Source of the DNA: Bacteroidota bacterium
GTDB taxonomy: Bacteria; Bacteroidota; Bacteroidia; UKL13-3
Direction: 5' to 3'
DNA length: 64,000 bases
Assembly (NCBI GenBank): GCA_027484685.1
Contig: JAIXSO010000032.1
Location: 124,001-188,000, forward strand
Within the stretch, counting starts at the first letter, position 1, and each line of letters begins with the position of its first letter. Below, piece by piece: positions 1-64,000 of this stretch. The position numbers and the translations under genes are program-made. The notes beneath the pieces were generated by a model, which was given only the letters and a program-made list of their open reading frames with translations, was not told the DNA's origin and searched no databases.

Positions 1-6
1 TAGCTA

Positions 7-1833
7 TTATTTTTTTCCCATATTGTTTAAATCAACGCCACGGCTTTTAGCCATGTCTTCCAATTTTTGTTGGAATTTTGATTTAGTAACAGGTTTCTTT
101 TTATTTTCTTGTAATTCGCTGTGTAGTTTCTTTTCATCTACAAAACCTTTAATAATCAATTGTTGTGCTATGGTTACCAAGTTACTTACAAAATAGTAGT
201 AATTTAAACCTGCTGCAAAACTATTTAAGGTAAATAAGAAAATAACTGGCATAAACATACCCAACCATTTCATTTGACCTGTTACACCTGTAGCTTGGTT
301 ATTATACATAGCATAAGCCACCGATGAAATAGTCATTAACAAAGCAAATAAACTTACGTGGTCGCCATAAAACGGAATAGTGAATGGTAAGTTCAATACA
401 TTATCAAAGGTTGATAAATCTTCTGCCCAAAGGAAACTTTGTTGGCGTAACTCAAAAGCCGAAGGGAAAAACTGGAACATAGCAAATAAAATAGGCAATT
501 GTAATAGCACAGGAATACAACCACCAAATGGATTTACGCCTGCTTTTTTATACAACTTCATGTTTTCTTGCTGAATTTTAGTCATATCGCCATCGTTCTT
601 CTCTTTTATTTCATCCATTTCTGGTTTTAACAAACGCATTTTAGCAGCACTTAAATAGCTTTTGTAAACCAATGGCAACAAAGCTGTTTTAATTAATAGC
701 GTTAATAAAAGAATAATAATACCAAAGCTACCAATATATCTACTTAAAAAATCAAACACATTGATTACAATGTACTTATTTACCCATCTAAAAATACCCC
801 AACCTAATGTTACAATTCGTTCTAGCGAAATATCTAATTTCTCTAAAGTTTTATAATGGTTAGGACCATAATAAATTTTCATAGCAAAACTTTCGTTTGC
901 ATTATGGTTGTAAGGAATGGTTAACTGAGAGCTAAATTGACGCAAGTTGGTTTTGGAAGGATCGTTTTTAGTTTCCAATACAGCATCAGTAAAACCTTTA
1001 TCAGCAATGATGGTTTGGTTAAAATATTGTTGTTTGTAACTTACCCAATGCACATTGCTAGTAATAGTTTCTTTATCCTCACTTCCTTCCGAAATTTTGG
1101 TAGGCTCATCATCTTTTATTCTATAAAAAATGGTTGATACACGCTCTTCAGCCTCACGTGTTTTTTCTTGTGCTTTTAAATTAACTGTCCAATTTAAATC
1201 AATACTGGTTTTATTACGTTGAATTACTTTTTCTAAACCTACTAGGTTTAAATTGTATTTCAACGTATTGTTATTTTCATCAAAAGCATATAATTGTTCA
1301 ATGTATTGGTTATTGCCAATACTTACCTTCATACTGATGCTTTTTTTATCATCGGCCAAGGTTGGTGTAAAATACAAATCAGCGGTATTGATTACTTTAT
1401 TATCAACTGTTGAAAAATCGAACGATTGAACGTTTTCAGAACCATCCAATAAAACTAAATCTTTCTTTTCGTAAGTTTTGTATTTTTTTAATTCTACACG
1501 GTAAATACGTCCACCTTTATTACTTACAGTAATTTTTAACTCATCATTTTCAATGGTAGAAAATTGTTCAGTTCCTTTGGCATAAGCAGCAAAAGTTCCA
1601 AATGTTTGAACAGCCATATTCGAATCGTTGGCAGCAGTTAATACTGCATTGGTTTTGGCCGAATCAATACCTGTTTTAGCCAAACTGTCTTGCTGAACTT
1701 CAGCTATTTTTAAACTATCTTGTTGACGTTTGTAAGCCTCTATTTCTGCATCGCTAGGTTTTAAAAAGTAAGCCCAACCTACTAATAAGGCCAAAATTAG
1801 CGAAAAGCCAATAATCGTATTTCTATCTAACAT
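7..1833 (-). CDS. yidC: Membrane protein insertase YidC
   Basis: Inserts and folds inner-membrane proteins, alone or with the Sec translocon. The 608-residue protein has the Gram-negative YidC layout: an N-terminal membrane anchor (about residues 7-24), a large periplasmic beta domain (about 80-330), then the conserved five-helix core from about residue 350, including the stretch LLIKTALLPLVYKSYLSAAK and the motif FGGCIPVLLQLPI after the cytoplasmic hairpin. The tail is short and basic, as usual for ribosome contact. The start is an ATG with the hydrophobic anchor immediately after it. The upstream gap to rsfS is about 90 bases. Family assignment is secure; the essential role is inferred from the family. 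Confidence 0.97.
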   Translation of the reverse strand: MLDRNTIIGFSLILALLVGWAYFLKPSDAEIEAYKRQQDSLKIAEVQQDSLAKTGIDSAKTNAVLTAANDSNMAVQTFGTFAAYAKGTEQFSTIENDELKITVSNKGGRIYRVELKKYKTYEKKDLVLLDGSENVQSFDFSTVDNKVINTADLYFTPTLADDKKSISMKVSIGNNQYIEQLYAFDENNNTLKYNLNLVGLEKVIQRNKTSIDLNWTVNLKAQEKTREAEERVSTIFYRIKDDEPTKISEGSEDKETITSNVHWVSYKQQYFNQTIIADKGFTDAVLETKNDPSKTNLRQFSSQLTIPYNHNANESFAMKIYYGPNHYKTLEKLDISLERIVTLGWGIFRWVNKYIVINVFDFLSRYIGSFGIIILLLTLLIKTALLPLVYKSYLSAAKMRLLKPEMDEIKEKNDGDMTKIQQENMKLYKKAGVNPFGGCIPVLLQLPILFAMFQFFPSAFELRQQSFLWAEDLSTFDNVLNLPFTIPFYGDHVSLFALLMTISSVAYAMYNNQATGVTGQMKWLGMFMPVIFLFTLNSFAAGLNYYYFVSNLVTIAQQLIIKGFVDEKKLHSELQENKKKPVTKSKFQQKLEDMAKSRGVDLNNMGKK

Positions 1834-1925
1834 ATTTTTTTAAAAGGATGCAAATGTAATAAGTTACCTTATTTAATAACTTAATTTACAGTGCAAAGCA
1901 AAATTATTAATTATTTGATTTTAAA

Positions 1926-2408
1926 CTATTTACCAATAAACTCAACGTTTAATGCATCACCCCAAAGTTCTTCTACTGCATAAAACTCACGTTTTTCAGT
2001 TTGGAAAATATGCGCTACCACGTTAAAATAATCTAATAAAACCCATTCGTTGTTTTCTAAACCTTCGCGGTGCCAAGGAGTTTCGCCTGTTAATTTTTTC
2101 ACTTCTTCATCCACACTATGAGCAATAGCTTCTACTTGCTTATCGCTATCGGCATTACAAATTACAAAAAAATCGGAACTAGCGCCACGTACATTGCGCA
2201 TATCTAATATCTTAATATCTTGTGCTTTACGCTCAAACATTCCTTGCGCTACTGCCCAAGCTAAAAACTCGGTTGGATCAGTTATTTTAGGTGTTTTTGC
2301 GGTTTCTTTTTTAGCAGTTACTGCTTTTGAACTCACTTTTTTTGCAGCTACTTTTTTGGCTACTTTCTTTGCAGCTACTTTTTTTGCTGGTTTTTTATCA
2401 ATGCTCAT
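1926..2408 (-). CDS. rsfS: Ribosome silencing factor RsfS (Iojap family)
   Basis: RsfS binds ribosomal protein uL14 and blocks subunit joining under starvation (family knowledge). The C-terminal 110 residues carry the Iojap domain: KILDMRNVRGASSDFFVICNA is followed by TPWHREGLENNEWVLLDYFNVVAHIF. Unusually, the first 45 or so residues are a lysine/alanine repeat (units such as AAKKVA and AKKE) resembling histone-H1-like tails, which is not part of the domain and could bind nucleic acid. The ATG lies within 8 bases of the most likely ATG of birA on the other strand, so the two genes are divergent with overlapping 5' ends. The start could also lie after the lysine-rich tail, but no nearby ATG supports that. 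Confidence 0.93.
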   Translation of the reverse strand: MSIDKKPAKKVAAKKVAKKVAAKKVSSKAVTAKKETAKTPKITDPTEFLAWAVAQGMFERKAQDIKILDMRNVRGASSDFFVICNADSDKQVEAIAHSVDEEVKKLTGETPWHREGLENNEWVLLDYFNVVAHIFQTEKREFYAVEELWGDALNVEFIGK

Positions 2409-3204
2409 CTTCTATTTATCTTATCTATATTGCGCGCCAAAAATAGCTTTTAAAAACGGTTTTAAAAATTTGTTCCCAATTCATTTTAAATATCATTTCA
2501 TAAATCAGGTAAATTCTACTAACAATTATATTAAAAACCTGAATGCCGAAAATGGTTTGGTGGTATATACTGCCCACCAAACAGCAGGAAGAGGAATGGC
2601 AAGCAATACTTGGGAAAGTGAACCCAATAAAAACTTGTTATGCAGTATTTTACTTGAGTTTCATTTTGTAAAAATTGAACACCAGGCATATATAAATATG
2701 GCTATTAGCATTGCTTTACAAACAGTTATAAAAAGTATTACACAAAAAAACTGTTTTATAAAATGGCCAAACGACATTTATATGGAGAACAAAAAAATAG
2801 CCGGCATTTTAATTGAAAATGCCATTCAAGGAATTGTTTTAAAACAAACCATTATTGGAATTGGGCTCAATGTAAACCAAATGGTTTTTGAAAATAAAAA
2901 TGCCATTTCCCTAAAAAATATTTTAAATCATGATTTGGAAATAAAAGCCATTTTACAGCAACTTACACATGAAATAAATATTGTATATCAAACACTTAAG
3001 CAAGGTAATTACAACTACATTGCCGAACAATACAACCAACTTTTATACCGAAAAAATGAAATTTGCCAATTTATAATCAACAACAAAATATGCCAAGGCA
3101 CCATTGTAAATGTAAATAATTATGGTTTATTGCAGGTAATAATTGACAATAAATTACAAGAATTTGCGCATAAGGAAATTGCTATGATAAATGTTGGTTG
3201 CTGA
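2401..3204 (+). CDS. birA: Biotin--[acetyl-CoA-carboxylase] ligase
   Basis: Activates biotin with ATP and attaches it to the carboxyl-carrier lysine of biotin enzymes. Visible motifs: the VNSTN strand near the start, GRGMASNTW (residues 63-71, the GRG nucleotide loop), KWPNDIY (121-127) and KIAGILIE, then a small C-terminal SH3-like part. There is no N-terminal helix-turn-helix, so this is the ligase-only type with no repressor function. The open frame extends upstream to 2194, but that part is antisense to rsfS; ATG 2401 gives a 267-residue protein, and a TTG at 2470 is an alternative. The last codons (Gly-Cys-stop) lie inside a dispersed repeat (3196-3219), so the natural C-terminus may have been replaced. 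Confidence 0.9.
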   Translation: MLIFYLSYLYCAPKIAFKNGFKNLFPIHFKYHFINQVNSTNNYIKNLNAENGLVVYTAHQTAGRGMASNTWESEPNKNLLCSILLEFHFVKIEHQAYINMAISIALQTVIKSITQKNCFIKWPNDIYMENKKIAGILIENAIQGIVLKQTIIGIGLNVNQMVFENKNAISLKNILNHDLEIKAILQQLTHEINIVYQTLKQGNYNYIAEQYNQLLYRKNEICQFIINNKICQGTIVNVNNYGLLQVIIDNKLQEFAHKEIAMINVGC

Positions 3205-3259
3205 GCTTGTCGAAGCATGGATGTTGAATTATGGTTGCTGAGCGGAGCCGAAGCATGAA
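3196..3259 (+). repeat. Two tandem copies of a short dispersed repeat
   Basis: Two copies of a roughly 24-base unit beginning GGTTGCTGAGC and ending GAAGCATG lie at 3196-3219 and 3233-3257. The second copy with its flanks (3225-3259) recurs almost base for base in reverse complement at 27646-27680. The core GAGCGGAGYCGA is shared with an in-frame insert in hsdM (10921-10940). The stop codon of birA is inside the first copy. Confidence 0.75.
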
Positions 3260-3479
3260 ATGGGAGATGGGAAATGAAAGATGGGAATTAAGAAATGAGA
3301 GATGGGAGATGGGAGATGAGAGAGATGGGAAATGAGAGTTGAGAGATGAGAGATGGGAAATGGGAGTTGAGAGATGGGAGAAGAGAAATGGGAAATGAGA
3401 ATTGAAGCAAATACTTCGAACTGTGAACTGAGAACTGTGAACTTCGAACTATGAACTTAAAACTGTGAACTAAAAAAAA
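3256..3479. repeat. Low-complexity purine tract and phrase repeats before coaX
   Basis: From 3256 to about 3405 the plus strand is almost pure purine plus T, built from irregular units such as GAGATGGGAGATGGGAAATG. From about 3413 it changes to phrases of the type AACTGTGAACTTCGAACT. No open frame with protein-like composition is present. Similar phrases occur at 7400-7700. The tract lies between birA and coaX and must contain the coaX upstream region, but no promoter consensus could be recognised. Confidence 0.7.
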
Positions 3480-4202
3480 GTGAAAAACATTTGTATTGAT
3501 ATAGGAAACACACAAACTAAGTTGGGTATTTTTGATAAGTCAGAATTGCTCGATACTATTTTGCTGCCTGAACTTACCACTAAGTTATTACAACCTATTT
3601 TAACCAAATACGAAATTACACACAGTATAGTAAGTAATGTAAACAATAATTCAGATTCCGTAACTCAATTATTGCAACATAAAACCAATTATTTACCTTT
3701 TAATCATTTTACCAAACTACCTTTTATTAACCAATACCAAACACCACAAACACTTGGTTTAGACAGAATTGCACTTGCTGCTGCTGCAACTAATTTTGCC
3801 GTTAAGCAAAACATTTTAGTAATAAGTTTAGGCACTTGTGTAACCTTTGAGTTTTTGAACCGTAACTTAACCTACTTAGGCGGAGCTATTTCGCCAGGAT
3901 TAAATATGCGATTACAAGCCATGAACCATTTTACAGCCAAATTGCCTTTGCTAAACTTTAGTGAGCCAACTCATTTTAATGGAAATACTACAGAAAGCTG
4001 CATGCAAAGTGGTGCTTTTTATGGCATTTTAGCCGAAATAAACGGCAGAATAGAATGGTACAAAAACCAATTTGGACCAACAGAAATACTATTAAGCGGT
4101 GGCGATTGTTTTTTGTTTGAAAAACACCTAAAAAATGCCTTATTTGCGCATCCTTATTTAACTTTATTCGGACTCAATAAAATATTAACCTACAATGTAT
4201 AA
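3480..4202 (+). CDS. coaX: Type III pantothenate kinase CoaX
   Basis: Phosphorylates pantothenate, the first step of coenzyme A synthesis, using the potassium-dependent ASKHA-fold enzyme. Motifs: phosphate-binding loop DIGNTQTKLGIF at residues 7-18, GLDRIALAAAA (about 97), ISLGTCVTFEF (about 117) and GGAISPGLNMRLQAM (about 137). At 240 residues the length is normal. The start codon is GTG at 3480, directly followed by the first beta strand, so no longer form is needed. The last 8 bases overlap the next gene, and four further genes follow with overlaps, indicating one translationally coupled transcript. Confidence 0.95.
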   Translation: MKNICIDIGNTQTKLGIFDKSELLDTILLPELTTKLLQPILTKYEITHSIVSNVNNNSDSVTQLLQHKTNYLPFNHFTKLPFINQYQTPQTLGLDRIALAAAATNFAVKQNILVISLGTCVTFEFLNRNLTYLGGAISPGLNMRLQAMNHFTAKLPLLNFSEPTHFNGNTTESCMQSGAFYGILAEINGRIEWYKNQFGPTEILLSGGDCFLFEKHLKNALFAHPYLTLFGLNKILTYNV

Positions 4203-5595
4203 AGCCCCTGCTAGGCAATCAAATATATTAAACAACAAAATAAGCTTAGGTTTATTGTTTTGTTTTTTATTCCAAAATTTTTACTCTAATGCTCAAAACC
4301 TTTCGCAAAGTCCATACTCGTACTTTGGAGTTGGCGATTTACAATATTATGGCTCGGCTACTTTAGGCAATATGGGACAAGTAAGCCAAGGTATTAGGCG
4401 CAAATACGATGTAAATAATTTAAATCCTGCATCTTACAGCTCGTTAGCACAAACCAATATTGAAGCAGGTGCCATGCTTACCAATGGAACTTTAAAAAGC
4501 GGAAATAGCAGTGTAAACGCTTCTTTGTCGGGTTTATCGTACTTTACATTAGGAACAAGTATTTATAAAAATGGAATTGGAATTGCATTTGGTGCAGCAC
4601 CCTACTCAGCTTTAGGTTACGATATTAAACGCAATACCGCCATACAAACCGATACTGCCGGAATTATTAATGGAACCACCAGCCAAACAGGCGATGGAGG
4701 ATTAAACAGAGCCTATATTGGTGTGGGAGCTAAACTTTTTAAACATGTATCTGCCGGGGTTAATTTGGGTTATATTTTTGGTCAAGTAAATTCAAAAATT
4801 ATCCAAACTGTTCCAGTTGAATATTTTATGTTTAACTGGATTTCGGAACGCAAAGAAAATTTAAATGGTTTTGTGATTGACTATGGCGTACAATTACATT
4901 ACGATAGTATTTCTTTACCATGGTATCGCACCGTAATTGATAGCAATGGATTTATGCATAAAAAATTTAAATCAGGCCCTAAAATTCCAATTGCTGTAAA
5001 TGCAGGTTTAACCTTTAATGCCGAAACTCAAGTAGATGCTTCGCAAACTTATTCGTTCAGAACACTTTCGAGAGGTGGAATTGATTATGCTAGAGATACT
5101 ATTAAATCGGCTGAAAACCAAAGTGGTTCGGTAACTATCCCTATGACCATTAAATATGGTATTGCCATTTCTAACAATAATAATTGGACAATAGCTGCCG
5201 ATTTTGGAACAACCGCTTGGAGTAGATATAATAGCTTTGGCGAAAATAAAGGATTACAAGATGCTTGGTTTTTAAGTGCAGGTGCATCGTGGTTGCCCGA
5301 TGTAAAAGACGATTCGAGAAATTATTTTAAACGCTTAGAATACCGCATTGGCTACCGTACCGAAAAAACCAGTATTTTATTAAATAACCAAGAAGTGAAT
5401 ATCAATTCATATAGCTGCGGAATTGGCATACCAATTGCTGAGAGAGACAAGTACAGAAGATTTTCGCGCGTAAATGTTGGATTTGAATATTTAACCCGTG
5501 GTGCCAATACCTCGTTAGTTAACGAAACTTATTATAAATTTACGATTGGGATTGTATTTTCTGATAAATGGTTTATTAAATACAAGTATGACTAA
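4195..5595 (+). CDS. Outer-membrane beta-barrel protein of the coaX-lptC locus
   Basis: The 466-residue protein has a signal peptide (hydrophobic segment about 17-33, cleavage after SNA), then the opening typical of a Bacteroidota FadL/OmpP1-like family: SQSPYSYFGVGDLQYYGSA followed by NPASYSSLAQTNIEAG. The rest is a series of alternating hydrophobic strands and turns ending in an aromatic-rich final strand (YYKFTIGIVFSDKWFIKYKYD), consistent with a barrel in the outer membrane. Substrate is unknown. It overlaps coaX by 8 bases and lptC by 8 bases. The neighbourhood with lptC suggests, but does not prove, an envelope-biogenesis link. Confidence 0.8.
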   Translation: MYKAPARQSNILNNKISLGLLFCFLFQNFYSNAQNLSQSPYSYFGVGDLQYYGSATLGNMGQVSQGIRRKYDVNNLNPASYSSLAQTNIEAGAMLTNGTLKSGNSSVNASLSGLSYFTLGTSIYKNGIGIAFGAAPYSALGYDIKRNTAIQTDTAGIINGTTSQTGDGGLNRAYIGVGAKLFKHVSAGVNLGYIFGQVNSKIIQTVPVEYFMFNWISERKENLNGFVIDYGVQLHYDSISLPWYRTVIDSNGFMHKKFKSGPKIPIAVNAGLTFNAETQVDASQTYSFRTLSRGGIDYARDTIKSAENQSGSVTIPMTIKYGIAISNNNNWTIAADFGTTAWSRYNSFGENKGLQDAWFLSAGASWLPDVKDDSRNYFKRLEYRIGYRTEKTSILLNNQEVNINSYSCGIGIPIAERDKYRRFSRVNVGFEYLTRGANTSLVNETYYKFTIGIVFSDKWFIKYKYD

Positions 5596-6142
5596 TTCAT
5601 TAGCTAAAAGCACACTTTTTGCAGTAATTGCTGTTTTATGTATTCAATCGTGCAAAAACGATAATATTGAAAAAATACAAGTTCTTACTGCTGCCGATAA
5701 TTTACCCGTAGAAACAGGAACCAATATTTTATTAAATTATACCGATTCGGGTTTGGTTAAAGCCAAAGTGTTTGCCCCCACCATGGAACGATTTGATAAC
5801 GATAAAAGCAATCAATCTATTATGAAAAAAGGCATTACCGCTTATTTTTATAATCCTCAGAAAAAAATTACCAGTTATATCAAATCAAAATACGCCATTC
5901 GCGATGACAGGGCCAGAACCATGACTGTTAAAAACGATGTAATTGTAGTAAATATTAAAGGCGATACCCTTAGAACCGAAACTTTAATTTGGGACGAAAA
6001 AACCAACAAAATTAATACCAACGATGCAGTTAAAATTACCACTCCCGATGAAATTATTTATGGAGATGGTTTAGAAAGCAATACTGAGTTTTCGAAATAC
6101 AAAATATTTAAAATTAAGGGAATTATTAGTATAAAAAAATAA
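5588..6142 (+). CDS. lptC: LPS export protein LptC (lipoprotein form)
   Basis: LptC passes lipopolysaccharide from the LptBFG transporter to the periplasmic bridge. From ATG 5588 the protein has 184 residues: a short signal with lipobox CIQSC (Cys about residue 19), then the LptC/OstA-like beta-jellyroll with the pattern YFYNPQKKITSYIKSKYA, DVIVVNIKGDTLRTETLIWDE and the conserved ending GDGLESNTEFSKYKIFKIKG. The frame opens earlier (5546), but that start would sit deep inside the previous gene and spoil the lipoprotein signal, so 5588 is preferred. Bacteroidota LptC is often a lipoprotein; E. coli LptC is membrane-anchored instead. Confidence 0.88.
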   Translation: MTNSLAKSTLFAVIAVLCIQSCKNDNIEKIQVLTAADNLPVETGTNILLNYTDSGLVKAKVFAPTMERFDNDKSNQSIMKKGITAYFYNPQKKITSYIKSKYAIRDDRARTMTVKNDVIVVNIKGDTLRTETLIWDEKTNKINTNDAVKITTPDEIIYGDGLESNTEFSKYKIFKIKGIISIKK

Positions 6143-6309
6143 TGGATAAGTGGATTTTACGAAATTGGCTTGTAATGGCTATTATTAGTTTATTGATTGG
6201 ATTTTATATTTCCATTTTCGAAAATTTTGTGGAAGGCAAAGCTTACTTTTATTTTATTTTAGCCATTGTGTTTACCTATGTGTGGTTAAAAAAACGTGGT
6301 AGCATTTAA
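6142..6309 (+). CDS. Small membrane protein, 55 residues, unknown function
   Basis: An ATG that overlaps the lptC stop by one base opens a 55-codon frame ending at the TAA that overlaps the next gene. The translation begins MDKWILRNWLVMAIISLLIG and ends YVWLKKRGSI: two hydrophobic helices (about residues 9-25 and 35-50) joined by a short polar loop, with a basic tail that suggests both ends are cytoplasmic. Its one-base overlaps on both sides are the strongest sign that it is translated as part of the coaX-lptC operon. No family is recognised. It could assist the Lpt complex, but this is guesswork. Confidence 0.7.
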   Translation: MDKWILRNWLVMAIISLLIGFYISIFENFVEGKAYFYFILAIVFTYVWLKKRGSI

Positions 6310-6704
6310 TGGTAAATAATTTAATTATGTATAAAAAGCTGTTTTTATCATCGTGTTTATTATTAAGCATTTTATTTTGTAGCGCACAGCAAAAAAAACT
6401 TCCTAAAATAAGCTTTGAACGCAGTTATGTTCAGCTCGATACCATTGAATACAATGTTCCGGTTACCGTTGAATTTGTTTTTAAAAACAAAGGTAAATCC
6501 GATTTAATTATTAAAAACATTATCACAAGTTGTGGTTGCGCCTCGGCCGAATACCCAAAAACACCTATCAAAAAACGCAAAACGGGTATTATTAAACTTA
6601 CCTACAACGCAGGTACCAAAGGTAGTTTTTACAAAACAATATTAATTGAAAGCAATGCCGCCAATAGCCCCACTCCTATTGGTATTCAAGGTTTTGTTCT
6701 TTAA
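6309..6704 (+). CDS. Secreted DUF1573 (ASH/HYDIN-like) protein
   Basis: 131 residues with an N-terminal signal peptide (MYKKLFLSSCLLLSILFCSAQ if translation starts at the second Met, position 6327) and a single immunoglobulin-like domain. The DUF1573 signature is clear: VTVEFVFKNKGKSDLIIKNI, then TSCGCASAEYPKTPI, then IIKLTYNAGTKGSFYKTI. The TSCGC pair of cysteines is the family hallmark and of unknown role. The ATG at 6309 overlaps the preceding stop by one base, so it is likely the last gene of the coaX operon. Domain call is firm; function is unknown for the family. Confidence 0.88.
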   Translation: MVNNLIMYKKLFLSSCLLLSILFCSAQQKKLPKISFERSYVQLDTIEYNVPVTVEFVFKNKGKSDLIIKNIITSCGCASAEYPKTPIKKRKTGIIKLTYNAGTKGSFYKTILIESNAANSPTPIGIQGFVL

Positions 6705-6800
6705 GTTTTCTTCAGTTGATAGGTTGATTGGTTGATTAGTTGATTACTTGAATGGTTGATTAGTTAATTAAGTTAATAAGTTGATTATTTAATCAGTTTA

Positions 6801-6859
6801 AAAACGTGCGGGAACGTCATTGCGATCGCGCCTTAGCGTGAGAAGCAATCTCAAGCGAG
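6801..6859 (+). repeat. Hairpin repeat family 2, copy 1
   Basis: Consensus begins GTGCGGGAACGTCATTGCGA, continues through TCACGCCTTAGCGTGA and ends GAAGCAATCTCAAGCGA. The inner CACGC/GCGTG arms and outer ATTGC/GCAAT arms form a nested imperfect hairpin, like bacterial REP sequences. Plus orientation. Confidence 0.75.
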
Positions 6860-6970
6860 TATTTGTATTCAAAAGATTAAATTCAAAATCTCAAATTAAC
6901 TTCGTCATGCCGGAGGCATCTTCTTGGCTTTAACTAATTGCTTTCCATTAACATTAACTTTGTCAACATC

Positions 6971-7030
6971 AAACGTCATTGTGATCACGCCAAAGCGTGA
7001 GAAGCAATCTCAAGCGATAAGAGGAGGAAG
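6971..7030 (+). repeat. Hairpin repeat family 2, copy 2
   Basis: Same element as at 6801, with a changed loop (GCCAAAGC) and an additional conserved tail GATAAGAGGAGGAAG. Plus orientation. The tail recurs in copy 3 and in reverse complement in degenerate copies near 22.9 kb. Confidence 0.75.
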
Positions 7031-7092
7031 TTAATTAGTTGAAGAGCATTCCGAACTTTTTACTTCGAACAATTCACTCAATAAACACAATC

Positions 7093-7254
7093 TTCTTTTT
7101 ACTTTTTGTTTGGGCAAAAAGTAAAGCAAAAAGCCCACCACTAAATCCAAATTTCAATTTTTCTGTCGCACTACCCAACGCCACTCGGGCCGAAAAATTA
7201 AAATTTCGCACATTTAGTGGACATCCACCCACACCACTTATTCCGCTCCTTTTT
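7093..7254 (+). repeat. Double-hairpin repeat family 1, copy A
   Basis: A 160-base element found three times in the window. It contains a small hairpin with arms ACTTTTTG/CAAAAAGT (7101-7121) and a large one of about 85 bases whose ends are CCACTAAAT and ATTTAGTGG (about 7136-7220) with AAATTTCAATTTTTC pairing AAAAATTAAAATTT inside. Copies B and C (23603-23764, 23986-24147) are in the opposite orientation. Confidence 0.85.
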
Positions 7255-7331
7255 ATTGTTGAGTTGATTGGTTCATTAAGTTAATAAGTTAATTAGTTGA
7301 ATGAGTTAATTGAGTAATTAAAAATCTACAT

Positions 7332-7392
7332 CAAACGTCATTGCGATCACGCCTTAGCGTGAGAAGCAATCTCAAGCGATAAGAGGAGGAAG
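7332..7392 (+). repeat. Hairpin repeat family 2, copy 3
   Basis: Nearly identical to copy 2 (6971-7030) including the GATAAGAGGAGGAAG tail, with the TCACGCCTTAGCGTGA hairpin intact. Plus orientation. Confidence 0.75.
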
Positions 7393-7708
7393 TTGATTGT
7401 TAATTGTATTGATATGAATTACTCAACTTAGTACTTAGTACTTCGAACTCTGAACTCTGAACTAAAAAAACTCGAAACCCTCCAACCCGCAACAAACAAC
7501 GACAACAAACAACAAACAACAAACTTCTAACTCCGAACTAAAAAAAACTCGAAACCCGCAACAAACAACAAACTTCGAACTCTGAACTCCGAACTAAAAA
7601 CTCCAAACCCGCAACCCGCAACAAACAAAAACAACAAATAACAAACTCTGAACTAAAAAAACTCGAAACCCTCCAACCCGCAACCCGTAACAAACTAAGA
7701 ACTTCGAA

Positions 7709-8800
7709 CTAAAAAACCTCACATATTTGAAAATACAACCCTGAGTTATTATTTAACCCAACTGCATAATCTACTCTAATATTAGTACGTTGACTTTTAT
7801 TAATATTAAACCTCAATCCTGCGCCCATATTGGGATTAATATACTTTATTTCATTGTTAGGCTCGCTTAAAGTATTAACACCTGCAAAAGCTACCCCACC
7901 AATAAACCTCCATAAATGCGCCCTTAATTCAGCTTCGTAATGCAAAAGCAATTTACCTCGGTAACGACCTTGCACATAACCACGCGTAGTAAATTGTCTT
8001 CCGGTTTGAGGCATTATCATATAAGGCACATCGCCAAGGGCTTGTTCAACCATTATTCTATTGGCAAAAACCAAATTACGTGTAGTTTTAAATTGGTGAT
8101 AATAGCGAGCATCTAAACGCATGTTTAGCCAATCTTGAGTGCTACCCAATATTTTAGAATATGGATTAATTGCTACTTCTAAATATTTGCCTTTATAAGC
8201 ATTTTGAACATTATCTCTGCTATCAAAAATATAATGCACACCTAAGGTAGAAGCAGTAAACTGTTTGGTACCTATGGCATTGTTTTCAAAAAAACTCAAG
8301 GTATCTTTATCCGATTTTAAATCCCAACAAGTGTAAAGGCGGTATTGCAATCCTAAAAAATGATTTGTTTTAAGCTTACGCAAAATTCTTTCCTCTAGTT
8401 CTATAGCTTTATAGGCCACATTTTCTTTAACATTATCTTGCGTGTTTGAACCAAGTGCATAGGTATTTTCGGGCCAGTTTAAATATTGGAGTTTCCCTTG
8501 CCAAATCCAACTTTCGTTATTGGTAAATATTTGGTGGTTAAATTGCGCAGCAAACTGTCCGTTAGTGGTATTAATTACATAAGCTTGTGCATTGCTAAAA
8601 CGCGTAGTTTCTTTAGCGCCTAGCAAAAAATTCACATTGGTTAACACCCCATAACCAAAACCTATAAATGGATCGCTAACCAATACCGGCAATAGCGAAT
8701 AACTAAGCTTTTTGGTGGAATCTGCTTGGGCATTACCTTGCTTATAACCCATTAATAAGCACAAAACCAAACATACTAAAATACTTTTTTTTGAGCCCAT
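7709..8800 (-). CDS. Omp85/BamA-TamA family outer-membrane barrel protein
   Basis: 363 residues with a signal peptide (cleavage after GNAQA, about residue 26) and no POTRA repeats before the barrel. The barrel part shows surface-antigen (D15) features: YIFDSRDNVQNAYKGKYLEV, then the diagnostic motif TRGYVQGRYRGK (about residue 268), then MGAGLRFNINKSQRTNIRVD and a final strand. The lack of POTRA domains suggests a specialised relative rather than BamA itself; such POTRA-less Omp85 proteins of Bacteroidota have no established substrate. It stands alone, on the minus strand between the left repeat block and the defence operon. Confidence 0.82.
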   Translation of the reverse strand: MGSKKSILVCLVLCLLMGYKQGNAQADSTKKLSYSLLPVLVSDPFIGFGYGVLTNVNFLLGAKETTRFSNAQAYVINTTNGQFAAQFNHQIFTNNESWIWQGKLQYLNWPENTYALGSNTQDNVKENVAYKAIELEERILRKLKTNHFLGLQYRLYTCWDLKSDKDTLSFFENNAIGTKQFTASTLGVHYIFDSRDNVQNAYKGKYLEVAINPYSKILGSTQDWLNMRLDARYYHQFKTTRNLVFANRIMVEQALGDVPYMIMPQTGRQFTTRGYVQGRYRGKLLLHYEAELRAHLWRFIGGVAFAGVNTLSEPNNEIKYINPNMGAGLRFNINKSQRTNIRVDYAVGLNNNSGLYFQICEVF

Positions 8801-9138
8801 ACTTAAAATAGTTACCCTACAAATAAATGCTTTTTAGCCAATAGATGAAACACCTATCTTCAAATGAATAAACCTTATCGTCATTAATCTTTGAAAAGCT
8901 AGTAGGACGAAACAGTAACTAGTTACAAATGCTACTTTCATTTTAAATCCTTAGTAATCCACCCAAAGAATTTTCTATTAGATTAAAAATGGTTAAGTAT
9001 CTATTTTTCAAATACAAACTGTATAAAACAAAACAATAAGCAGTAATTTGTAGAACGCCTACTTATAATTTTTTAAAATAATATTTGGTAATCAGAAAAC
9101 TTTGTCTACTTTTGTAGCGTCATTACAAAGGAATAAAT
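8801..9138. other. Divergent promoter region of the restriction operon
   Basis: 338 bases between the barrel gene (minus) and the first gene of the restriction operon (plus). It is AT-rich, has no open frame of note, and ends in a good Bacteroidota promoter (9084-9114). No operator palindrome for a controller protein was seen. Confidence 0.6.
9084..9114 (+). promoter_or_regulatory. Bacteroidota sigma-A type promoter of the restriction operon
   Basis: TTTG at 9084-9087 (the -33 element), 19 bases, then TACTTTTG at 9107-9114 (the -7 element, consensus TAnnTTTG). Both elements match exactly. Transcription would begin around 9120, giving a short leader before the TTG start at 9139, with AAAGGAAT as a ribosome-binding site. 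Confidence 0.75.
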
Positions 9139-9696
9139 TTGAAAAAGCCAATAATAGATATATCAACCGTCCAAACTGGATTCTTTACAAAACCCTTAGG
9201 TGAAGGGGATGTTATTTATTTGCAAGTTAAGCATTTTGATGAGTTTGGACAATTGAAAAGTTCTTTGCATGGTGATTTATTATCTGCCTACATATCCGAA
9301 AAGCATCTTTTAAAAGACGGTGATGTGCTTTTTGCTGCCAAAGGAAGCAAAAATTTTGCAGCAGTATTTGAAAACCATAACGAACCCGCGGTTGCTTCAA
9401 CCTCCTTTTTAGTTATAAGACTAACCGACAAAAAAGTGTTGCCTCAATATTTGGCTTGGGTACTTAACAGCCACACAATGCAAACAATATTGAAAGGACA
9501 AGCCATCGGAACTTCCATTCCTTCTATTTCAAAACAAGTTTTAGAAAATCTGGAAATAGCATTGCCGAGTATTGAAACGCAAAAGGCTATTTTGCAAATT
9601 ACAGAACTCCGCAACAAAGAAAAATCTTTGAAACAGGAAATTGAAACACTTAGAGAAAAACAAATTCAACAACAAATAAACAACGCAATAAAATAA
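9139..9696 (+). CDS. Half-size type I restriction specificity subunit (HsdS-like)
   Basis: 185 residues: one target-recognition domain followed by one helical arm, i.e. half of an ordinary HsdS. The TRD resembles Methylase_S domains (VIYLQVKHFDEFGQLK, then LKDGDVLFAAKGSKNFAAVF) and the arm starts with the classical ENLEIALPSIETQKAILQI followed by a charged coiled coil to the C-terminus. The start is a TTG with a fair ribosome-binding site; no ATG lies suitably upstream. It is the first gene after the promoter, 5 bases before hsdM. A dimer of such halves, or exchange with the full HsdS at 12373, could give a second recognition specificity (inference). Confidence 0.8.
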   Translation: MKKPIIDISTVQTGFFTKPLGEGDVIYLQVKHFDEFGQLKSSLHGDLLSAYISEKHLLKDGDVLFAAKGSKNFAAVFENHNEPAVASTSFLVIRLTDKKVLPQYLAWVLNSHTMQTILKGQAIGTSIPSISKQVLENLEIALPSIETQKAILQITELRNKEKSLKQEIETLREKQIQQQINNAIK

Positions 9697-9701
9697 ATAC
9701 C

Positions 9702-11282
9702 ATGGCTAAAATAACTCAGAAAGACATTAACGATGCAGTATGGAAGGCTTGCGACACCTTTAGAGGAAGCATTGACCCAAGCGTTTACAAAGACTATGTG
9801 CTTACCATGCTGTTCCTGAAATATCTCAGCGATGTACATGACGATAAAATGGAAGGCTACTTGGCAAAATACAATGGTGATGCAGAACGTGCCAAACGAG
9901 CCATGCAACATGAGCGTTTTGTTGTGCCGGAGCATAGCCATTTTAAATTTCTGTACGATTCTCGTAATGAAGCCAACATTGGTGAACTCATTAATATTGC
10001 GTTGGCAGATTTGGAAGAAGCCAACCGAGAGAAATTATACAGTGAAGATGGTGCAGGGATTTTCCAAAACATTGACTTTAACAACAGCAAGCTCGGTGAA
10101 TCAAAAGACAAAAACACCAGATTGAAAAACCTGTTGCTTGATTTCAACAAAGATGCTTTGAACCTTCGTCCTTCGCATTTGGATGGCAACGATATTATTG
10201 GTGGAGCTTATGAATACTTAATTTCCAACTTTGCCAGTGATGCTGGTAAAAAAGCGGGTGAATTTTACACACCAAGCGAAGTTTCTACACTGCTTGCCCG
10301 TTTAACACAAAGCAAACCTGGCTCTCGTATATCTGACCCAACTTGTGGTTCGGGTTCTCTCCTAATTAAAGCAGGTGAAGAAGTGGGTTCTGATAATTTT
10401 TCGCTCTACGGACAAGAAGCCAATGGCAGCACCTGGGCTTTGGCGGTGATGAATATGTTTTTACATGGTTTCGACAATGCTACCATACGTTGGGGCGATA
10501 CCATACGCAACCCTAAACTGAAAGAAGGCGACACGTTAATGAAGTTTGATACAGTTGTAGCAAATCCACCATTCTCACTAGATAAATGGGGCAAGGTAGA
10601 AGACAAAGAAGGCGACAAAACCACCATCAGCTACGACCCTGAAACCGATAAATACAACCGTTTTTGGAGAGGTGTTCCTCCTAAAAGCAAAGGCGACTGG
10701 GCATTTATCAGCCACATGATAGAAACACTGAACGAACACGGCAAAGCAGGTGTGGTAGTACCACATGGAGTATTGTTCCGTGGCAGCAGCGAAGGCCGCA
10801 TACGCCAACGTACCATTGAAGAAAACCTGCTCGAAGCAGTAATTGGCTTACCTGCCAACCTGTTTTTTGGTACAGGTATTCCGGCTGCTATTCTCGTTTT
10901 CAACAAGCAAAAAACTGTCAGTTCGAGCGGAGTCGAGAACAACAACTTTTTGTTTATAGATGCAAGCAAACATTACGAAAGTGCCAAAAACCAAAATAGG
11001 TTACGTGAAAGCGATATTGAACACATTGTAAATACTTACCGTGATTTTGCTGCCGGCAAACTGAAGTCAGGTGTGGTGGAAGATAAATTCAGCTACGTGG
11101 CTACTGCCGCAGAAATACAAGAAAACGATTATAACCTGAACATACCCCGCTATGTGGATACATTTGAAGAAGAAGCCGAAGTGGATATTGCTGCGGTGCA
11201 AAAAGAGATTGAGCAATTGGAAGATGAATTAGTAAAAGTGCAGGCTGAAATTGACCAATATTTAACCCAACTAATCAGGTAG
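9702..11282 (+). CDS. hsdM: Type I restriction-modification DNA methyltransferase HsdM
   Basis: N6-adenine methyltransferase subunit; together with HsdS it methylates the recognition site using S-adenosylmethionine. Of 526 residues, about 8-150 form the HsdM N-terminal helical domain. The catalytic domain has the SAM motif SDPTCGSGSLL (residues 211-221) and the catalytic NPPF (288-291), preceded by GEFYTPSEV (about 187). A coiled tail ends the protein. Residues 407-413 (SSSGVEN) come from a 20-base repeat inserted in frame between two conserved stretches. It is 5 bases after the half-HsdS gene and 2 bases before the RhuM gene. Confidence 0.96.
   Translation: MAKITQKDINDAVWKACDTFRGSIDPSVYKDYVLTMLFLKYLSDVHDDKMEGYLAKYNGDAERAKRAMQHERFVVPEHSHFKFLYDSRNEANIGELINIALADLEEANREKLYSEDGAGIFQNIDFNNSKLGESKDKNTRLKNLLLDFNKDALNLRPSHLDGNDIIGGAYEYLISNFASDAGKKAGEFYTPSEVSTLLARLTQSKPGSRISDPTCGSGSLLIKAGEEVGSDNFSLYGQEANGSTWALAVMNMFLHGFDNATIRWGDTIRNPKLKEGDTLMKFDTVVANPPFSLDKWGKVEDKEGDKTTISYDPETDKYNRFWRGVPPKSKGDWAFISHMIETLNEHGKAGVVVPHGVLFRGSSEGRIRQRTIEENLLEAVIGLPANLFFGTGIPAAILVFNKQKTVSSSGVENNNFLFIDASKHYESAKNQNRLRESDIEHIVNTYRDFAAGKLKSGVVEDKFSYVATAAEIQENDYNLNIPRYVDTFEEEAEVDIAAVQKEIEQLEDELVKVQAEIDQYLTQLIR
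10921..10940 (+). repeat. Short dispersed repeat inserted in frame in hsdM
   Basis: GTTCGAGCGGAGTCGAGAAC, an imperfect palindrome. Its core GAGCGGAGYCGA matches the intergenic repeats at 3233-3257 and 27646-27680. It reads as SSSGVEN (residues 407-413) between VFNKQKTV and NNNFLFIDASKHYE, where HsdM relatives normally run straight from a lysine/asparagine-rich turn into the FIDAS strand. Confidence 0.65.
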
Positions 11283-11284
11283 CT

Positions 11285-12373
11285 ATGGCAAAACAACTGA
11301 AAAAGGCTAACGTGGGTTTTAATGAAATTTTACTTTACACCACACCCAATGGAAAAGTAAAAGTTGAAATTTATCTGCAAAACGAAACTATTTGGCTCAC
11401 ACAGCAAAAAATCGCTGATTTGTTTGGCGTGGACAGAACGGTGGTGACCAAACACTTAACCAATATTTATTCAGAGGGGGAATTAGAAAAAGGAGCAACT
11501 AGTGCAAAAATTGCACAAGTTCAATTGGAAGGAAATAGGGAGGTAAACAGACAAATTGAATATTATAATCTTGATGCAATCATTTCTGTTGGTTATAGAG
11601 TAAGCAGCAGTCAGGCAACGGCTTTTAGAATTTGGGCTACCGAGCGACTTAAAGAGTACATCATCAAAGGTTTTACGATGGATGATGAGCGCCTGAAAAA
11701 CCCTAACAACATTTTTGGGAAAGATTACTTTGAAGAGCAGCTTGCCCGCATCCGAGACATACGCAGCAGCGAACGCAGGTTTTATCAAAAAATAACCGAC
11801 ATCTATGCCCAATGCAGTGCCGACTATAAAGCCGATTCAGAAATCACCAAAACCTTTTTTGCCACCGTGCAAAACAAGTTGCATTGGGCCATTACAGGGC
11901 AAACAGCTGCCGAAATTATACATACACGAGCCAACAGCAACAAAGAAAATATGGGATTGTCTAATTGGAAAAATGCTCCTGAAGGAAAAATTCGCAAAAC
12001 AGATATTGGCATTGCCAAAAACTACCTGAATGAAAAAGAAATAGACGGATTGAACCGCATTGTAAGCATGTACTTAGACTTTGCCGAAATGCAAGCCAGC
12101 AGAGGCATAATCATGTACATGAAAGACTGGACAGCCCGCTTAGATGCCTTTTTGCAGTTCAATGAACAGGCCATATTGAAAGATGCCGGAAAAGTAAGCC
12201 ACGAAGTTGCTTTAGCGCTTGCAGAAAATGAATTTGATAAATACAGCAAAAAGCAGGATACTCATTACGAAAGCGATTTTGATAAAAACCTGAAGACAGC
12301 CAAACAAATAGAACAAGCCGAAGATGACTTGGACAAAGCCATGAAAAAACTACAAACCAAAAAGAAAAAATAA
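11285..12373 (+). CDS. RhuM family protein
   Basis: 362 residues of the RhuM (virulence-associated, DNA-binding-like) family, which commonly sits inside type I restriction operons with unknown role. Typical features: LYTTPNGKVKVEIYLQNETI at the start, a helix-turn-helix-like WLTQQKIADLFGVDRTVVTKHL (residues about 37-58), the GYRVSSSQATAFRIWATERL segment (about 102-121), and a lysine-rich tail. It begins 2 bases after the hsdM stop and ends with its last base overlapping the ATG-side of hsdS. The family was first named in Salmonella; a regulatory or anti-phage role is inferred only. Confidence 0.88.
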   Translation: MAKQLKKANVGFNEILLYTTPNGKVKVEIYLQNETIWLTQQKIADLFGVDRTVVTKHLTNIYSEGELEKGATSAKIAQVQLEGNREVNRQIEYYNLDAIISVGYRVSSSQATAFRIWATERLKEYIIKGFTMDDERLKNPNNIFGKDYFEEQLARIRDIRSSERRFYQKITDIYAQCSADYKADSEITKTFFATVQNKLHWAITGQTAAEIIHTRANSNKENMGLSNWKNAPEGKIRKTDIGIAKNYLNEKEIDGLNRIVSMYLDFAEMQASRGIIMYMKDWTARLDAFLQFNEQAILKDAGKVSHEVALALAENEFDKYSKKQDTHYESDFDKNLKTAKQIEQAEDDLDKAMKKLQTKKKK

Positions 12374-13599
12374 TGGCAGAAACAAAAAATACCAAAGCGT
12401 TTTACAATACTGAAATTCCAGAAGGATGGAGTGTTTCTTTATTAGGAGAATTAGGGACGTTTTCCAAAGGAAAAGGAATATTGAAGGAGCAAGTAATTTC
12501 TGATGGGTTACCATGTATTCGCTATGGAGAAATTTATACAACTCACGATTTTATAATTAAAAATTTTAAGTCATTCATAAGCAATGATGTTGCAACTGAA
12601 AGCAAAGAAATTCAAATGGGTGACATTCTTTTTGCTGGCTCAGGTGAAACACTAGAAGAAATTGGAAAAGCTGTTGCTTATATTGGAAATCATAAAGCGT
12701 ATGCAGGTGGTGATGTGATTATTCTTTCAACGAAAAAGGATGTTAATCCAGAGTGTCTTTCATATGCTTTGGAAACTGATTTTGTAAAGAGGCAAAAGCG
12801 AGTTTTAGGTCAAGGCAACTCAGTTGTTCATATTTATTCAAGTGATTTATCAAAAGTAAAAATCCCACTCCCCCCGCTCCCCGAGCAAAAAGCCATTGCC
12901 CAAGTGCTCAGCACGGCAGATGCCGCTATACGCACCACGGAAAAACTTATCGTCCAAAAAGAACTCCGTAAAAAATGGCTCATGCAGCAATTGCTTACGG
13001 GGAAGAAAAGGTTGAAAGGGTTTGGTGGAGAGTGGAAGGAAAACAAACTAGAATTCTTCATAAAAGATTATAAGCAGAAGCCTACTGATGAAGATAACTA
13101 TGAAGTATTGACATCTGCAAAAGCAGGATTAATGAAGCAAACTGATTATTATGGTGACAATAGAATAACAAATAGAGATGATGCAGATTACAATGTTATA
13201 CCACCAAATTATTTGACCTATCGTTCAAGAAGTGACGATGGCTTATTCACTTTCAATAAAAATGATTTAGGAATAACTGGTTTGATAAGTGGATACTATC
13301 CCGTTTTTACAATTAAGAATGGAGATATAAATTTCATGCTGATGTACATGAATTATTACAGACAAAAGTTGACCAAATATGCCATTGGTACATCACAACT
13401 TGTTTTGGCAATGAATGCTCTCAAAGAAGCAAAGTTCCATTTACCAAAAGAAGAAGAACAAACCGCTATTGCACAGGTGCTTCAGGCGGCAGATAAAGAA
13501 ATCAGCCTGTTCAAAGCCAAAGCAGAGAAGTTGCGGGAGCAGAAAAAGGGTTTGATGCAACAGTTGTTAACTGGGAAGGTGAGGTTGAAAATTGATTAG
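12373..13599 (+). CDS. hsdS: Type I restriction specificity subunit HsdS
   Basis: Determines the bipartite target sequence of the HsdMS methyltransferase and HsdMSR nuclease. The 408 residues show the internal duplication of a full HsdS: TRD1 (about 12-165), first conserved arm PLPPLPEQKAIAQVLSTAD and LMQQLLTGKKRLKGF (about 166-217), TRD2 (about 220-355), then second arm PKEEEQTAIAQVLQAADKE and GLMQQLLTGKVRLK. The two arms are near copies of each other, as usual. It overlaps the RhuM gene by one base. The TRDs do not resemble that of the half-HsdS at 9139, so the two gene products should recognise different sequences. Confidence 0.95.
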   Translation: MAETKNTKAFYNTEIPEGWSVSLLGELGTFSKGKGILKEQVISDGLPCIRYGEIYTTHDFIIKNFKSFISNDVATESKEIQMGDILFAGSGETLEEIGKAVAYIGNHKAYAGGDVIILSTKKDVNPECLSYALETDFVKRQKRVLGQGNSVVHIYSSDLSKVKIPLPPLPEQKAIAQVLSTADAAIRTTEKLIVQKELRKKWLMQQLLTGKKRLKGFGGEWKENKLEFFIKDYKQKPTDEDNYEVLTSAKAGLMKQTDYYGDNRITNRDDADYNVIPPNYLTYRSRSDDGLFTFNKNDLGITGLISGYYPVFTIKNGDINFMLMYMNYYRQKLTKYAIGTSQLVLAMNALKEAKFHLPKEEEQTAIAQVLQAADKEISLFKAKAEKLREQKKGLMQQLLTGKVRLKID

Positions 13600-13629
13600 G
13601 AAAAAGTATTAATTAAATTAGTAGCCATT

Positions 13630-14385
13630 ATGGAAAATAAAGACACAAAAGAAAAAATTTTAAATGATAGTAAGGTTTCAAACTTAACTATTCATGAAAG
13701 CTATATATGGAATCATTTAATCAATTCAATTCCTGATAATCTAAATGATATGCCTCATTATTTTTCTCCATTAACTAATTACGAAAAAAACATAGATTTT
13801 AATGAAAAATTTAACCTAAGAAAGTTAGAAATTCCTTTACACATATATCTAAAAAATAATACAATAATTAATCCTGTTTTGGATGAACTAAATAATATTA
13901 TTGAAGAAAACGATATTATTTTAAGGCCACTGAATGATGATGATGCCCTAAACTTTAAAAAAATAAATGGCATTCAAATTCAAGACGACAACGAAACTGC
14001 TTGGGAATATTATTTAAATTACAGCATGCAAGATTTTAATGTAGAGCCAGGTTTTGCGGCATTATTATTCACATACAAAGGTTTTTCTATGGCAGCAATT
14101 TCAATTCACCCTGGAGGTAATATTGATGTAAGAGGGCCTTATATGATGTCGAAGTTGTATGTATTAAAATATGGAAATATTTTAAATTATAGTTCCCTTA
14201 AAGGTTTTATTCATGGAACCAGTATCGTTTTAGATTCATACCAAATTAATAGTAAATTTTTCTTTAACGAATCTTGTAATGTTTGGCAGCATAAAAAAAA
14301 CAATCTATTGCTCGACATTCAAATATCTAATCTCCCCTCAAATATTGATTTTGATTATGATGAAATTCCTGAAATATTAAAATAA
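13630..14385 (+). CDS. Unrecognised 251-residue protein in the restriction operon
   Basis: I do not recognise this family. The protein is acidic to neutral, Asn/Ile/Lys-rich, without signal peptide, membrane segment or obvious catalytic motif. Segments that look structured are FAALLFTYKGFSMAAISIHP and an adjacent GGNIDVRGPYMMSKLYV, suggestive of a beta-rich globular core, after an N-terminal half of helices. It begins 30 bases after hsdS with an ATG, and is more AT-rich than the hsd genes, suggesting separate acquisition. Its place between hsdS and the glycosylase-like trio makes a defence-related or toxin/antitoxin role possible, but nothing in the sequence proves it. Confidence 0.55.
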   Translation: MENKDTKEKILNDSKVSNLTIHESYIWNHLINSIPDNLNDMPHYFSPLTNYEKNIDFNEKFNLRKLEIPLHIYLKNNTIINPVLDELNNIIEENDIILRPLNDDDALNFKKINGIQIQDDNETAWEYYLNYSMQDFNVEPGFAALLFTYKGFSMAAISIHPGGNIDVRGPYMMSKLYVLKYGNILNYSSLKGFIHGTSIVLDSYQINSKFFFNESCNVWQHKKNNLLLDIQISNLPSNIDFDYDEIPEILK

Positions 14386-14515
14386 TAAGTGTTGTTTAAA
14401 TTAAAATAGATACATATGGAAACAAGAATTAGTTTTAGGGCAATTAATCCTACTTTTAATTAAAAATGAACTGATGAATATAATTAATGTAAAGAAAGTA
14501 ATAACAATATGAAAT

Positions 14516-15166
14516 ATGACTTGTAAACACAAATTTTGTACTGACTTAGATTTAAGTTATGTTGATTATGAACCTGAAATACTTATTGTGGGTACATTTA
14601 ACCCAGAATGGCCAAAGGCTAATTATGCCGAATGGTTTTATGGTCGTACAGATGCTAATTACTTTTGGGATGTTCTGCCCAGAATGTTTGAAGGTAAATC
14701 ATTACTAACAGCCACACCAGAGGAATGGAAAGACTTTTGCAAACGAAATAAAATTGCCATTACCGATTTAATAAAAGAAGTAACTACGTTCAATCAAAAG
14801 AATGAAGAGGATAAGGCAGTACTTGCAACCTATGGAGACAAGGCACTAATTGAAAATGAAAAGGATTTTATTTACAATTCAATTTCTGACCTGATAACAA
14901 AATTCCCTTCGATAAAACATATTTATTTTACACGAAAGCTTGATAGCAATTGGAAAGCCGTTTGGGGTGAATGTGGAATAAAAAACTTAGCTACTATTAA
15001 CGAATTATACACCCCATCTCGCTATGCATCGTATGCAACAAGTAAGTGGAGGAAGGAAATTGGCAAATATGAAAAGCCAATGTCTATTCCTGATTTTATC
15101 ATAGGAAAATGGAGACCAGTTTTCGAAAAACATGGATATAATTCAAAAATTAAAATAGAACTATGA
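14516..15166 (+). CDS. Uracil-DNA glycosylase-superfamily-like protein
   Basis: 216 residues. The N-terminus resembles the UDG superfamily: a first strand and motif 1 loop EILIVGTFNPEWP (about residues 21-33) followed by FYGRTDANYFWDVLPRMF (about 42-59), which matches the pattern of a strand, loop, YG, and NxFW helix in mismatch/uracil glycosylases. A plausible later strand is IKHIYFTRKLDSNW (about 142-155); a canonical catalytic motif 2 was not recognised. It could excise a damaged or modified base, or merely bind DNA. It overlaps the metallophosphoesterase gene by 4 bases. The 130 bases before it hold only short frames. Confidence 0.5.
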   Translation: MTCKHKFCTDLDLSYVDYEPEILIVGTFNPEWPKANYAEWFYGRTDANYFWDVLPRMFEGKSLLTATPEEWKDFCKRNKIAITDLIKEVTTFNQKNEEDKAVLATYGDKALIENEKDFIYNSISDLITKFPSIKHIYFTRKLDSNWKAVWGECGIKNLATINELYTPSRYASYATSKWRKEIGKYEKPMSIPDFIIGKWRPVFEKHGYNSKIKIEL

Positions 15167-15954
15167 AACTCCAATACGCCTCCGACCTTCACTTAGAATT
15201 TCCTGCCAATAAGGAATATCTAAAACAGCACCCCTTACAGCCTTTGGGCGATGTATTGGTGTTAGCTGGAGATATTGTACCTTTTGCTGTGATGGATAAA
15301 CACAAAGATTTTTTTAGTTATGTTTCAGATAATTTTAAAACCACCTATTGGTTACCAGGCAACCATGAATACTATTATTATGATTTGGCCAATAAATGTG
15401 GTTCAATCCATGAAAAGATAAAAAGCAATGTGTTTTTAGTAAATAATATGGCTTTTAACCATGAGGAAATAAAATTGGTTTTTTCTACTTTATGGTCAAG
15501 GATAAGCAGTGAGAATGAATGGAATATTGAACGAAGTGTAAGTGATTTTCATGTAATAAAGTACAACAAAATGCGCTTTTCTGTTCCTGTTTTTAACCAA
15601 TTGCATGAAGAGAGTTTGGCTTTTATTAAATTGGAAGTACATCGGGAAGAGTTCGGAACAACATCGGTAGAAGTACAGCAAGATAACAGTAAAACTGTGG
15701 TTGTAACTCATCATGTTCCCACCTTTTTAAATTACCCTGAGCAGTATAAGCAAAGTAGCATTAATCAGGCATTCGGTGTGGAGTTATTTGATTTAATAGA
15801 AGCAAGCAATTTAAATGCTTGGATATTCGGACACCATCATGAAAATATTCCTAGTTTTAAAATTGGCAACACAGAAATGTTGACCAATCAATTGGGTTAT
15901 GTGCAACAAAATGAACATCGGTTTTTTAAAACAAATAAATGTATTGAATTATGA
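15163..15954 (+). CDS. Calcineurin-like metallophosphoesterase
   Basis: 263 residues with the full set of metal-binding motifs of the two-metal phosphoesterase fold: SDLHLEF (Asp8, His10), AGDIV (Asp37), GNHEY (Asn67, His68), VVTHHVP (about residue 185) and FGHHHEN (about residue 225). No extra nuclease capping domain is visible, so it resembles stand-alone phosphoesterases or nucleases of unknown substrate. ATG overlaps the previous gene by 4 bases and its stop overlaps the next ATG by 4 bases, so the three genes are translationally coupled. In this DNA-processing context nucleic acid is a likely substrate (inference). Confidence 0.88.
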   Translation: MKLQYASDLHLEFPANKEYLKQHPLQPLGDVLVLAGDIVPFAVMDKHKDFFSYVSDNFKTTYWLPGNHEYYYYDLANKCGSIHEKIKSNVFLVNNMAFNHEEIKLVFSTLWSRISSENEWNIERSVSDFHVIKYNKMRFSVPVFNQLHEESLAFIKLEVHREEFGTTSVEVQQDNSKTVVVTHHVPTFLNYPEQYKQSSINQAFGVELFDLIEASNLNAWIFGHHHENIPSFKIGNTEMLTNQLGYVQQNEHRFFKTNKCIEL

Positions 15955-17627
15955 ATACAATTGAATTAAAACACATTTTACAAAATCTCCTCAATCTCTC
16001 AGCAGAAAATGAAATTGTGGAGTTTAAGGAGGCTAAAACGGGCTATGATTTTAACAAATTGGGCAAGTACTTTTCTGCTTTAAGTAACGAAGCCAATTTA
16101 AAAGGAAAACCTTATGCCTGGTTGGTATTTGGCGTAGAAAATAAAAGGCATAGCATTGTGGGTAGCCAGTTTCGTTTACAACGAAAAGATTTAGATAGCC
16201 TAAAAAGTGAAATTGCTAATAAAACCACCAACCGAATTACGTTTATTGAAGTTTACGAATTGAACGAACCCGAAGGTCGTGTAGTGATGTTTCAAATACC
16301 CGCTGCCCCTAAAGGTTTCCCTATAGCTTTTGATGGACATTATTATGGTAGAGATGATGAGGAACTTTCGCCTTTAAACTTAGAAGAAATAGAACGAATA
16401 AGGGCACAAGCCACTACAGAAGACTGGAGTGCAGCAATTGTGCCAAATGCAACTTTAGAAGACTTGGACGAAGAAGCAATTGCTTTGGCAAGAAAGAACT
16501 TTAAAAATAAATTCCCAGAAAAAGCTACAGATGTTGACGGATGGGACGATATTACTTTTTTGAATAAGGCAAAAATTACTATAAAAGGAAAACTAACCCG
16601 CACTGCCATAATCCTTTTAGGTAAAGAAGAATCGGAACACTATATTAATCCTGCCGAAGCAAAAGTGCGTTGGCTGTTGAGAGATGCACTGGGTAATGAT
16701 AAAGACTATGCCATATTTGGTTGCCCTCTGATATTGGCCGTTGATAAAGTATATGCTAAAATTCGCAACTTAAAGTATCGCTACATCAAAGAAGGAACGC
16801 TGTTCCCTGATGAAGTAAACCAATATGAGCCTTATTCCATCCGTGAAGCATTAAACAACTGCATTGCCCATCAGGATTATACTAAACATGGGCGTATTAA
16901 TGTAGTAGAAATGGACGACCAATTGATATTTACCAATTTAGGTTCTTTTATTCCGGGTAGTGTAGAAAAGGTGGTAAAGGAAGATGCTCCAGAAGAACAT
17001 TACCGCAATCGTTTTTTAGCATCTGCCATGTTTAACCTTAAAATGGTTGACACAGCAGGTGGAGGAATCAAAAAAATATTCAACTTTCAACGAGAGCGTT
17101 TTTTCCCTATGCCTGACTACGACATATCAGGTGGCAAGGTGAAAGTAAGCATTTCTGGAAAGATTCTGGATATTGAATATGCTCGTTTGTTAGCAAGAAA
17201 CAAAGAACTGACATTAGAAGAAATTATCATGCTTGATAAGGTACAGAAAAAACAGACCTTGAAAGAGCTTGAAGAAAAACACCTCAGGAACAAAAAACTC
17301 ATTGAGGGTAGAAAGCCAAACTATTTCATTGGCATAAAAGTAGCAGCCAAAACAGGACAAAAAGCAGCCTATTCTAAAAACAAAGCATTTGACAAGAGCT
17401 ATTATCTGGATTTAATAGAAAAAGCTATTAGAGAACATAAAAGTTTAGAAAGAAATGAAATAGATGAATTGCTTTGGAATAAACTACCAGAGTGGATGGA
17501 AGAAAAACAGAAGAAGAACAAGATTGGGAACTTATTGTCAGAACTAAGAATAAAAGAAAGAATTGAGAATACGGGAAGTTTTAGTAAACCAAAATGGTCT
17601 CTTAAGAAAACAGATCAAAGAATTTAA
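15951..17627 (+). CDS. AlbA_2 (Schlafen-like) domain and HATPase_4 protein
   Basis: 558 residues of the family once annotated as putative RecG-like transcriptional regulators. The N-terminal AlbA_2 domain is seen in ENEIVEFKEAKTGYDF and PYAWLVFGVENKRHSIVG (residues about 18-65); this domain is related to Schlafen and binds nucleic acid in relatives. A central divergent GHKL ATPase-like region carries REALNNCIAHQDYTKHGRIN (about 297-316) and LIFTNLGSFIPGSV. The C-terminal part holds a winged-helix-like segment ending KPKWSLKK. The stop codon lies in a 12-base tandem repeat. Homologues occur in defence contexts, e.g. beside type I systems. Overlaps the phosphoesterase by 4 bases. Confidence 0.82.
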   Translation: MNTIELKHILQNLLNLSAENEIVEFKEAKTGYDFNKLGKYFSALSNEANLKGKPYAWLVFGVENKRHSIVGSQFRLQRKDLDSLKSEIANKTTNRITFIEVYELNEPEGRVVMFQIPAAPKGFPIAFDGHYYGRDDEELSPLNLEEIERIRAQATTEDWSAAIVPNATLEDLDEEAIALARKNFKNKFPEKATDVDGWDDITFLNKAKITIKGKLTRTAIILLGKEESEHYINPAEAKVRWLLRDALGNDKDYAIFGCPLILAVDKVYAKIRNLKYRYIKEGTLFPDEVNQYEPYSIREALNNCIAHQDYTKHGRINVVEMDDQLIFTNLGSFIPGSVEKVVKEDAPEEHYRNRFLASAMFNLKMVDTAGGGIKKIFNFQRERFFPMPDYDISGGKVKVSISGKILDIEYARLLARNKELTLEEIIMLDKVQKKQTLKELEEKHLRNKKLIEGRKPNYFIGIKVAAKTGQKAAYSKNKAFDKSYYLDLIEKAIREHKSLERNEIDELLWNKLPEWMEEKQKKNKIGNLLSELRIKERIENTGSFSKPKWSLKKTDQRI

Positions 17628-17656
17628 GAGAGAATTTAAGAGAGGATTTAAGAGAG
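17621..17656 (+). repeat. 12-base tandem repeat over the stop codon
   Basis: Three units: AATTTAAGAGAG twice and GATTTAAGAGAG once. The TAA stop of the AlbA_2 gene lies in the first unit (17625-17627). As the unit is 12 bases, copy-number change keeps frame, and every unit in that frame repeats the stop. In the next frame the units read EFKR and lead into 20 more codons. Confidence 0.8.
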
Positions 17657-17818
17657 AACAAGATGAAGAATTTGATAATGACATTGATAAACAAAGAGCT
17701 AGAAAATGAGGTGAGATATAATAAGTTTGACATAAGAGAAAAATTACTAGAGGAACTATTAGAGGAAGTGAATAATCAGCCATTCATATTTCGTAACTCA
17801 TAACTCATATCTTAAAAA

Positions 17819-20800
17819 ATGGACACACCAAGTTTTAAAGAAGACCATATCAGCCAGATTCCTGCATTGCAAATGCTAGTGAATTTAGGTTACACATATT
17901 TAAGTCCCGCAGAAGCCGACAGGCAAAGAGGCGGCAAAACTTCCAATGTATTGCTGGAAGATGTGTTGCGGAAGCAGTTGAAAGAAATCAACAGCATCAA
18001 GGTAAGTGCAACCAAAACAAGCATTTTCACAGACGATAATATTGAACGTGGGATTTTGGCATTGAAAAACCTGCCTATGAACGAAGGCTACATTGCAGCC
18101 AGTGAAAAGGCTTACAACCTGCTCACTTTGGGTCTGGCGTTGGAACAAAGTGTAGATGGCGATAAAAAAAGTTTCACGCTGCAATACATCGATTGGAAAA
18201 ACATTGGCAACAATGTGTTTCATGTAAGCGAAGAATATAGTGTGCTGAGAAGCACCAGTAAAGAGCATTACCGCCCAGACTTAGTTTTGTTTGTAAATGG
18301 CATTCCGCTTTGCATCATTGAATGCAAACGCCCTGATATGAAAGAGCCATTAAAACAGGCTATCAGTCAGCATTTACGTAATCAACAGGAAGATGGAATC
18401 CGCAGCTTGTATGTGTATTCACAGCTCACCTTGAGTATTGCCACACAAGAAGCCGCTTATGCCACCAACGCCACACCCGAAAAGTTTTGGGCTAAATGGC
18501 ATGAAAAGTTTAACAGTGATGAAGAAGAATACAACTTCAAAAACAAATTGCAAGAATTCAAAAACAAACCGCTTCCAATTGCTATAAAAGAACAATTGTT
18601 TTCTGACCGATTTAATTACGTTCGTCAATATTTTGATGCATTGGAACAAGAGGAAATCCTACCAACTGAACAAGACAATTATTTATATGGCCTATGCCGA
18701 CCTGAAAGATTGATGGACATTGTTTTCAATTTTGTGTTGTTCGACAATGGTGAAAAGAAAGTAGCTCGCTATCAGCAGTTTTTTGCCATTAAAAAATCAA
18801 TGCAACGCATAAAACAAATTGAAAACGGAAAACGAAAAGGCGGTGTAATCTGGCACACACAAGGAAGCGGGAAATCATTAACGATGGTGATGCTGGCACA
18901 AGCCATTGCCATGGAACCAAGCATTCGTAATCCAAAAATTGTGTTGGTTACCGACCGTACCGATTTGGATAATCAAATTACAGGCACTTTTCGCAAGTGT
19001 GGCAGGTTTGTAGAAAATGCCATAACGGGCCAAAGATTGGTTGAACTATTGGAAAACAAAAGCGATGCAGTAGTAACCACCATTATCAACAAATTTGTAG
19101 CAGCAGTAAAAAAAATTAGCAAGCCGTTAGAGAGCCACGATATTTTTGTTTTGGTAGATGAAGGACACCGAACACAACATGGTACTTTTAATATCGACAT
19201 GCAAAAAACTTTGCCGAATGCCTGTTTCATAGCCATGACAGGAACACCGTTATTCAAAAAAGACAAAAGCACAGCAGAAAAATTTGGAGGAATGATTGAT
19301 GCCTATACAGTTGACCAAGCCGTAAAAGACAAAGCAGTAGTACCACTTCTTTATGAAGGTAGATTGGCTTTGCAGGAAGTAAATGCAAGTCCGATTGATA
19401 CTTTTTTCGGAATGGTTTCTGAACCATTAACCGACTACCAAAAAGCAGACATCAAGAAAAAGTTTGCCCGAAACGACCATTTAAATGCTGCCGAACAAAA
19501 AATGCGAATGATTGCCTGGGACATCAGCTATCATTTTAGAGACAATTGGCAAGGTAGAACGCCTTTCAAAGGACAGTTGGTGTGCGATAAAAAAGTGAAT
19601 GCCGTTAAATACAAAGAGTATCTGGATGAAATTGGCATTGTAAGCAGCGAAGTATTGATTTCTTCATCGGATGATAGAGAAGGAGAAGAAAGTGCATATG
19701 AAAAAACACCTGAAAAGGTGAATTCATTTTGGTCAAAAATGATGGATGAACACGGCAATTCAAAAAGCTATGAAAAGAACATCATCAGCCGTTTCAAAAA
19801 TCAGAAAGACCCCGAAATAATTATCGTAGTTGACAAATTACTTACAGGTTTTGATGAACCTAAAAACACGGTTTTATATCTCACAAGAAATTTGCAAAGC
19901 CATAAGCTATTACAAGCCATAGCAAGGGTAAACCGCATTTATCCTGACAAAGAATTTGGTTATATCATTGACTATTATGGAGTAATTGAAAACTTAGACG
20001 ATGCCTTACAGTTATACTCATCATTTGAAGATTTTGATGATGAAGATTTGGCAGGAACAATGACCAATATTTCGGATGAAATAAAAAAACTACCGCAAAA
20101 GCATTCCGACCTTTGGGATATTTTCAAAACTATTGCCAACAAACGTGATGCGGAGGCTTATCAGCAGCTATTGAAAGATGAAGCTTTACGAGTTTTGTTT
20201 TACGATAAACTGGCAGCATTTGCCAAGGGCTTGAAACTGGCTTTATCTTCTATTCAATTCCACAAGGAAGTTGAAGAAAAGGTAATCAATCGCTATAAAG
20301 AAGATTTGACCATGTTTTTGAAATTACGTTTGGCCGTTGTAGAGAGATACAGTGATGAAATTGACTACAAACAATACGAAGGCCAAATTCAAAAACTGAT
20401 TGACACTCACATCACCACCGAGAAAATTGAAACCATCACAGAACTGGTTAATATTTTTGATAAGGACAAATTTCAACAGGAAGTAGAAAACACTACAGGA
20501 AAAGCAGCGAAGGCAGATAAGATTGCAAGCAGAACTGCAAAACACATTACAGAGAAGATGGATGAAGATCCTGCTTTTTACAAAAAGTTTTCACAAATGT
20601 TGAAAGAAACCATTGCCGACTATGAAGCCAAGCGTATAAGTGAGGCACAATACCTGAGCAGAGTTCAAGACATCATGAACAATGTGCTGGCTCATACCGA
20701 CAATGATATTCCAGAGCAGTTAAAAGACAGAGATGTTGCCAAAGCCTTTTACGGTTTAACCGTTGAGGCACTTTCAGAAAAGATTCAAGATAATGTAGTC

Positions 20801-21046
20801 CGCAAAGAAATTTCGACACAAACTGCTTTACAAATAGATGACCTAATTCAAGATGCTGTTTTAGACAATGGGAAACCCATTATTGACTGGCAATACAAAA
20901 CAAACATCACAGGTAAATTGCTCATTGATATTGGCGACTATCTCATTGATGAAGTTCGCGACAAATACAATGTGGACTTGACATTTAAGGACATGGATAA
21001 AATTGCAGAAGATTGTATTGAAGTTGCTAAAATCCGTTACAAGTAA
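17819..21046 (+). CDS. hsdR: Type I restriction endonuclease subunit HsdR
   Basis: Motor and nuclease subunit of the HsdRMS complex: translocates DNA using ATP and cuts away from the site. In 1075 residues: the PD-(D/E)xK nuclease with PDLVLF (Asp about 153) and IECKR (Glu168, Lys170); SF2 helicase with Walker A HTQGSGKS (about 346-353), DEGH box (447-450), MTGTPL (about 476) and motif VI region LLQAIARVNRI; and a long helical C-terminus that contacts HsdM/S. The start is ATG 17819, 191 bases after the AlbA_2 gene, a gap containing repeats and degenerate frames. Length and motif order are normal for the family. Confidence 0.96.
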   Translation: MDTPSFKEDHISQIPALQMLVNLGYTYLSPAEADRQRGGKTSNVLLEDVLRKQLKEINSIKVSATKTSIFTDDNIERGILALKNLPMNEGYIAASEKAYNLLTLGLALEQSVDGDKKSFTLQYIDWKNIGNNVFHVSEEYSVLRSTSKEHYRPDLVLFVNGIPLCIIECKRPDMKEPLKQAISQHLRNQQEDGIRSLYVYSQLTLSIATQEAAYATNATPEKFWAKWHEKFNSDEEEYNFKNKLQEFKNKPLPIAIKEQLFSDRFNYVRQYFDALEQEEILPTEQDNYLYGLCRPERLMDIVFNFVLFDNGEKKVARYQQFFAIKKSMQRIKQIENGKRKGGVIWHTQGSGKSLTMVMLAQAIAMEPSIRNPKIVLVTDRTDLDNQITGTFRKCGRFVENAITGQRLVELLENKSDAVVTTIINKFVAAVKKISKPLESHDIFVLVDEGHRTQHGTFNIDMQKTLPNACFIAMTGTPLFKKDKSTAEKFGGMIDAYTVDQAVKDKAVVPLLYEGRLALQEVNASPIDTFFGMVSEPLTDYQKADIKKKFARNDHLNAAEQKMRMIAWDISYHFRDNWQGRTPFKGQLVCDKKVNAVKYKEYLDEIGIVSSEVLISSSDDREGEESAYEKTPEKVNSFWSKMMDEHGNSKSYEKNIISRFKNQKDPEIIIVVDKLLTGFDEPKNTVLYLTRNLQSHKLLQAIARVNRIYPDKEFGYIIDYYGVIENLDDALQLYSSFEDFDDEDLAGTMTNISDEIKKLPQKHSDLWDIFKTIANKRDAEAYQQLLKDEALRVLFYDKLAAFAKGLKLALSSIQFHKEVEEKVINRYKEDLTMFLKLRLAVVERYSDEIDYKQYEGQIQKLIDTHITTEKIETITELVNIFDKDKFQQEVENTTGKAAKADKIASRTAKHITEKMDEDPAFYKKFSQMLKETIADYEAKRISEAQYLSRVQDIMNNVLAHTDNDIPEQLKDRDVAKAFYGLTVEALSEKIQDNVVRKEISTQTALQIDDLIQDAVLDNGKPIIDWQYKTNITGKLLIDIGDYLIDEVRDKYNVDLTFKDMDKIAEDCIEVAKIRYK

Positions 21047-21741
21047 TGACAGAAGCGATACAATTTGGCAGCAGAACAATTGATTTTCGTTTGGAGTATT
21101 CCGACAGAAAATCGCTTGGCATAACTGTAACTCCTGAAATGGAAGTTTTGGTAAAAGCACCGACCGATACTTCAATGGAAAAAGTAAAAGAGAAAATTAG
21201 AAAAAAAGCACCTTGGATTATTATACAACAAAGCTTCTTTCTGTCCTTTCAACCAAAGACACCACAACGAAAATACATAAGTGGAGAAACACATTTGTAT
21301 TTGGGCAGACAATACCGCTTGCAAATTTCAATCGACAAAGAAGAATCTGTAAAACTAAAAGGTAAATTCATTGAAGTAACAGCAAGTGATAAGTCAAGAG
21401 CAAAAGACTTATTAAACGATTGGTATTTGCAACATGCACGAACAAAGTTTCATGCAATTGCAACACCACTGATTGACAAATTCAAAATTCATAAAGTTGA
21501 ACCTAGTTCTATTGTGTTAAGAAACATGCCCACACGCTGGGGTAGTTGCACTCCAAAAGGAAAAATTATTCTAAATCCTGAATTAATTAAAGCACCAAAA
21601 GGCTGCATTGAATATGTGATTATACACGAACTTTGTCATTTAATATATCACGACCACACACAGAAATTTTTAGATTTACAAACCAAAGAAATGAAAGACT
21701 GGGAAAAGTGGAAAATGAAATTAGAGAAACTACTAGCATGA
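21046..21741 (+). CDS. YgjP/SprT-like zinc metalloprotease (DUF45)
   Basis: 231 residues of the DUF45 family (YgjP-like, M48-related), which often ends type I restriction operons. The zinc motif is HELCH (residues 194-198), followed by HDHTQKFLDL that supplies the third ligand, preceded by the characteristic TRWGSCTPKGKIILNPELIKAP (about 165-186). Its ATG overlaps the hsdR TAA by one base, so it should be made together with HsdR. Substrate is unknown; proteolysis of HsdR or of a phage protein is possible (inference; in E. coli HsdR levels are controlled by ClpXP). Confidence 0.9.
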   Translation: MTEAIQFGSRTIDFRLEYSDRKSLGITVTPEMEVLVKAPTDTSMEKVKEKIRKKAPWIIIQQSFFLSFQPKTPQRKYISGETHLYLGRQYRLQISIDKEESVKLKGKFIEVTASDKSRAKDLLNDWYLQHARTKFHAIATPLIDKFKIHKVEPSSIVLRNMPTRWGSCTPKGKIILNPELIKAPKGCIEYVIIHELCHLIYHDHTQKFLDLQTKEMKDWEKWKMKLEKLLA

Positions 21742-21986
21742 GAAGCCGACACTACTATCCTTAAAGTTAGCACAGCACTCTATGGATTTTAAATGAATGG
21801 TAGTGTCCAATAGCTCTCGGACTCTGAAACGGTTTTTAAAAACTCAACTATCTATATTGTTAGCAATACTGCTTTAAATAGGTATTTTCACCGATTAGAT
21901 TCGTTTAAATTGGTAATAACACAAACCCCATAAAATAATCAAACCAGTTAATTCAAGCATCTCTTTTTAAAAATGTGGCGAGCGTT

Positions 21987-22092
21987 GGCCCGACATTAAA
22001 GCGGGCCGTGCTTCTTGCCTTGCGGGTGGGTAGCTTTTTATTGTCTAGTCCTGCAAGGCAGGACATACTTTTTTGGCAATGCAAAAAGTATG
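21987..22092. repeat. Double-hairpin element, family 3
   Basis: Three adjacent inverted repeats: GGCCCG (21987-21992) with CGGGCC (22002-22007); TGCCTTGC (22016-22023) with GCAAGGCA (22053-22060); and CATACTTTTTT (22064-22074) with AAAAAGTATG (22083-22092). The last hairpin, around GGCAATGC, has the same design as the small hairpin of repeat family 1 (ACTTTTTGCC...CAAAAAGT), although the rest differs. Confidence 0.75.
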
Positions 22093-22150
22093 AAGAAAAA
22101 ACGCAATTATTGAATAAAGTAAAACTTCATTTTTAAAACAACCTCACAAA

Positions 22151-22184
22151 AAAAAATCCCTCCACTTTCGCTTTGGGATTTTTT
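22151..22184. terminator. Intrinsic terminator, bidirectional
   Basis: AAAAAATCCC (22151-22160) and GGGATTTTTT (22175-22184) form a 10-bp stem with a 14-base loop and T-tracts on either strand. It can end the restriction operon coming from the left and the remnant gene coming from the right. Confidence 0.75.
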
Positions 22185-22213
22185 AGTTTAAACATTATGT
22201 CTAAATGTTAAAA

Positions 22214-22782
22214 TTATGGTTTTACCACTTCATTCATTACTAAATCCAATACCTTTTCCTCCCCTTTTTTAAGCGTAATATTTTGCACCATCAAATCCTC
22301 CAAACCTTGCTTGGTTAACTTTAAGGTGTAAGTATTTACTGCAATATCATCAAACTCAAACTCCCCATTTTCATTACTCAATACCAACACATTATCAGGA
22401 ATCAACTGTACCAATACATCAACTAAAAATTCATTCTTCTTATTTTTAACCAACCCTTTTATCAAACCATTTTCCACCTTTCTGCGTCCCCTATCCACCA
22501 CTTTCCGCGAAGCTTTATACAAACTATAAAACTCAGGTGCCAAAGTTTTAAATATTTTGCCCGTATTATCCATTTGCAATTTCAAAATATTGTTTGCCTC
22601 TTCAAATAAAGACTCCAACTTAGCAGTTAACATTTCCTTGGTATTTTTTAGCATTGGCAGGTGCCGGTTTTTTATCACTAAAATCATCAATAACCGCTTC
22701 CAAGCCATCCAATAAATCTTGGTTTAAACCATAGTCGGCCAATTCCGTTTTAAAATCAGAAGCCCTTTTAAATTGCACAGAA
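22214..22782 (-). pseudogene. Truncated, frameshifted remnant with a carboxypeptidase-regulatory-like tail
   Basis: The intact reading frame runs from 22708 to 22214 but its first 25 codons are in the wrong frame. Reading the other minus-strand frame from about 22782 gives FKRASDFKTELADYGLNQDL and DGLEAVIDDF, which continues sensibly into KEMLTAKLESLFEEANNILK in the second frame; the switch falls at a run of six T (plus strand, 22644-22649). The C-terminal 50 residues resemble a CarboxypepD_reg fold (GEFEFDDIAVNTYTLKLTKQ). The 5' end is cut off and abuts a fragment of repeat family 1. A sequencing error could explain the shift but not the missing start. Confidence 0.65.
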
Positions 22783-23290
22783 TTTCAATTTTTCGGCCTG
22801 TGTGGTGATGCACTTATTTAGTTCGAAGTTTAAAGTTCAAAGTACTTTCACGCCTTGCGTGATTCAGTTTGAAGTTGTGCAATCATTATCAACTCCAATA
22901 ACTAATCAACTTCCTTCTCCTATTGCTTGAGACTGCTTTGTTCCTCATGTTGTTAATCGTAGTGTCAATATCAAGTATCGCCCTTATGGGGCTTTGTTAA
23001 ATGTGGTTGTTTGTTTTGTTACCATACTTTCGCTCCTATGGAGCTTTACATTATTTAGTTCAAAGTACCTAGTTTTTATAATTTAGTTAATCATAAAAAA
23101 TAATTAAATCATAGCTCAGACATTTTTGGATAAGTGCACCTGACAAATTAAATCAAGCCCTGAAAGGGCGTTATAAACCAACATGGGTAATGGAACTATG
23201 AAAACGAAGATAAGGTGCGGAAAACTATGTGTAATCTGCTTCCGACACATCGGAAAGCGGGAAAACTTTTTATAAGCGATAAACATATAA

Positions 23291-23340
23291 AGTTCCTTCT
23301 CACGCTAAGGCGTGATCAGGATGACATTCCCGCACGATTT
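23291..23340 (-). repeat. Hairpin repeat family 2, copy 4 (partial)
   Basis: Reverse-complement copy containing CTCACGCTAAGGCGTGATC and the CCCGCACG end, but with ATGACA altered and the GCTTGAGATTGC part missing. Confidence 0.65.
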
Positions 23341-23386
23341 ACGAACTGATTAAATAATCAACTAATTAACTTAATCAACCTAAACC

Positions 23387-23450
23387 ACTTATCGCTTGAG
23401 ATTGCTTCTCACGCTAAGGCGTGATCGCAATGACGTTCCCGCACGTTTTA
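23387..23450 (-). repeat. Hairpin repeat family 2, copy 5
   Basis: Complete copy in minus orientation: CTTATCGCTTGAGATTGCTT, then CTCACGCTAAGGCGTGATCG, then CAATGACGTTCCCGCACG. Mirror image of copies 1-3 near 7 kb. Confidence 0.75.
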
Positions 23451-23496
23451 TCAACGGATTAACTTAATCAACTAATCAACTTAATCAACCTAAACC

Positions 23497-23550
23497 TCTT
23501 ATCGCTTGAGATTGCTTCTCTACGATCGCAATGACGTTCCCGCACGTTTT
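23497..23550 (-). repeat. Hairpin repeat family 2, copy 6 (hairpin deleted)
   Basis: Same as copy 5 and separated from it by a repeated spacer, but the central CACGCTAAGGCG stem has been lost (GCTTCTCTACGATCGCAATG), as if the hairpin was deleted during replication. Confidence 0.7.
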
Positions 23551-23602
23551 ATCAACGGATTAACTTAATCAACTAATCAATCAATAAACTAATAAACTAA
23601 AA

Positions 23603-23764
23603 AAAAGGAGCGGAACAAGTGGTGTGGGTGGATGTCCACTAAATGCGCGAAATTTTAATTTTTCGGCCTGAGTGGCGTTGGGAAGCGCGAAAGAAAAATT
23701 GAAATTTGGATTTAGTGGTGGGCTTTTTGCTTTACTTTTTGCCCAAACAAAAAGTAAAAAGAAA
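23603..23764 (-). repeat. Double-hairpin repeat family 1, copy B
   Basis: Reverse complement of copy A (7093-7254) with a handful of differences. Carries both hairpins: CCACTAAAT to ATTTAGTGG (about 23636-23719) and ACTTTTTG to CAAAAAGT. Confidence 0.85.
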
Positions 23765-23985
23765 GTTTGTTTTATAGAGTTTATAGTTCCAAGTACAAAG
23801 TTCTAAGTTATCAAATACTTATCGACTCAATTAACCAATTAACTTACAAAAAACCATTTAAAACATCCCCCTGCACCCCCTTCGCTAACGCACAATTCCT
23901 AGTCACAAGGGGGAATTGTTCCCGCACATTTATAAACTGATTAACTTAATTAACTAAAATAACCAATCAACAAATCAACTCAAAC

Positions 23986-24147
23986 AAAAGGAGCGGAATA
24001 AGTGGTGTGGGTGGATGTCCACTAAATGCGCGAAATTTTAATTTTTCGGCCCGAGTGGCGTTGGGAAGCGCGAAAGAAAAATTGAAATTTGGATTTAGTG
24101 GTGGGCTTTTTGCTTTACTTTTTGCCCAAACAAAAAGTAAAAAGAAA
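23986..24147 (-). repeat. Double-hairpin repeat family 1, copy C
   Basis: Almost identical to copy B, 380 bases further on and in the same orientation, with the same AAAAGGAGCGGAA edge and AAAGTAAAAAGAAA edge. The sharp common edges mark the element boundaries. Confidence 0.85.
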
Positions 24148-24278
24148 AAAAAGAAGAACTTATCCATTAGCTAACTTAGTTGCCATGCAAAAGATACCGC
24201 TCGAGCGGCACTACTTGAATGACTGTTTATAAAATGAAATTACTTTCTCTTTAAGGTTCTTAGGTAAAAGTTAAAAGC

Positions 24279-24315
24279 AAAAGGCCACTCCTTAAAACTA
24301 TAAGGGTGGCCTTTT
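24279..24315 (-). terminator. Intrinsic terminator of the DUF2202 gene
   Basis: AAAAGGCCAC (24279-24288) and GTGGCCTTTT (24306-24315) form a strong stem extended by CCTTA/TAAGG with one bulge. It lies 30 bases beyond the stop of the minus-strand gene at 24346. Confidence 0.7.
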
Positions 24316-24345
24316 TTTATTGTAAAATAAAACAAACACTTTGTT

Positions 24346-24988
24346 TTACCATGAGCCTGTTTCTTTGGGGCTGTTAATAATAGCATCAAATTCAGTTTGT
24401 GAAATAAACTGTGGTGCATAAGTGCCATTAGCCGATAGTATTTGACTGTAAAATGAACGCAAATGATTTCTACTGCCTTTCATTAAATTTTGATACACAA
24501 ATAATACATCTTGATTATCAGCATATTTTACCCATTCTGTTAAATCGTATAAATCTAAATCTTCAATAGTAGCGCCTATTTTAAAAGCCTCTATACTTGA
24601 AGTAAGCCCTGTATTTACTAACTGATTATACAAAACCTGCAATGTGGAGTCTTTAAACACTCCTACTGGACTTGCATCAGCAGGATCGGTTAATTGGTAT
24701 TTTTGCAATAAAGTAAGTACAGCATTGGTATGGCTTTGCTCGCTAGCTTGCTATATTGGTAAATATATTAACGCCCCATTTATTATAAAGCGTTATATAT
24801 ACATCATGTGCCAATTTTTCTTCCTCGCGCATGGTAAGTAAGCTTTGGGTTTCTTTATCGTTTAACACTTCTTTAGGAAAAGCATTAATTTGAGCAGTAA
24901 TATCGTTATTGCCTTTTATGCTATTTTCTTTTGAACAACTGGCTAATATAGCTATTGTAAATAGCGAGATGATGATTGACTTTTTCAT
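24346..24988 (-). pseudogene. DUF2202 ferritin-like lipoprotein, interrupted by a frameshift
   Basis: The N-terminal frame (24988-24743) starts MKKSIIISLFTIAILASCSK, a lipoprotein signal with Cys18, and continues with LTMREEEKLAHDVYITLYNK, the first metal-ligand helix of DUF2202. It stops at TAG (24743-24745) right after FTNIAS. The next frame continues without a gap as SEQSHTNAVLTLLQKYQLTD and runs to ETGSW at 24346, supplying the remaining helices (GATIEDLDLYDL, GSRNHLRSF). One extra base near 24744 explains the break. Either the gene is newly dead or the base is an assembly error. It follows the Kelch-like gene by 13 bases. Confidence 0.85.
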
Positions 24989-25001
24989 ATAAATTATGTT
25001 T

Positions 25002-26612
25002 TTAGTGTTTAATTATTATTTTTTGTGTGGCTTTTTCGTAAGGTGTTTCTATGGTTAAAAAATAAGTACCTTCTTTTTCCCCATTTTTAAGTTCATATCG
25101 GTATTGGTTTGGCCCAATAGTAGGATTGGTAATTATTTGCTGATCAATTATTTTTCCTTCCATATTATATAAACTTACTTTTACCTCGGCCATTTTAGCC
25201 ATATTAAAGTTTACAGTAAATACTCCTTTATTAGGGTTAGGAAAAACCTGCATTTTTAGGGTGCCAATACTTTGGCTATTTAATTGAGGTATGACAGTAA
25301 CTGCATTTTTAATTACAAATACTTTAAATATTTGGCTGCTAGCACTGCTTTCAGCACCAGTATTTATGTTAAAAATATTGGGAGCATTGCTCATAATTCC
25401 ACCAAAAATATACCCTACCAAAGTGGTGTCGGTAGTTAACTCATCAAGTTTAATTACCTCATTTTTATAATGCGGAACATTTTCTATTGGTATAAACTCG
25501 GCCCCTGCGCCTAGTAAAGCAGGCATTTCAATTGGCAATTTATATTCGGCCATGTTTCCATTAGCATTGCGCGTTACCAAGGCTATGGTTTTTACAAATG
25601 GTACATTATTATCTTGCACTAAAGTTCCTAAACTATCAAAATACTGTGCAATGCCTCCAAAAAATACATTATTCATTTCATTATTTTTAGCTGAATACAA
25701 AGGCAATGATGCGCAGTGGTAATGATTATAGTATTGCTGAAAATTATTATTTACAGTGTAAGATATACTATCAACATTAACTGCATTTAAAAATGGCAAA
25801 TTAACAGTTGGTTGAAAAACTCCTGAAAAAATGGTTACTCCTTCGGCCCCATTAGGCAAAATTTGAGGAACTGCATTGTAATCGCGTCTGTGTAAGTTTA
25901 CAGCATCGGTTATAGGCGTTAAATGGGTAATAGTTACCGTATTTCCATTGTCGGTTAAATTAAATTTGCGAATGGCATTGGTATAAACTTGCGTATAAGT
26001 GGGGTTTCCCATTGGGTTATAGTTACCATCAAACCTGTTTCCTGCCAATAAATAATAGGTGTTATTTATTTTTTTTAAATGTCCACCAGTAACAGCAAAA
26101 AGTTCATCTGAAACTTGTCTAAAATAACTTTTAATAGAATTACCATTTATTACAGCATTAATTACCTCGGGAACATTAACTGCAATAAGGCTTGCAAAAG
26201 TTTTTCTACTAGCCGTAGCAGCGTTGTATCCATATCCACCTATTAAATACAAATAATCGTTTTCTTGATGAAATTGAATATTGGTTGAGCTCAATTGCTC
26301 TTGCAGGCCAACAGTTAGTTCAGTTAAAGGTGCAGTCCATTTTTGTTTATTTATAGGGTCAATAACTATAATTTGGTTATTATTTCCTGCAATATCAAAA
26401 GATGCAAATGGCTGCCTTCTGTGCAATCCATCTAACCTACCACCTAAAATAAGCCATTTACCATTATGTTGGCCAACAGCATAGGCTTGTAATCCTCCTA
26501 AACCTTCAATTGAAAAAGATGTTAACTGTATTCCAAAGGTTCCATTTTGAGCTATAATCTTATAGCTGGCCAACAGCAAAAAAATAATCAATAAATTGGT
26601 TTTGAGTTTCAT
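25002..26612 (-). CDS. Kelch-like repeat protein with T9SS type A sorting domain
   Basis: 536 residues. A signal peptide (cleavage after KIIAQ, about residue 22) is followed by a beta-propeller-like region with Kelch-type repeats: GKWLILGGRLDGLH, YLYLIGGYGYN, YYLLAGNRFDG, NNVFFGGIAQYF, GYIFGGIMSN. The end (about 455-536) is a T9SS C-terminal domain: MQVFPNPNKGVFTVNF, then VSLYNMEGKIIDQQ and GTYFLTIETPYEKATQKIII. The protein should therefore be exported across the outer membrane and anchored or released. The DUF2202 gene follows 13 bases downstream, so they probably form one transcript. Confidence 0.85.
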   Translation of the reverse strand: MKLKTNLLIIFLLLASYKIIAQNGTFGIQLTSFSIEGLGGLQAYAVGQHNGKWLILGGRLDGLHRRQPFASFDIAGNNNQIIVIDPINKQKWTAPLTELTVGLQEQLSSTNIQFHQENDYLYLIGGYGYNAATASRKTFASLIAVNVPEVINAVINGNSIKSYFRQVSDELFAVTGGHLKKINNTYYLLAGNRFDGNYNPMGNPTYTQVYTNAIRKFNLTDNGNTVTITHLTPITDAVNLHRRDYNAVPQILPNGAEGVTIFSGVFQPTVNLPFLNAVNVDSISYTVNNNFQQYYNHYHCASLPLYSAKNNEMNNVFFGGIAQYFDSLGTLVQDNNVPFVKTIALVTRNANGNMAEYKLPIEMPALLGAGAEFIPIENVPHYKNEVIKLDELTTDTTLVGYIFGGIMSNAPNIFNINTGAESSASSQIFKVFVIKNAVTVIPQLNSQSIGTLKMQVFPNPNKGVFTVNFNMAKMAEVKVSLYNMEGKIIDQQIITNPTIGPNQYRYELKNGEKEGTYFLTIETPYEKATQKIIIKH

Positions 26613-26727
26613 ATATTAGTTGTTATTAACACTAACAAATGTGCCACATTACTTGTAAAAGGTTTGCTACTTTTGTTACATAACCAACAATGCCATACTC
26701 AACTCTTTATAATAATCTCATTACCAA

Positions 26728-27429
26728 CTACTTAACCAAAACGTACTTTTTACCTATAACTGTTACATTTGGTATTTTATATGTTTGGTCAAAAGCTTTA
26801 TCTATTGGCAACAGCTGTTTCCATAATCCTACCGAGGCATTGCTAGCATTGTTATCAATAGCAACTTGAGTTAGTTTAAATGGAAAAATAAACACATTTA
26901 CATACGATTGTTTTTGGATAAATGCAGCTTCCATCAATGTCCAAATTTCTTCTATTATGGGGTTTGTCATGGCAAAACAGCCTATAGAAACGCAACTACC
27001 ATGCACCATAATATGGCTTCCGGTATATCCGTTGGCTTTATCAAAAGCATTGGGATAACCAATATTAAACGATAAATGATAGCTGCTATAAGGATTCATT
27101 TGTTGAGGAAAAACCTTATAAATGCCTTCAGGCGCTTGTCCATCGCCTGTTTTGGTTTTAGTACCTAATGTACCCGAGTAGTAACAAATAGCATACGTTT
27201 TAAACAATACAAACTGATTGTTTTGTTTAACCCATACCTGTAGTTCATTGCTTTGTTTGTAAATTCTTATAAACACAGCACTACCCCACTTTAATTTTTT
27301 ATCGGCAAATTGTTGCTTTAACGCAGCTTCGTTTTGCGCATAAGCAGCAATCGATCTTTTGCTAGTAGGCACTTGTGCCATCAGCACATTTCCAAAAAGG
27401 AATAGCGAAAGTAGGATGATGGATTTCAA
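26728..27429 (-). CDS. Murein L,D-transpeptidase, YkuD family
   Basis: 233 residues with a signal peptide (after MAQ, residue 19) and a YkuD catalytic domain. The active-site signature SHIMVHGSCVSIGCFAMTN has catalytic His143 and nucleophile Cys151; the upstream strand GTKTKTGDGQAPEGIYKV is the usual lead-in. Such enzymes form 3-3 cross-links in peptidoglycan or attach proteins to it. Closest in layout to the YafK-type proteins. It stands alone on the minus strand, downstream of a repeat-rich spacer. Confidence 0.9.
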   Translation of the reverse strand: MKSIILLSLFLFGNVLMAQVPTSKRSIAAYAQNEAALKQQFADKKLKWGSAVFIRIYKQSNELQVWVKQNNQFVLFKTYAICYYSGTLGTKTKTGDGQAPEGIYKVFPQQMNPYSSYHLSFNIGYPNAFDKANGYTGSHIMVHGSCVSIGCFAMTNPIIEEIWTLMEAAFIQKQSYVNVFIFPFKLTQVAIDNNASNASVGLWKQLLPIDKAFDQTYKIPNVTVIGKKYVLVK

Positions 27430-27725
27430 ATTTTTTGATTTAGTGATTTTTGATTTAGAGATTTAGAGATTGTTTTCACGCTTCGCGTGATTGTTGTATG
27501 GTTGAATTGTTAAAACGCTTCGCGTAATTGTTATATTGTTATATTGTTAATATGCTTTACGTAATTGTATAATTGTTTTCAATCACTGAACTAATTTAAA
27601 CTTTGCTTATTGCTAATTGTCTATTGCATATTGCCTATTCAACATTCATGCTTCGGCTTCGCTCAGCAACCATAATTCAGCATTCATATTTCTTGTCACC
27701 CTGACCTTGTCGAAGGGCAACATTC
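27430..27725. repeat. Spacer with short hairpins and a dispersed repeat copy
   Basis: Three degenerate copies of a short hairpin (CACGCTTCGCGTG at 27478, and weaker ones at 27513 and 27552) alternate with TTATATTGTTA phrases. The segment 27646-27680 is the reverse complement of the repeat at 3225-3259 (core TTCGGCTTCGCTC). A CCTTGTCGAAGGGCAA fragment lies at 27706-27721. No gene is seen. Confidence 0.7.
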
Positions 27726-29369
27726 CTACCGTTCTCTTTTCATCAGCATAAAACCACCTTGCGTTTCTATCCAATGCATTTGAGGGTTGGTATGGTTTTG
27801 AGTATCGTTTACATGCAATAAAAAATATACAGGCTTATCTATTTTTCCTTCCTTAAGCCAATTGTTATCTCGGGCCGAATCGTTGGTATAAGGTTTTACA
27901 TTTCCATAAAAATAATGCGCATAACTCTTGTAACCTAAAGTGGTAATATAACAATCTTCGTGGCTAATTTTTTGTAACATATCAATGGCAGGACCTTGGC
28001 TGTATTGCTCTATTTTAGGCACCACCCACATTAAATAAACAGGTAAAAATAACGATATAAAAACCAATAAAGTGTAAAAACCTTTTTGCAACTCGTTGCG
28101 CCATAAATAAAATACTGCAATGCTGGTAATGGATAAAAATATAAAACCCATTATAAACTCCAAACCTTGCCAATTGGCATTTACGCTTAAACTAGCAACT
28201 GCAAAATCATCGTCAATAAATGGAATAATGCTTTCCTTAAACATATCAATTAAAGGCAATACTCCTAAGGCTATACTTAATATTAATCCAAAAATATACA
28301 CCGCTATCAACTTCCATTTTTCAATGGCTTTTTTATCGAACACATAATTATAAATGGTATGTGCAGCAATAAAACTTAAAGGCAAGTAACAAGCCGATGA
28401 GTAATGCACTATTTTGGTTTTTACTATGCTAAACAATATCAATACCACCCAAAACAGTATTTGACTCCATTTAAAAAACTGAATTTGAACTTCATTATCA
28501 TGGGCAAATCTGCGTTTGAACAATGCATTTAAAGCAAAAATAGAAATAGGGAAACAACCCAATAATAATACTACAGGATGGTACCAAAATGGCTGTCCAT
28601 GGCCTGCAACAGGGTTTTTAAATAAATCAATTTGGTATAAAATAAACTCTAATAAAAAGGTGGGCCCATTTTTAATTACCTCTAAGCCGAACCAAGTAGC
28701 ACTAACCAATAAAGCAGTTGCAGCACAAATAATAAGATGTTTAAAAGTAAAAAACAGCTTAAATTTATGCAAAGTTAAATACACCAATATACAAAGCAAA
28801 CACACCAATAATGCCGCAGGGCCTTTGGTAATAATAGCCGCGCCAATAAACAAACCTGCATAAAGGGCATTTAAATTCTTTTTCTTTGCATCGTTGCTTG
28901 TGGCAATTAAAAAAAACTGATATACAGTTCCTGAAATAAATAAATTATAAATAGGGTCAATAATTCCACTTTTGTAGTACAAATGAGGCGTAAAACTACC
29001 GGTTATACAAAGTACCCAAATCCAAGCTAATTTGGTATCGAAATACTTTTTACCTAAATAATATACAATATTTAAAACTAACACACCTACCAAAGCATTT
29101 GGCAAACGTGCAGCAAACTCATTGATGCCAAATATTTTAAAACTGATGGTTTGTAACCAAAAAAACAAAGGAGGTTTTTCCCAAAACGGTTGGAAATTAA
29201 TTTGAACTTGTTGGTAATTGCCTGTTAACAGCATCTCACGGGCGTTTTCGGCAAAGTTTATTTCATCCCAATCAAACAAATGCACATTACCCAAAAAAGG
29301 TATGAATAACATAACAGCCCAAAGTGTTACAAACCAATAAGGATATTTAGCAATCAAGTTTTTAATCAT
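27726..29369 (-). CDS. GT39/ArnT-like membrane glycosyltransferase
   Basis: 547 residues with about 11-12 membrane helices and the GT-C fold pattern. The first periplasmic loop holds the acidic pair and family motif LFDWDEINFAENAREML (residues about 31-47), followed by FWEKPPLFFWLQTISFKIFG and NEFAARLPNALVGVL, which is the PMT/ArnT signature. These enzymes move a sugar from a polyprenyl-phosphate donor onto lipid A, a protein or a polymer; the acceptor is unknown. It is 6 bases downstream of the PAP2 phosphatase gene, a partner that could recycle the released lipid phosphate. Confidence 0.88.
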   Translation of the reverse strand: MIKNLIAKYPYWFVTLWAVMLFIPFLGNVHLFDWDEINFAENAREMLLTGNYQQVQINFQPFWEKPPLFFWLQTISFKIFGINEFAARLPNALVGVLVLNIVYYLGKKYFDTKLAWIWVLCITGSFTPHLYYKSGIIDPIYNLFISGTVYQFFLIATSNDAKKKNLNALYAGLFIGAAIITKGPAALLVCLLCILVYLTLHKFKLFFTFKHLIICAATALLVSATWFGLEVIKNGPTFLLEFILYQIDLFKNPVAGHGQPFWYHPVVLLLGCFPISIFALNALFKRRFAHDNEVQIQFFKWSQILFWVVLILFSIVKTKIVHYSSACYLPLSFIAAHTIYNYVFDKKAIEKWKLIAVYIFGLILSIALGVLPLIDMFKESIIPFIDDDFAVASLSVNANWQGLEFIMGFIFLSITSIAVFYLWRNELQKGFYTLLVFISLFLPVYLMWVVPKIEQYSQGPAIDMLQKISHEDCYITTLGYKSYAHYFYGNVKPYTNDSARDNNWLKEGKIDKPVYFLLHVNDTQNHTNPQMHWIETQGGFMLMKRER

Positions 29370-29375
29370 GGTAAA

Positions 29376-29993
29376 CTATTTAGTGGTTTTACTTTTTTGT
29401 TCAATGAAAAACCAATAACAAATTAATGCGCAAAAAAAGCCTATTAACGAACCAACCACTGTATCGCGCAAAAAATGTTGTAATAAGTAAATGCGCGAAA
29501 AAGCAACAGCCACCGCACAAAATAAAAAGAACAACTGTTGCCAAGGTTTTTTATAAAACAATGCTAAGCATGTAAAAATAGCAAAAGCAAAAGTGGTATG
29601 CCCTGAAGGAAAACTATTGTATTGCAAAATTTCAACTCCTTCCACAAAGTTAAGCTTATAATCTTTTAGCAATAACGAAGGGCGCAATGCATTATCAAAA
29701 ACAAAATGTTTATTAAATTGGGTAATTAATGTACTTATTATACCAACAAAAGAGGCTGTTATGCCCCATTTTTTATTGCTAATTAGTAAGTAAATACAAA
29801 TAGGAATCCCAAACCAAGCTTCACCAAAATGAGTGGTAAATTTAAATATTTCATCAAAAATGGAATTGTGCATTTGGTTAATGCTCAAAGTAACTGTTTC
29901 GCTATTTGACAATAATAAAAACAATGAAGCTGTAGCTAGTACTATAAAATAGGCAATTATAAACCAACTATTTTGTTTAATGAATTCTTTCAA
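29376..29993 (-). CDS. PAP2 family membrane phosphatase
   Basis: 205 residues, five or six membrane helices, with the three phosphatase motifs: NKHFVFDNALRPSLL (a version of KxxxxxxRP), SFPSGHTTFAFAIF (motif 2, PSGH) and SRIYLLQHFLRDTVVGSLIG (motif 3, SRxxxxxHxxxD). Dephosphorylates lipid pyrophosphates such as undecaprenyl pyrophosphate or lipid A phosphates. Its stop lies 6 bases before the ATG of the glycosyltransferase, so the two form an operon for lipid-linked sugar chemistry. Confidence 0.92.
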   Translation of the reverse strand: MKEFIKQNSWFIIAYFIVLATASLFLLLSNSETVTLSINQMHNSIFDEIFKFTTHFGEAWFGIPICIYLLISNKKWGITASFVGIISTLITQFNKHFVFDNALRPSLLLKDYKLNFVEGVEILQYNSFPSGHTTFAFAIFTCLALFYKKPWQQLFFLFCAVAVAFSRIYLLQHFLRDTVVGSLIGFFCALICYWFFIEQKSKTTK

Positions 29994-30018
29994 TGTTTAA
30001 TGGTAATTTCAGTAAACA

Positions 30019-30050
30019 AAAATGCAACTTCTTTTTGGAAGTTGCATTTT
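30019..30050 (-). terminator. Terminator of the sus operon
   Basis: AAAATGCAACTTC (30019-30031) and GAAGTTGCATTTT (30038-30050) form a perfect 13-bp stem with a 6-base loop. On the minus strand the stem is followed by TTTTTGTTT, a good release signal. It lies 28 bases beyond the stop of the last sus gene. Confidence 0.8.
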
Positions 30051-30078
30051 AATTTTTTTATTTTTTCTCAGGTAAATA

Positions 30079-30951
30079 TTACTGGCAGCTAAACTTAATT
30101 TTAGGCTGCGAGTCGCTTCTATCTTTAGGTCCTGTGTAAACTTTACGCCTTACAATTAACTCAATTTGAGTAATTACCTCAGTGCTCGAGGTTATATTAA
30201 AAATTTTGTTAGGAATCATGGATAAACGATAAGTTCCGTTTGCATCCCTTACCATTTTTAAATTATCATTTTGATCAAGGGCAAAAAAGGTGCTTGGAGC
30301 AAAAGTTCTAACTACCGAAGTTACAGTATCTTTTATACTAGCATTTACCCACATGTATAACTCTTCCGAAGCAGCTAAGTTTTTCATAGAATCGTTAACT
30401 TCTTTGGTGTTATCATAAATTAAGTTAATTACTTCATTTTGAATCATGCTGCCAGGCACAGCATACATTGAACCTCTATCGGTTTTAGGTGGTTCAATAG
30501 TAAAGGTTAAATCTTCTGTTTTAATATCAGGATCACCATATCCTCCACCATCTTTTGGTTTTACTAGTAACGAAATCCCTTTTTTATAAATATCGGCTGC
30601 GGTTACTTCGTAAAATTCTGTTGGAGTCATTTCATAATACCAAACCAAAGGGCCTTTAGCGGCATCGTTGGTCATTTTTAATGCATCATTTGAGTTTTTC
30701 CAGGCTTTTTCTCCTGTTCCATTAACCAAAGGATGTCCAACAGGATGTTCTTTTGGGTTCCAGGTCCAAATATAAAAAGGACCATCGGGTGCGTTATCTT
30801 TACAGCTAGTATTAGTTGTTTTACTTAAATCAACATAAATTCTAATTGGTTTAGTAACGTCAGGATTTTCAGGTTCAATCCAATTGGCTTGTCCAAATGA
30901 TTTAGCTGTAATTAAGCTAAACATTACCATAAATGTTATTATACGTTTCAT
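30079..30951 (-). CDS. Secreted accessory protein of the sus locus, unknown
   Basis: 290 residues with a cleaved signal peptide (after KSFGQ, about 20). The N-terminal half contains GPFYIWTWNPKEHP, GEKAWKNSNDALKM, VWYYEMTPTEFYEVTAADIY and GISLLVKPKDGGGYGD, a pattern I associate with secreted Ig-like starch-binding modules of Bacteroidota, suggesting it occupies the SusE/SusF position. The Cys at the C-terminal end (FSCQ) is unusual. It is the last gene of the susC-susD operon with an 18-base spacer. A glycan-binding role is inferred; it lacks the lipobox typical for SusE/F. Confidence 0.65.
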   Translation of the reverse strand: MKRIITFMVMFSLITAKSFGQANWIEPENPDVTKPIRIYVDLSKTTNTSCKDNAPDGPFYIWTWNPKEHPVGHPLVNGTGEKAWKNSNDALKMTNDAAKGPLVWYYEMTPTEFYEVTAADIYKKGISLLVKPKDGGGYGDPDIKTEDLTFTIEPPKTDRGSMYAVPGSMIQNEVINLIYDNTKEVNDSMKNLAASEELYMWVNASIKDTVTSVVRTFAPSTFFALDQNDNLKMVRDANGTYRLSMIPNKIFNITSSTEVITQIELIVRRKVYTGPKDRSDSQPKIKFSCQ

Positions 30952-30969
30952 TTCTTTTTCTCCTTTACG

Positions 30970-31482
30970 TTATTTTCTTTCAAACTCTAATACATACGAA
31001 AACTTTAACTCACCTCCACAATAAACTGATTTACGAAGTTTTAAAACTGAATCAACAGTTCTAATTGGGCCACCTAAAGGTAATTCAAACGCTGTTCCAC
31101 CATCGGGCACAAACTGAATTGTAGTAGGAAATTCATCATTATCAAAATTCCAAGTTCCTGTAGGGTTTTGGAAAAAATTAATTAATAAATTAGTAGTGTC
31201 AACGGTGTATTTTCTTATACCTGCTACTGTTTCAAATTTAATGTTTGGTAATACATTAACTGGATTTTTAGTAAATACATCTCCCATTTTTACTGATTCT
31301 TTGGTTAAAGATAATTCATCAACCATAGAGCAGCTCGTTAATTTCCAAGTAGCTTGTAATCCATCTACTTTACTAGATGGAGCTCCAATATCTTTTATTT
31401 CTTTTTTACAGGCCATAAAACCTATAAATATACTTGCTATTATTATTGCTTTCATGCTTTTAGCTTGATTTATAATTTTCAT
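30970..31482 (-). CDS. Lipoprotein, DUF5004/lipocalin-like, in the sus locus
   Basis: 170 residues. A lipobox GFMAC (Cys25 from the first Met, or Cys16 if translation starts at the Met at 31455) is followed by a small beta-barrel-like domain with LQATWKLTSCSMVDE and TGTWNFDNDEFPTTIQFVPD, the lipocalin-like pattern of DUF5004. Likely in the periplasm or at the cell surface, attached to the outer membrane. It is 17 bases after susD and 18 bases before the next gene, so it is co-transcribed with them. Function unknown. Confidence 0.72.
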   Translation of the reverse strand: MKIINQAKSMKAIIIASIFIGFMACKKEIKDIGAPSSKVDGLQATWKLTSCSMVDELSLTKESVKMGDVFTKNPVNVLPNIKFETVAGIRKYTVDTTNLLINFFQNPTGTWNFDNDEFPTTIQFVPDGGTAFELPLGGPIRTVDSVLKLRKSVYCGGELKFSYVLEFERK

Positions 31483-31499
31483 TTTATTTATTGATTTAA

Positions 31500-32927
31500 T
31501 TAATTACAAGTTTGTGTTGGATTTTGAGAGAAACCGATGGTAACTTCGGTTTGTGGATAAGCAAAAATTAAACCGTTACAATTAAAAGCGGCATTTCTTA
31601 TAGTATTTGGAGTTTGAATCTCTCCATTTGCGCCAATTCTTTTAAATGTTTGAATTCTATCGCCTTCCAATAAAAACTCTCTTCTTCTTTCGTTTCTTAC
31701 CCTTGATTTAATTACCTCTGGTAATTCTGAGCCTGATAACAACTTAGAAGTTGCATCGGTATACGAACGATTGATAATTTTATTTACATCGGCAGCAGCG
31801 GTAGCCAAATTTTGATTGGTTATAGCTAAAGCTTCTGCTCTCATTAAATACATATCGGTTAATAATAAATAAGGTACATCAAAAAAGTCGTAATTAAACT
31901 TCGTAGAGCCATATACTTCTTCTGGCTTACCTTTATTAATTACTTTAATCAATCCAATTCTTTTATCTGTAGTATCTTGAATCATGTACTGATAAGCTAA
32001 TTTCGAAATTTGTAAATTAGGCACAGCCACATTATCAGTTCTATAATTACCTGTATAACCTGCAGCTCTATTATCGCCAGTTCCTGTACTTACAAATTGA
32101 AATAAATACTCACCGCTAAAGCTTGCATTATCAAAATGATTTAAACTATCACTTAATTGATAAGTGGTATTATTAAGTAAAGTATTTAACACATCAATTG
32201 CTTTTTGATATTGATTACTTTGGAAATAAACTTTAGCTAACAATGCCCTTGCTGCATCCTTATCTGCATACACTTTTTTTGTTTTGTTTAAAGGGTGCGA
32301 AACAGGTAAAAGTGTAATAGCTGCTATCAAATCTTCAGTTATATTCGAATATGTTTCAGCAATTGAACTTCTTAACACGGGGTCAATGGTAACTTTTGTT
32401 CTTAAAGGAATACCCGATTGCGCTGCATTGGCATTTACCAAAGGTGAAGTACCCAATGGGTGAGCGTATAATTTTGCAATTTCAAAATGTGATAACGCTC
32501 TAATGAATCTAATTTCTCCTTCTAATGTATTTTTTTCGGTAGGTGTTAAATCATTGAATTTTTGAATATAATCCAAACAAGTATTTGCTCTAAAAATACA
32601 ACGATAAATACCTTTATAATTATCGTTTGATGAACTATTGAAAGGAATAACACCGCGTGTGTACATTTCACGCCTATCGCCTGTTATGTTAAAGTCAGCC
32701 AATTCATCACCTAATAAATCGTTATAAATTTGAGCTGTACCATTCAATCTATTGGCCAAAGCATCGTAAGTTGAATTTACAATTCTTACCACATCTTGTC
32801 CTGATTTTACTGCTTCGTCTTCTAGTAATAATCCTTCAGGTTTTATTTCAGTCCAACTTGTACACGAACTAAATCCTATTAATAATAATACGCTAACTAT
32901 AATTGTTATTTTATTTATACTTTTCAT
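31500..32927 (-). CDS. susD: SusD/RagB family glycan-binding lipoprotein
   Basis: 475 residues, a surface lipoprotein that forms the lid of the SusC transporter. The lipobox GFSSC gives a lipid-linked Cys22. The RagB/SusD fold shows in INDLLGDELADFN-like helices (IYNDLLGDELADFN), FIRALSHFEIAKLYAHPLG (about 143-161), tetratricopeptide-like DAARALLAKVYFQSNQYQKAI (about 231-251) and the C-terminal VRNERRREFLLEGDRIQTFKR (about 413-433). It begins 18 bases after susC. The neighbouring amylase suggests alpha-glucan as ligand. Confidence 0.95.
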   Translation of the reverse strand: MKSINKITIIVSVLLLIGFSSCTSWTEIKPEGLLLEDEAVKSGQDVVRIVNSTYDALANRLNGTAQIYNDLLGDELADFNITGDRREMYTRGVIPFNSSSNDNYKGIYRCIFRANTCLDYIQKFNDLTPTEKNTLEGEIRFIRALSHFEIAKLYAHPLGTSPLVNANAAQSGIPLRTKVTIDPVLRSSIAETYSNITEDLIAAITLLPVSHPLNKTKKVYADKDAARALLAKVYFQSNQYQKAIDVLNTLLNNTTYQLSDSLNHFDNASFSGEYLFQFVSTGTGDNRAAGYTGNYRTDNVAVPNLQISKLAYQYMIQDTTDKRIGLIKVINKGKPEEVYGSTKFNYDFFDVPYLLLTDMYLMRAEALAITNQNLATAAADVNKIINRSYTDATSKLLSGSELPEVIKSRVRNERRREFLLEGDRIQTFKRIGANGEIQTPNTIRNAAFNCNGLIFAYPQTEVTIGFSQNPTQTCN

Positions 32928-32945
32928 TTTTATTTCCTCCTTTAA

Positions 32946-35900
32946 TTAAAATCCAACATTGATTTGAAATGAATAAGTGCGCTCTTGAGGAGGAGTTAAA
33001 TAAGTAATATTAGGACTCATATTTCTATCTGTTGCGTTTTCAAAATCTCTAGCTATTTCAGGATCTAATCCTGGATATTTAGTTATAGTTAATATATTGG
33101 TTGCAATAATTGCCATACGCACTGAACGGCAGTATTTTAATTTTTTAATTGCTTTTGGTTGTAAATTATAAGCCAAAGTAACATTACGTAAACGAGCAAA
33201 AGAAGCATCGTGTAAAAACTGTGTAGTGTTAATCCAAACAGTGTTTGAACCATAATTTGCTTCATTTAATGTTAAACGGGCAAATTGGGTATTATCTCCA
33301 GGTTTTTGCCATCTGTCAAATATATCTGTTCTCATATTCCAATCGGTTACTACACCTAACTGACGCTTAGCAGACGATTCATAAATATTACCACCAATTA
33401 CAAAATTAACCAAAACACTTAAATCGAAACCTTTGTATGAAAAAGTATTGGTTAATCCACCCGAAGCATCAGGTAAAACAGCACCAACACCAACACGGTT
33501 AGCAATATCCCATTTACTAGTTGGGTTTCCATTAATATCTAAATAAACTGGTAAACCTGTTTGTTGGTCAATATGACTAAATCTTACTAGGTAATTGGTT
33601 CCAATTGGGCTTCCAATAATTGGACGAGTATCGTTAGTTCCACCACCCACAGCATCTTGCGAGTAAGCACCAATATCATCAATTGAATTCCAAATTTTAG
33701 TAATATTAAAATCTGTACTCCATCTGAATTTACCTACTAGGTTTCTGGTTTTAATACCAAACTCTAAACCACGATTGGTAATTCTTCCCACGTTAGCAGT
33801 GTATTTATCCATACCTGTAGATGGCGAAATTGCCAAGTCTTGAATAATAGCATCTGTAACTCTTCTATCAAAATAATCAACAGTGGTAAAAATTCTATCA
33901 TTGAATAAACCTAATTCTAAACCTGCATCCCAAATAAACGAGGTTTCCCAACGTAAGTTAGGATTTGCTGCCTGAGTTGGGTAAGTAATAGGTGCTGCAT
34001 TGTAGTTTCCACTTGTATTATAAGTTAAAAAACGTGCATTTCCATCAATATTTGAATTACCACTTCTTCCAGCACTTGCTCTTAATTTTAAATAAGAAAT
34101 TCTTTTGTTATTACGTAAAAAATTTTCTTCACTTAAAACCCAACTAGCAGAAACAGCAGGCATAAATGCCACCCTATTGTTTTCACCAAAACGTGAAGAC
34201 CAATCTGCACGCAAAATTACTTGAGCAAAATATTTATCTTTATATGAGTAATTTAAACGGCTAAAATAACTTAAAAATGCCCAAGCACTACCTGGAGTTA
34301 CTTGGTTTTGGTATAAAGTATCTGGTGTTTTATCGTAAAAAGTTCCGGTGGTTCTTTCTGTTCTTTGAGTTCTTACTGATGCAGTTGATTTTTGGAACTC
34401 GTTACCAACCATAAAACTAAATTTATTATTATCGTTAGGGTTATAGTTATAAGTACCTGTCACAAAATAATTTAAATTGTTTGTGAATGTACCTGTTCTT
34501 CTAGCATTTCCACCAGTTGATTCGGCAATGTTTAGTAATTGAGGACTATCGTATTGATCGTCTAACAATTGCATATAATCATATCCACCTTGAGCTCTTA
34601 AATATAAGTTTTTGATAGGATTGTAATCAATTGATACATTATTAATAGCCCTAGTTTCTGCCACTCTCCAAACTTTTTGTTCTTGGGCAATTAAGGGATT
34701 ATCGCCACCTCTAAAATAGGTACTATCACCATTTGGACCACCAACTCTTGTAGGATAAATTGGTAATGCAGTACTCATGGCAGATCCTAAACCACCAGAC
34801 CAAGCGCTATTTACACGGTAATTATTTCCTTGTGCCAAACTTGAATTAGTTGATACTTTAATATTTTTTGTGATTTTAAAGTCTAAATTCAATCTACCAG
34901 CTAAGCGGTCATAACTATTACCCACTAAGTAACTTTCGTTTTTACTATATGAAACTCCAGCATAGTAACTAATTTTTTTGTATACATCGCTTAGTGATAA
35001 GTCGTAGTTTTGTTTTAAACCTACTCTAGTTGTTAACTTAACCCAATCAGTATTGTTCAAACTTGCTTTTTTATAAGCTGCTTCGCGCGCAGCAGCAGAT
35101 GATTGAGCAGACGAAAATCCAGGTAACCAAACATAACCTGTTCCGCCATCGTTTTCCCAAGCTTCTTGGCGTAATTGTAAATATTGTTGTGTATTTAACA
35201 TATTAGGTAATGCGGTAGGTTGCGAAGTTCCTACTGTAGCTGAAAAATTTATACTTGGTCCTTTTTTACTTCCTTTTTTTCCTCTTTTGGTTGTAATTAA
35301 AATTACGCCATTTGCACCACGAGAGCCATAAATAGCACTGGCCCCTGCATCTTTTAATACATCAACCGATTCAATATCGTTTGGATTAATAGTAGCTAAA
35401 GGATTATTATTCATACCACCATTATTGCCATTTAAGAAATAATCTTGTGTAATTGGAATACCATCAATAACATATAAAGGATCGCCACCAGCACCAATTG
35501 AAGCAATACCTCTAATGCGCACCACAGCGCCAGAACCTGCCAAACCACTACCGGTAGTAACATTTACACCAGCAAGCTTGCCTTGTAAGGCCGATTCAAA
35601 ACTAGGAACAGGCATGTCATTTAGGTTTCTACCACTTATTTGAGCAACTGAACCAGTAACTTCTCGTTTACGTTGAACACCATATCCAACTACTACAACT
35701 TCGTCAAGTTTTTTCTGATCTTCTTTCAAAATTACATTTACAAATGCTCCATTGGCTGTAACTTCTACATCTCTGTAAGTTGTATTCGAACCTAAACTCG
35801 AAATCTTTATTTTATATTTTCCAGGTTGAACATCTTTAATTTCAAAAGTTCCTTTAGCATCGGTAAATGCTCCTTTTTTAGTACCATCAATTAAAACAGT

Positions 35901-36014
35901 AGCACCTACAATAGGTACCTTTTTCTCATCTTCAACCCTTCCTTTAATGCTTTGCGCAAAAATTTGAACTGAAAGACAAAAACTTACGAGTGTAAACAGT
36001 AATTTTCTCTTCAT
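32946..36014 (-). CDS. susC: SusC/RagA family TonB-dependent outer-membrane transporter
   Basis: 1022 residues. Signal peptide (after FAQ, residue 21), a CarboxypepD_reg-like domain (about 22-98: IKGRVEDEKKVPIVGATVLI), the TonB-box region and the plug start DEVVVVGYGVQRKREVTGSV (about 105-124), and plug signatures ALQGKLAGVNV, GDPLYVIDGIP and SIYGSRGANGVILITTKRGK-type (about 225). The rest is a 22-strand barrel ending in an aromatic strand. Imports oligosaccharides through the TonB system. First gene of a four-gene operon; a 15-bp inverted repeat lies just upstream (36043-36081). Confidence 0.97.
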   Translation of the reverse strand: MKRKLLFTLVSFCLSVQIFAQSIKGRVEDEKKVPIVGATVLIDGTKKGAFTDAKGTFEIKDVQPGKYKIKISSLGSNTTYRDVEVTANGAFVNVILKEDQKKLDEVVVVGYGVQRKREVTGSVAQISGRNLNDMPVPSFESALQGKLAGVNVTTGSGLAGSGAVVRIRGIASIGAGGDPLYVIDGIPITQDYFLNGNNGGMNNNPLATINPNDIESVDVLKDAGASAIYGSRGANGVILITTKRGKKGSKKGPSINFSATVGTSQPTALPNMLNTQQYLQLRQEAWENDGGTGYVWLPGFSSAQSSAAAREAAYKKASLNNTDWVKLTTRVGLKQNYDLSLSDVYKKISYYAGVSYSKNESYLVGNSYDRLAGRLNLDFKITKNIKVSTNSSLAQGNNYRVNSAWSGGLGSAMSTALPIYPTRVGGPNGDSTYFRGGDNPLIAQEQKVWRVAETRAINNVSIDYNPIKNLYLRAQGGYDYMQLLDDQYDSPQLLNIAESTGGNARRTGTFTNNLNYFVTGTYNYNPNDNNKFSFMVGNEFQKSTASVRTQRTERTTGTFYDKTPDTLYQNQVTPGSAWAFLSYFSRLNYSYKDKYFAQVILRADWSSRFGENNRVAFMPAVSASWVLSEENFLRNNKRISYLKLRASAGRSGNSNIDGNARFLTYNTSGNYNAAPITYPTQAANPNLRWETSFIWDAGLELGLFNDRIFTTVDYFDRRVTDAIIQDLAISPSTGMDKYTANVGRITNRGLEFGIKTRNLVGKFRWSTDFNITKIWNSIDDIGAYSQDAVGGGTNDTRPIIGSPIGTNYLVRFSHIDQQTGLPVYLDINGNPTSKWDIANRVGVGAVLPDASGGLTNTFSYKGFDLSVLVNFVIGGNIYESSAKRQLGVVTDWNMRTDIFDRWQKPGDNTQFARLTLNEANYGSNTVWINTTQFLHDASFARLRNVTLAYNLQPKAIKKLKYCRSVRMAIIATNILTITKYPGLDPEIARDFENATDRNMSPNITYLTPPQERTYSFQINVGF

Positions 36015-36042
36015 TTTATTATTTTATTTGTTTTTATACATA

Positions 36043-36081
36043 AGTAAAAGCAATAAGCGTAATGCACTTATTGCTTTTACT
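36043..36081. other. Perfect 15-bp inverted repeat between amylase gene and susC
   Basis: AGTAAAAGCAATAAG (36043-36057) and CTTATTGCTTTTACT (36067-36081) with a 9-base loop. On the minus strand it lies 20 bases after the amylase stop and 29 bases before the susC start. No T-tract follows on the minus strand, so it could be a transcript-stabilising or attenuating hairpin instead of a plain terminator. Confidence 0.7.
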
Positions 36082-36100
36082 CTAATTAATTATTTTAAAA

Positions 36101-38941
36101 TCAGTTTATTAATAACTTCTGTACAGCCTTACCTTGATTAGTTATTACTTCAACCATATAAATACCTTTTTGTAAATTATTGAGGTCTAAAACAAAATTT
36201 TGTTCCCCATAAAAGTATTGATTTTTGTTGTTAAATTCATAAACTTTTTTTCCAACTAAATCGTAAACCGCTAATTCTAAGGTAGATGATTTTTCAAAAT
36301 TAATGGAAACGTTCACATTATCACTTGCTGGATTTGGATAAACATCAACTTTATTTGTTAAATCAAGTGTATTAACTGAAGTTCCACCGTTGGTATTAAC
36401 CTTGTTTAAGTTAACATCAGTATAAACCACATATTCTCCAGGATTTAATGGAATATTTCTGTTTACATCAGTTACATTGATTGAATCACCAGTTATATAA
36501 TTATACCACCATCCTGTGCGTTGAAATACAGGTGTAATATTTAAATTAACCATATCAAAATTACCAACAATAATAGAGTTCATGCTATCGTGAGTAACTT
36601 TTAAAAATTTACCTGTGCCTGATACGTTATAAACATAATTATCCGAAACAAATGAAACATGTTGTTTTAGTTTAGCCAATTTACTTACTGCATTGTAAAC
36701 AGACATTCGATTACTATTACTTAAATAAGTCCAATTAAATGGTTTGTTACCAGTTCTTCCATTGGTATTTATTGAAATTTCGTAGCCCAACTCTCCACCT
36801 TGCCATAACATTTTCGGACCTTTTTGTGGGATTAATAAAGCATGATAAGCTTCACTTCTTTTTAAAGCAGTATTCAAATCTTTAGTATTGTATGAACCCG
36901 AAACATTGCCAAATTGTAGGGTTGAATACATGATTCTTTCTTCATCGTGGCTTTCGGCATAAGTAACTAAATTAGGAAACGTAAACTGACGATTTTTATA
37001 ATTACCCCAGCTTAAATCAGCCTTTGAATTATTATATCCCATATTAGCTTCTGCATAAGCTTCAGTCATTTTTCCCCAAAGCATAAAGCCAGCATTTGCT
37101 AATACTTTTTCTTCTGAGTTATCACCCAAATGTTCTAATATCAAATAAGCATCAGGCGCATATTTTATAATCTCACCTCTAATCCTATTCCAAATATTTA
37201 CCCTGCTTTGGTCGTAAGCACTCCAGGCTCCTACGTTACCTAAAGTATTGTTTTGGGTAAAACCTTTTGATAAATCAAAACGATAACCATCTATTTTGTA
37301 TTCTGTTATCCAATACTTAATTACTCTATCAACAAAATCTTTTGTTGGTTGGGCTTCGTGGTTGTAATCATAACCTACACCAAATGGGTGTTTATCTACT
37401 TGGTTAAACCAAGGGCTATTAGCAGTAGGTTGACCAAATTGACCGGCATTTTTATCAAAATACATTCTTACTTGCGGGTTTTGCCCAAATGAATGGTTCA
37501 ATGCAATATCTAATACAACAGTCATTTTACGTTTATGGCATTCATCAACAAATTGTTTGAATGCATCTTTGGTTCCATAATATTTATCAACAGCAAAATA
37601 AAACATTGGGTTATAACCCCAACTTTCATTTCCTTCAAACTCGTTAATTGGCATTAATTCAATACAATTAACGCCTAATCTTTGTAAGTAAGATAAAGTA
37701 TCTTTTAAAGTTTGAAAATCATGACGACCAATAAAATCTCTTAACAATAACTCGTAAACTACTAATTTATCATTTGTTGGTTTAGCAAATGTAGGTGCTG
37801 TCCAATTAAAATTAGTTTGACTTGTTTGTAAAATAGATACTACTTCGGTAGTTTTACCAACAGGATATTTCATTAAGTTTGGATAAGTTATAGCAGGTAT
37901 AAATTGATCATTAAATGGATCTAAAACCTTATCAGCATAAACATCAGCAACTCGCATTTGAACATCATCAATACAATATTGAAAAGCATATTCTTTTCCT
38001 TTAGTTAAGCCATTTAATTGAATCCAATAACGATTGCCGTCAGGTGTTTTATTCATCAAGAAATTATTATCAAATTCCCAATTGTTAAAATCTCCTATTA
38101 CATATACGTAACTTTTAAATGGTGCAAATAATTGCAAAATAACTGTTGTATCGTTAATATAATTTATTCCATCTTGAATACCTGCTGGTGAAACTGCAAC
38201 ATTAGGAGCTTGTCTACTTATAATATATGAGGTATCATAACTTTTATTGCTACCTTTTATTCCTTCTAATACCAATCTCACTTTTCCAGTTCCTAAATTA
38301 TTAAATAATCCACTGTAGGTTAAAGTACTATCATTGGTTGCCGACTTTATTAAATTTCCGTTGGCAAATAATTTCAAATCTCCCAAATCAGATGATGAAC
38401 AATTGATGTTAACATTATCTGTTAAGTTATAAAATGTTCCTTTAACAGGAGTATTTATTTTTACTTGATATGAACCTTGGTTAATATCAATAAAAATATC
38501 TCCACCACCCGTAGCTTTGCCCTCTTTACTGCCATCCGCATTTCTAAAAACAAGGGCAATTTTAAGTATTTGCTCGTTAGCTGGTACACCATAAAAAGTT
38601 CTAATGTTTCCAATGTTTAATGTATAAGCATTAGAGGTTCCAACTCTTGTTAACAGAGCTTTTGGTAAGTTTGTTGTCCAATTGGTTAATACATATTTCC
38701 AATCGCTATTAGATGTACTTAAGTTAGTGATAACACCCGTGTGAGCATAAATAGTAGATTGGCCTAAAAGTCCCGCAGTGCCTTGATCAGCATTGTAAGT
38801 TAAAACTACTCCATTTGTTTCTGGAGTTGCAAATGTTGGACTAATAGTAACAATTTGAGCCTTTACTGCATTGAATCCTAATGCATTTGCAAGGACGACT
38901 AATAACAAAGATTTGAACTTGTTTTTTAAAAATTTGTGCAT
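36101..38941 (-). CDS. GH13 alpha-amylase family enzyme with T9SS sorting domain
   Basis: Hydrolyses alpha-1,4-glucan at the cell surface or outside. In 946 residues: signal peptide (to about 29), N-terminal Ig-like modules, CBM48-like domain with VYVIGDFNNWEF (about 278-290), and the GH13 barrel (about 393-760). Catalytic residues: Asp556 in GYRFD (nucleophile), Glu603 in ILEHLG (acid/base), Asp666 in ESHDEER (transition-state stabiliser), and region I DIALNHS (478-484). The end (about 864-946) is a T9SS domain, VDVYPNPASDNVNV to VEVITNQGKAVQKLLIN. HDEER replaces the common NHD context. Upstream of and co-directional with susC. Confidence 0.95.
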   Translation of the reverse strand: MHKFLKNKFKSLLLVVLANALGFNAVKAQIVTISPTFATPETNGVVLTYNADQGTAGLLGQSTIYAHTGVITNLSTSNSDWKYVLTNWTTNLPKALLTRVGTSNAYTLNIGNIRTFYGVPANEQILKIALVFRNADGSKEGKATGGGDIFIDINQGSYQVKINTPVKGTFYNLTDNVNINCSSSDLGDLKLFANGNLIKSATNDSTLTYSGLFNNLGTGKVRLVLEGIKGSNKSYDTSYIISRQAPNVAVSPAGIQDGINYINDTTVILQLFAPFKSYVYVIGDFNNWEFDNNFLMNKTPDGNRYWIQLNGLTKGKEYAFQYCIDDVQMRVADVYADKVLDPFNDQFIPAITYPNLMKYPVGKTTEVVSILQTSQTNFNWTAPTFAKPTNDKLVVYELLLRDFIGRHDFQTLKDTLSYLQRLGVNCIELMPINEFEGNESWGYNPMFYFAVDKYYGTKDAFKQFVDECHKRKMTVVLDIALNHSFGQNPQVRMYFDKNAGQFGQPTANSPWFNQVDKHPFGVGYDYNHEAQPTKDFVDRVIKYWITEYKIDGYRFDLSKGFTQNNTLGNVGAWSAYDQSRVNIWNRIRGEIIKYAPDAYLILEHLGDNSEEKVLANAGFMLWGKMTEAYAEANMGYNNSKADLSWGNYKNRQFTFPNLVTYAESHDEERIMYSTLQFGNVSGSYNTKDLNTALKRSEAYHALLIPQKGPKMLWQGGELGYEISINTNGRTGNKPFNWTYLSNSNRMSVYNAVSKLAKLKQHVSFVSDNYVYNVSGTGKFLKVTHDSMNSIIVGNFDMVNLNITPVFQRTGWWYNYITGDSINVTDVNRNIPLNPGEYVVYTDVNLNKVNTNGGTSVNTLDLTNKVDVYPNPASDNVNVSINFEKSSTLELAVYDLVGKKVYEFNNKNQYFYGEQNFVLDLNNLQKGIYMVEVITNQGKAVQKLLIN

Positions 38942-39058
38942 AATGTAACTTGTTAATTTTGACTGCTAAAATAGTTTTTTTTAATAAAATATTCTACAAC
39001 ATTTGTTTTTTAAAGTAAAAAAATTGTAAATTGCTCTCACTAAAAAATATAATATAAA

Positions 39059-40828
39059 ATGAAAAAGTTTTTACTAATGACAGCAGCATTAGCCGCAACC
39101 AGCGGTTTATTTGCTAAAAAAGTTAAATTCCAAGTTGATATGACTGGGAAAACAATCAGTGCAAATGGTGTGCATATTGCAGGAAATTTTCAAAAAGCAG
39201 CAGGTGCCTCAGATAATTGGAAGCCAAGTGAAACACCAATGACAAATGGAGGTTCAGGAAACATTTATTCAGTAGTTGTGGATATTCCAGCTAAGGCAGT
39301 ATATGAATTTAAATTCATTAATGATAACAATTGGGGACCTGGGGAAGAAGCTATTCCAGCAATTTCAAAAGTTGAATCAGTTGCAAATGGCGGTCAAAAT
39401 GGTAATCGTTGGATTTACATTGATTCATTAGCAAATGATACAACTGTTTTACCAGCTATTTTATTTGGTGGAGATGCACCTGCTGGTAAAATTGCTTTAC
39501 GATTTGCAGTAGATTTACAAAAAGAAACTGCGGTAAGCGCCAATGGTGTTTATATAGCAGGTAATTTTCAAGATATTAACGGTGCATCTGGTGAATGGAA
39601 ACCTAATGAAACTAGAATGATTAACTTATTTTCAAACAATAAAGTTTATGAATATATAGCTTATGTAGGTAATACCGATGGCGTAGAATGGAAATATTTA
39701 AATGGTAACGCTTGGGGACCAGCAGAAGAAGCAATTCCTACTGCTTGTCAAAAAGGTGATGGAAATTCAAATCGTTTCTTCCAAGCTGCGAGTACATCAA
39801 CTGCTTTACCTAAAATTTGTTTTAGCTCTTGCTCAGCTTGCCCTTCTGCTCCAATACCTACTTATTCATATACTTTTAAAGTTGATATGAGTAACTCTGA
39901 TTGTGATGGTGGTTTTGATTCAGTAACTGTAGCTGGTGCTGGTGCAAAATTAACAGGCTTTGGTGCTGGTTTAAAAATGGCTCAAGTTGGAACAACTGGT
40001 GTATACGAATTAACAGTTAACGATTTGGATTCAGGCGAATTAAACTTCAAATACAGATTTCATAAAAATGGAAACACTGGCTGGGAAGGTGGCGAAAACA
40101 GAATTTTACCTTTTTCTGGCAACACTGTAGCTGAATTAACTTGTTTTGGTTCAAGAGTAGTAGGTAATTGCCCAAGTAAACCAGCTCCATCTAAATTAAC
40201 TTTTATTGCTGACTTTACTGGTGCTGGCGCTCCTGCTCCTGCTAACAAAATTTATATTATTAGTGATTTTACAAAACCTCAATTCCAAGGGGGTGCAATT
40301 GAATTAATTCAAATAGTAGGTAAACCAGGTGTTTACTCTGCCACTGTTGATTCAATTTGCCCAGGTAAAATTTCATTCAAATTTGTAAATGGAGATGTAG
40401 CTAACACTGCTAACGAAGAAGATTTTAAAGATACAACTCAACGTGGTTGCGTAGAACCTAATGGTGTAGGCGGATTTAACAGAACTTTTGTTAGAACTGT
40501 AGCAACTCCAGTAGTAATTTCTTACCAATTTAATACTTGTAAAGCTGGTTTCGTTCCTGGAACAAGCGTAGGCGAAGTATTGAAAAACAATGTAAAATTA
40601 TACCCTAACCCTACTAACGATTACTCAGTTTTAGCATTCAACGATAACGCTTCATCTCACAATGTTGCTATTTTAGATATTGCTGGTAAAGTTGTTCGTA
40701 CTTATAACAATTACGAATTATCTACTTTAAAAATTGAACGTAACGAGTTAAAATCAGGTGTTTACTTTGTAAACGTTACTAATAGCAATAACCAAACTGC
40801 TACTATTAAATTAATGATTCAAGAATAA
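39059..40828 (+). CDS. Four-module starch-binding-like secreted protein, T9SS type A
   Basis: 589 residues: signal peptide (to about 19), then four related E-set modules of about 110 residues. Modules 1 and 2 are close copies: VKFQVDMTGKTISANGVHIAG and WKPSETPMTNG with EEAIP in the first, and GVYIAGNFQDINGAS, WKPNETRMIN and EEAIP in the second (about 20-135 and 143-260). Module 3 starts YTFKVDMSNSDC (about 277), module 4 KLTFIADFTGAG (about 380). A T9SS domain (about 505-589) ends it: VKLYPNPTNDYSVLAF to TATIKLMIQE. Similar modules bind starch or glycogen. Divergent from the amylase gene; probably a glucan scaffold outside the cell. Confidence 0.82.
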   Translation: MKKFLLMTAALAATSGLFAKKVKFQVDMTGKTISANGVHIAGNFQKAAGASDNWKPSETPMTNGGSGNIYSVVVDIPAKAVYEFKFINDNNWGPGEEAIPAISKVESVANGGQNGNRWIYIDSLANDTTVLPAILFGGDAPAGKIALRFAVDLQKETAVSANGVYIAGNFQDINGASGEWKPNETRMINLFSNNKVYEYIAYVGNTDGVEWKYLNGNAWGPAEEAIPTACQKGDGNSNRFFQAASTSTALPKICFSSCSACPSAPIPTYSYTFKVDMSNSDCDGGFDSVTVAGAGAKLTGFGAGLKMAQVGTTGVYELTVNDLDSGELNFKYRFHKNGNTGWEGGENRILPFSGNTVAELTCFGSRVVGNCPSKPAPSKLTFIADFTGAGAPAPANKIYIISDFTKPQFQGGAIELIQIVGKPGVYSATVDSICPGKISFKFVNGDVANTANEEDFKDTTQRGCVEPNGVGGFNRTFVRTVATPVVISYQFNTCKAGFVPGTSVGEVLKNNVKLYPNPTNDYSVLAFNDNASSHNVAILDIAGKVVRTYNNYELSTLKIERNELKSGVYFVNVTNSNNQTATIKLMIQE

Positions 40829-40844
40829 TTAATTTATAACTTTG

Positions 40845-40872
40845 AAAAAGCTGCCTTTTCAGGCAGCTTTTT
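40845..40872 (+). terminator. Intrinsic terminator
   Basis: AAAAAGCTGCCT (40845-40856) and AGGCAGCTTTTT (40861-40872) form a 12-bp stem with a 4-base loop and a nine-T tail, right after the four-module protein gene. Confidence 0.85.
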
Positions 40873-40993
40873 TTTTGCCCTATTTTTAAAGTTTAACTAT
40901 TAAATGCCTAAATTCATCTTACATATTATAAAGTTCGTCACTCAATAATTTACAACTATTTTTAAAAATTTTACGTTTGAATAAAAAACAACA

Positions 40994-41947
40994 ATGAAAA
41001 ATCTATTTTTTTTAAGCATGGGTATGCTCCTTTTAAAAGCAAATGTATCGTCACAAATTTTACCAAAAGCATGGACTAAAAGTGGCACTTGGGCTGGCAG
41101 TTATAATATGGAAGTTAAAGCTAATGAAGGTATTAATAACTCAAAAGCACTTGTTCTTGAATCGGTTGGAAAAGATATTTATGGTGCAGGTGCTGCAATT
41201 CAAACCATTAATGCTTGTAACTATTTAGGAAAACGAGTTAAGCTATCAGCGTACATCAAAACAGAAAATGTGAAAGACTTTGCTTGTTTGGTATTTTGCC
41301 CACAAAATAAACTAGAAGATTTTTGGAATAATAGTTTTAATAATAACGAAGATAAAAAAACCTATTTACAAGGAAATCATGGTTTTAAAAAAATAGAAAG
41401 TTATTTAAATGTAGATGATTATGCTGGTAATTTAGTAATTGGTGCCATGATTAAAGGCGAAGGTAAAATTTGGATTGACCATATTTATCTTGAAATTATT
41501 GAAAATTTGCCAGAACCACCACAACCATTATTTAAAGAACTACAAAACATAGATTTTGAAGATAGCTTAAACATTGCTCCAAAAGATAAAATTGGTTATA
41601 GAGTAGAAAATGATTTTGTTATTTTTAGTTTTAACCCAACCCAATTTGAAGAAACTACAGATGGAATGACTGGTTGGAGAAAAAACATGACTGAGGAAAA
41701 CATTAAACAAGTGTATTTAGCTGGTGATTTTAACAATTGGGAACCAAAAAACAAAAATTATTTAATGGAGAAAAAAGGTGATGTATACGAATTTAAAATG
41801 CCTATTACAAAATTTACTGATAAAAAAATCCATGAATTTAAATTTGTAATAAATGGAAGAAAATGGGTAGAACCTAAACCAAACATGATCAATAAAACCC
41901 AATCGGGAAGCTGGATGGGAAATAATAATTTAATGATTATTCTGTAA
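40994..41947 (+). CDS. Secreted protein with C-terminal glycogen-binding (CBM48-like) domain
   Basis: 317 residues. Signal peptide (after VSSQ, about residue 20); an N-terminal carbohydrate-binding jelly-roll-like part (about 25-170: GTWAGSYNMEVKANEG, VKLSAYIKTENVKDFACLVF, GAMIKGEGKIWIDHIYLEI), as in carbohydrate-associated modules; then a CBM48-like AMPK glycogen-binding domain with QVYLAGDFNNWEPKNKNY (about 235-252), HEFKFVINGRKWVEP and a SWMGNNN end. It has no catalytic domain and no T9SS tail, so it probably stays in the periplasm or is otherwise anchored. Likely a glucan-binding helper of the starch locus. Confidence 0.78.
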   Translation: MKNLFFLSMGMLLLKANVSSQILPKAWTKSGTWAGSYNMEVKANEGINNSKALVLESVGKDIYGAGAAIQTINACNYLGKRVKLSAYIKTENVKDFACLVFCPQNKLEDFWNNSFNNNEDKKTYLQGNHGFKKIESYLNVDDYAGNLVIGAMIKGEGKIWIDHIYLEIIENLPEPPQPLFKELQNIDFEDSLNIAPKDKIGYRVENDFVIFSFNPTQFEETTDGMTGWRKNMTEENIKQVYLAGDFNNWEPKNKNYLMEKKGDVYEFKMPITKFTDKKIHEFKFVINGRKWVEPKPNMINKTQSGSWMGNNNLMIIL

Positions 41948-41950
41948 AGT

Positions 41951-41984
41951 AAAAATCCGCATTGAAAGTTCAGTGCGGATTTTT
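41951..41984. terminator. Bidirectional intrinsic terminator
   Basis: AAAAATCCGCA (41951-41961) pairs with TGCGGATTTTT (41974-41984), between the convergent glucan-binding gene and tgt. A-tracts and T-tracts flank both sides. Confidence 0.85.
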
Positions 41985-42007
41985 TATTATTTAAATAGTT
42001 AGTTTAA

Positions 42008-43126
42008 TTACAAACGTCTATTTACTATTTCTAAAGTGCTTTTTTTCCAACTTACAAAATCGCCTGCCAAAATATGCTCGCGGGCTTCTGTAACTAACCA
42101 AAGGTAAAACGATAAGTTTTGAATACTGGCAATACTTGCACCTAAAAACTCATTACACTTTATCAAATGTTTTAAATAAGCTTTAGAATACAGAGGTGTA
42201 AATGATTCATCTAAAGGCGAAAAATCGTTTTTCCACTTTTCGTTTTTTATATTGATGATACCTTTACTGGTAAAAATAAAACCATGGCGTGCATTACGAG
42301 TAGGCATAACACAATCAAACATATCAATACCCAATGCAATACATTCTAAAATATTTTCAGGAGTACCCACACCCATTAAATAACGAGGTTTATCTTTAGG
42401 TAAAATATCGCAAACCAAATCAGTCATTTCGTACATCATTTCGGCAGGTTCGCCTACTGAAAGACCTCCAATGGCATTACCTTCTCTTCCTTGATCAGCT
42501 ATAAATTTAGCACTTTCAACCCTTAAATCTTTATAAGTAGAACCTTGAACAATAGGAAACAAAGCTTGCTTTTTACCATACAAATCTTCTGTACTATCAA
42601 ATCTATCAATACAACGTTTTAACCAACGATGTGTTAAACCCATTGAATCTTTAGCATATTTGTAATCGCACGGATATGGTGTACATTCATCAAATGCCAT
42701 CATAATATCAGCGCCAATTTTTCGTTGAATATCCATTACTGATTCAGGCGAGAAAAAGTGTTTACTTCCATCTAAATAACTTCTAAACTCAACACCTTGC
42801 TCGTTTATTTTCCTTATCTCGTTTAAACTAAAAACCTGAAAACCGCCACTATCAGTAAGCATTGGTTTATCCCAATTGATAAATTGATGAATACCACCTG
42901 CATTATTAATTACTTCCGTTCCGGGACGTAAATAAATGTGGTAAGTATTGGCTAATATTATTTGTGCTTTAATTCTATCAGCTAACTCAGTTTGGTTTAC
43001 ACCTTTTACAGTACCTTGTGTACCCACAGGCATAAATATAGGCGTAAGTATTTGACCTCTATCGGTTTCAATTACTCCTGCACGCGCCTTTGAGTTAACA
43101 TCAGTATGGTTAATCGTAAATTTCAT
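42008..43126 (-). CDS. tgt: Queuine tRNA-ribosyltransferase Tgt, zinc ligands absent
   Basis: Exchanges guanine 34 of tRNAs Asp, Asn, His and Tyr for preQ1. In 372 residues: LTDSGGFQVFSL (substrate Asp about 89), GGLSVGEP (about 222) and MGVGTP(about 250), with the catalytic Asp in GIDMFDCVMPTRNARHG. In most Tgt proteins this is followed by a CxCxxC...H zinc site. Here the matching stretch is FSPLDESFTPLYSKAYLKHL and the later His position is Gln (SIQNLSFY), so all four ligands are gone, yet the surrounding sequence is intact. I believe Bacteroidota relatives also lack the cysteines; a structural substitute is needed. QueD for preQ0 supply is at 62685. Near the end of the trx-ubiE-porT operon. 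Confidence 0.93.
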   Translation of the reverse strand: MKFTINHTDVNSKARAGVIETDRGQILTPIFMPVGTQGTVKGVNQTELADRIKAQIILANTYHIYLRPGTEVINNAGGIHQFINWDKPMLTDSGGFQVFSLNEIRKINEQGVEFRSYLDGSKHFFSPESVMDIQRKIGADIMMAFDECTPYPCDYKYAKDSMGLTHRWLKRCIDRFDSTEDLYGKKQALFPIVQGSTYKDLRVESAKFIADQGREGNAIGGLSVGEPAEMMYEMTDLVCDILPKDKPRYLMGVGTPENILECIALGIDMFDCVMPTRNARHGFIFTSKGIINIKNEKWKNDFSPLDESFTPLYSKAYLKHLIKCNEFLGASIASIQNLSFYLWLVTEAREHILAGDFVSWKKSTLEIVNRRL

Positions 43127-43171
43127 AAGAAGATTTTAATAAAACAGATTGAAAAATTGCTTTGAAGCAAT

Positions 43172-43903
43172 TTACTCAAAATGTAAACTTATTTGAATAA
43201 GTTGAGGATAAATAGCCTGAATTGATTGTGTGTAGGGATAAATATCTCTATATAAAGCATTGCCAATGGTTTGACAAGTTTTTATTTCAGGAGAAAATTT
43301 AAAATATTCAAAATAAATATCCATTCCAATGCCAGCTTCCCAGCCATAGGTGAATGGAACTAATGATACAACAGGATTTTGAATACCACGCGTTTTATCC
43401 ACTGTACTTCCAAAGTCGAAACTAAAACGAGGGCCTGCTACCACATAAACTCTTGTATTTTTTCTGCGTTCTGATTTGTATTTTACTAATAAAGAAGCAT
43501 CGCAATAAGCTGATTCAACTTTTACCACCTTTTGCGAGTTATCAAAATCGTAAGTTAAATTGCGTTGCACAAACGAAATAACAGGAGCCATTAGGCGAAT
43601 ATCCCAATATTTTCCTAATTTAAAATTAGTAATAGCACCTAAACCAATACCTGGAAAATTGGCTACAGATACATTCCTTAAAGAATCTCCACCCAAAAAG
43701 GCTTCGGGTCTAGTTTCTACTTGCATCCTACCAATATTGGTTGCTAAAGTAAAGCCAAAGTGAACTTTTTTAGCATCATATTGCGGCAAATTAGGCTGAC
43801 CAATTGCCAACTTATTTTGTAGTAAAGTACATGTAAAAAAACAGATAATATATCTGAAATAAATACCTATTGATTTTATTTTTGTGCTACGTAAATTGTA
43901 CAA
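43172..43903 (-). CDS. porT: PorT-like T9SS component, outer-membrane beta barrel
   Basis: 243 residues with an N-terminal signal or anchor (about 12-34), then PQYDAKKVHFGFTLATNIGR, the start of the PorT family, and an 8-stranded-barrel-like pattern (GIGLGAITNFKLGKYWDIRL, VKYKSERRKNTRVYVVAG, FKFSPEIKTCQTIGN). PorT is required for type IX secretion in Porphyromonas and Flavobacterium. The conserved neighbour is ubiE, which it overlaps by 28 bases (43876-43903). Its substrates are represented in the window by T9SS-tagged proteins at 25002, 36101 and 39059. Identity rests on barrel pattern plus gene order. Confidence 0.75.
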   Translation of the reverse strand: MYNLRSTKIKSIGIYFRYIICFFTCTLLQNKLAIGQPNLPQYDAKKVHFGFTLATNIGRMQVETRPEAFLGGDSLRNVSVANFPGIGLGAITNFKLGKYWDIRLMAPVISFVQRNLTYDFDNSQKVVKVESAYCDASLLVKYKSERRKNTRVYVVAGPRFSFDFGSTVDKTRGIQNPVVSLVPFTYGWEAGIGMDIYFEYFKFSPEIKTCQTIGNALYRDIYPYTQSIQAIYPQLIQISLHFE

Positions 43904-44607
43904 GTTCCGAATGTTAATGGTTGTACAATTATATTGCTAAAACCGCAATTTTGCAAGTGATTTGCAAATTCTTGTCCTTCAGGAAAATATTTTACGCTTT
44001 CAGGTAAATATTTATAGGCATTTCCACTGTTTTTATTTACCAAACGCGAAATAGTTGGTAAAATATATTGAAAGTAAAAACCAAAGATTTGTTTAAAAGG
44101 AAAACTCTTAGGGTTAGAAAACTCTAAAACTACTAATTTACCGCCAGCCCTTAAAACCCTATTTATTTCTGAAAGACCTTTATCTAAATTTTCGAAATTA
44201 CGTACCCCAAAGCTAACTGTAACTGCATCAAAATAGTTACTATCAAATATTAAATTTTCACTATCACCTTTTACCAAAGTAATTTTACCTGAGAGCTTGG
44301 CATTTTCAACCTTTACGCGGCCTACTGCTAGCATTTGTTCAGATAAATCTAACCCAACAATTTTGGATGGATGCAATTGCTTATTAATTTCAAGAGCTAA
44401 ATCGGCAGTACCAGTGGCTACATCTAAAACCAAACTAGGCTTTAAAGTTTTTAAATGAGCTATTGCTTTTTTACGCCAAATAGTATCAATTCTTAATGAA
44501 AGAAAACGGTTTAAAAAATCGTAGCGAGCTGCTACATTATCAAACATTTCTTCTACTTGTTGTTTCTTTGATTTATCAGAATTGTAATCGGGTTTTACTA
44601 CTTTCAT
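43876..44607 (-). CDS. menG: Demethylmenaquinone methyltransferase UbiE/MenG
   Basis: Methylates demethylmenaquinone with SAM, the last step of menaquinone synthesis (Bacteroidota use menaquinone). 243 residues with the ubiE signatures YDFLNRFLSLRIDTIWRKKA (about 29-48), the SAM site VLDVATGTADLALEI (about 61-75) and RVLRAGGKLVVLEFSNPKSF (about 143-162). Ends TCTIYVAQK. It overlaps porT by 28 bases and is preceded at 23 bases by a small DUF gene, so it belongs to a trx-DUF-ubiE-porT-tgt minus-strand cluster. Confidence 0.95.
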   Translation of the reverse strand: MKVVKPDYNSDKSKKQQVEEMFDNVAARYDFLNRFLSLRIDTIWRKKAIAHLKTLKPSLVLDVATGTADLALEINKQLHPSKIVGLDLSEQMLAVGRVKVENAKLSGKITLVKGDSENLIFDSNYFDAVTVSFGVRNFENLDKGLSEINRVLRAGGKLVVLEFSNPKSFPFKQIFGFYFQYILPTISRLVNKNSGNAYKYLPESVKYFPEGQEFANHLQNCGFSNIIVQPLTFGTCTIYVAQK

Positions 44608-44630
44608 GTGCTATTTTAAGGTATGCAATA

Positions 44631-44873
44631 TTAGCTAATTGAGTTGCGAACGCGTTGAAAAAATTCGCGTAAAGCAGTTGATTTATCTTTGTTCTCGTTT
44701 TTTACACGTTCCAATACATCAATTGCACCTAAAATATGGGTTAATTGCTCCCCTTCATCATCGCCATCTACTTGAATAGCAATAGGTTGTTCATTTAATA
44801 ATTGCTCTTCAGCTTCTTGCAATTGCTCAAGGGTATAAAGCTCAACTAATTGCTTAATTACGGGTAATTTCAT
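44631..44873 (-). CDS. Small protein, DUF6952-like, beside thioredoxin
   Basis: 80 residues, acidic, beginning MKLPVIKQLVELYTLEQLQE and containing DGDDEGEQLTHILGAIDVL. Mostly helical, no cysteine or membrane segment. I recall this as a Bacteroidota-only family commonly encoded next to a thioredoxin, as here (6 bases after it); the family number is from memory. Function is unknown. Confidence 0.75.
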   Translation of the reverse strand: MKLPVIKQLVELYTLEQLQEAEEQLLNEQPIAIQVDGDDEGEQLTHILGAIDVLERVKNENKDKSTALREFFQRVRNSIS

Positions 44874-44879
44874 TTTTAA

Positions 44880-45194
44880 CTAATTTAACAAACCAATCAT
44901 TTTCTCTACACCTTCTTCTTTTGCAGTAGTATCAGCAGATACAACTTGACCATCTTTTACAACTACAAAGTAGGGTAAATTAGTTACACCACCAAATTTT
45001 CTTGCTTCTGGATTTTCTTCTGCGTTAACATCTAAAAACAATACATCAGCGTATTCTTCTTTATTTGAAATTTTAGTAAATTTAGGTGCAAATAAGCGGC
45101 AAGTACCACACCAATTGGCAAAATATTTAATAACTACTTTTGAGTTAGTGTCAATTAATTCTTTAAATTCTGCATCAGTTGCTTTAGTTACCAT
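44880..45194 (-). CDS. Thioredoxin family protein
   Basis: 104 residues: a cytoplasmic thioredoxin fold with the active site ANWCGTCRLFAPKF (Cys29 and Cys32) and the cis-proline in TNLPYFVVVKDGQVV. CGTC differs from the usual CGPC, which would shift its redox potential. No signal peptide. First gene of the minus-strand cluster that continues with a small DUF gene and ubiE. Confidence 0.93.
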   Translation of the reverse strand: MVTKATDAEFKELIDTNSKVVIKYFANWCGTCRLFAPKFTKISNKEEYADVLFLDVNAEENPEARKFGGVTNLPYFVVVKDGQVVSADTTAKEEGVEKMIGLLN

Positions 45195-45302
45195 ATTTCT
45201 CTTCTTTTATTTTTTATTAAAAGGCAAAAATAACCTTTGTTATACCTTAACTAACATGATTTTTATTGAATAGTTTTAAAAATAATGAATTAAACTTGTG
45301 GT

Positions 45303-46025
45303 ATGATAAAACGCGCTTTTATATATGGTGATTTGCTTTTTGAAAGTATGTTGGTTCAAAACAATCAAATTGAACATGCAAAAAAACACTATGAAAGACT
45401 TGTAAATAGTGCTGTTATTTTAAAAATGGAACTTCCACAAAATTTCAATTTTGAACATTTTAAAAATGCCATTTACCAAGAAATTCAAAGTTCTAATTTA
45501 ATTAATAAAAAAGATTGCCGGGTAAGGTTTATACTGCATAGAAATAGTTTAGGGTTTTACTTACCCGATGCCAATGATACTGATTATATTGTTGAAACCT
45601 TTGAACTACCTGATAATTGGAAAGAACAAGCGCAAAAAACAAAAAAAGTAGGTGTTTTTACAGCACAAAAAAAAGCTATTGGGCCTTATTCAAACCTCAA
45701 AACTGGTAATGCGCTCATATACGTTATGGCTAAACTTTGGGCCAAGGAAAATGGATTAGACGATGCTTTGATTTTAAACCAAAACGGAAATATCATTGAA
45801 GCTGCTAGCTCTAATATTTATTGGAAAACGAATAATCAAATTTATACTGTTCCGCTAAGTGAAGGTTGCATTGCAGGAGTATCAAGGCAAGTATTTATTG
45901 AAAATTGTGCATTACAAAATGCACCAATAATAGAGCAAATTTGCACCTTAAATGATTTACAAAATGCCGATGAAATACTGATGAGTAACGCAGGAAGTGG
46001 CGTTTGCAAAATTGAATTGACATAA
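45303..46025 (+). CDS. Aminotransferase class IV (PabC/IlvE-like)
   Basis: 240 residues of the fold-type IV PLP enzymes. Seen: AFIYGDLLFESMLVQNNQIE near the start, KTGNALIYVMAKLWAKENGL (the K is not the catalytic Lys) and the PLP phosphate-binding pattern DDALILNQNGNIIEAASSNIYWK (about 156-178), followed by VPLSEGCIAGVSRQV. The family covers branched-chain aminotransferase, D-amino-acid aminotransferase and aminodeoxychorismate lyase; the short length and EAASSNIYW pattern favour the lyase (PabC, folate synthesis), fitting with the nearby folC, but this is a weak choice. Confidence 0.8.
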   Translation: MIKRAFIYGDLLFESMLVQNNQIEHAKKHYERLVNSAVILKMELPQNFNFEHFKNAIYQEIQSSNLINKKDCRVRFILHRNSLGFYLPDANDTDYIVETFELPDNWKEQAQKTKKVGVFTAQKKAIGPYSNLKTGNALIYVMAKLWAKENGLDDALILNQNGNIIEAASSNIYWKTNNQIYTVPLSEGCIAGVSRQVFIENCALQNAPIIEQICTLNDLQNADEILMSNAGSGVCKIELT

Positions 46026-46054
46026 AAAAAGCCGTTTTAAAAACGGCTTTTTTT
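46024..46054. terminator. Bidirectional intrinsic terminator
   Basis: AAAAAAAGCCGTTTT and AAAACGGCTTTTTTT form a near-perfect hairpin with T-tracts for both strands, between the convergent aminotransferase gene and the Pmp3-like gene. Confidence 0.85.
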
Positions 46055-46066
46055 ATATTGAATTTA

Positions 46067-46471
46067 TTAATTTAAAATTACATAAAATGCATGAACAACT
46101 CCAGGTAACCAACCAAGTAAAGTTAAAATTATATTTATTAAAACTGGTGTTGACTCCCAATTGGTATGAAGACCAACTGCAACAGGTGGAATAAAAACTG
46201 CTAATACATACAACAATACTTTATCTACTTCAGTTCCATTTTTTTGAGATTGTTTAATATGAGTATAAGCCATAGTAAACAGTCTCTTTTTTTCTTTAAT
46301 TGAAAGTTTTTGAACTTCTGCTTTTAAAGCATCTGGTGTAATGGTGTTGATGTTTTTTGCTGTAAAATCGTACAACATTTCAGCTGTGTAATCTTTAATT
46401 ACTGTGTTAGTTTTTGCACTTAAAGTTCCTAAACCAATTAAGGCCATTAATAATACTAGTGTTTTTTTCAT
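46067..46471 (-). CDS. YqaE/Pmp3-like membrane protein with N-terminal extension
   Basis: From the Met at 46471 the protein has 134 residues: a signal-like start MKKTLVLLMALIGLGTLSAK, a charged helical region (about 25-80), then the Pmp3/UPF0057 core of two membrane helices, VLLYVLAVFIPPVAVGLHTN and LINIILTLLGWLPGVVHAFY. Ordinary Pmp3 proteins are only about 50-60 residues, so the extension is unusual. An earlier in-frame ATG at 46504 adds eleven residues without a better signal. Role: stress-related membrane protein in relatives; not proven here. Confidence 0.8.
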   Translation of the reverse strand: MKKTLVLLMALIGLGTLSAKTNTVIKDYTAEMLYDFTAKNINTITPDALKAEVQKLSIKEKKRLFTMAYTHIKQSQKNGTEVDKVLLYVLAVFIPPVAVGLHTNWESTPVLINIILTLLGWLPGVVHAFYVILN

Positions 46472-46563
46472 AATTTTAAAGTTTATTTTGATTAGAGTTT
46501 GCAATATAATTTGATATTTTTAAAATTAACTTTTAGCGTTTCAATATTTATGCACACTTGTTT

Positions 46564-47880
46564 TTAAATTGCCTCAGCTACTACAAAAGTGCTGCCGCCA
46601 ATAAATATTAAATCATTGGTTTGTGCATTTAATTTTGCTGCTTTTACAGCATGTTCTACTGTATCGAAAGCAAAACCAATTAAACCAAATTCCTTTGCTT
46701 GCTGTTGTAATTCAACCTCGTTTAAAGCCCTTGGTAATTGAGCTTTACACCAATAATAAATGCCATTTTCAGGTAAAAGCTTCAAAATTTTTGTAATATC
46801 TTTATCCTTCACCATCCCTATTACCATGTGCAATCTTTCAAACTGTTGCATGGCAATTTGTTCAACAATGTATTCAATGCCGTTTACATTATGTCCAGTA
46901 TCGCATATAATGATTGGCTCAGTTCCTAAAATTTGCCAACGACCCATTAAACCAGTATTTTTTATTACATTTTCAAATCCCAATTTTATTCCATTAAAGC
47001 TACTGATAAAGCCTAATTCTTGAAGTTTTTTGCAAGCTACCAATACCGTTTTAAAATTATTTTGCTGGTAAATTCCGCCAAGTGGACAATTTAAAGTGAA
47101 ATTCTGTTCTTTAAACTCCTCTCCTATTTCTTTACCAAAAAGTGTATTATCTTTAAACTTAACAGCTACACCATTTGGAGTGGGCGTAAATTCATCTATC
47201 TCAATCAAATCTTGGGCAAAAACTAAATTGGTATTACATTCATTGGCTTTATCAATAAAAACTTGGTTTATTTCCGAGTGTTTTTCACCCAATACCGCAG
47301 GCGTATTTGGTTTAATAATTCCTGCTTTTTCATACGCAATTTTAGGCAATGTATCACCCAATAAATCAGTATGATCCCAACCAATATTGGTAATAACTGA
47401 AAGCAATGGATTGATAATATTAGTAGAATCTAATCTTCCGCCAAGGCCCGTTTCTATTATGGCTACATCAATATTTTGTTTGGCAAAATAATCAAAACAT
47501 AAAGCCACTGTCCACTCAAAAAACGATGGACTTATTTCATCAAAAATGCTTTTATACTGAGCTACAAACTCCACTATTTCTTGCTCAGGAATCATTTCGC
47601 CATTAATTTTTATGCGCTCTCTAAAATCTTTTAAATGTGGTGAAGTATATAGCCCAACTCTTAAACCATTTTCTTGCAAAATAGAAGCTAATAAATGGCT
47701 GGTGGAACCCTTTCCGTTGGTACCCGCTATATGAATAGTTTTAAATTGGTGTTGCGGATTATCTAATGCATTGCAAAGTGCCACCGTATTGGTTATATCT
47801 TTTTTATAAGCAGCCGCGCCAATGCGGGTAAACAAAGGCAATTGTTGGTATAAATAATCTAAAGTTTGTTGGTAATTCAT
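46564..47880 (-). CDS. folC: Folylpolyglutamate/dihydrofolate synthase FolC
   Basis: 438 residues, adds glutamate to folates (and dihydropteroate). The Mur-ligase fold is shown by the ATP loop IHIAGTNGKGSTSHLLASIL (about 49-68), the TSPHLKDFRERI segment, DVAIIETGLGGRLDSTN (about 138-154), and GWDHTDLLGDTLPKIAYEKAGIIK (about 168-191). Terminal GGSTFVVAEAI is complete. A repeat hairpin (TCACGCCTTGCGTGA, 47892-47906) lies just upstream of the start. Confidence 0.95.
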   Translation of the reverse strand: MNYQQTLDYLYQQLPLFTRIGAAAYKKDITNTVALCNALDNPQHQFKTIHIAGTNGKGSTSHLLASILQENGLRVGLYTSPHLKDFRERIKINGEMIPEQEIVEFVAQYKSIFDEISPSFFEWTVALCFDYFAKQNIDVAIIETGLGGRLDSTNIINPLLSVITNIGWDHTDLLGDTLPKIAYEKAGIIKPNTPAVLGEKHSEINQVFIDKANECNTNLVFAQDLIEIDEFTPTPNGVAVKFKDNTLFGKEIGEEFKEQNFTLNCPLGGIYQQNNFKTVLVACKKLQELGFISSFNGIKLGFENVIKNTGLMGRWQILGTEPIIICDTGHNVNGIEYIVEQIAMQQFERLHMVIGMVKDKDITKILKLLPENGIYYWCKAQLPRALNEVELQQQAKEFGLIGFAFDTVEHAVKAAKLNAQTNDLIFIGGSTFVVAEAI

Positions 47881-47983
47881 TTTTTTAGTTGATTCACGCC
47901 TTGCGTGATTTAGTTGATAGTAGTTGGACGATAGACCATAGCATTTTTACTTTAGACTATTGAAACAGAGTTTTAAATAGTTA

Positions 47984-48661
47984 CTATATTAATTCATATT
48001 TATGTAAAACTCCAAAATTAAAACTATACAAATTTAGATGATTCTGTGATTCTAAATAATAAGTTGAACAGATAACCTTACCTAAATTATTAAACGCTAT
48101 TTCCAAACAAACAAAATAATCTTTTTCATAAACAAGTGAGGAATCTATTTCTAACTTCTCCTTTTTAATAATTGAATCTGCATCAACTTTATTGTATGAT
48201 AATCTTACAAATTCAATTTTATTCAAAGAATCTTCAAAGTACTTAATTTGATGAAATTTTGCATCTGTCTTGAGCGTTTTTTCTATAGTTGTATTTCCTT
48301 TAATAAAATAAGTTTTTTGTAAAAAGGGAATATTATAAAAATAAATCTCTTCAAATTTTTTCTGTCCCAAACTATCCCAATCGTAATAAGTATATCCTAA
48401 TTCGTTTGTTGTTTTTAATGAAATCAAATTTTTGTTTTTATCCAAAACTTTTCTATCTATAACATAAACTGGATTTCCATAAATTAAACACTCAAAAAAT
48501 TTTTCAAAATGTTTGTATTTGAAACAAGAATAATCCAAAATAATTGTACTTGAATCACCATAAATATTGAAATACTTTAATATGTTGCTTTGCCCTTTTG
48601 AAAAGTAAGCAATCATAATAAACAATATTGTTACAGTGTTTCTAATAATATTTTTGCTCAT
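47984..48661 (-). CDS. Secreted protein of unknown function
   Basis: 225 residues with a signal peptide (hydrophobic to about residue 20, cleavage after FSKGQ). The remainder is Tyr-, Phe- and Lys-rich beta-strand-like sequence with two Cys at about 46 and 57 (YSCFKYKHFEKFFECLIYG) and repeated KK charged turns. I do not recognise a domain. It resembles the many family-specific periplasmic proteins of Bacteroidota. It sits between folC and dprA, 30 bases after dprA. Confidence 0.6.
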   Translation of the reverse strand: MSKNIIRNTVTILFIMIAYFSKGQSNILKYFNIYGDSSTIILDYSCFKYKHFEKFFECLIYGNPVYVIDRKVLDKNKNLISLKTTNELGYTYYDWDSLGQKKFEEIYFYNIPFLQKTYFIKGNTTIEKTLKTDAKFHQIKYFEDSLNKIEFVRLSYNKVDADSIIKKEKLEIDSSLVYEKDYFVCLEIAFNNLGKVICSTYYLESQNHLNLYSFNFGVLHKYELI

Positions 48662-48691
48662 AACTCAATTAACTTATTAACGAATCAACCA

Positions 48692-49801
48692 TTAAGCTAT
48701 TTCATACACCTTGCCAGGCAATGAACGAATAATTCCTTTAAATTCTAATTCAAGTAATTTAAATGAAAGCAATCCGTTATCAAATCCTAAATCAAAGGCT
48801 ATTTCATCAATGGCTATTTTGTTTTTTTGTTTAATATAATTCACAATTTTGTTATCATCTGGGTCTAAATCCAGGTTTAAACTTTGCTGCTTTGGCTTTT
48901 TGGTTTTCTTGGTTTCTAAATCCCAATTCATTAGTTCTAACAAATCAGCAGTTTTGGTTATCATGCTTGCTTTATTAGCTTTTATTAAATAATTACAACC
49001 TTGCGCATATTGGTCAGAAATTCGGCCCGGTAAAGCCATAATATCTTTGTTATAGCTATTGGCAATTTCGGCTGTAATCATTGAACCGCCACGTGTAGCT
49101 GTTTCCACCACTACCAACACATCGCACATACCCGCTACAATTCTGTTTCTTGCAGGAAAGTTATTGGCATCGGGCCTAGTTTTACTCAAATATTCTGTTA
49201 AAAGTCCACCATTTTCAACCATTTGTTTGGCTATTCCAGCATGGTCTCTAGGGTAAATTTCGTCTAAACCATGAGCTACCACACCAACAGTTGGCAACTT
49301 TTGATTTACTGCTGCTTTATGACTTTGAAAATCGATTCCATAAGCCAAACCACTTACAATTAATGCATTGGTAGCTTTTAAATCTTCTACTAAACTATCA
49401 GTAAAAGCCTTTCCATATTCGGTAGCATTGCGTGTACCAATTATGGATACAACTTTTAAATTATTTAAATCGGCATTGCCTTTGTAAAACAACAAAGTAG
49501 GCGCATCTTCAATATCTTTCAAACGATTTGGGTAATCTTTATCTAGATAAAAAAGTGGCTTTATTTTAAATTTTTCAATAAATAAAAGTTCATCTTCGGC
49601 ACGTTTAAAATCTTTAAAATTAACAATACTTTCGGCTGTGGTAGCCCCAATTCCAGGTATTTTTAGCAATTTTGATTTGCTTTGTTTAAACACATTTTCA
49701 ACTCCACCACAGTAACTAATTAAAGTTTTAGCAGTAACATTGCCCACATTTGGAATTTGCTTAATAGCTAATTGATAAAATAATTGACTATTAGCGCTCA
49801 T
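48692..49801 (-). CDS. dprA: DNA processing protein DprA
   Basis: Loads RecA on incoming single-stranded DNA during natural transformation. In 369 residues: an N-terminal helix-hairpin-helix region (PNVGNVTAKTLISY, IPGIGATTAESIVNF) and the Rossmann-like DprA core with VSIIGTRNATEYG (about 118-130), VSGLAYGIDFQSHKAA, DEIYPRDHAGIA, ARNRIVAGMCDVLVVVETATRGG (about 222-244) and a C-terminal winged helix. All expected motifs are present. The aldose-epimerase gene ends exactly at its start, so the two are co-transcribed. Confidence 0.95.
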   Translation of the reverse strand: MSANSQLFYQLAIKQIPNVGNVTAKTLISYCGGVENVFKQSKSKLLKIPGIGATTAESIVNFKDFKRAEDELLFIEKFKIKPLFYLDKDYPNRLKDIEDAPTLLFYKGNADLNNLKVVSIIGTRNATEYGKAFTDSLVEDLKATNALIVSGLAYGIDFQSHKAAVNQKLPTVGVVAHGLDEIYPRDHAGIAKQMVENGGLLTEYLSKTRPDANNFPARNRIVAGMCDVLVVVETATRGGSMITAEIANSYNKDIMALPGRISDQYAQGCNYLIKANKASMITKTADLLELMNWDLETKKTKKPKQQSLNLDLDPDDNKIVNYIKQKNKIAIDEIAFDLGFDNGLLSFKLLELEFKGIIRSLPGKVYEIA

Positions 49802-50683
49802 TTAGCTGGTAAAATTTAAATAATACGATGCTTCAAAAGTATTGCCTTCTGGTAATTGAATAATTCCTTTTTTGGTTGTTATTTCTCCTTCAAAACCAAC
49901 CTCATCAGCATAACCTAACCAAGGCTCTAAACACACAAAATTATGATTTCCCTTTTTTGCCCAAATGCCTAAATCGGTAAAATCATTAAACGAACACGAA
50001 ACTTTAAAATTAGAATTTTTATGGTTTAAACTAATTGTTTTGCTAGCACAATTTTTTATTACAATGGCATCTTTATCAAATACTTCCTCGCTTAAACTCA
50101 ACTTATGATCGATTAGTGGTAACGTTTCGGTTTTATTATTAAACAAACCATCTGCTAATAAGTGTCGTTTAATAGAATCTCCTTCAAAAAAATCAATCTC
50201 AAACTCGTTTAAATTAGCTACAGGCAACATAAAACCCGGGTGCGCACCAATGCTAAAAGGCATTTTTAACGGAGATTTATTTACAATTTTATAGGTAACT
50301 TTTAGTTGGCTACTTTCAGCAGTAAATCCATAAATAATATATAACTCAAATTGAAACGGATATTTTACTAAAGTTTGTTCGTTGCTTTTCAATAAAAATT
50401 GCAATTCAGTTTCGGTTTTATTTACCAATTCAAAATCACAATCGCGCGCAAAACCGTGTTGGCCCATTTCGTACAAACTATTGTTAATAAGCACTTTATT
50501 ATTGTTCAATTTCCCAACTACAGGAAAAAGTACGGGCGCGTGCCTGTTCCAAACAGCAGGATTGGCATTCCACATAAATTCATATTGATTATTTAATTGC
50601 AGCACAGAAGCCAACTCAGCTCCCTTTTTATTCACTTTAATTTTTAAATTACCATTATCAATATTAAAACTACTGTTATCCAT
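49802..50683 (-). CDS. Aldose 1-epimerase family protein
   Basis: 293 residues of the galactose-mutarotase-like fold (sugar-binding beta-sandwich). Seen: NQYEFMWNANPAVWNRHAPVLFPVVG near the start, a binding-strand HGFARDCDFELV (about 74), SIGAHPGFMLPV (about 142-153, with the conserved His), and CLEPWLGYADE (about 266; the conserved catalytic-type Glu and Tyr). It resembles the YihR/YeaD-like epimerases which act on glucose-6-phosphate or galactose; true substrate unknown. The gene ends exactly at the dprA start. Confidence 0.85.
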   Translation of the reverse strand: MDNSSFNIDNGNLKIKVNKKGAELASVLQLNNQYEFMWNANPAVWNRHAPVLFPVVGKLNNNKVLINNSLYEMGQHGFARDCDFELVNKTETELQFLLKSNEQTLVKYPFQFELYIIYGFTAESSQLKVTYKIVNKSPLKMPFSIGAHPGFMLPVANLNEFEIDFFEGDSIKRHLLADGLFNNKTETLPLIDHKLSLSEEVFDKDAIVIKNCASKTISLNHKNSNFKVSCSFNDFTDLGIWAKKGNHNFVCLEPWLGYADEVGFEGEITTKKGIIQLPEGNTFEASYYLNFTS

Positions 50684-50764
50684 TTCAATTTATTTTATTG
50701 TCAATAATAAATACATTTTCAAAAATATGTGAATAAGGCATAAATTTAATTGGTTTAAAAAAAA

Positions 50765-50772
50765 TATATTTG
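50765..50772 (+). promoter_or_regulatory. -7 element upstream of small membrane protein gene
   Basis: TATATTTG matches TAnnTTTG exactly, 31 bases before the ATG at 50803. No good -33 TTTG lies 19-20 bases upstream, so the promoter is only half supported. Confidence 0.45.
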
Positions 50773-50802
50773 AAGTGTTAAAAATTAGCTAATTAAATTA
50801 TT

Positions 50803-50961
50803 ATGTTCAGCGTTACCCGATTTATAAAAGTAATTATTGTAACTTTTATACTAACTTATGTTGTAGTAGCTTTCCAGTCAATCATTGATGGGTTTGACTT
50901 TACAGTTGAATCAATTGAATTTATCTTAAAACCAATAAAAGCTATATTTAAAGGTTTGTAA
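50803..50961 (+). CDS. Small single-pass membrane protein, 52 residues
   Basis: ATG-to-TAA frame of 52 codons with one clear membrane helix: FSVTRFIKVIIVTFILTYVV then an amphipathic C-terminal part (IIDGFDFTVESIEFILKPIK). Basic N-terminus and the position directly behind a consensus -7 element make it more likely than chance that it is expressed. No family recognised. It precedes the bTHX gene by 50 bases in the same orientation. Confidence 0.5.
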   Translation: MFSVTRFIKVIIVTFILTYVVVAFQSIIDGFDFTVESIEFILKPIKAIFKGL

Positions 50962-50984
50962 CCTTAATTTATTTATTACATTTG
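50955..50984 (+). promoter_or_regulatory. Promoter for bTHX and tRNA-Leu
   Basis: TTTG (50955-50958), 18 bases, then TACATTTG (50977-50984): both elements match the Bacteroidota consensus. Start of transcription expected near 50991; the ATG of bTHX is at 51012. The -33 element overlaps the end of the small membrane protein gene. Confidence 0.65.
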
Positions 50985-51011
50985 CAAAAATTAATTTTAA
51001 AAAATACAACA

Positions 51012-51128
51012 ATGGGAAAAGGCGATTTAAGATCAAAAAAAGGTAAAATGAAAAACAAAAGTTTTGGTAAATTACGTAGCAAACGCGCGTTATCAGCTAA
51101 AAACAGAATTCATACAAAAGCCGCTTAA
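51012..51128 (+). CDS. Small ribosomal protein bTHX
   Basis: A 38-residue, strongly basic frame, MGKGDLRSKKGKMKNKSFGK then LRSKRALSAKNRIHTKAA. The MGKGDxxSKKGK start and clustered Lys/Arg are the hallmarks of the 30S ribosomal protein THX of Bacteroidota and Thermus, which sits in the head of the small subunit. It is too small for most gene finders. It lies directly behind a consensus promoter and 6 bases before a tRNA-Leu, forming one transcript. Confidence 0.85.
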   Translation: MGKGDLRSKKGKMKNKSFGKLRSKRALSAKNRIHTKAA

Positions 51129-51134
51129 GCATTT

Positions 51135-51218
51135 GCTTCGGTGGTGGAATTGGTAGACACGCCACCTTGAGGGGGTGGTGCTTGCAAAGGTGTAAGAGTT
51201 CGAATCTCTTCCGGAGCA
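51135..51218 (+). tRNA. tRNA-Leu (anticodon GAG)
   Basis: Class II tRNA: acceptor arms GCTTCGG (51135-51141) and CCGGAGC (51211-51217) pair with one T-G wobble, followed by discriminator A. D-arm GGTGGAATTGGTAGACACGC, anticodon stem CCACC/GGTGG around loop TTGAGGG (anticodon GAG, reading CUC and CUU), a long variable arm, and T-arm AGAGTTCGAATCTCT. The 3' CCA is not encoded. Terminator follows at once. Confidence 0.95.
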
Positions 51219-51220
51219 CA

Positions 51221-51253
51221 AAAAATCAGCATTTTATAAAAGTGCTGATTTTT
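51221..51253 (+). terminator. Terminator after tRNA-Leu
   Basis: AAAAATCAGCA (51221-51231) pairs with TGCTGATTTTT (51243-51253), with T-tract; ends the bTHX-tRNA transcript. The left arm begins right after the tRNA. Confidence 0.8.
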
Positions 51254-51323
51254 TTGTTTTAAAAACCACCCCATCGTTATTTTTAAATACAATTTACCTA
51301 AAATTGAACACATATTTTAAGTT

Positions 51324-52520
51324 ATGAATAGCCCAATAATTGATTCCATTAAACAATTAGCAACTCAAAACACTGCTCAAATTATTGCTAATAGACAATA
51401 TTTACATGCCAATCCTGAACTTTCGTTTGAAGAGTATAAAACTTGTAAGTTTGTGGAGACTGAACTTAAAAAAATTGGAATTACAAAAATTGAACACAAA
51501 GCAAACACAGGTTTAGTAGCTTTAATTGAAGGTAAAAATGCTTCAAAAAAAGTTATTGCATTGAGAGCTGATTTAGATGCATTGCCAATTTTTGAACAAA
51601 ATAATGTGGCTTATAAATCAAAAAACGAAGGCGTAATGCATGCTTGCGGGCACGATGTGCATACAGCTAGTTTATTAGGTGCTGCGCAAATTTTGTTTAC
51701 CTTAAAAAACGAATTTGAAGGAACCATTAAACTAGTTTTTCAACCTGGAGAAGAAAAATTACCCGGAGGTGCCAGTATAATGATAGCTGATAAAGCACTT
51801 GAAAATCCAACACCAGAAGCTATTTATGGTCAACATGTAATGCCTTTAATTCCTGTAGGGAAAGTTGGTTTTAAAAGCGGACTTTATATGGCAAGTAGCG
51901 ATGAACTTTTTATAAAAGTAACAGGTAAAGGAGGGCATGGTGCTATGCCTCATTTAAACATTGACCCAGTTGTAATTGCTGCGCAAATTATAGTTGCTTT
52001 GCAACAAATAGTTAGTAGAATGGCATCACCAATTATTCCAAGTGTTTTATCGTTTGGAAAAGTAATAGCCAATGGTGCTACCAATGTAATTCCTAATGAG
52101 GTACATATAGAAGGAACTTTTAGAACCTTAGACGAAACATGGCGAACAGAAGCCCACGAAAAAATGATTAAAATGGCTACTTTAATGGCAGAAAGCATGG
52201 GCGGAAAATGTGAGTTTGAAGTAAGAAAAGGTTATCCATTTTTAAAGAATAATGAACTGCTTACCGATAAAGCCAAACAAGCTGCAATAGCTTATTTAGG
52301 TGCAGAAAATGTAGTTGATTTAGATACTTGGATGGCCGCGGAGGATTTTGCTTATTACAGTCAAATTATGCCAGCTTGCTTTTACAGATTAGGAACTAGA
52401 AACGAAGAAAAAGGCATTGTATCATCGGTACATACGCCAACTTTTGATATTGATGAAAATGCACTTGCCATTGGAGCTGGTTTAATGGCTTATATTGCTA
52501 TTAGTAATTTAGCAGAATAA
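51324..52520 (+). CDS. M20 family amidohydrolase (N-acyl-L-amino-acid amidohydrolase)
   Basis: 398 residues, zinc-dependent hydrolase of N-acylated amino acids. The M20D motifs are present: HANPELSFEEYKT (about 27), ALRADLDALPI (about 79), HACGHDVHTASLLGAAQIL (metal-binding Cys-Gly-His, about 102-120), VFQPGEEKLPGGA (catalytic Glu), GQHVMPLIPVG, and AEDFAYYSQIMPACFYRLGT at the end (about 345-364) with HTPTFDIDE. No signal peptide, so cytoplasmic; substrate is uncertain (hippurate, N-acetyl amino acids or indoleacetyl amino acids in relatives). Confidence 0.93.
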   Translation: MNSPIIDSIKQLATQNTAQIIANRQYLHANPELSFEEYKTCKFVETELKKIGITKIEHKANTGLVALIEGKNASKKVIALRADLDALPIFEQNNVAYKSKNEGVMHACGHDVHTASLLGAAQILFTLKNEFEGTIKLVFQPGEEKLPGGASIMIADKALENPTPEAIYGQHVMPLIPVGKVGFKSGLYMASSDELFIKVTGKGGHGAMPHLNIDPVVIAAQIIVALQQIVSRMASPIIPSVLSFGKVIANGATNVIPNEVHIEGTFRTLDETWRTEAHEKMIKMATLMAESMGGKCEFEVRKGYPFLKNNELLTDKAKQAAIAYLGAENVVDLDTWMAAEDFAYYSQIMPACFYRLGTRNEEKGIVSSVHTPTFDIDENALAIGAGLMAYIAISNLAE

Positions 52521-52521
52521 C

Positions 52522-53115
52522 TTAACTAAATAAGGCTAATCCCCTATTTGCCGCCATTTGCATAGCAGTTAAAAATATGATTACTGAAACACCCACTATA
52601 AAATTTTGTTGTTTTATTTTAAAGTAATTGGTTAGTAAGTATTGAAAAACAATGGCTACTAATACAATTAATATTTGGCCGAATTCTATACCTGTATTGA
52701 ATAAAAACAAAGGCCCGATGAAAGATTCATCATTGCTTAACATTTGTTTTAACAAAGTAGAAAAACCAAGGCCATGAATAAGCCCAAAACAAACGGTAAG
52801 TACAAATAAATAACTTAGTTTTTGATTGTTTTTATAAAACAAATTGAACACATTGAATACACAAGTAGTTACAATGGTAATGGGAATTAAAAACTCAATC
52901 CAATTGCTGTTAACCTTAATGGTATTTGATACACTTAAAGCCAAAGTGATGCAATGGCCAATGGTAAAAGCCGAAATAATAATTAATAATCTCTTCCAGT
53001 TTTGTAAACTATAAGTACAGCAAAGTGCTAACAAAAATAGGATGTGATCATATCCGTTAAAATCAAGAATATGCTCAATACCTATTGTAATCCAGTTTAA
53101 TATATATGAAATCAA
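52522..53115 (-). CDS. HupE/UreJ family membrane protein
   Basis: 197 residues, six or seven membrane helices. The family motif GIEHILDFNGYDHILFLLALCC (about 12-33) carries His and Asp residues that in relatives bind nickel or protons, and CFGLIHGLGFSTLL (about 108-121) is the second motif. HupE/UreJ proteins are thought to be metal permeases. Divergently transcribed from a DUF6702-like gene; this pair I recall as recurrent in Bacteroidota. Confidence 0.82.
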   Translation of the reverse strand: MISYILNWITIGIEHILDFNGYDHILFLLALCCTYSLQNWKRLLIIISAFTIGHCITLALSVSNTIKVNSNWIEFLIPITIVTTCVFNVFNLFYKNNQKLSYLFVLTVCFGLIHGLGFSTLLKQMLSNDESFIGPLFLFNTGIEFGQILIVLVAIVFQYLLTNYFKIKQQNFIVGVSVIIFLTAMQMAANRGLALFS

Positions 53116-53303
53116 AATAGTAGTTTAGAAAACAAAATTAAATTTATAATGGTAATACGAATGTAAATTTTTGATACTGCAATTAATTTATTTATTAACT
53201 AATTTTCAAGCAATATAATTTACCAATTTCTTAAAATTTTACTTATTCAAAAACCATTACAAAATAACAAAAATTTACTGTGTAATTTTTATAATTTTGA
53301 CAA

Positions 53304-53798
53304 ATGAAACTTTTTAGGAATATATTATTAATAATGGCTCTAATGAGTTTTGCTCCCATGCATAAATTTTACTTTAGCCTTACTTCTATTAAAGTAGATT
53401 CTGCGAAAAAAAATTTAAATGTAAGCTGCAAATTATTTACTGATGATTTGGAGCAAATACTGTTTAATAACTATAAAGTTAAATACGATTTAACCAAATC
53501 AGCCAATAACAAAGAAGTTGAACAAGCCATTTATAAATACGTTACTAGTAATTTAAAATTAAACTTAAACTTTAAAAATGTAACTTTAAATTGGGTTGGA
53601 TACGAAACCGAAAACGATGTAGTTTGGATTTATTTAGAAAGCAATTGCAAAGAAAAAAAGTTTAATAACCTAAAAATTAACAACACATTGCTCTGCGATT
53701 TAACAACAGATCAAACCAATTTGGTTCAATTTAATTGGGATAATAAAAGCTATACAGAAAAAATGAATTGCAACAACAAAGAAGTTATAATTAAATAA
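53304..53798 (+). CDS. Secreted DUF6702-like protein
   Basis: 164 residues with a signal peptide (about 1-18). The domain is a small beta-rich fold: HKFYFSLTSIKVDSAKKNLN and then DDLEQILFNNYKVKYDL, matching a Bacteroidota family I recall as DUF6702, often next to HupE/UreJ as here. A perfect -7 element TAATTTTG (53292-53299) ends only 4 bases before the ATG, so the mRNA may be leaderless, unless translation starts at the inner Met codons. Function unknown. Confidence 0.7.
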   Translation: MKLFRNILLIMALMSFAPMHKFYFSLTSIKVDSAKKNLNVSCKLFTDDLEQILFNNYKVKYDLTKSANNKEVEQAIYKYVTSNLKLNLNFKNVTLNWVGYETENDVVWIYLESNCKEKKFNNLKINNTLLCDLTTDQTNLVQFNWDNKSYTEKMNCNNKEVIIK

Positions 53799-53805
53799 TA
53801 ATCTA

Positions 53806-54570
53806 TTACTTGAAATTCAATTCCAAGCCATCGTAAGCCAATTGAATATTGGCAGGTAATTCATTATTTACCTCATTATGCAAACCAAGTTGGTGGCTTA
53901 TGTGAGTAAAATAAGCTTTTTGTGGTTTTAACTCATTACATAATTCAATGGCTTCGGCAAGTGTAAAATGCGAAATATGTTGTTCGCGCCTCAAAGCATT
54001 TAGCACCAAAACCTCACAGCCCTTTATTTTTTCTTTAACCTCATCATCAATTCTATTGGCATCGGTGATGTAAACAAAATTGTCAATTTTAAAACCCATT
54101 ACAGGCATTTTATGGTGCCAAACTCTTAGTGGCGTAATGGTTTTACCCAATAATTCAAAAGGGGTTTCGTTAATGGTGTGCATTTCCATTTCAGGCACTC
54201 CTGGATATTTAGGCTCTTCAAAAGCATAATAAAACTCTTTTCTAATGGCTTTATCTACTTGTGTTTCACAATAAATATCAATGGGTTTTTGCATTATAAA
54301 GTTAAACGCCCTAATATCATCTAAACCAGCCAAATGATCGCGGTGAGCGTGAGTAAACAAAATTGCTTCACACGAAGTTATGCCACAGGTAAGCATTTGT
54401 TGTCTAAAATCTGGACCAGTATCTACAACAATGTTTTTGTCGTTGTATTGAATAAGAATGGATGAACGTAAACGTTTATCTTTAGGGCTAGAAGATGCAC
54501 AAACTTGGCACTTACAAGCTATAATGGGAACGCCTTGCGAGGTGCCTGTACCAAGAAAAGTAACTTTCAT
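53806..54570 (-). CDS. MBL-fold metal-dependent hydrolase, PhnP-like
   Basis: 254 residues. The metallo-beta-lactamase motif FTHAHRDHLAGLDDIRAF (about 74-91) supplies HxHxDH metal ligands; LGTGTSQGVPIIACKCQVCAS near the start has the PhnP-type glycine loop and structural zinc Cys residues; KAYFTHISHQLG near the end gives the last His. PhnP relatives hydrolyse cyclic phosphodiesters of phosphonate breakdown; other relatives act on nucleotides. No phn genes lie near, so the substrate is unknown. Three bases follow uppP. Confidence 0.88.
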   Translation of the reverse strand: MKVTFLGTGTSQGVPIIACKCQVCASSSPKDKRLRSSILIQYNDKNIVVDTGPDFRQQMLTCGITSCEAILFTHAHRDHLAGLDDIRAFNFIMQKPIDIYCETQVDKAIRKEFYYAFEEPKYPGVPEMEMHTINETPFELLGKTITPLRVWHHKMPVMGFKIDNFVYITDANRIDDEVKEKIKGCEVLVLNALRREQHISHFTLAEAIELCNELKPQKAYFTHISHQLGLHNEVNNELPANIQLAYDGLELNFK

Positions 54571-54573
54571 TTT

Positions 54574-55374
54574 TTAAACAATGCTTAACGACATATCAGA
54601 ACCCAAAAGCAATAGGATAATTCCTCCTACAATAATTCTGTACCAGCCAAAAAGCCTAAAGCCATGCTTATTTAAAAAAGTAATAAACCCTTTAATAGCT
54701 ACCATAGCCACTACAAAAGCAACCAAGTTACCAATTGCTAATAAAAAAATTCTATCATTATCAAAAAACTCTAAACCTTTGTCTTTATAAATATCTAAAA
54801 CCTTTTTTGCTGTAGCACCAAACATGGTAGGTACTGCTAAAAAAAACGAATATTCAGCAGCAGCTTTTCGGGTTAATTTTTGTTGTAAACCACCAATAAT
54901 TGTTGCTGCACTGCGCGACACACCAGGAATCATGGCAATACATTGATACAATCCTATTATAAAAGCGCTTTGATTGTTTACTTCGGTTTTTAAATGTTCA
55001 TCGTCTTCTTTAAAAAATCTATCAATAAATAGCAATAACATACCACCTACCAACAACATTACTGCCACTGTTCCTGGACTTTCTAAAAGTTCATCAATTT
55101 TATCGCTAAACAAAATGCCTAATACAGCAGCAGGAATGAATGAAATTAACAATTTTAAGTAAAAATCGAACGATTTGAAAAAACGTTTGAAATACAAAAC
55201 AACAACAGCCAAAATAGCTCCAAGTTGAATATTAATGGTGAAAAATTTAACAAAATCATTGGGTTCAATACCTAAAATAGATGTTGTTAAAATCATATGT
55301 CCGGTACTAGAAACCGGCAAATATTCGGTTAAACCTTCCACTATGGCAATAATTATTGCTTGTAAAATCGTCAT
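54574..55374 (-). CDS. uppP: Undecaprenyl-diphosphatase UppP (BacA)
   Basis: Dephosphorylates undecaprenyl pyrophosphate for reuse in cell-wall synthesis; confers bacitracin tolerance. 266 residues, eight membrane helices, with the two conserved motifs IVEGLTEYLPVSSTGHMIL (about 11-29) and MIPGVSRSAATIIGGLQQKL (about 147-166). Normal length. It follows the DUF3098 gene by about 95 bases (with a hairpin at 55397-55421) and precedes the PhnP-like gene by 3 bases. Confidence 0.96.
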   Translation of the reverse strand: MTILQAIIIAIVEGLTEYLPVSSTGHMILTTSILGIEPNDFVKFFTINIQLGAILAVVVLYFKRFFKSFDFYLKLLISFIPAAVLGILFSDKIDELLESPGTVAVMLLVGGMLLLFIDRFFKEDDEHLKTEVNNQSAFIIGLYQCIAMIPGVSRSAATIIGGLQQKLTRKAAAEYSFFLAVPTMFGATAKKVLDIYKDKGLEFFDNDRIFLLAIGNLVAFVVAMVAIKGFITFLNKHGFRLFGWYRIIVGGIILLLLGSDMSLSIV

Positions 55375-55468
55375 GGTAATTGATTGTAAATATTATTATT
55401 ACACCTTATTTAGGTGTAATATTTTTTTTAAAATAAAAAGTCGTAAAAGCTCCTTTTTGAAAAATCAA

Positions 55469-55723
55469 TTAAGCTTTTTTAGGTTTCATAATTGCAAATA
55501 CTTCAATAACAAAACCCAATAAAATAACTATAGGAGCAACAGTTACTTTGGTAGCATCCTCTAAAATATTTTCTTTACCAGCCATTAAAGTAAAACCTAA
55601 AATAATTACTAAAACACCAGCTAGCATTAATATGTAATTTTCTTTTCCAAAAATAAAATCTCCAGTAGGTGCTTGGCTTGCTTTTTCAGCAGTTTTTTTT
55701 GCGTTTGAAATTTTTTCGCTCAT
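55469..55723 (-). CDS. DUF3098 membrane protein
   Basis: 84 residues with two membrane helices: FIFGKENYILMLAGVLVIIL and VTVAPIVILLGFVIEVFAIM, tail KPKKA. The pattern GKENYxLMLAGVxxIxLGFxLM is that of DUF3098, a family I know from Bacteroidota, located between ftsX and uppP as here. Function unknown; the neighbours suggest a division or wall link. Confidence 0.85.
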   Translation of the reverse strand: MSEKISNAKKTAEKASQAPTGDFIFGKENYILMLAGVLVIILGFTLMAGKENILEDATKVTVAPIVILLGFVIEVFAIMKPKKA

Positions 55724-55774
55724 TTTATTGTGTTATAAATTTTATCAATATTAAATATTTTTTATCAAAAATAC

Positions 55775-56671
55775 CTAGTATAAATCTTCAATTTTTGTTT
55801 TTAAGTATTTATTAGTACTAAACCAACTGCTTACCATACTAACAATTACGCCCGCAAGTATAAGAATTACAAACAAAACCGTAAAACTTTGCGTGTTATA
55901 TAAATATTGTATTTGTGGAAAATAAGTAGGTAAAATATTTAATACCATAAGCAATAATGCCACAGCTAAAATACCACCATACAAACCATTAAAGAAGCTT
56001 CGGATTACAAAAGGTTTAATTATAAACCAATGCGTAGCCCCTACTAATTGCATACTTTTAATTGAAAACCTGCGTGCATATAGATTTAAACGGATATTAC
56101 TGTTTATCAAAACAATAGCAATAACTACAAATATTGCTGCCAAAGCCATTAAAATATAACTTAACGAACCTAAATTGGTTCCAACATTTCCAAAAATAAT
56201 TTCATTGTATTTTACCTCGGCTACTTTAGGCATTAAAAGTAAAACATTTTTAAAATTTTGCATGCTTTCACTGCTCACACTTTCGGCTTTTAAAGTAACT
56301 TCAATGGAAGCTGGTAAAGGATTATAGCCTGCAAATTCTACTATATCTTGACCCATTTCTTTCGAAAGTTCAATAGCTGCTACATCTTTGCTAATAAATT
56401 TGGTTTCTTTAACAGAAGACATTTTTTTGATAGCTGCCAAATTTGCGTCAATTTCGGCTTGATTGATATCATCAGCTAGGTAAACGTTTACCAAAACATT
56501 TTCCTTAATGATGGTATTAAGCTGCGATGATTGGATATAAATTAATCCAAACAAACCTAACATAAGCAGCACCATGGCTATGCTAACTATTGACGATAAG
56601 TAAGATATGCGTTTTCTGCGGTTAACTTTTTTTAGTTGAGTATCCAATTTTAGTACAAAATTTAATACCAC
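55775..56671 (-). CDS. ftsX: Cell division protein FtsX
   Basis: 298 residues: an N-terminal cytoplasmic tail, four membrane helices (near residues 25-45, 175-195, 220-245 and 265-285) and an extracellular/periplasmic domain between the first two (about 46-165). FtsX, with the ATPase FtsE (not in the window), activates peptidoglycan hydrolases at division. The family motif LNLYARRFSIKSMQLVGATHWFIIKPF (about 195-221) is clear. ATG start, ends SNKYLKTKIEDLY-like. Upstream is a 300-base gap. Confidence 0.93.
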   Translation of the reverse strand: MVLNFVLKLDTQLKKVNRRKRISYLSSIVSIAMVLLMLGLFGLIYIQSSQLNTIIKENVLVNVYLADDINQAEIDANLAAIKKMSSVKETKFISKDVAAIELSKEMGQDIVEFAGYNPLPASIEVTLKAESVSSESMQNFKNVLLLMPKVAEVKYNEIIFGNVGTNLGSLSYILMALAAIFVVIAIVLINSNIRLNLYARRFSIKSMQLVGATHWFIIKPFVIRSFFNGLYGGILAVALLLMVLNILPTYFPQIQYLYNTQSFTVLFVILILAGVIVSMVSSWFSTNKYLKTKIEDLY

Positions 56672-56974
56672 GAAAATAATTGATAAATAAGAGCATGTAA
56701 CTAATTTAATCCACAGTTTTGTTTATGGTGTTGTTAATTCTATTTTTGGAGCTTTATTTTGGTTGGCGAGTTGGCGAGTTGGCGAGTTGGAGAATAAATC
56801 AAGGCGGGAATGTTTTGTAATCGATAGTTATCAAAATTCGCTCAAATTGACTAAAGGTAAAAATCATTAATTTAGAATGTGGCTTTAGCCTATTCTTTAT
56901 AACAAAAAATGCCTATTTGAATTGCCCTCATTTTTAAATGAGAGGTGCATGATAAAAAAGAAAAATAACAAAGA
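56672..56974. other. Spacer between ftsX and leuS with an 8-base tandem repeat
   Basis: 303 bases. At 56763-56792 the unit TTGGCGAG is repeated three times plus a partial fourth. TCATTTTTAAATGA (near 56930) is a small palindrome. No perfect promoter for leuS was found. No gene. Confidence 0.55.
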
Positions 56975-59900
56975 ATGAAAGAATATAATTTTACGCAAAT
57001 TGAAAAGCATTGGCAGCAATTTTGGGCCGAAAACAATATTTACAAAGTAACAGAAGATAGCACCAAACCTAAGTTTTATGTGCTCGATATGTTTCCATAC
57101 CCAAGTGGTGCAGGCTTACACGTGGGTCATCCGCTGGGTTATATTGCTAGCGATATTTACTCGCGTTACAAAACTTTAAAAGGCTTTAACGTATTGCACC
57201 CAATGGGTTACGATAGTTTTGGTTTACCTGCTGAACAATATGCTATTCAAACTGGTCAGCACCCAGCTATAACCACTGAAGAAAATATTAACAGATACCG
57301 CGAGCAATTAGGAAAACTTGGTTTTTGCTACGATTGGGATAGAGAAGTACGTACTTCAAATCCTGATTATTATAAATGGACCCAATGGATTTTTATTCAA
57401 TTGTTCAACTCGTGGTACAACCCAAAAACCGATAAAGCCGAAAATATTGAAACCTTAATAAAAATATTTGAAACAGAAGGTTTTCAAGGAGTAGACGATA
57501 AAATTTTAACAGGCGGAATAGAACTTGATTTTGGTGCTTTTACTGCCGAACAGTGGAAAGGTTTTAATGAAGAAGCGCAACAAAAAATATTGTTGGGTTT
57601 TAGAATTGCATTTTTAAGCGAGGCTTATGTAAACTGGTGCCCAGCTTTGGGTACAGTGCTGAGCAACGATGAAATTAAAGATGGCGTTAGCGAACGCGGT
57701 GGTCACCCTGTTGAACGTAAGTTAATGAAACAATGGAGTATGCGCATTACTGCTTATGCAGAGCGTTTATTAACTGGTTTAGACAATTTAGATTGGACCG
57801 AAAGTTTAAAAGAAGCACAGCGTAATTGGATTGGAAAATCGCTAGGTGCAAGCATACATTTTAAAGTACAAGATAGCTCCTTAGATATTGAAGTTTTTAC
57901 CACCCGTCCTGATACTATTTTTGGTATAAGTTATTTGGCTATTGCTCCAGAACATGATATGCTTGGTGATATAGTTGATGCAGACCATGAGAGCAATGTA
58001 ATGGCTTATGTAGAAATGGCTAAAAACCGCAGCGAGCGAGATAGACAAGCCGATGTAAAACGTATTTCGGGTGAGTTTACCGGTGCTTATGCAATTCATC
58101 CGTTTACTGGACAAGAAATTCCGATTTGGGTAGCGGATTATGTGTTAGTTGGCTATGGAACCGGAGCTGTAATGGCTGTTCCTGCGCATGATACCAGAGA
58201 TTTTGCATTTGCCAAACATTTTAAATTACCAATAACCCAAGTTATAAAACCTAACAAGGTTGTAGAGACGTTGCATGCAACGTCTGATAATGAAAACACA
58301 ACGTCTTTACAAGAAGCCTACGATGCCAAAGAAGGCACCTTGTTTAACTCGCAGTTTCTAGATGGATTAGAAGTAAAAAAGGCCATTAAACGAGCTATTC
58401 ACGAAATTGAAAGCCGTGGTTTTGGAAAAGGAAAAACCAATTACCGATTGCGCGATGCCATTTTTGGTCGCCAACGTTATTGGGGAGAACCCATTCCGGT
58501 TTATTATAAAAACAATATTCCTTATGTATTAAACTATGATGAGTTGCCTTTGGAATTGCCGAAAATTGATAAATTTTTACCAACCGAAACAGGCGAACCA
58601 CCTTTGGGCAGAGCTAAAGATTGGAAATATAAAGGTGAGTATGAATACGAACTTTCAACCATGCCAGGATGGGCGGGAAGCAGTTGGTACTTTTTACGTT
58701 ATATGGATAATAAAAATAACAGTGAGTTTGTAAGCAAACAAGCTGCTGATTATTGGCAACAAGTAGATTTATACTTGGGCGGAAGCGAACATGCCACAGG
58801 CCATTTATTATACGTGCGTTTTTGGACTAAATTTTTGTACGATTTAGGCTTAATTCCTTGTGACGAACCAGCTAAAAAGTTGATTAATCAAGGGATGATT
58901 CAGGGAAGAAGTAGTTTTGTTTATAAACATGGAAGATCAATAAGATATTCAGAAGGGGACTCTGAACCTATATCATTTTTCGTTTCAAAAAACATTCACA
59001 ATAAAATAATAAATAATGAATTTAAAAATGATGAGCTTAAATCCATTTTCATTGAAAAATTTAAAGAAAAATTTAAACATTATAGTATTACTTCTGAATT
59101 AACTATAGATAGTGAACCTTTATATAATATAAACCCACAAGTCTCAAATGTTGAAGTAAATTTTGTGAAAAATGATATTTTAGATATTAATGCTTTCAGA
59201 AATTGGAGAGATTACTATAATAATGCTGAATTTATTTTAGAAGATGAAAATGGCAATCCAACTACGGATGAAAAAATTGGTAAATACATTTGCGGAAGCG
59301 AAGTTGAAAAAATGTCAAAGTCAAAATACAATGTGGTAACACCTGATGATATTGTAGCTGATTATGGTGCTGATACTTTGCGTTTGTACGAAATGTTTTT
59401 AGGTCCATTAGAACAAAGCAAACCTTGGAATACCAATGGAATTGAAGGTGTTCACAGGTTCTTAAAAAAACTATGGCGTTTGTTTTTTGATGCAGAAGGA
59501 AACTTAATTGTTAACCAAACTGAACCAACCAAAGCTGAGCTAAAAGCATTGCACAAAACCATTAAAAAAGTAACTGACGATATTGAAAACTTTTCGTTTA
59601 ATACTTCGGTAAGTAACTTTATGATTTGTGTAAATGAACTAACCGATTTAAAATGCAGTAAACAAGCCATTCTACAAGAGTTATTGGTTATTCTATCGCC
59701 TTATGCGCCACACATAGCTGAAGAATTATGGCATCAGTTAGGCAATAAAGAAAGTATTACCAAAGCTAGTTTCCCAACCTTTAACGCTGATTATTTGGTG
59801 GAAGATGAGTTCAGTTATCCTATATCAATCAATGGAAAACACCGCACCAATTTAACCTTTAGTATGCAAGCCACAGCGCAAGAGATAGAATCGGCAGTAT

Positions 59901-59992
59901 TAGCAGACGAATTGGTACAAAAATGGTTAGAAGGTAAAACACCTAAAAAAGTAATTTTTGTAAAAGGAAAAATAGTAAACTTGGTTTTATAA
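56975..59992 (+). CDS. leuS: Leucyl-tRNA synthetase with internal inserts
   Basis: 1005 residues, longer than the roughly 920-940 usual in the phylum. Class I signatures: [16 protein letters not shown] (HIGH motif at 49-52) and KMSKS at 779-783; editing-domain parts [20 protein letters not shown] and [16 protein letters not shown] (about 308 and 396). Two oddities: a segment [18 protein letters not shown] (about 429-446) containing a perfect 20-base palindrome, directly before the conserved [16 protein letters not shown]; and an AT-rich stretch at about 645-760 ([20 protein letters not shown] onward) much longer than in relatives. Conserved core flanking both is intact, so the enzyme should work. 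Confidence 0.93.
58266..58285. repeat. Perfect palindrome inserted in frame in leuS
   Basis: AGACGTTGCATGCAACGTCT is its own reverse complement. It encodes most of ETLHATS (residues 431-437). A partial further copy AACGTCT follows at 58300-58306. The same sequence type occurs as an intergenic repeat in other Bacteroidota genomes, from memory. Confidence 0.75.
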
Positions 59993-60010
59993 TTAACTGA
60001 TAATAAAAGA

Positions 60011-60040
60011 AAAGCCCAACAATTGTCTTTGTTGGGCTTT
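60011..60040. terminator. Bidirectional terminator after leuS
   Basis: AAAGCCCAAC (60011-60020) and GTTGGGCTTT (60031-60040) with T-tract; 10-bp stem, between the convergent leuS and the barrel gene at 60051. Confidence 0.85.
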
Positions 60041-60050
60041 TTTTATTTTG

Positions 60051-60803
60051 TTAAAATTTAGGACAACTCAAAGGATTGATTTTACTATTAAAATTAATGA
60101 ATAAACTAAGTGAACCGTAATAATAGCCATTATTGGGTATTAAATATTTGGTTAACAAATTACCTGTAATTTTATTTGAACCACTTAAGGTGATAGAATT
60201 TTCGGCATAAATGGTTAAAAAATTGGTTAATCTATAACCTACATTAAAACCTACCATTCCTGAAATTGCAGGTTGTTGCTCAGGAATAACCAATCCAGAA
60301 CTGGTATAAATTAAGCCATTACCAACACTACTAAAATTTGTTAGCTGACCAATTCTGGGATCGGAAGTATAAAAAATTGATTTAAAGTAAATGACTCCTA
60401 AACCTGCAACAGCATTTAAAGTATAATTTTTTCCAAATCTGTTTTTTAGTTTAACATTGTTATTTAAGCTGTATTGATAAACTAAAAAAACGTCATTTAT
60501 TTTTGCATTTAAAGCCAAATAATTTTGCGATTTAAACGACCATAATTCTGTATTTAATGCCCTTAAACCTATTTCGTGTCGGTTATTAATGGCATAATAA
60601 ATTTGCCCATTAATGCCACGATTAACTTCGCTTTTTCCAAATGTATTGAAAGAAATTGAATTGTCGGTTTGAGTTCCCAAATAATACGATACTCCAATGC
60701 CTCCACCTACCCTAAAACCATTTATAAACTGTGCCGAACAGAAATTATAATTTATTAAAAGTAAGTATGAAAATATGAATATTTTAGCTTTTTTGCCAAA
60801 CAT
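60051..60803 (-). CDS. Outer-membrane beta-barrel protein, tandem paralogue 1
   Basis: 250 residues: signal peptide (after FCSAQ, about 25), then an eight-strand-like barrel pattern with GFRVGGGIGVSYYLGTQTDN, EIGLRALNTELWSFKSQNYL and final NGYYYGSLSLFINF plus a short tail LSCPKF. It is a close relative of the next gene (60911): LNTELWSFKS, ITGNLL and the CPKF end are shared. No known substrate. The pair is separated by about 110 bases. Confidence 0.75.
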   Translation of the reverse strand: MFGKKAKIFIFSYLLLINYNFCSAQFINGFRVGGGIGVSYYLGTQTDNSISFNTFGKSEVNRGINGQIYYAINNRHEIGLRALNTELWSFKSQNYLALNAKINDVFLVYQYSLNNNVKLKNRFGKNYTLNAVAGLGVIYFKSIFYTSDPRIGQLTNFSSVGNGLIYTSSGLVIPEQQPAISGMVGFNVGYRLTNFLTIYAENSITLSGSNKITGNLLTKYLIPNNGYYYGSLSLFINFNSKINPLSCPKF

Positions 60804-60910
60804 GTTTTACAGCTATTTAAATAAAAATAATGCTGCAAAATACATATTTACGCAGCTTTACCAATAAAAATAGGTAAAGAAATATTTAAAATAACAAAAA
60901 TTTGATTTAG

Positions 60911-61660
60911 CTAAAATTTAGGGCAACCTATTTTACCTTTTTGATTACCAAAATTTAAATACAAAGAAAGTGCGTGATATGTATAACCATTATTAGGTAC
61001 GGAACTGTTTAGCAGTAAATTACCAGTTATTTTATTGGAACCACTTAAAGTAAAAGTATTTTCTAAATACATTGATAAATTAGGGGCTAACCTCACACCA
61101 ACATTAAATCCAACCATTGCAGCAAATGCTGTTATTTTATTGGGTTCTTTTTTAGTTGAAGTTCCTCCTATATCATTACCATAACCAACACTACTAAAAA
61201 CATTGCTAAAATCATTAGGTCCATTTATGGTATAAAATATTGATTTAAAATTAATTAAACCCAAACCTGCTGCTAAATTAAAAGTAACTGGGCTTGAAGA
61301 AAGTTCAATATTATCATTTAAACTGTACTGATAAATAAAAGAAAATTCGTCAACATGGGCATTTAAAGCCAAAGTATTTTTCGATTTGAACGACCAAAGC
61401 TCAGTGTTTAGGTATCTAAAACCAATTTCTGAGGAGCGATTAATACTTTTATAGATTTGAAAGTTATAACCATTATTAAATTCGCTTTTGCCATAAGTAT
61501 TGGTGCTGAATATAAAGTCCATTTGAGAACCCCAATAAATACTTTTACCAATACCCGCGCCAAACCTTAGTCCATCAAAGAATTGAGCTTTGGTGCTTGT
61601 GGAAGTTAAGAAGATTAAAATATATAGGCTAAAAAATTTTATACGTCTATCAATTATCAT
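60911..61660 (-). CDS. Outer-membrane beta-barrel protein, tandem paralogue 2
   Basis: 249 residues with signal peptide (after STKAQ, about 25), barrel strands DGLRFGAGIGKSIYWGSQ, EIGFRYLNTELWSFKSKNTL, NTFTLSGSNKITGNLL, and tail IGCPKF. Shares over half of its residues by eye with the gene at 60051, so a local duplication. The central part (residues about 150-180) differs most, in line with divergent loops. Function unknown. Confidence 0.75.
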   Translation of the reverse strand: MIIDRRIKFFSLYILIFLTSTSTKAQFFDGLRFGAGIGKSIYWGSQMDFIFSTNTYGKSEFNNGYNFQIYKSINRSSEIGFRYLNTELWSFKSKNTLALNAHVDEFSFIYQYSLNDNIELSSSPVTFNLAAGLGLINFKSIFYTINGPNDFSNVFSSVGYGNDIGGTSTKKEPNKITAFAAMVGFNVGVRLAPNLSMYLENTFTLSGSNKITGNLLLNSSVPNNGYTYHALSLYLNFGNQKGKIGCPKF

Positions 61661-61777
61661 TATTTGTTAACTAAAGGATAACACAATAATAATAATTTAA
61701 AAGATTTGTAACAAAAGAATGTTAATAATTATGTAGATAAAGTGTTTACCTGCTTAAAAATACTGTTTATTCCGTCA

Positions 61778-62659
61778 TTATACGCTTTGAGCAGCGGTCT
61801 CTTTTGATATTTTCTTAACCAATCCTTGTAAAACTGTACCCGGTCCACACTCATAAAAGTTAGTTGCACCATCATTTACCATTGCTAAAACCGATTGAGT
61901 CCACTTAACTGGAGCAGTTAATTGTGCTACCAAATTGGTTTTAATTTCTTCTACATTGCTAACAGCTTTAGCTACATAATTTTGGTAAATTGGGCAAATT
62001 GGCTCATTAAACTGTGTATTTAAAATAGCTTCAGCTAATTCTTGGCGAGCAGGTTCCATTAGTGGCGAGTGAAAAGCACCACCTACTTGTAAAACCAATG
62101 CGCGTTTTGCTCCAGCAGCTTTTAATAATTCGCAAGCCTTGTTAATACCTTCAACCGAACCAGAAATTACTAATTGGCCAGGGCAATTATAATTTGCTGC
62201 TACCACTACATCATCAGTAATTGAAGCACAAATTTCTTCAACTTTAGCATCATCTAAACCTAAAACCGCAGCCATAGTTGATGGTTGCAATTCGCATGCT
62301 TTTTGCATGGCCATAGCTCTAGCATAAACCAAACGCAAAGCATCGTCAAAATTTAATGTTTTATTAGCTACCAATGCCGAAAACTCACCTAAACTGTGCC
62401 CTGCAACCATATCTGGTTTAAAGCTTTCGCCTAAACTTAAAGCTTTAATTACTGAATGTAAAAAAACAGCAGGCTGAGTTACTTTGGTTTGTTTTAAATC
62501 TTCGTCAGTTCCATTAAACATTATGTCTGTAATACGGAAGCCTAAAATTTCGTTAGCTCTTTCAAACAATGCTTTTGCATCAGCATTGTTATCATATAAA
62601 TCTTTGCCCATGCCCACAAATTGAGCACCTTGGCCTGGGAATACGTATGCGTTTTTCAT
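61778..62659 (-). CDS. fabD: Malonyl-CoA:ACP transacylase FabD
   Basis: Charges acyl carrier protein with malonate for fatty-acid synthesis. 293 residues: GQGAQFVGMGKDLYDN near the start, the nucleophile GHSLGEFSAL (about 92-101), catalytic Arg in RAMAMQKA (about 118), GAKRALVLQVGGAFHSPLME (about 186-205, His), and PGTVLQGLVKKI near the end. Length normal. It is 25 bases downstream of queD, probably by chance of tight packing. Confidence 0.96.
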   Translation of the reverse strand: MKNAYVFPGQGAQFVGMGKDLYDNNADAKALFERANEILGFRITDIMFNGTDEDLKQTKVTQPAVFLHSVIKALSLGESFKPDMVAGHSLGEFSALVANKTLNFDDALRLVYARAMAMQKACELQPSTMAAVLGLDDAKVEEICASITDDVVVAANYNCPGQLVISGSVEGINKACELLKAAGAKRALVLQVGGAFHSPLMEPARQELAEAILNTQFNEPICPIYQNYVAKAVSNVEEIKTNLVAQLTAPVKWTQSVLAMVNDGATNFYECGPGTVLQGLVKKISKETAAQSV

Positions 62660-62684
62660 GTTTTAGTAATTTTAAAGTTGAATT

Positions 62685-63110
62685 TTATTCTCCGTAATAT
62701 TCTACGTAGTTATTTTCAGTTTCGGTAAGTTTTATGTAATGAAGCGCTCCTTTGCCTAGCTTTTCTTCTAAAATATTCCATATTTCAACAATGATATTTT
62801 CGATAGAAGGAATAATTCCTTTCATGAAATCTACATCTTCGTTTAAATTTCTATGGTCAATTTTTTCAATAATTTCTTCTTTAACTATTTTTTTCAATTG
62901 CTTTAAATCTATTACCATACCAGTTTCTAAACTAGCAATTCCCTTAACGGTAACAAACAATTCAAAATTATGTCCGTGGTAATATTTATTAGAACACTTG
63001 CCAAAAAAATCTTCGTTTTCTTGTGGTGTCCAATTAGGATTATACAATTTATGAGCAGCATTAAAACGCTCTCTACGAGTAATATATACTATTTTCTGTT
63101 TATCAGCCAT
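62685..63110 (-). CDS. queD: 6-carboxy-tetrahydropterin synthase QueD (PTPS family)
   Basis: 141 residues, converts dihydroneopterin triphosphate to 6-carboxy-tetrahydropterin, an early step to preQ0 and queuosine. Motifs: RRERFNAAHKLYNP (His for zinc), FGKCSNKYYHGHNFELFVTV (catalytic Cys and the second and third His), and TETENNYVEY at the end with the catalytic Glu. Fits the tgt gene at 42008. The pyruvoyl-tetrahydropterin synthase sister family cannot be fully excluded. Confidence 0.9.
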   Translation of the reverse strand: MADKQKIVYITRRERFNAAHKLYNPNWTPQENEDFFGKCSNKYYHGHNFELFVTVKGIASLETGMVIDLKQLKKIVKEEIIEKIDHRNLNEDVDFMKGIIPSIENIIVEIWNILEEKLGKGALHYIKLTETENNYVEYYGE

Positions 63111-63347
63111 TTAAACTTTTTTTAAAAAACTTGGCAAATATAGGTGTTATATATGTTGTTAAACAAATTTGTTGATTTAAAGATGAATTGATTATGCAAT
63201 TATCATAATGCAAGCTGAGTATTATTGGTATTTTAGGAATAGCTAACAATTCAACAGACTCATCGGCCCCAAAAAGCAATTCATCAATTCTAACACTTGA
63301 ACAATTAAAAAATCATTCAATCAAAAAATCTTCAAATCTTTAAATAC
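63111..63347. other. Spacer upstream of queD, no gene seen
   Basis: 237 bases, AT-rich. It contains the queD promoter region, but no consensus pair was found, and short repetitive phrases (ATTCAATC, AAATCTTC) near 63310-63340. Confidence 0.5.
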
Positions 63348-63986
63348 TTAAGGTGCTAATCGCTCTATTTTCCAGTTATTATCGATTTGTAACGTATAGA
63401 TAAACCTATCATGTAGCCTACTGCTGCGGCCTTGCCAAAACTCAAAACTAATTGGATTTACAACATAACCACCCCAGTTTATTGGACGTAAAAGTGGTTC
63501 TTCGCTGAATAAAGCTTCCATTTTTTTTACACTTTCTTCCAAAAGCACTCTATTAGGGATTACCTTGCTTTGTGGCGATGCATGAGCACCAATTCTACTG
63601 CCCAAAGGACGACTATTGAAGTATAAATCCGATTTTTCATCAGACATTTTTTGAGCAGTACCAACCACGCGCACTTGACGTTGCAATTCAGGCCAAAAAA
63701 ACACCAAAGCTACTTTGTTGTTATGGTCTATATCGTGGCCTTTATTACTTTGGTAATTGGTAAAAAACTCCAATCCATTTGCTTCAATTCCTTTTAAAAG
63801 CACAATACGCGCAGAAGGAAATCCGCTAGGGCTAATGGTTGCTAAAGTCATGGCATTGGGTTCTAAAACCTCTGCTTTGATGGCTTCATCAAACCAAATT
63901 TCAAATTGCTCAAAAGCATTGGCTAACAAGTCTTTTTCGTCAAAACTTTTTAATGTATAATCAGTTCTAATATCTGCTATATTCAT
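63348..63986 (-). CDS. pdxH: Pyridoxamine 5'-phosphate oxidase PdxH
   Basis: 212 residues, oxidises pyridoxine or pyridoxamine 5'-phosphate to pyridoxal phosphate with FMN. Seen: DEAIKAEVLEPNAMTLATIS and RIVLLKGIEANGLEFFTNYQSNKG (about 60-83), VALVFFWPELQRQVRVVG (FMN contact) and FWQGRSSRLHDRFIY (about 184-198). C-terminal end WKIERLAP is typical. The ATG is 14 bases from the window end. Confidence 0.96.
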   Translation of the reverse strand: MNIADIRTDYTLKSFDEKDLLANAFEQFEIWFDEAIKAEVLEPNAMTLATISPSGFPSARIVLLKGIEANGLEFFTNYQSNKGHDIDHNNKVALVFFWPELQRQVRVVGTAQKMSDEKSDLYFNSRPLGSRIGAHASPQSKVIPNRVLLEESVKKMEALFSEEPLLRPINWGGYVVNPISFEFWQGRSSRLHDRFIYTLQIDNNWKIERLAP

Positions 63987-64000
63987 GTTATTTCACTCCC

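What the first reader, a model, noticed from the sequence alone, without database searches (positions are those of the whole stretch)
14516..17627. Overlapping glycosylase-like, phosphoesterase and AlbA_2/ATPase genes inside a type I restriction operon
Seen: three genes joined by 4-base overlaps (15163-15166 and 15951-15954) lie between hsdS and hsdR on one strand. The first has a UDG-superfamily-like start (VGTFNP, then YG and NYFW), the second has all five metallophosphoesterase motifs, the third has an AlbA_2 domain with a GHKL-like ATPase. Known: calcineurin-like nucleases and AlbA_2/Schlafen-like proteins recur in defence loci, and glycosylases can attack phage DNA with modified bases. 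Inference: a base-excision plus strand-processing module riding in a restriction island, possibly an undescribed anti-phage system.
Basis: partly seen in the sequence, partly recalled or inferred. Interest (0 to 1): 0.75.

Follow-up and report, generated by a model that had tools for sequence, protein, structure and literature searches.

The report
Glycosylase cargo in restriction operon
A bacterial anti-virus restriction operon carries, in a slot where genes are swapped in and out, an enzyme with the fold of a DNA-repair glycosylase, often sitting beside enzymes that cut chemically disguised virus DNA, so it may help the cell attack viruses that hide from ordinary restriction.

Summary
The trio is real: 216-, 263- and 558-aa genes with two 4-base ATGA overlaps, between hsdS and hsdR. 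P1 has the UDG fold (AlphaFold pLDDT 90.8; best PDB matches: an archaeal putative UDG, then TDG/MUG). P2 is a calcineurin-like phosphoesterase; P3 a Schlafen/AlbA_2-GHKL-type protein.

The trio is not a fixed module. It is cargo of a Bacteroidota type I operon (hsdM-hsdS-hsdR-YgjP): the window and a relative with 93%-identical HsdR share hsdM, hsdR and P2, but little else between. In 40 complete operons P1, P2 and P3's close family occur in 3 each, together only in the window. One other contig holds P1, an AlbA_2-ATPase and an opposite-strand phosphoesterase.

P1 recurs in 10 such loci (hsd genes visible in 9). In 6 of 10 a modification-dependent (type IV) gene is near it (GmrSD_N pairs or McrBC), against 3 of 37 operons without P1; within one operon subtype this is not significant (p 0.077).

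Most likely P1 is a Brig-like defence glycosylase that attacks modified phage bases, complementing type I restriction. Activity and substrate are untested. Most relatives (19 of 27) lie outside hsd loci, some near repair genes, so repair is the main rival.

The parts
9139..9696 (+). half-length HsdS-like protein (185 aa)
   Evidence: Methylase_S 2.2e-10; a gene of this size precedes hsdM in many related operons
9702..11282 (+). hsdM, N6-adenine methyltransferase subunit (526 aa)
   Evidence: N6_Mtase 2.5e-101, HsdM_N 5.5e-24
11285..12373 (+). RhuM-family cargo between hsdM and hsdS (362 aa)
   Evidence: Virulence_RhuM 1.6e-113; PADLOC PDC-S05 4e-150
12373..13599 (+). hsdS specificity subunit (408 aa)
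   Evidence: Methylase_S 5.2e-27
13630..14385 (+). orphan cargo gene (251 aa) in a stretch of 27-31% GC
   Evidence: no family hit; no match in the 197 other genomes searched; GC
14516..15166 (+). P1: UDG-fold DNA glycosylase homologue (216 aa)
   Evidence: AF2 pLDDT 90.8; VIA Z 11.9 to 2l3f, 11.6 to human TDG; hhalign probability 97.9 to TIGR04274-type proteins
14591..14605 (+). P1 residues 26-30 GTFNP, position of UDG motif 1, with Asn29-Pro30
   Evidence: G26, T27, F28 invariant and N29, P30 at least 90% in 34 aligned sequences; Asn29 falls opposite a gap in the hypoxanthine-glycosylase profile
15011..15019 (+). P1 residues 166-168 TPS, candidate second active-site motif
   Evidence: P167 at least 90% in 34 sequences; role inferred
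15163..15954 (+). P2: calcineurin-like metallophosphoesterase (263 aa)
   Evidence: Metallophos 9.1e-14; phrog_1649 6.5e-35; motif residues invariant in 7 sequences
15951..17627 (+). P3: Schlafen/AlbA_2-GHKL ATPase protein (558 aa)
   Evidence: HATPase_c_4 2.1e-11; AlbA_2 in 12 of 14 family members, not in the window protein itself
17819..21046 (+). hsdR, restriction/translocase subunit (1075 aa); DNA similarity to relative L122 resumes at 17818
   Evidence: HSDR_N 4.5e-37, SWI2_SNF2 1.8e-77; blastn
21046..21741 (+). YgjP-like metallopeptidase that closes the operon (231 aa)
   Evidence: YgjP-like 2e-51; next or next but one after hsdR in 63 of 67 hsdR loci

Best explanation
The locus is a Bacteroidota type I restriction-modification operon whose slots between hsdM and hsdS and between hsdS and hsdR hold exchangeable defence cargo. 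P1 is one recurrent cargo family: a UDG-superfamily protein related to hypoxanthine-DNA glycosylase and TDG/MUG. The most likely working is layered defence. HsdMSR cuts unmodified phage DNA at unmethylated sites. P1 flips out and removes a non-canonical (phage-modified) base, leaving abasic sites that block phage replication. Where GmrSD-like or McrBC genes follow, they cut the same kind of modified DNA; in the window the next genes are instead a phosphoesterase and a Schlafen-type protein, probably a separate backup. Shown here: operon, fold, recurrence, cargo exchange and a tendency to lie near type IV genes. Inferred: catalysis, the substrate, and the anti-phage effect.
For: UDG fold: pLDDT 90.8; 2l3f is the only Foldseek hit with E <= 0.001; nearly all of the 50 VIA rows shown are UDG-superfamily entries by title, led by 2l3f (11.9) and human TDG (11.6). 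Recurrence directly after or within two genes of hsdS in L195, L038/L204, L042, L044, L046, L048, L049, L050 and the window, plus L043 on a contig without visible hsd genes. Hosts lie in several families and the embedded copies fall in three groups on the tree, which fits transfer. Type IV genes near P1 in 6 of 10 loci (GmrSD_N pairs in L195, L038, L043, L044, L050; McrBC in L049) versus GmrSD_N in 3 of 37 operons without P1 (Fisher p 0.0013). A decayed P1 start lies directly upstream of an intact GmrSD_N pair in L061, where no hsd gene was recognised. N29 and P30 are kept in at least 90% of 34 sequences; dN/dS is about 0.21 and 0.10 in two pairs of embedded copies, at high dS (two further pairs saturated). 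Precedents: Brig1 and Brig3 and BREX plus the GmrSD homologue BrxU as complementary layers.
Against: No activity or phage data. 19 of 27 long-form relatives in the genome-contig scan (L028-L054) show no hsd genes, and 13 of them form one clade. Of a few of their neighbours checked with Pfam, some are repair genes: a methyladenine glycosylase beside P1 in L035, another UDG about 4 kb away in L039, a Vsr endonuclease about 4 kb away in L041; others are Fic (L033) and a WCX-domain protein (L045). The window operon itself has no type IV gene. Within the same hsdR subtype the enrichment is 6 of 9 versus 3 of 14, p 0.077 (L043, whose hsdR is not visible, is counted in the 9). The P1 and non-P1 sets were gathered by different searches, and the P1 loci are related. 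P1 is absent from 37 of 40 operons, so it is dispensable. A single origin of the embedded copies is not rejected (p-AU 0.127).
Confidence: 0.52

Rival explanations
1. P1 is a DNA-repair glycosylase for deaminated bases, for instance hypoxanthine arising from adenine or from the N6-methyladenine that HsdM makes, carried as a repair partner in the way Vsr accompanies cytosine methylases (Vsr parallel recalled).
For: Nearest named family is TIGR04274 DNA-deoxyinosine glycosylase (20 of 34 family members match at E <= 0.01, best 4.8e-10; profile-profile probability 97.9); best fold match 2l3f is from Methanosarcina; 19 of 27 long-form relatives are outside hsd loci, with a methyladenine glycosylase, a UDG or a Vsr gene nearby in L035, L039 and L041; HsdM is an adenine methylase.
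Against: Below the TIGR04274 cut-off (25.2 versus 80 bits) and outside the clade of true members (100/99 support); motif 1 differs (GTFNP against GTMPG and alike); only 3 of 40 hsd operons carry it, though all carry hsdM; type IV genes are frequent neighbours of the embedded copies.
Confidence: 0.25
2. P1 is ordinary passenger cargo in a slot that collects unrelated genes; its place and neighbours carry no joint function.
For: Cargo differs widely among the 40 complete operons; DNA similarity between window and L122 drops out across the cargo, except P2 and parts of hsdS.
Against: P1 recurs in 10 loci in several host families and is under constraint; GmrSD_N pairs lie near it in 5 loci and next to the L061 remnant.
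Confidence: 0.12
3. The first reader's module: P1, P2 and P3 form one three-gene base-excision and strand-processing system.
For: 4-base overlaps suggest coupled translation; L046 holds P1, an AlbA_2-ATPase and, on the other strand after the operon, a phosphoesterase.
Against: P2 without P1 or P3 in L122 and L168; P3 without P1 or P2 in L128 and L129; P1 without either in L195, L204, L042, L043, L044, L048, L049, L050. In the 296 genomes searched for both, no genome other than G000 has P2 and P3 matches within 50 kb of each other (nearest G271, about 58 kb). P3 resembles Schlafen-GHKL-wHTH RNases.
Confidence: 0.06
4. P1 has lost catalysis and serves as a sensor or DNA-binding subunit that tells the restriction complex about modified bases.
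For: No His at the TPS position that I read as motif 2 in the alignment, and embedding after hsdS.
Against: Families 2 and 6 also lack that His (PMC5387724 passages); candidate catalytic Asn29 and the surrounding motif are kept in embedded and solitary long forms alike.
Confidence: 0.05

Closest known systems
Brig1, Brig2, Brig3 defence glycosylases (PMC11078745 passages; PMC13160076 outline, abstract and passages; Brig2 only as cited there)
   Same: UDG-superfamily single proteins (Brig1, Brig3) in defence islands; Brig3 places Asn50, next to Pro51, near the glycosidic bond, reminiscent of Asn29-Pro30 here (inference)
   Different: Brig1 homologues reported mostly in Actinobacteria; no Brig sequence was compared here; the main text of the Brig1 paper has no occurrence of Bacteroid, hypoxanthine or type I restriction; P1's substrate is unknown
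Family 6 hypoxanthine-DNA glycosylase (TIGR04274; 2l3f)
   Same: fold and overall profile (hhalign 97.9%), aromatic-YG...N..W region
   Different: below curated cut-off, separate clade, GTFNP instead of GTMPG, longer C-terminal part, hsd context in 8 of 27 long-form loci of the scan (one of them inferred)
BREX plus BrxU (GmrSD family) layered island (PMC8565348; passages seen)
   Same: sequence-specific system paired with a modification-dependent enzyme in one island
   Different: BREX instead of type I restriction; no glycosylase in the passages seen
DarTG2 embedded between hsdS and hsdR (PMC12255303; passages seen; it cites Payne et al. 2024, which I did not see)
   Same: same slot, same principle of embedding
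   Different: E. coli; the main text has no occurrence of glycosylase
Schlafen-GHKL-wHTH proteins in BREX loci (PMC12839542; passages seen)
   Same: AlbA_2 plus GHKL domain order of P3-type proteins
   Different: P3 here is in a type I operon; a wHTH was seen in the L046 relative, not found by Pfam in the window protein
PabI restriction glycosylases (PMC10273834; passages seen)
   Same: restriction through base excision
   Different: HALFPIPE fold, own methylase partner

Membership tests
UDG superfamily | UDG alpha/beta fold over the whole domain | tested here: met
   pLDDT 90.8; Foldseek 2l3f E 1e-5; Z 11.9 to 2l3f, 11.6 TDG, 8.5 SMUG1
UDG superfamily | conserved motif 1 region in the family | tested here: met
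   G26 T27 F28 invariant, N29 P30 at least 90% in 34 sequences
UDG superfamily | base excision activity | not testable with these tools
   needs protein
TIGR04274 / family 6 hypoxanthine-DNA glycosylase | curated score of 80 bits | tested here: not met
   25.2 bits; two matches in the own genome, neither over the cut-off
TIGR04274 / family 6 hypoxanthine-DNA glycosylase | places inside the clade of members above cut-off | tested here: not met
   8 HDG rows are one clade, 100/99, without P1 (midpoint root, long branches)
TIGR04274 / family 6 hypoxanthine-DNA glycosylase | motif 1 without the catalytic Asn (PMC5387724 passages) | tested here: not met
   GTFNP against GT/GS-x-PG in 8 of 8 HDG rows; that Asn29 is catalytic is inferred
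Brig glycosylases | UDG-superfamily protein in a defence locus | tested here: met
Brig glycosylases | sequence homology to Brig1 or Brig3 | not tested
   no Brig sequence was used
Brig glycosylases | excision of a phage hypermodified base, phage protection | not testable with these tools
   needs assay
Type I restriction-modification | hsdM, hsdS, hsdR on one strand | tested here: met
Type IV (GmrSD, McrBC) enzyme in the window operon | GmrSD_N or McrBC domain between hsdM and hsdR | tested here: not met
   window cargo scanned; such domains were found in other P1 loci
Calcineurin-like metallophosphoesterase (P2) | Pfam Metallophos above cut-off and motif residues | tested here: met
   52.8 bits, cut-off 21.5
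Schlafen AlbA_2-GHKL (P3) | GHKL-type HATPase_c_4 domain | tested here: met
   44.1 bits, cut-off 26
Schlafen AlbA_2-GHKL (P3) | AlbA_2 domain in the window protein itself | tested here: inconclusive
   not listed at E <= 1; 12 of 14 family members match
Three-gene base-excision module | genes travel together | tested here: not met
   separate occurrence in 40 operons and the P1 loci
PabI restriction glycosylases | HALFPIPE fold | tested here: inconclusive
   fold comparison lists UDG entries at the top; absence of a row excludes nothing

The most novel reading that the evidence does not exclude
A family of UDG-fold glycosylases is a built-in modified-DNA arm of Bacteroidota type I restriction operons: P1 removes a phage-specific modified base, and co-embedded GmrSD or McrBC genes cut the same DNA, so that one operon covers both plain and disguised phage genomes; in the window the phosphoesterase and the Schlafen protein replace the type IV pair as downstream effectors.
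Probability: 0.32. Interest if true: 0.75.

Novelty: new variant of a known kind. Interest (0 to 1): 0.55.

Why it matters
Base excision as phage defence is recent (Brig1 2024, Brig3 preprint 2026). A further lineage of UDG-fold proteins embedded in Bacteroidota type I restriction operons, with type IV genes as frequent neighbours, would show that glycosylase defence is wider and is wired into classical restriction. It gives concrete candidates (window, Flavobacterium omnivorum, Belliella calami, Pedobacter terrae) and a simple test. The cargo slot between hsdS and hsdR is also a practical place to look for new defence genes.

Tried and rejected
P1 in plasmids, phages and IMG/VR: no match. P1 model against viral structures: no hit with E <= 0.001. 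Sequence search of the PDB with P1 or its profile gave only chance-level hits; only the short paralogue L023 found 2l3f, E 0.0093. The P2 model from two sequences was poor (pLDDT 61.6) and was not used for a fold search. Enrichment for type IV genes restricted to one hsdR subtype was not significant (p 0.077).

Papers: Schlafen plus bacterial plus phage defense plus AlbA gave none, Schlafen plus antiphage four (one followed up); DNA glycosylase with type I restriction-modification and defense island gave three, and DNA glycosylase with hsdR, hsdS or defense system gave 115, of which 20 were listed. None of the titles and abstract starts that I saw describes a UDG-like gene in an hsd operon; the library is open access, mostly without preprints, and these were listings only.

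Rows left out: L054 and L058 (long branches) and L042 (short frame, 178 aa) from the second tree; L040, L051, L057, L061 and L005 are in neither tree. The hsdR search scored at most two candidates a genome; its 67 places were cut to the 40 in which my ORF caller and phmmer thresholds found hsdM, hsdS and hsdR, and 27 were dropped. A 297-aa P1-like form in G004 (L005/L220) lies among glycosyltransferase-like genes (my reading of the frames, no family scan) and was not pursued.

Change on checking: after the Pfam scan of some neighbours of solitary copies I moved the main reading from 0.55 to 0.52, repair from 0.22 to 0.25 and the novel case from 0.33 to 0.32.
Full report
Observation. They lie between hsdS and hsdR of a type I operon that also holds a half-length HsdS, hsdM, a RhuM gene, an orphan gene at 13630-14385, and a YgjP-like metallopeptidase after hsdR. 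P2 is a calcineurin-like phosphoesterase with its motif residues kept in all 7 aligned sequences. P3 has a GHKL-type ATPase domain; AlbA_2 is missed in the window protein but found in 12 of 14 family members.

P1 has the UDG fold. Pfam gives no match above cut-off; NCBIfam gives DNA-deoxyinosine glycosylase at 25.2 bits against a cut-off of 80. AlphaFold2 with an alignment of 34 sequences gives pLDDT 90.8. Foldseek finds one PDB chain at E <= 0.001, 2l3f, a putative UDG of Methanosarcina acetivorans; in the realignment 2l3f leads (Z 11.9, 158 residues, 3.4 A), followed by human TDG (11.6), MUG (11.0) and SMUG1 (8.5). Nine matches above the TIGR04274 cut-off stand in 7 of 118 genomes; eight of the nine were aligned. 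The P1 profile matches theirs with probability 97.9, but they form their own clade (100/99). P1 reads GTFNP where they read GTMPG or alike; in the profile alignment Asn29 falls opposite a gap. PMC5387724 (abstract and passages) says that the Asp or Asn in motif 1 of families 1 and 2 that positions the water is missing in families 4, 5 and 6. So P1 is near family 6 by profile and may have a family-2-like Asn; the second half is inference.

Where P1 occurs. In 196 relatives P1 matches 20 genomes, mostly through short paralogues. In 395 genomes across the phylum it matches 5, and the full-length form is present in two of them: G000 twice (window and C2) and G321. All three of these copies lie in hsd operons. 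G321 is taken to be Flavobacterium omnivorum from the shared contig length and position. A scan of one genome per species for 84,980 species gave 34 loci, 27 of them long forms (L028-L054). Seven of these lie beside visible hsd genes (L038, L042, L044, L046, L048, L049, L050) and L043 shares neighbours with them on a short contig; 19 show no hsd gene near them (the output was cut at L036 and L037). With window and L195 that makes 10 loci. Of the solitary copies, nine neighbours in six loci were scanned: a methyladenine glycosylase beside P1 in L035, a UDG in L039, Vsr with DUF4411 and an IrrE-type peptidase in L041, Fic in L033, a WCX-domain protein in L045, nothing in L054. On the tree the ten embedded copies fall in three groups and 13 solitary copies form one clade; one clade of embedded copies is not rejected (p-AU 0.127, 9 rows).

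The operon has exchangeable cargo. All 67 hsdR places listed (59 of 395 genomes, at most two scored a genome) were examined; YgjP follows in 63 of 67, and 40 loci have hsdM, hsdS and hsdR. Between them lie many different genes. In the 37 operons without P1, 114 cargo proteins of 120 aa or more (from 35 operons; two had none) match RhuM 10, Fic 10, Bro-N 7, SMODS 5, GmrSD_N 5, HATPase_c_4 4, AlbA_2 2, Metallophos 2 and others (25 of 70 families are shown). Window and L122, whose HsdR proteins are 93% identical, match in DNA over half-S and hsdM (9047-11265, 79%), in conserved parts of hsdS, over P2 (67%) and again from 17818, one base before hsdR, to 21747 (85%); nothing else between matches at E 1e-5. 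L142, L128 and L129 resume within 7 bases of the hsdR start. The orphan gene and P1 lie in a stretch of 27-33% GC while hsdM reaches 43%. The trio is therefore most simply an assembly of separately acquired cargo: P2 without P1 and P3 in L122 and L168, P3 without P1 and P2 in L128 and L129. L046 is the only other locus seen with all three kinds: P1, a 447-aa AlbA_2-GHKL protein between P1 and hsdR, and a phosphoesterase (43% identical to P2) on the other strand beyond YgjP.

P1's neighbours. Cargo in the other nine loci was scanned with Pfam: 25 proteins from eight loci (L042 has none between P1 and hsdR), 10 with GmrSD_N (pairs in L195, L038, L043, L044, L050), one McrBC with an AAA_5 partner (L049), one AlbA_2-GHKL (L046) (assignment to loci). 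So 6 of 10 loci hold type IV genes. In operons without P1, GmrSD_N proteins fall in 3 of 37 (L171, L189, L192), and phmmer with L049's McrBC protein found no relative. Fisher p is 0.0013, but within the hsdR subtype of the other nine P1 loci it is 6 of 9 against 3 of 14, p 0.077; samples differ in origin and loci share ancestry, so this is support, not proof. In L061 a decayed start of P1 lies directly upstream of an intact GmrSD_N pair, with no hsd gene recognised in the locus.

Mechanism. I take P1 as a single-protein defence glycosylase that removes a modified base, in line with Brig1 (alpha-glucosyl-5hmC), Brig2 (modified thymine, as cited) and Brig3 (5hmC) (PMC11078745 passages; PMC13160076 outline, abstract and passages). 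GmrSD-family BrxU cuts 5mC, 5hmC and glucosyl-5hmC DNA and complements BREX, which acts on unmodified phage DNA (PMC8565348 passages). Type I restriction with P1 and GmrSD would repeat that logic. P3 fits the Schlafen RNase with minimal histidine kinase and wHTH described for BREX loci as a backup suicidal effector (PMC12839542 passages). P2's role is open: a phosphoesterase could process ends at abasic sites, but it appears without P1, and its relatives occur in 92 of 50,697 phage records. The main rival is repair of deaminated bases, favoured by the hypoxanthine-glycosylase kinship and by the solitary copies.

Verdict.

Noticed in passing
21046-21741: A YgjP-like metallopeptidase lies next or next but one after hsdR in 63 of 67 hsdR loci of both subtypes, a conserved gene of unknown role in these type I systems.
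   Followed up: partly
9139-9696: A half-length HsdS-like gene precedes hsdM in the window and in many relatives of its subtype, perhaps a specificity reserve.
   Followed up: no
13630-14385: Orphan 251-aa gene of low GC between hsdS and P1; no family hit and no match in the 197 other genomes searched.
   Followed up: partly
L061:10001-14742: Decayed P1 start directly upstream of an intact GmrSD_N pair; no hsd gene recognised in the locus.
   Followed up: partly
L195:565-15635: The same genome carries a second, different type I operon with its own P1 copy, a PLD-like nuclease, a GmrSD_N pair and an IS200-like transposase gene.
   Followed up: partly
L023:1465-2016: A third, short P1 paralogue in the same genome lies beside sugar-nucleotide enzyme-like genes (my reading) and reads GTFSH instead of GTFNP in motif 1.
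   Followed up: no
L038:10719-11468: A 249-aa protein with no Pfam hit at E 0.01 recurs next to P1 and GmrSD genes (L038/L204, L043) and in L197 without P1.
   Followed up: partly
L041:2-5353 and L051: Two methylotroph (Methylococcaceae/Methyloglobulus) contigs carry P1 outside Bacteroidota; in L041 a Vsr endonuclease lies about 4 kb away.
   Followed up: partly
L220:9626-10519: A 297-aa P1-like protein in another genome of the same genus; its first residues as read from the GTG start are nearly repeated at the start of the neighbouring frame 7586-9553.
   Followed up: no
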